Assembly (NCBI GenBank): GCA_029052085.1
Contig: JAIDJS010000079.1
Location: 1-11,569 of the forward strand
Source of the DNA: Eubacterium sp.
GTDB taxonomy: Bacteria > Bacillota > Clostridia > Oscillospirales > Acutalibacteraceae
Direction of reading: 5' to 3'
Length of the DNA: 11,569 nucleotides
Positions 1 to 11,569 of this stretch are shown here, in pieces. Below the pieces are notes generated by a model, which worked only from the letters and a program-made list of their open reading frames with translations, was not told the origin of the DNA and made no database searches. Each line of letters begins with the position of its first letter. The first letter of the stretch is position 1. Made by a program: the position numbers and the translations under genes.

Positions 1-25
1 AATTTAAACTTATTTCAATTTAATA

Positions 26-54
26 TTGCAATAAAAATGCTATAGTGATAAAAT
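26..54 (+). promoter_or_regulatory. Candidate sigma-A promoter of hydG
   Basis: A TTGCAA hexamer (26-31) lies 17 bases before TAAAAT (49-54), a good spacing for a housekeeping sigma-A promoter. An alternative extended -10, TGCTATAGT (38-46), overlaps it but has only a weak -35. Either would give an untranslated leader of about 65-75 bases before the hydG start. No convincing riboswitch or leader ORF is visible in 55-125; the only symmetry is a short CAGTT/AACTG pair. Confidence 0.5.
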
Positions 55-125
55 ATTTTTTTGAGAACAGTTTCAACTAACTGCCCGAACAAATGGTATT
101 TTTGATACAGAGGAGATGTTTATAA

Positions 126-1547
126 ATGATACAATATAATCCGAAATCATTGAAAGCAGAGGAATTCATTAACCATCAGGAAATATTGGATACGATTGCT
201 TTTGCAGATGAGCATAAAAATGATTTGGAGCTGATTGATAAAATAATTGAAAAGGCAAAGTTGAGAAAGGGTCTTTCACATAGGGAGGCAAGCGTGCTTC
301 TTGCTTGTGAGAACAAGGAAAAAACAGAAGAAATTTATAATCTTGCCGAGCAGATTAAAAAGGATTTTTATGGAAACAGAATTGTTATGTTTGCTCCTCT
401 TTATCTTTCAAATTATTGTGTAAACGGCTGCCTCTACTGTCCGTACCATGTAACAAACAAGCATATTTCTCGCAAAAAGTTAACGCAGGAGGAGGTTGCT
501 AAGGAGGTTGTTGCTCTTCAGGATATGGGGCATAAGCGCCTTGCAATTGAAGCAGGGGAGGATCCCGTTAATAATCCGATTGAATATATACTGGATTGCA
601 TTAAAACGATTTATTCCATAAAGCATAAAAACGGAGCAATCCGCCGTGTTAATGTAAATATTGCGGCAACAACTGTTGAAAATTATAAAAAGCTTAAGGA
701 TGCCGGAATAGGTACCTATCTTCTTTTTCAGGAAACCTATCATAAGGAAAATTATGAAAAGCTTCATCCTACGGGACCGAAGCATAATTATGATTATCAT
801 ACCGAAGCTATGGACAGAGCTATGGAAGGCGGTATTGATGATGTCGGTATCGGTGTTCTCTTCGGGCTTGATAAATACCGTTATGAATTTGCCGGTCTTT
901 TAATGCATGCAGAGCATCTTGAAGCGGTTCACGGTGTTGGTCCGCATACAATCAGCGTGCCTCGTGTTAAAAAGGCTGACGATATAGACCCAACGGAGTT
1001 TGATAATTCGCTGAGTGATGAAATGTTCTGTAAGATTGCAGCCTGTATCCGTATTGCAGTTCCGTATACGGGAATGATTGTTTCAACAAGAGAAACGGCT
1101 GAAATCCGTGAAAAAATTATTCGTCTTGGTGTCAGTCAGATAAGCGGCGGTTCAAGAACATCTGTCGGCGGATATTGCGAAGAGGAACGTCCTCACGATA
1201 CAGAGCAGTTTGATGTTTCTGACAACAGAACACTTGATGAGGTTGTAAATTGGCTTATGAGAGCAGGTTATATTCCGTCCTTCTGTACAGCGTGCTACAG
1301 AGAGGGCAGAACGGGCGACAGATTTATGAGCCTTTGCAAATCAGGGCAGATACAGAATTGCTGTCATCCCAATGCACTCATAACGCTTAAGGAATTTCTT
1401 GTGGATTATGCTTCTGAGGATACACGCAAAATCGGCGAAGCAATGATTGAAAAGGAAATTGAAAATATCGGCAAGGAAAGGGTTAAGGAAATCGTGCGCC
1501 ATAACCTTGTTGATATTGAAAACGGAGAAAGAGATTTCAGATTTTAA
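126..1547 (+). CDS. hydG: [FeFe]-hydrogenase maturase HydG (radical SAM tyrosine lyase)
   Basis: HydG cleaves tyrosine by radical SAM chemistry into p-cresol and dehydroglycine, then turns the latter into the CO and CN- ligands delivered with iron to the hydrogenase H-cluster. Two cysteine sets identify it. The N-terminal CX3CX2C (C98, C102, C105) binds the SAM [4Fe-4S] cluster. The C-terminal CX2CX22C (C387, C390, C413) is the hallmark of HydG's auxiliary cluster and separates it from the related tyrosine lyase ThiH. The length (473 residues) is normal for the family. AGGAG at 111-115 lies ten bases before the ATG and fixes the start. The gene is cytoplasmic and monocistronic here: it has its own promoter and a strong terminator at 1601-1628. 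The partner maturases HydE and HydF and the hydrogenase itself are not in this window. C412 sits directly beside C413, so either could be the ligand. Confidence 0.95.
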   Translation: MIQYNPKSLKAEEFINHQEILDTIAFADEHKNDLELIDKIIEKAKLRKGLSHREASVLLACENKEKTEEIYNLAEQIKKDFYGNRIVMFAPLYLSNYCVNGCLYCPYHVTNKHISRKKLTQEEVAKEVVALQDMGHKRLAIEAGEDPVNNPIEYILDCIKTIYSIKHKNGAIRRVNVNIAATTVENYKKLKDAGIGTYLLFQETYHKENYEKLHPTGPKHNYDYHTEAMDRAMEGGIDDVGIGVLFGLDKYRYEFAGLLMHAEHLEAVHGVGPHTISVPRVKKADDIDPTEFDNSLSDEMFCKIAACIRIAVPYTGMIVSTRETAEIREKIIRLGVSQISGGSRTSVGGYCEEERPHDTEQFDVSDNRTLDEVVNWLMRAGYIPSFCTACYREGRTGDRFMSLCKSGQIQNCCHPNALITLKEFLVDYASEDTRKIGEAMIEKEIENIGKERVKEIVRHNLVDIENGERDFRF

Positions 1548-1600
1548 AAAATATATTGTGCGGTAATGCAGATATTCCGTAAAAAGCATACGCCAAAATG

Positions 1601-1628
1601 AAAAGGCTTCTCGCAAGAGAAGCCTTTT
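1601..1628. terminator. Bidirectional intrinsic terminator between hydG and degV
   Basis: A perfect 12-bp inverted repeat, AAAAGGCTTCTC / GAGAAGCCTTTT, closes on a GCAA tetraloop (GNRA type). The A-rich start and T-rich end of the stem supply a U-tract on either strand, so it can stop both hydG (+) and the convergent degV (-), whose stop codon is 13 bases away. Confidence 0.93.
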
Positions 1629-1640
1629 ATATATTCATTA

Positions 1641-2501
1641 TTATTTTGAAAATGAAACAAGAACACCGTTATTTGAAGCATAAAGGGAATTAAGTCCGCT
1701 TGCTTTTAGAATAATAACATCCTTATATCCTGTTTTTTCTTTTATTAATTTTGCAATAGTTTCTGCCTTTTCTTTGCAGCATACATAGCTGACTACAGCC
1801 ATTTTGCCGTTTAAATCACAGCCGGCTGTTTCTTTCTGAACAAATGCAGCAAGCTTCTGAAGAATTCTGCTTTCGGATAAATCCTTTCCTGCAAGTGAAA
1901 TATTGCCGTAATCTGTTCTTCTGCATACAAGCTTAACGCGGAGTGCTTCAATTACCTTTGCACCGAGGTTAAATAATCTTCCGTTGCCCTTAAGCGCATC
2001 AAAGCTTTCAAGATGGAAATAAAGGAAGCAATCCTTAACGCAGAAATCCTCAACAGTTTTAACCAATTCGTCAAAATCCGTTCCTTTGTCTGCAAGCTCT
2101 TTGATTTTATAAGCCATAATGGTTTCAAGCCCTGAGGTTGCAAGAGAATTGAAAACATGAATTTTCTTTTTACTGTCCGGATTATCATCCTTATAAAGCT
2201 CTACACCCTGAACGGCACTGTTATAGCAGCCACTGAGCTTATCGGTTATTGTCAGGATATAAACCTCATCCTCATCTCCCGCGCAGGCCTGCGCAAAAGC
2301 ATCAGGGGATGGACATGCAGATTTTGCAAGCTCGTTTGAGGACATCATTCTTTTAATGAAATCATCCTGATCAAAGTTTTCATCGTCCTGGATAACATAA
2401 TTGCCAATCTGGAGCGTAAGCGGAACAACTGTAAGATTGTTCCATTCTTTCATTTCTGCTGTAAGGTCACAGCAGGAATCTACAACAATTTTATATGCCA
2501 T
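1641..2501 (-). CDS. DegV family fatty-acid-binding protein (FakB-like)
   Basis: DegV-family proteins bind a fatty acid in a deep pocket. The characterised members (FakB) present it to the kinase FakA for phosphorylation and entry into phospholipid synthesis. The 286-residue length is typical. The family layout is visible: an N-terminal VDSCCDL strand-turn (about residues 7-13, commonly SDST-D-L), SACPSPDAF (commonly T/S-S-Q-P-S), ITDKLSGCYNSA (LSG-Y-S-A motif), FNSLATSG and a LKGNGRL segment. The SAC and LSGC variants differ from the usual TSQ and LSGT, so lipid preference cannot be inferred. AAGG at 2511-2514, nine bases upstream, supports the start. It lies downstream of argH on the same strand but has its own consensus promoter in the gap, and I see no strong terminator after argH, so some read-through is possible. 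No FakA gene is nearby. Confidence 0.9.
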   Translation of the reverse strand: MAYKIVVDSCCDLTAEMKEWNNLTVVPLTLQIGNYVIQDDENFDQDDFIKRMMSSNELAKSACPSPDAFAQACAGDEDEVYILTITDKLSGCYNSAVQGVELYKDDNPDSKKKIHVFNSLATSGLETIMAYKIKELADKGTDFDELVKTVEDFCVKDCFLYFHLESFDALKGNGRLFNLGAKVIEALRVKLVCRRTDYGNISLAGKDLSESRILQKLAAFVQKETAGCDLNGKMAVVSYVCCKEKAETIAKLIKEKTGYKDVIILKASGLNSLYASNNGVLVSFSK

Positions 2502-2537
2502 AATATTTTTCCTTAATCATTATTTGTATTTTTATTC

Positions 2538-2567
2538 ATTATAAACCAATACAGCTCATTAAGTCAA
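2538..2567 (-). promoter_or_regulatory. Sigma-A promoter of degV
   Basis: On the minus strand, TTGACT (2562-2567) is followed after 18 bases by a perfect TATAAT (2538-2543). This predicts transcription starting near 2531, about 30 bases before the degV start codon. It makes degV at least partly independent of argGH. Confidence 0.85.
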
Positions 2568-2610
2568 CAAACGGAAACAAAATGTTTACAATTAGACCTG
2601 TTTGTAACAA

Positions 2611-3990
2611 TCAGTTCACAGAAATTGCTTTTTTTGCAGCCGCTATTTGGCAATCAACGCTCTGTTCGCTCGGACCTCCGGTAACAAGTCGGTCTGCAAC
2701 GCATTTTTCAAGATTGATTGCAGTGTAAATATCCTCATCAAATAAATCACATATGCCTTTGTATTCCGCAATCGGAAGCGTTTCAAGCGTTAAATTCTTG
2801 TCTATGCAAAGTGCAACCAGTTCGCCTGTTGCTTTATAAGCATCCCTGAAAGGCAGTCCCTTTCCTACAAGATAGTCAGCGCAGTCCGTTGCATTGATGA
2901 AGCCTTTTGCTGCAGCATTTCTCATATTTTCTTTTAAAACAGTCATGGTCTCAATCATAGGTGTAAATGCGGTTAAGCACATTTTAACGGTGTCAACGGC
3001 ATCAAAAATGGCTTCCTTATCCTCCTGCATATCCTTATTGTATGCAAGAGCAATGCCCTTCATAACCGTTAAAAGTGTTGTTAAATCGCCGAAAACCCTG
3101 CCGCTTTTTCCTCTTACAAGCTCGGCTATGTCCGGATTTTTTTTCTGCGGCATAATGGAAGAGCCTGTTGAAAAGGCGTCATCCAGCTCAACAAACTTGA
3201 ACTCCCAGCTGCACCACATAATAATTTCCTCTGAAAATCTTGAAAGATGAACCATAATTAAGGAAAGTGCAGAAGCAAGCTCTATGCAGAAATCACGGTC
3301 TGATACACCGTCAAGCGAATTCAGCGTTATTCCGTCAAAATCAAGAAGCTCTGCAACCATTTCCCTGTTCAGCGGATAGGTTGTTCCTGCAAGGGCACCT
3401 GAGCCTAAGGGGCAAATATTCATTCTTTTTTTTGTGTCTTCCAATCTGCCTAAATCTCTGCAAAGCATAGCAGCATATGCCATAATGTGATGCGCAAAGG
3501 TAATCGGCTGCGCACGCTGAAGATGCGTGTAGCCCGGCATAATTGATGATTTGTTTTCTTCAGCCTTATTACAGATAACGGAAATAAGCTCTTTAACCTT
3601 TTCTTCTATTTCGGTTATTTCTTTTCTTAATGTAAGGCGGATATCAAGTGCAACCTGGTCGTTTCTGGATCTTGCTGTATGAAGTCTTTTTCCGGTCTGA
3701 CCGAGTCTTGTGGTTAATTCGCCCTCAATAAAGGTATGAATATCTTCTGCTTCCATATCAATCTGAAGAGCTCCGCTTTTTATTTCGCTGAGAATTTTAT
3801 CAAGTGCATCAACAATTTTTTCACTTTCGCTTTTATCAATAATTCCTGCTGCGCCAAGCATTGCTGCGTGGGCAATGCTGCCTTTGATATCCTCTTCAAA
3901 CATTCTGCTGTCAAAGCTTATTGAAGAATTGAAGTCATTTGTTTCTTTTGCAAGCTCTTTTTTGAACCTGCCTTTCCATAATTGTGCCAT
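2611..3990 (-). CDS. argH: Argininosuccinate lyase
   Basis: ArgH splits argininosuccinate into arginine and fumarate, the last step of arginine biosynthesis, as a cytoplasmic homotetramer of the fumarase/aspartase superfamily. The superfamily signature GSSIMPQKKNPD is at residues 276-287 and carries the mobile-loop catalytic serine. SRND (108-111) and GYTHLQRAQP (153-162), with the conserved active-site histidine, are also intact. The length (459 residues) is standard. AAGG at 4001-4004, ten bases before the ATG, supports the start. The gene follows argG by 57 bases in the same direction, separated by a perfect hairpin at 4017-4035 without a U-tract, so the two genes are probably cotranscribed. 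No internal promoter close to consensus is visible in the gap. Confidence 0.97.
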   Translation of the reverse strand: MAQLWKGRFKKELAKETNDFNSSISFDSRMFEEDIKGSIAHAAMLGAAGIIDKSESEKIVDALDKILSEIKSGALQIDMEAEDIHTFIEGELTTRLGQTGKRLHTARSRNDQVALDIRLTLRKEITEIEEKVKELISVICNKAEENKSSIMPGYTHLQRAQPITFAHHIMAYAAMLCRDLGRLEDTKKRMNICPLGSGALAGTTYPLNREMVAELLDFDGITLNSLDGVSDRDFCIELASALSLIMVHLSRFSEEIIMWCSWEFKFVELDDAFSTGSSIMPQKKNPDIAELVRGKSGRVFGDLTTLLTVMKGIALAYNKDMQEDKEAIFDAVDTVKMCLTAFTPMIETMTVLKENMRNAAAKGFINATDCADYLVGKGLPFRDAYKATGELVALCIDKNLTLETLPIAEYKGICDLFDEDIYTAINLEKCVADRLVTGGPSEQSVDCQIAAAKKAISVN

Positions 3991-4016
3991 AATATTCGTT
4001 CCTTATATAAATGCAA

Positions 4017-4035
4017 GGGCGAACATTGTTCGCCC
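4017..4035 (-). other. Intercistronic hairpin between argG and argH
   Basis: A perfect inverted repeat GGGCGAAC / GTTCGCCC (8-bp arms, 3-base loop) begins 13 bases after the argG stop codon. On the minus strand it is followed by TTGCATTTATA rather than a U-tract, so it is a poor intrinsic terminator. It could tune argH relative to argG, act as an RNase stop that protects the argG 3' end, or be a remnant terminator. Confidence 0.7.
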
Positions 4036-4047
4036 GTAATTTTTGTA

Positions 4048-5280
4048 TCAGTTGTTGCCTCTCTGTGCATCAAGAAGCGCTTTAACCTTGATTGAAAGAC
4101 CAAAGAGGTTGATAAAGCCTGCTGAATCAGCCTGATCGTATGCGCCGCCGTCTTCGCCGAAGGAAGCAATATTTTCATCATAAAGTGTATATGGTGAAGT
4201 AATGCCTGCATTAATGATATTGCCTTTGTAAAGCTTTAATTTAACATCGCCTGTAACGGTTTCCTGTGTTTTATCAACGAAAGCAGAAAGCGCTTCACGA
4301 AGCGGAGTAAACCATAAGCCGTTGTAAACAAGCTCGCCGAATTTCTGGGAAACAAGCTTTTTGTAGTGGGATGTTTCACGGTCAAGCGTAATCATTTCAA
4401 GCAGTTCGTGTGCCTTGTAAAGAATAGCACCGCCCGGTGTTTCATAAACGCCGCGGCTCTTCATACCTACAAGTCTGTTTTCAACGATATCAAGAAGACC
4501 GATACCGTTTGCGCCGCCAAGCTCGTTGAGTTTTTCTACAATTGCAAGAGCTGTCATTTCCTTGCCGTCAACGGCAGTCGGAACGCCCTGTTCAAAATGA
4601 AGTGTTACATAGGTTGGCTTATCGGGAGCCTGTTCCGGAGCAACACCTAATTCAAGGAAGCCTTCCTTTGAATACATTGGTTCATTTGCAGGGTCTTCAA
4701 GGTCAAGACCCTCGTGTGATAAATGCCAAACATTCTTATCCTTTGAATAGTTTGTTTCTCTGTTTATTTTAAGAGGAATGTTATGTGCCTCGGCATATTC
4801 AATCTCTTCCTCACGGGATTTGATATCCCACTCTCTCCAGGGAGCGATAATTTCCATCTGCGGAGCAAAAGCCTTAAGTGTAAGCTCAAATCTTACCTGA
4901 TCGTTTCCCTTGCCTGTGCAGCCATGGCAGATAGCATCTGCGCCCTCTTTGATAGCTATTTCAGCAAGTCCCTTTGCAATGCAAGGACGGGCGTGTGATG
5001 TGCCTAAAAGGTATGTTTCGTAATCTGCGCCGGCTTTAAGGCAAGGCCAGATGTAATCCTCAACATATTCATCTTTAAGGTCAAGAACATAAAGCTTTGA
5101 GGCACCGGTAGCAATAGCTTTTTCTTCTAAGCCGTCAAGCTCAGTGCCCTGGCCTACATCGCCGCTTACTGCGATAACCTCGCAGTTATTGTAATTTTCC
5201 TTAAGCCATGGGATAATAATGGATGTGTCAAGTCCGCCGCTGTATGCAAGCACAACTTTTTTGATATCTTTTTTATTCAT
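4048..5280 (-). CDS. argG: Argininosuccinate synthase
   Basis: ArgG condenses citrulline and aspartate with ATP to form argininosuccinate, the penultimate step of arginine synthesis. The PP-loop ATP-binding motif AYSGGLDTS lies at residues 12-20. [14 protein letters not shown], in the middle of the protein, matches the conserved citrulline/aspartate-binding region. The 410 residues fit the bacterial family (about 400). AGGAG on the minus strand (5291-5295), ten bases before the ATG, fixes the start. It is the first gene of an argG-argH unit driven by a consensus promoter at 5318-5346. An ARG-box-like palindrome lies just upstream of the -35, suggesting arginine-responsive control by an ArgR/AhrC regulator (inference; no regulator gene is present here). 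Finding only argGH is common in Firmicutes, where the earlier arg genes map elsewhere or citrulline is imported. Confidence 0.97.
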
Positions 5281-5317
5281 AAGTTTATATCTCCTTTTAT
5301 TAACTTAACTGATACCT

Positions 5318-5346
5318 ATTATATATTTGCTGCATTATATAGTCAA
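5318..5346 (-). promoter_or_regulatory. Sigma-A promoter of argGH
   Basis: On the minus strand, TTGACT (5341-5346), a 17-base spacer and a perfect TATAAT (5318-5323) form a near-consensus promoter. Transcription should start near 5311, leaving about 30 bases of leader with no obvious structure, so regulation is more likely at the DNA level than in the leader. Confidence 0.88.
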
Positions 5347-5355
5347 GTGAATTGA

Positions 5356-5383
5356 ATATATTTGTATAAATATACAAATATAT
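5356..5383. promoter_or_regulatory. Long perfect palindrome, candidate ARG box upstream of argG
   Basis: The core TTTGTATA-AA-TATACAAA (5361-5378) is an 18-bp inverted repeat, the size of an ArgR/AhrC half-operator. Perfect symmetry continues outward to 5356 and 5383, giving 13-bp arms around a 2-base centre. It ends nine bases upstream of the argG -35 element. The base pattern (TGTATA-AA-TATACA) resembles the AT-rich ARG box, but the assignment to ArgR rests on resemblance and on the adjacent arginine genes. Confidence 0.6.
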
Positions 5384-5387
5384 AATC

Positions 5388-5472
5388 ATTTATACAGAAA
5401 TTATGTATAAATTAGTTTAAAATATGCAATAATGATGTAATTATACATAATTATATTCATTTTATAATGAAT
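5388..5472. repeat. Cluster of three further AT-rich palindromes between divergent promoters
   Basis: Three more inverted repeats follow. ATTTATAC / GTATAAAT occupies 5388-5412 with a 9-base centre. TAATTAT-AC-ATAATTA occupies 5438-5453 and has the same 2-base-centre form as the palindrome at 5356-5383. ATTCATT / AATGAAT occupies 5455-5472 with a 4-base centre. The half-site GTATA/TATAC occurs five times between 5364 and 5446. They lie between the argG promoter and the ABC-F leader promoter and could serve either; some symmetry is expected by chance in DNA this AT-rich. Confidence 0.45.
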
Positions 5473-5484
5473 GTGCTTTTTTTC

Positions 5485-5513
5485 TTGATTATTTTAATGA
5501 AATCGTATATACT
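5485..5513 (+). promoter_or_regulatory. Sigma-A promoter of the ABC-F leader transcript
   Basis: TTGATT (5485-5490), a 17-base spacer and TATACT (5508-5513) form a strong promoter. Transcription should start near 5520, so the RNA carries a leader of roughly 240 bases before the ABC-F start codon. Such a length is unusual unless the leader is regulatory. Confidence 0.82.
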
Positions 5514-5544
5514 GAATAAGAATTAAAAAGAAAGAGGTGAAAGA

Positions 5545-5568
5545 ATGTATAACTTTTCTTGCAGATAA
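5545..5568 (+). CDS. Leader peptide MYNFSCR of the ABC-F attenuator
   Basis: A 7-codon ORF (ATG to TAA) encodes MYNFSCR and begins about 25 bases after the predicted transcription start. It is preceded by a good ribosome binding site, AGAGGTGA (5533-5540). Codons 2 to 7 coincide with the 5' arm of a stem (5548-5564) whose partner is 5618-5633, so a ribosome on this ORF would stop that stem forming. Drug-inducible ABC-F, erm and msr genes are known to use short leader ORFs this way. I do not recognise this peptide sequence. The ORF is very short, so the evidence is the binding site, its position and the RNA pairing rather than composition. Confidence 0.72.
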   Translation: MYNFSCR

Positions 5569-5726
5569 AATTGAAATAAGCAGTAATGCCGTGTTTTTTT
5601 CGGCGTTGTTGCGTCTGTTGCAGAAAAGTTATAAATCTATTCACTCCTATATAATATAGTTTGCTGCCGTTTTTCGGCGGTATAATTGTGCTATTGCGAG
5701 CTGCAGGAATTAACTTTTTCTGCAGC
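5548..5726 (+). promoter_or_regulatory. Ribosome-mediated transcription attenuator with alternative stems
   Basis: Segment 1 (5548-5564, the leader ORF) pairs with segment 2 (5618-5633): ATAACTTTTCT against AGAAAAGTTAT, then a bulged T and GCAG. Inside lies a 12-bp hairpin with wobbles (5580-5591 with 5601-5612). Segment 2 can instead pair with segment 3 (5711-5726), where TAACTTTTTCTGCA differs from segment 1 mainly by the position of one extra T. Segment 3 forms the loop and 3' arm of the terminator at 5698-5728, so pairing 2:3 destroys the terminator. Expected logic: free leader gives 1:2 and termination; a ribosome stalled on the leader ORF gives 2:3 and read-through into the ABC-F gene. 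A separate GCTGCCG / CGGCGGT hairpin sits at 5663-5681. Pairings were read by eye and no energies were computed. Confidence 0.75.
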
Positions 5727-5737
5727 TCATATTTTTT
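5698..5737 (+). terminator. Intrinsic terminator inside the ABC-F leader
   Basis: GAGCTGCAG (5698-5706) pairs perfectly with CTGCAGCTC (5720-5728), with up to three further A-T/G-T pairs toward the loop. It is followed by ATATTTTTT. It ends about 25 bases before the ABC-F start codon and just ahead of that gene's ribosome binding site. A terminator placed between promoter and gene is itself a sign of attenuation. Confidence 0.88.
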
Positions 5738-5762
5738 GCTTAAATAAAGGAGGAAAGCAACT

Positions 5763-7223
5763 ATGTCTATGATTAAGGTTGAACATTTAACCTTTGCTTA
5801 TCCAAGAGGAAAGGATTATATTTTTGAAAATGTCAGCTTTCAGATAGATACGGATTGGAAGCTTGGTTTTGTCGGCAGAAACGGAAGAGGAAAAACAACC
5901 TTTTTAAATCTTCTTCTGGGCAAATATGAATACAGCGGAAAGATAATATCCTCTGTTCAGTTTGATTATTTTCCATATCCTGTTGAGGATAAAACCATGA
6001 TTACTATGGAGGTTCTGCAAATGGTTTGTCCGCTTGCAGAGGAATGGGAAATTATGCGTGAGCTATCATTGCTGCATGTTGAAGCGGATGTGCTTTATCG
6101 TTCGTTTGAAACACTTTCAAACGGTGAGCAAACAAAGGTTCTGCTTGCTGCACTGTTTTTGAATGAAGGGCATTTTCTTTTGATTGATGAGCCTACCAAT
6201 CATCTGGATACCACAGCAAGAAAACAGGTTGCAGCTTATCTTAAAAAGAAAAAGGGCTTTATATTGGTGTCGCATGACCGCAGTTTTTTAGATGTCTGCG
6301 TTGATCATATATTATCATTAAACCGAACAAATATTGAGGTGCAGAGCGGTAATTTTTCTTCATATATGATGAATTTTGAGCGGCAGAATGAATTTGAAGC
6401 GGCGCAGAATGAAAGGCTGCAAAAGAATATAAAGCAGCTGCAGCAATCGGCAAGGCGCTCTGCGATATGGTCTGATCGTATTGAAGCCAAAAAAATCGGT
6501 GCATATGATAAAGGATATGTAGGTCATAAGGCAGCAAAGATGATGAAACGTTCAAAGGCAATTGAAGCAAGAACGGAGCAGGCAATAGAGCAGAAATCAA
6601 AGCTTTTAAAGAACGTAGAAACAGCTGAGGAGTTAAAGCTTTTTCCTAAAAGCTACCATTCCGATTTGCTGGCATCATTTTCCGATACCGCTGTATCCTA
6701 TGACGGAAAAATGGTATGCAAACCCGTTTCGTTTACAATAAACAGAGGCGACCGTATTGCGCTTGACGGTAAAAACGGAAGCGGAAAAAGTAGTTTGTTA
6801 AAGCTGCTTGCCGGTAAAAATATAGAGTATATCGGCAAAGTTTTTATCGGTTCGAATTTGATTATTTCCTATGTTCCTCAGGATACCTCGTATCTAAAGG
6901 GGAATCTTTCTGATTTTGCAAAAGAAAGCAATATGGATGAAAGCCTGTTTAAAACCGTTTTAAGCAAGCTTGATTTTAATGAAACTCAGTTTTCAAAGGA
7001 TATGCAGAATTTATCCGAAGGGCAGAAGAAAAAGATTCTGATTGCAAAAAGCCTTTGTGAACAGGCACATTTGTATATCTGGGATGAACCACTTAATTTT
7101 ATTGACGTTTATTCCAGAATGCAGCTTGAACAGCTTATAAAGAATTTTTCGCCTACGATGATTTTTGTTGAGCATGACAGCGTATTCAAAGAAGCAACAG
7201 CAACAAAGATAATCGAAATATAA
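5763..7223 (+). CDS. ABC-F ribosomal protection protein, Lsa/Vga/CplR-like
   Basis: This soluble twin-ATPase protein has no membrane domain. ABC-F proteins of this branch bind the ribosomal E site and dislodge drugs from the peptidyl-transferase centre, typically lincosamides, streptogramin A and pleuromutilins. The first nucleotide-binding domain has Walker A GRNGRGKT (38-45), signature LSNGEQ (118-123), Walker B LLIDEP with DEPTNHLD (139-149) and switch H171. The linker (about 195-300) is basic and helical and includes GYVGHKAAKMMKRSK, typical of the Lsa/Vga type. The second domain has GKNGSGKS (336-343), LSEGQ (417-421), the variant DEPLNFID (441-448) and H471. That variant is characteristic of resistance ABC-Fs. 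The length (486 residues) fits. AAGGAGG (5747-5753) favours the first of two nearby ATGs (5763 over 5769). Expression appears controlled by the leader attenuator upstream. The exact drug spectrum cannot be read from sequence; a housekeeping ABC-F role is less likely. Confidence 0.9.
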   Translation: MSMIKVEHLTFAYPRGKDYIFENVSFQIDTDWKLGFVGRNGRGKTTFLNLLLGKYEYSGKIISSVQFDYFPYPVEDKTMITMEVLQMVCPLAEEWEIMRELSLLHVEADVLYRSFETLSNGEQTKVLLAALFLNEGHFLLIDEPTNHLDTTARKQVAAYLKKKKGFILVSHDRSFLDVCVDHILSLNRTNIEVQSGNFSSYMMNFERQNEFEAAQNERLQKNIKQLQQSARRSAIWSDRIEAKKIGAYDKGYVGHKAAKMMKRSKAIEARTEQAIEQKSKLLKNVETAEELKLFPKSYHSDLLASFSDTAVSYDGKMVCKPVSFTINRGDRIALDGKNGSGKSSLLKLLAGKNIEYIGKVFIGSNLIISYVPQDTSYLKGNLSDFAKESNMDESLFKTVLSKLDFNETQFSKDMQNLSEGQKKKILIAKSLCEQAHLYIWDEPLNFIDVYSRMQLEQLIKNFSPTMIFVEHDSVFKEATATKIIEI

Positions 7224-7225
7224 AA

Positions 7226-7260
7226 AAGGCAGGCTTATACCATTAGGTTAAGCCTGCCTT
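7226..7260. terminator. Bidirectional terminator between the ABC-F gene and the FAD oxidoreductase gene
   Basis: AAGGCAGGCTTA (7226-7237) and TAAGCCTGCCTT (7249-7260) form a perfect 12-bp stem with an 11-base loop. It begins three bases after the ABC-F stop codon. Upstream As (7222-7227) provide a U-tract for minus-strand transcripts, and CAATTTTAATT follows on the plus strand, so it likely serves both convergent genes and is better on the minus strand. Confidence 0.92.
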
Positions 7261-7282
7261 CAATTTTAATTATGAAGTAAAT

Positions 7283-8674
7283 TTATGCAAGAATTCTGCC
7301 CATCAGAACGCCGTGAACGCTTGCCATCATAAGTCCTCTTGTCCATCCGCTTGAATCGCCCAGACAGTGAAGTCCTTTAATGTTCGTGTTGAATTCCGTG
7401 TCCATCTTAACTCTGTTGGAATAGAATTTCAGTTCAGGGCTGTAAAGCAGAGTTTCAGGCGATGCAAAGCCGGGAACAACATGGTCCATTGCCTGAATAA
7501 AATTGATAATGTTTATCATTGCCCTGTATGGCATTGCCGCTGTAATATCGCCTGCAACGGCATCCGGCAATGTTGGTTTCAGATTTGAACGTGAAAGCTC
7601 CTTCTGCCATGTTCGTTTACCGTCCAGAATATCTCCGAAGCGCTGAACAAGAATATGGCCTGCGCCAAGCATATTTGTAAGCTCGCCAACCTTCTGTGCG
7701 TATGCAATCGGCTGATTGAACGGCTCTGTAAAATTGTGTGAACAGAGAATAGCCAGATTTGTATTGTCGCTCTTAAGTTCCTTGTATGAATGACCGTTTA
7801 CAACGGCTAAATCGTTGTCATAGTTTTCCTGAGCAACAAAGCCGCCGGGATTCTGACAGAAGGTGCGCACCTTGTTTTTGAATGGCTTAGGGTAGCCTAC
7901 AAGCTTGGATTCATAAAGCACCTTGTTTACTTTTTCAATAACCTCGTTTCGCACCTCAACACGAACGCCGATATCTACCGTTCCGGGCTGGTGGGCGATT
8001 CCGTGATCCGTGCAAAGCTGTTCAAGCCAGTCTGCACCTCGTCTGCCGGTTGCAACAACGGTGTGGTCTGCATATATTTCTTCATTGCTGTTTTTATTTG
8101 AAACCTTAACGCCAAGGCATTTTTCTCCGTCAAGAATCAAATCACTGCACTGGCTGTCAAACAGAATTTCAACACCATGCTCAATAAGATATCTTTCAAT
8201 TGCAAAATAAAGCTCCTGTGCCTTTTCGGTTCCGAGATGACGAATCGGGCAGTCAACAAGCTTTAAGCCTGCCTGAATGGCTCTTTTTCTGATTTCCTTA
8301 ACCTCTTCCGTATTGCCGACGCCCTCAACATGCGTATCTGCACCGAATTCCAGATAGATTTTGTCTGTATAATCAATCGTTTTCTGTGCAATATCCTCTC
8401 CGATCAGCTGGGGCAGATCTCCTCCGACTTCATAGGAAAGTGAAAGCTTGCCGTCTGAAAAAGCGCCTGCTCCCGAAAAGCCTGTTGTAATATGGCAATA
8501 CGGCTTGCAGTTCATACATCTTCCCGTTGCAGCCTTCGGGCATTTTCTGCGTTCAACAGATTTGCCCTTTTCAATAATGACAATGCTTTTATCAGAGCCT
8601 TTTTTTATCATTTCAAGGGCTGTGAAAATTCCTGCCGGGCCTGCACCGACTATAGCAACATCATATTTTTTCAT
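7283..8674 (-). CDS. FAD-dependent oxidoreductase, COG2509-type
   Basis: This is a cytoplasmic flavoprotein of the uncharacterised FAD-dependent dehydrogenase family (COG2509). The N-terminus has the Rossmann dinucleotide motif VGAGPAG (residues 9-15) and an acidic strand end IIEKGKS. Four cysteines follow in 16 residues (C45, C53, C56, C60), then GFSGAGAFSDGKL, the family's glycine-rich signature. A second conserved region, VVATGRRGADWL, lies mid-protein, and the C-terminus CLGDSSGWTRGLMMASVHG is a typical FAD-binding closure. The length (463 residues) is normal. The minus-strand AAGGGG at about 8682-8687 supports the start. Substrate and pathway are unknown. The cysteine group could bind a metal or Fe-S cluster, which I infer only from spacing. 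It is transcribed alone, from a promoter at 8765-8793 through a leader that contains a complete terminator. Confidence 0.85.
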   Translation of the reverse strand: MKKYDVAIVGAGPAGIFTALEMIKKGSDKSIVIIEKGKSVERRKCPKAATGRCMNCKPYCHITTGFSGAGAFSDGKLSLSYEVGGDLPQLIGEDIAQKTIDYTDKIYLEFGADTHVEGVGNTEEVKEIRKRAIQAGLKLVDCPIRHLGTEKAQELYFAIERYLIEHGVEILFDSQCSDLILDGEKCLGVKVSNKNSNEEIYADHTVVATGRRGADWLEQLCTDHGIAHQPGTVDIGVRVEVRNEVIEKVNKVLYESKLVGYPKPFKNKVRTFCQNPGGFVAQENYDNDLAVVNGHSYKELKSDNTNLAILCSHNFTEPFNQPIAYAQKVGELTNMLGAGHILVQRFGDILDGKRTWQKELSRSNLKPTLPDAVAGDITAAMPYRAMINIINFIQAMDHVVPGFASPETLLYSPELKFYSNRVKMDTEFNTNIKGLHCLGDSSGWTRGLMMASVHGVLMGRILA

Positions 8675-8691
8675 TCTTTTTCCCCTTTTGC

Positions 8692-8743
8692 AAAAAAATT
8701 AGCCGTCACTGCTTTCCGTTGGACTGAGGAAAGCGTGGCAGCC
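8692..8743 (-). terminator. Intrinsic terminator in the leader of the FAD oxidoreductase gene
   Basis: On the minus strand, GCTTTCC and GGAAAGC form a perfect 7-bp stem with a 10-base loop (8711-8734). An outer stem continues to 8701/8743 with one bulge, one mismatch and a few G-U pairs. Immediately afterwards comes a run of seven Ts (8698 down to 8692), only a few bases before the gene's ribosome binding site. Transcription from the 8765-8793 promoter must pass it, so most transcripts may end here unless it is relieved. Alternatively, the roughly 65-base product could be a small RNA. Confidence 0.8.
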
Positions 8744-8747
8744 GCAT
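8706..8747 (-). CDS. Possible 13-codon upstream ORF in the FAD oxidoreductase leader
   Basis: An ATG at 8747-8745 opens a frame encoding MRLPRFPQSNGKQ and ending in TGA within the 3' arm of the leader terminator. A ribosome translating it would sit across the terminator stem. The only ribosome binding site is a weak GAG a few bases upstream, and the predicted transcript starts just about ten bases before the ATG, so translation is uncertain. It may be a chance ORF. Confidence 0.25.
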   Translation of the reverse strand: MRLPRFPQSNGKQ

Positions 8748-8764
8748 ATATTCTCAACAATTGA

Positions 8765-8793
8765 ATATTACCATAACTTATTACTCTTGTCAA
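8765..8793 (-). promoter_or_regulatory. Sigma-A promoter of the FAD oxidoreductase gene
   Basis: On the minus strand, a consensus TTGACA (8788-8793) is followed after 17 bases by TAATAT (8765-8770). Transcription should start near 8758. The -35 element shares six of seven bases with the -35 element of the divergent promoter. Confidence 0.87.
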
Positions 8794-8815
8794 ATTAAAA
8801 TCACTGTGATATTAT
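8787..8815 (+). promoter_or_regulatory. Sigma-A promoter of the GH28-ogt unit
   Basis: TTGTCA (8787-8792), a 17-base spacer and TATTAT (8810-8815) preceded by TGA form an extended -10 promoter. Transcription should start near 8822, only about 20 bases before the start codon of the GH28 gene. Its -35 occupies the same seven base pairs (TTGTCAA, 8787-8793) as the opposing promoter. Confidence 0.8.
8800..8810. promoter_or_regulatory. Candidate operator palindrome ATCAC-T-GTGAT
   Basis: This 11-bp perfect inverted repeat lies in the spacer of the rightward promoter and touches its -10 element, a classic place for a repressor to act. It is short, and no regulator gene is nearby to assign it to. 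Confidence 0.4.
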
Positions 8816-8844
8816 GGGTTTGAAAAAATAAAGGAGAAATCGTT

Positions 8845-10218
8845 ATGAAAGAATATAATGTTTTACAATATGGTGCTGTAGGCGACGGAAGAGCGAATGA
8901 TGCCTTTGCCGTTCAGCATGCAATAGATGATTGTGCTAAAAACGGCGGAGGCAGAGTTGTTCTTCAAAGCGGTCACGTTTTTTACTGCAATTCCATTCAG
9001 CTTAAAAAGAATGTTGATTTGCATATTCAAAAGGGTGCAACAATAAAAGCTACATCAAATATTGATGAATATATCCGTCCGAATAAGCTTATTAATGATC
9101 CGAAAACTGCGCTTATCGGCAATCCTGTTACGGGCAAGCCAAGCTTTGTTTTTATCTATGGCTATGAGGCAGACGGCTGCTCTATCAGCGGCGAGGGTAC
9201 GATTGATGCAAATGGTCATGCCTTTGTTCAGCGAAAGGATCAGTATTATGTTACGGGGGATTTTTATCCGCGTCCAACGGTTATGTATATTGAAAAAAGC
9301 AATCATATAACCTTTAAGGATTTTACAGTTGTTGATGCGCCGTTCTGGACACTTCATCCGGCAGGCTGTGATGATGTTCTGATTGACAGAATCAGAATTT
9401 TAAATGATCTTGATGTTGCTAACAGTGACGGAATAGACCCCGATCACTGCACAAATGTCAGGATACTGGGCTGCCATGTAACCTGCGCAGATGACTGTAT
9501 CTGCCTGAAAACATCCAAGGGAAACAGTGAATACGGCCCAACGGAAAATGTTGTTATAGACGGATGCACCCTTGTTTCAACCTCTGCTGCAATCAAGATA
9601 GGCACAGAGGGTGTGGGCGATTTCAGAAATATTATTGTTTCAAATTGTACAATCAGCCGGTCAAACAGAGGTCTTTCCATTCAGATTCGTGACGGCGGAA
9701 ATGTTGAAAATGTTTCCTATTCAAATATTATGATTGAAACACGCCGCTTCTGCCCCGATTGGTGGGGAACGGCAGAGCCGATTACCATTACAACCTTTAA
9801 CCGTGATGAAAATACAAAAAGCGGTTCCATCAAAAATATCCGTTTCTTCAATGTAACGGCAAAGGGAGAAAACGGCGTTCTGATTCACGGAAATGCGGAT
9901 AATGTTATCGAAGATATTACCTTTGAAAACTGCCGCGTAGAGCTTACCAAAACAAGCAAGTGGCAGTGCGGTCTTTATGATTTAAGGCCTTGTCTTGACT
10001 GGGGTGTTGAAAAATATGATAATTCGGCATTCTTTATTCGTTATGCAAAGGATGTAACGATTATGAAAACAAAAACACTCTGGGGCAGGCTCTGCGATGA
10101 TTATAAATATGCAATTGATGCCGAAAATGTTGAAAATCTTGAGCTTGTAAGATTTAACGGAAAAAGTGTTTCAAAAGATATTGAAGATTTTAAATTCAAT
10201 AATGTTAAGCTGATGTAA
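8845..10218 (+). CDS. Glycoside hydrolase family 28-like protein (polygalacturonase superfamily)
   Basis: This is a right-handed parallel beta-helix protein related to polygalacturonases, which hydrolyse alpha-galacturonide bonds in pectin. The N-terminus YGAVGDG-ND (about 9-19) is the typical opening of the fold. The catalytic core has NSDG (193-196) and ADDCI (215-219), giving the three expected aspartates D195, D216 and D217. The other two GH28 motifs are changed: the position of GHG reads SAAIKIGTEG (about 248-256), and RIK is replaced within RGLSIQIRDGG. This suggests a non-endo subclass such as an oligosaccharide-trimming galacturonidase or a rhamnogalacturonan-related enzyme, not a classical endo-polygalacturonase. 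There is no signal peptide, so it should act in the cytoplasm on imported oligosaccharides. AGGAG (8832-8836), eight bases before the ATG, fixes the start. It is the first gene of a two-gene unit with ogt. No pectin transporter or uronate pathway gene is in the window. Confidence 0.87.
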   Translation: MKEYNVLQYGAVGDGRANDAFAVQHAIDDCAKNGGGRVVLQSGHVFYCNSIQLKKNVDLHIQKGATIKATSNIDEYIRPNKLINDPKTALIGNPVTGKPSFVFIYGYEADGCSISGEGTIDANGHAFVQRKDQYYVTGDFYPRPTVMYIEKSNHITFKDFTVVDAPFWTLHPAGCDDVLIDRIRILNDLDVANSDGIDPDHCTNVRILGCHVTCADDCICLKTSKGNSEYGPTENVVIDGCTLVSTSAAIKIGTEGVGDFRNIIVSNCTISRSNRGLSIQIRDGGNVENVSYSNIMIETRRFCPDWWGTAEPITITTFNRDENTKSGSIKNIRFFNVTAKGENGVLIHGNADNVIEDITFENCRVELTKTSKWQCGLYDLRPCLDWGVEKYDNSAFFIRYAKDVTIMKTKTLWGRLCDDYKYAIDAENVENLELVRFNGKSVSKDIEDFKFNNVKLM

Positions 10219-10674
10219 ATGATGATGTACAAGGGGTATTTTAATTCCCAAATCGGAATAATTCGTGTTGAAGATAACGGCGAAAGACTGATTTCGGTCA
10301 GTATATGTGAAAATGAAGAAAGCAGCAATATGTCTGCTTTAACTGTAAAGGTAATAAATCAGCTGAAGGAATATCTCAGCGGAGTAAGGAAAATTTTTGA
10401 TCTGCCAATTGAAATGAACGGAACGGAATTTCAGTTAAAGGTGTGGTCTGCGCTTTGCAATATCCCCTACGGCGAAACCAGAAGCTATAAGGATATTGCA
10501 GAGAAAATCGGAAATCCAAAGGCAGTGCGTGCTGTTGGCGGTGCCAACAATAAAAACAGGCTTATGATTATTGTACCCTGCCATAGGGTTATCGGTGCGG
10601 ACGGCTCTTTAACAGGCTATGCCGGCGGGATTAATGTAAAGAAAAAGCTGCTTGAATTAGAGCAGCGCGGATGA
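10219..10674 (+). CDS. ogt: Methylated-DNA--protein-cysteine S-methyltransferase (Ogt/MGMT)
   Basis: This suicide DNA-repair protein moves the alkyl group from O6-alkylguanine to its own cysteine. The active site IIVPCHRVIG contains the acceptor C121. IPYGETRSY (82-90) and KAVRAVGGANNKN (101-113) form the DNA-binding helix-turn-helix and arginine finger region. The usual ANGKNP preceding the active site reads ANNKNR here. The length (151 residues) fits the short bacterial Ogt class without the AdaA domain. The ATG directly follows the stop codon of the GH28 gene (TAAATG), and three ATG codons stand in a row (10219-10227). No clear ribosome binding site precedes them, so translation probably depends on ribosomes finishing the GH28 gene. 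Which of the three ATGs is used cannot be decided. Confidence 0.93.
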   Translation: MMMYKGYFNSQIGIIRVEDNGERLISVSICENEESSNMSALTVKVINQLKEYLSGVRKIFDLPIEMNGTEFQLKVWSALCNIPYGETRSYKDIAEKIGNPKAVRAVGGANNKNRLMIIVPCHRVIGADGSLTGYAGGINVKKKLLELEQRG

Positions 10675-10704
10675 TGTATTAAAAAGTTTGAAAGGAAATT
10701 TATT

Positions 10705-10743
10705 GTGAAACTCTGCATTGTAAAGGCTCCGTGCAAAGTCTGA
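10705..10743 (+). CDS. Leader peptide MKLCIVKAPCKV upstream of the MFS exporter gene
   Basis: A 12-codon ORF starting with GTG and ending with TGA is preceded by AAAGGAAA (10691-10698), about seven bases upstream. It lies in the 159-base gap between ogt and the exporter gene. Its last six codons form the 5' arms of two competing stems. This suits a role in sensing ribosome stalling rather than as a functional peptide. I do not recognise the sequence. No strong promoter is visible just upstream; TTGAAT (10652-10657) with TGTATT (10675-10680) is a weak candidate, otherwise it would be read from the GH28-ogt transcript. Confidence 0.55.
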   Translation: MKLCIVKAPCKV

Positions 10744-10807
10744 AGGACGAGGTTGCATGGAGAAATAAATATTAATTTCGTCCGAACAGATTTTGCATTT
10801 TAGTTTT
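10727..10807 (+). promoter_or_regulatory. Alternative-hairpin attenuator in front of the MFS gene
   Basis: Stem A pairs CTCCGTGCAA (10727-10736) with TTGCATGGAG (10753-10762), ten pairs with one G-U. Competing with it is a long two-part hairpin. TGCAAAGTCTG (10732-10742) pairs with CAGATTTTGCA (10787-10797), and nested inside, 10745-10755 pairs with 10773-10783 starting GGACGA / TCGTCC. The long hairpin is followed by TTTTAGTTTT, a broken U-tract, so it resembles a terminator with stem A as antiterminator. GATTTTGC (10789-10796) can also pair with GCAAAGTC (10824-10831), between the exporter's Shine-Dalgarno and start codon, so control of translation is an alternative. No energies were computed. 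Confidence 0.6.
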
Positions 10808-10833
10808 AATGTTTAACTAAGGAGCAAAGTCAA

Positions 10834-11569
10834 ATGAATTTAATAAAAATCACTTTCAAAGAATTAAAATATTTTCTAATTCTCTGGTCAACACAGGCAT
10901 TATCACAGTTAGGCAGTTCAATGACGAACTATGCACTTATAGTCTGGTCATACACCGCTAAAGGTTCTGCGCTGACAACAGCATTGTTATCTGTCTGTTC
11001 TTATGCACCATATGTGATAATGAGTATTTTTGCAGGTGCGTTGAGTGATAAATGGAATAAAAAAGTCACAATGCTGGTCAGCGATACATTTGCCGCTTTG
11101 TGTACAATTTCAATTTTTGTTCTGCTGCAAACAGGCAGGCTTGAAATCTGGCATCTGTATTGTTTAAATGCGCTGAATGGATTGATGAATACAGTTCAGC
11201 AGCCTGCGTCAGATGTAGCAATAACGCTTTTAACACCAAAAAAGCATTATCAAAGGGTAAGCGGACTGCGTTCGTTTTCAAATGCGCTGATCAGTATTCT
11301 TACGCCAATCATTGCAACTGCTGTTTTGTCTTTTGCAAATCTGAAAACAGTTATTTATATTGACTTGTTTACCTTTGCAATTGCTTTTATCTCGTTAGCG
11401 TTTTTTGTTAAGATACCTGAATACAAAGCTGATGAAAATGCAGATTCGTTTTTAACATTAACAAAAAGCGGACTTGCTTATTTAAAACAGAACAGGGGTA
11501 TTTTAGATTTAATACTTTTTTTGGCTTGTATAAATCTTATTGCATCCATGTATAATGCTGCGTTTCATT
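10834..11569 (+). CDS. MFS exporter, macrolide-efflux (Mef)-type family, 3' end outside the window
   Basis: An uninterrupted frame begins with ATG at 10834 and runs off the right edge after 245 codons. AAGGAG (10819-10824), nine bases upstream, supports the start. The protein begins MNLIKITFKELKYFLILWST and has about six hydrophobic helices. Residues 14-40 (WSTQALSQLGSSMTNYAL) are typical of helix 1 in the Mef-like drug/proton antiporters. The loop between helices 2 and 3, GALSDKWNKK (68-77), is MFS motif A. Helix 4 has NGLMNTVQQPASDVAI (about 115-130). It should sit in the cytoplasmic membrane and export a small molecule using the proton gradient. The substrate is unknown, but a ribosome-targeting drug is plausible because a leader peptide and attenuator precede it. 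Roughly 40 percent of a normal 400-residue protein is missing because of the window edge. Confidence 0.85.
   Translation, partial: MNLIKITFKELKYFLILWSTQALSQLGSSMTNYALIVWSYTAKGSALTTALLSVCSYAPYVIMSIFAGALSDKWNKKVTMLVSDTFAALCTISIFVLLQTGRLEIWHLYCLNALNGLMNTVQQPASDVAITLLTPKKHYQRVSGLRSFSNALISILTPIIATAVLSFANLKTVIYIDLFTFAIAFISLAFFVKIPEYKADENADSFLTLTKSGLAYLKQNRGILDLILFLACINLIASMYNAAFH

Follow-up and report, generated by a model that had tools for sequence, protein, structure and literature searches.

A short upstream open reading frame (uORF) precedes the Lsa-like ABC-F gene of the window (the whole 11,569-nucleotide stretch of DNA that we analysed), and the leader that carries it is very probably a transcription attenuator that responds when a ribosome is arrested on the start codon of the uORF. 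We identified by computation the elements of this leader, two conserved pairings and a switch between them in nascent RNA. Most likely, a ribosome at the start codon acts as the sensor and the peptide does not, because about a quarter of the related leaders keep the pairing without translating the segment involved. The gene and the elements of its leader are the following:

5485..5513, plus strand: predicted promoter (TTGATT-17-TATACT), scoring 9 of 12, in a region where the count of promoter-like sequences (4, with 5.2 expected by chance) is not above background.
5533..5540, plus strand: Shine-Dalgarno (SD) sequence of the uORF, AGAGGTGA, which pairs within 5636-5648 in the OFF fold (75% of cells paired in 44 leaders).
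5545..5568, plus strand: uORF of 7 codons, MYNFSCR (ATG-TAT-AAC-TTT-TCT-TGC-AGA-TAA).
Within 5545..5568, plus strand: segment 1, codons 2-7 of the uORF, the 5' half of the anti-antiterminator.
5580..5612, plus strand: apical stem of the anti-antiterminator, GCAGTAATGCCG / CGGCGTTGTTGC, with double changes at 14 of 14 pairs.
5618..5633, plus strand: central segment 2, TTGCAGAAAAGTTATA, whose partner is either the uORF or the terminator loop plus 3' arm.
5656..5689, plus strand: hairpin between the central segment and the terminator, which would sit inside the antiterminator, at the position of the SL-2 pause hairpin of vmlR.
5698..5728, plus strand: intrinsic terminator hairpin, followed by ATATTTTTTG and with a U-rich tail at 5729-5738.
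5710..5725, plus strand: segment 3, terminator loop plus 3' arm, TTAACTTTTTCTGCAG, the antiterminator partner of the central segment.
5763..7223, plus strand: Lsa-like ABC-F ribosome-protection gene (486 aa), with SD AAAGGAGG at 5746-5753.

The protein encoded by the gene scores 498.4 bits with NF000355 (ribosomal protection-like ABC-F), above the curated cut-off of 380, and 747.3 bits with NF000167 (Lsa, NCBIfam), 2.7 below the curated cut-off of 750, hence the label 'Lsa-like'. Among solved chains, Lsa(A) (7nhk) is the nearest in sequence, with 421 bits, and the protein presumably functions in resistance. An MFS transporter cut by the end of the window (10834-11568) is weakly similar to Mef (macrolide-efflux) proteins, with about 92 bits for a cut-off of 800. 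Transcription probably starts at the predicted promoter. In 43 related leaders the mean best promoter score is 9.0, versus 7.66 in shuffled sequences, and 12 of the 43 score at least 10 (2% when shuffled); the -10 element ends 26-34 nt upstream of the uORF start in 27 of the 28 leaders scoring at least 9.

The pairing of the uORF with the downstream leader reaches -17.0 kcal/mol in the window, versus a mean of -9.1 (sd 1.7) in approximate dinucleotide shuffles, none of which (0/300) was as good. For the leader as a whole, the folding energy is -80.3 kcal/mol (z = -6.8, 0/200 shuffles), and the minimum free energy structure contains at once the uORF:central helix and the terminator, the only one found in a terminator scan (0.3 expected). 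The first-pass annotation of this DNA had proposed a three-segment ribosome-sensing attenuator in front of an Lsa-like ABC-F gene, with the uORF and the terminator loop plus 3' arm competing for the central segment. This reading is supported: the SD, the uORF, the central segment and the terminator were all found, the positions it gave are accurate to a few bases, and the two pairings of the central segment are mutually exclusive by position and kept in relatives.

We collected relatives of the locus in two sets: L001-L030 are the best 30 loci among the 98 genomes nearest the window, and L031-L110 are the 80 best loci, of at least 591, obtained when contigs of named genomes were scanned. Five of them (L002, L004, L031, L032 and L060) have almost no upstream DNA, which left 105 of the 110 usable. 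A match to the leader model (E ≤0.05) lies on the gene strand just upstream in 71 of the 105, a count in which 44 leaders trained the model and several species are present twice. The remaining 34 comprise 17 loci of Bacilli with another leader, 14 of other bacteria, L013 (with 207 nt only), and L029 and L030, which are distant ABC-F genes. We then searched genomes with the RNA model built on the 44 leaders, and found matches in 29 out of 391 at the class level, 23 out of 398 at the phylum level, 9 out of 11 in one genus and 45 out of 148 in one family, from which 29 new loci were fetched. This family is called here Paenibacillus-like, a label deduced from the resemblance of its leaders to that of L091 (Paenibacillus catalpae). 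Among the 82 loci fetched with the model (L112-L193, the window's own excluded, and L134 being the same gene as L015), 79 leaders precede an ABC-F gene and 3 precede putative remnants; this specificity count covers about two-thirds of the matching genomes of the 148-genome family search. As judged from named loci only, the leader is present in Clostridia, in assemblies labelled Erysipelotrichaceae and in Paenibacillus-like genomes; one named carrier is Eubacterium coprostanoligenes ATCC 51222 (L033). No Rfam family matched the window at the gathering threshold, and a literature search within one paper collection found no description of this leader.

Several loci depart from the common pattern. 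The leaders of L146, L153 and L180 look intact, and we read their ABC-F genes as shrunk to short remnants. In L123 (2-1426, minus strand) the same type of leader precedes an ABC-F gene of another subfamily, nearer Msr/CplR than Lsa, a hint that leaders are exchanged between subfamilies. The relative at L084 keeps the central segment and the terminator, and the pairing half of its uORF seems to be missing. In L005, L006 and L033-L040, the first leader is followed by a second uORF with a VTH...LR core, immediately ahead of the ABC-F gene, so that several genes seem to carry two tandem leaders; uORFs of this type also occur in L041 and L043, which have no model match to the first leader, and in Bacilli loci among L079-L110. 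The RNA model often matches the opposite strand of the same leader with a lower score (5535-5652 on the minus strand of the window, and many other loci), because the helices are near-palindromic.

Aligning the leaders of homologues, a check put forward in the first-pass annotation, shows that both pairings of the central segment have been kept through compensating changes. In the alignment of 44 leaders, the uORFs mostly read M-x-x-[F/I/S]-[S/F]-C, with a seventh residue present or absent. The 14 pairs of the uORF:central helix are formed in 94.6% of the cells, and 9 of the 14 show changes on both sides; this conservation argues against a chance pairing. Taken over all 35 named pairs, 85.0% of the cells are paired, versus 41.5-49.6% when the segments are slid, and 137 cells are changed on both sides, versus 51 in shuffled data. 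We also analysed a nonredundant set of 85 leaders, out of 97 rows, in which segments were positioned by consensus and not by pairing. There, the uORF:central helix is formed in 92.1% of the cells (86.7% with shuffled partners, 0/2000 as high; 44-59% when slid) and the antiterminator, i.e., the pairing between the central segment and the terminator loop plus 3' arm, in 87.6% (84.6% shuffled, 0/2000; 46-54% slid). The baseline for these figures is the shuffled value and not zero, since the consensus strings are themselves complementary. Position 8 of the central segment is a G in 31 leaders; the facing terminator letter is a C in 21 of these and the facing uORF letter in 9, suggesting that the antiterminator covaries in its own right, including in leaders whose uORF retains a wobble pair. 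Once relatedness is accounted for, 8 independent pairs are supported, of which on average 5.3 change in the same way and 0.0 in the opposite way (median p 0.06): the covariation of the antiterminator goes in the right direction and is underpowered. For binding of the central segment, the median is -15.7 kcal/mol with the loop plus 3' arm, versus -4.5 with the 5' arm, and the 3' side is the stronger partner in 84 out of 85 leaders.

We folded the nascent RNAs of the window with and without a ribosome footprint from -15 to +15 on the AUG. When the AUG is free, the uORF:central helix holds (about 10 pairs), the terminator grows while it emerges and the antiterminator has 0 pairs. When the AUG is blocked, the antiterminator starts from the loop, reaches a maximum of 11.8 expected pairs and is ahead while the transcript is 15 to 4 nt short of the end of the 3' arm as modelled. 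The first-pass annotation had suggested that a ribosome stalled on the uORF would release the central segment to break the terminator. In the nascent RNA with the AUG blocked the antiterminator leads; in the full-length leader at equilibrium the terminator is favoured over it, even with this block. Antitermination at equilibrium is thus ruled out in the window: because the terminator is more stable at full length, the switch must be kinetic, and read-through depends on the antiterminator forming first. We scored the antiterminator as leading if, for at least three nascent lengths, its expected pairs numbered 4 or more and exceeded those of the terminator. By this definition it leads in 79 of the 85 leaders with the AUG blocked, in 5 with the AUG free and in 4 with a control block elsewhere. 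A clean switch (with the AUG free, at least 6 uORF:central pairs and no lead; with the AUG blocked, a lead) was obtained in 74 of the 85 leaders and was absent in 11. In the Paenibacillus-like set, all 28 leaders analysed (of 29 placed) switch, including 16 in which the uORF is an AUG followed directly by a stop codon.

These elements suggest the following mechanism. Without drug, the ribosome would depart and the uORF would pair with the central segment, forming the anti-antiterminator; with this helix in place, the terminator would form and transcription would end before the ABC-F gene. If a drug stopped elongation at its first steps, the ribosome would be kept on the AUG, with its footprint over the pairing half of the uORF. 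A ribosome in this position would cover at least part of the pairing segment, by analogy with the toeprint at +16 in the vmlR leader of Bacillus subtilis (PMC9226507). The central segment, once freed, would capture the emerging loop of the terminator and proceed into the 3' arm, allowing RNA polymerase to read through. The peptide would be largely dispensable past the first codon or two, and the conserved letters FSC would be explained by base pairing. Termination and read-through presumably occur in vivo along these lines, and the expected inducers, given the protein family and the published parallels, are lincosamides, pleuromutilins or streptogramin A.

A ribosome on the leader could also expose the SD of the ABC-F gene, and such translation attenuation might act besides the attenuation of transcription. 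It is documented alongside transcription attenuation for cplR of Clostridioides difficile (PMC10201436), and the second uORF of some relatives adjoins the gene. However, none of the conserved helices includes the main SD of the window, and the terminator finder had a hit in 96 of the 97 leader rows (three of these hits, in L117, L145 and L160, look wrong, and the sole miss is the antisense row of L158). We therefore regard control of translation as unlikely to be the explanation of the window leader. The row of L158, which appeared to be a leader with uORF MQ, is an antisense match: the gene is encoded on the opposite strand and its actual uORF is AUG-UAG. It was dropped from the uORF census described below and, having no terminator, is absent from the set of 85 leaders, though still within the 97 rows.

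The uORFs of the family separate the role of the start codon from that of the peptide. Our census includes 125 leaders, with redundancy: 124 starts placed by script, in 120 different sequence contexts, and that of L137 (uORF MRN). In 32 of the 124 leaders (33 of 125 with L137), the stop codon of the uORF lies at or ahead of the pairing segment, as in L129, where the uORF is MK, and 18 leaders, in 17 different contexts and including L177, have an AUG followed directly by a stop codon (9 TAA, 6 TAG, 3 TGA). In two others (L159 and L189) the segment is read in other frames. Across the family, uORFs have 1, 2, 3, 5, 6, 7 or 8 codons, and the segment is untranslated or lies in any of the three frames. 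What is preserved is a nucleotide segment close 3' of the AUG. Its 8-letter core is fully paired with the central segment in 117 of the 124 leaders, which were chosen by their uORF or by the RNA model, itself favouring the uORF:central helix. The AUG is 7-12 nt before the segment in 124 out of 124, a narrow spacing that is partly by construction because starts were searched at 5-16 nt with a preference for 10. A quick tree of 123 ABC-F proteins implies at least 14 switches into or out of the early-stop state and 8 for the AUG-stop state. In AUG-stop leaders, the SD is separated from the AUG by either about 12 nt or just 3 nt; some of these leaders, e.g., L091, may have a longer in-frame start. 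Across relatives, the pairing is independent of the peptide.

These results weigh on the possibility that the nascent peptide M-x-N-F-S-C-K/R is itself the sensor, as in the macrolide-sensing Erm leaders. Among the 80 uORFs of 6 or 7 codons (in a set of 96 leaders), 79 have Cys at codon 6, and 74 of these have Ser at codon 5, as might be expected of a stalling peptide. Yet codon 6 is TGC in 78 of the 79 and TGT in one, while codons 2 and 3 vary, third positions included, which indicates a constraint on nucleotides. The stalling on MYNFSCR suggested by the first-pass annotation does not hold as a peptide-dependent event: the pairing persists in the early-stop leaders and in the two with other frames, which led us to reject peptide-specific stalling, now very unlikely. 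Nor does the leader belong to the Erm type, defined by a conserved and translated stalling peptide, given the early-stop, AUG-stop and frame-shifted uORFs of its relatives. The published variants of the vmlR uORF offer a point in favour of the peptide, as MRK induces less well than MIN, although MDN and MDK are at least as good (PMC9226507). These results are mostly in line with a sensor at the start codon. The importance of the uORF sequence in vmlR is stressed in PMC10201436 and, together with the result for MRK, this suggests that the first codons may not be neutral and may tune sensing.

A constitutive leader, in which drug-independent hairpins merely set the basal level of expression or protect the RNA, is highly improbable, since mutually exclusive and co-conserved pairings, a start codon nearby and a switch predicted in most leaders would have no obvious role without switching. 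Most improbable is an amino-acid starvation attenuator sensing low Cys-tRNA by a stall at the Cys codon: in spite of the near-invariant Cys of the longer uORFs and of the cysteine codons thought to drive cysS attenuators elsewhere (PMC8632094), we reject it because many relatives, namely those of the early-stop class, do not translate the Cys codon, and the gene downstream encodes a ribosome-protection ABC-F and is no cysteine gene.

ABC-F resistance genes are induced by drugs via tiny uORFs, and how the uORF consensus relates to the inducing drug is a question that PMC10201436 recommends studying. The leader family provides a natural mutational series of uORFs on one conserved RNA switch, which makes the model of start-codon occupancy directly testable. 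We lean slightly towards a bolder version of this model, in which the family would use the bare start codon as its sensor and need no peptide. Many Paenibacillus-like uORFs would have shrunk to an AUG plus a stop codon, a drug-bound initiating or terminating ribosome would control a resistance gene without any peptide bond, and the antiterminator would take the loop first and then the 3' arm. If the start codon is indeed what is read, AUG-stop uORFs would be a minimal bacterial drug sensor. Searches with the RNA model could also point to resistance genes of gut anaerobes that may be inducible.

The leader of the window has the features of ABC-F attenuators of the vmlR/vgaL/cplR kind: an SD and a short uORF ahead of the ABC-F gene, the inclusion of the uORF in an anti-antiterminator helix and, by prediction and conservation, an intrinsic terminator with a mutually exclusive antiterminator. 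Whereas the first-pass annotation did not recognise the arrangement, the order of the elements is that of the vmlR leader of B. subtilis (uORF MIN; PMC9226507): a short uORF in the anti-antiterminator, a hairpin, an intrinsic terminator, an antiterminator closing over the hairpin and an ABC-F gene downstream. The vmlR uORF, AUGAUUAAC, is identical to the first nine uORF bases of the consensus of 44 leaders, and has 3 codons versus 7 in the window. What does set the arrangement apart is the arm of the terminator that is used. In the leaders upstream of lsa-like genes of Bacilli, the central segment takes the 5' arm in 10 out of 10 measured (12 were tried, with L079 and L086 left out), whereas in the family of the window it takes the loop plus 3' arm; the choice of vmlR was gauged on these Bacilli relatives only.

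The same layout is found in the Rfam family RF02452 (ncr1575), listed as a Bacillus sRNA, which lies upstream of lsa-like genes in 12 of the 18 Bacilli loci scanned (e.g., L096:2567-2783). Its consensus contains the uORF AUGAUUAACUAA. Its sequence and location make RF02452 resemble the leader of an ABC-F attenuator more than a separate sRNA, and the shared uORF suggests that it may be the vmlR leader of B. subtilis. It is the best of 8 permissive Rfam matches to the window leader, with 19.7 bits (E 1.2) for a gathering score of 60: the window leader would work in the same way and is not a member by this score.

The other parallels come from two studies. The cplR leader of C. difficile (uORF MR[I/M]; PMC10201436) resembles that of the window in its uORF-dependent drug induction of an ABC-F gene in Clostridia; it differs in the ABC-F subfamily and in a terminator stem that also sequesters the main SD, a feature not seen in the window. 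The leader of LsaA in Enterococcus faecalis (PMC10201436) is associated with the nearest characterised protein family, but its uORF, MAGN, is different; the comparison covers the protein. The are5sc and tiaA leaders of Streptomyces belong to other bacteria and have other uORFs (MLV and MVGDDDISG), and toeprinting shows that LSAP drugs stall ribosomes at their uORF start codons (PMC12421871), the sensing step that we propose for the window. In summary, the architecture is known from the vmlR and cplR attenuators, and the sequence, the antiterminator on the 3' arm and the AUG-stop uORFs are new.
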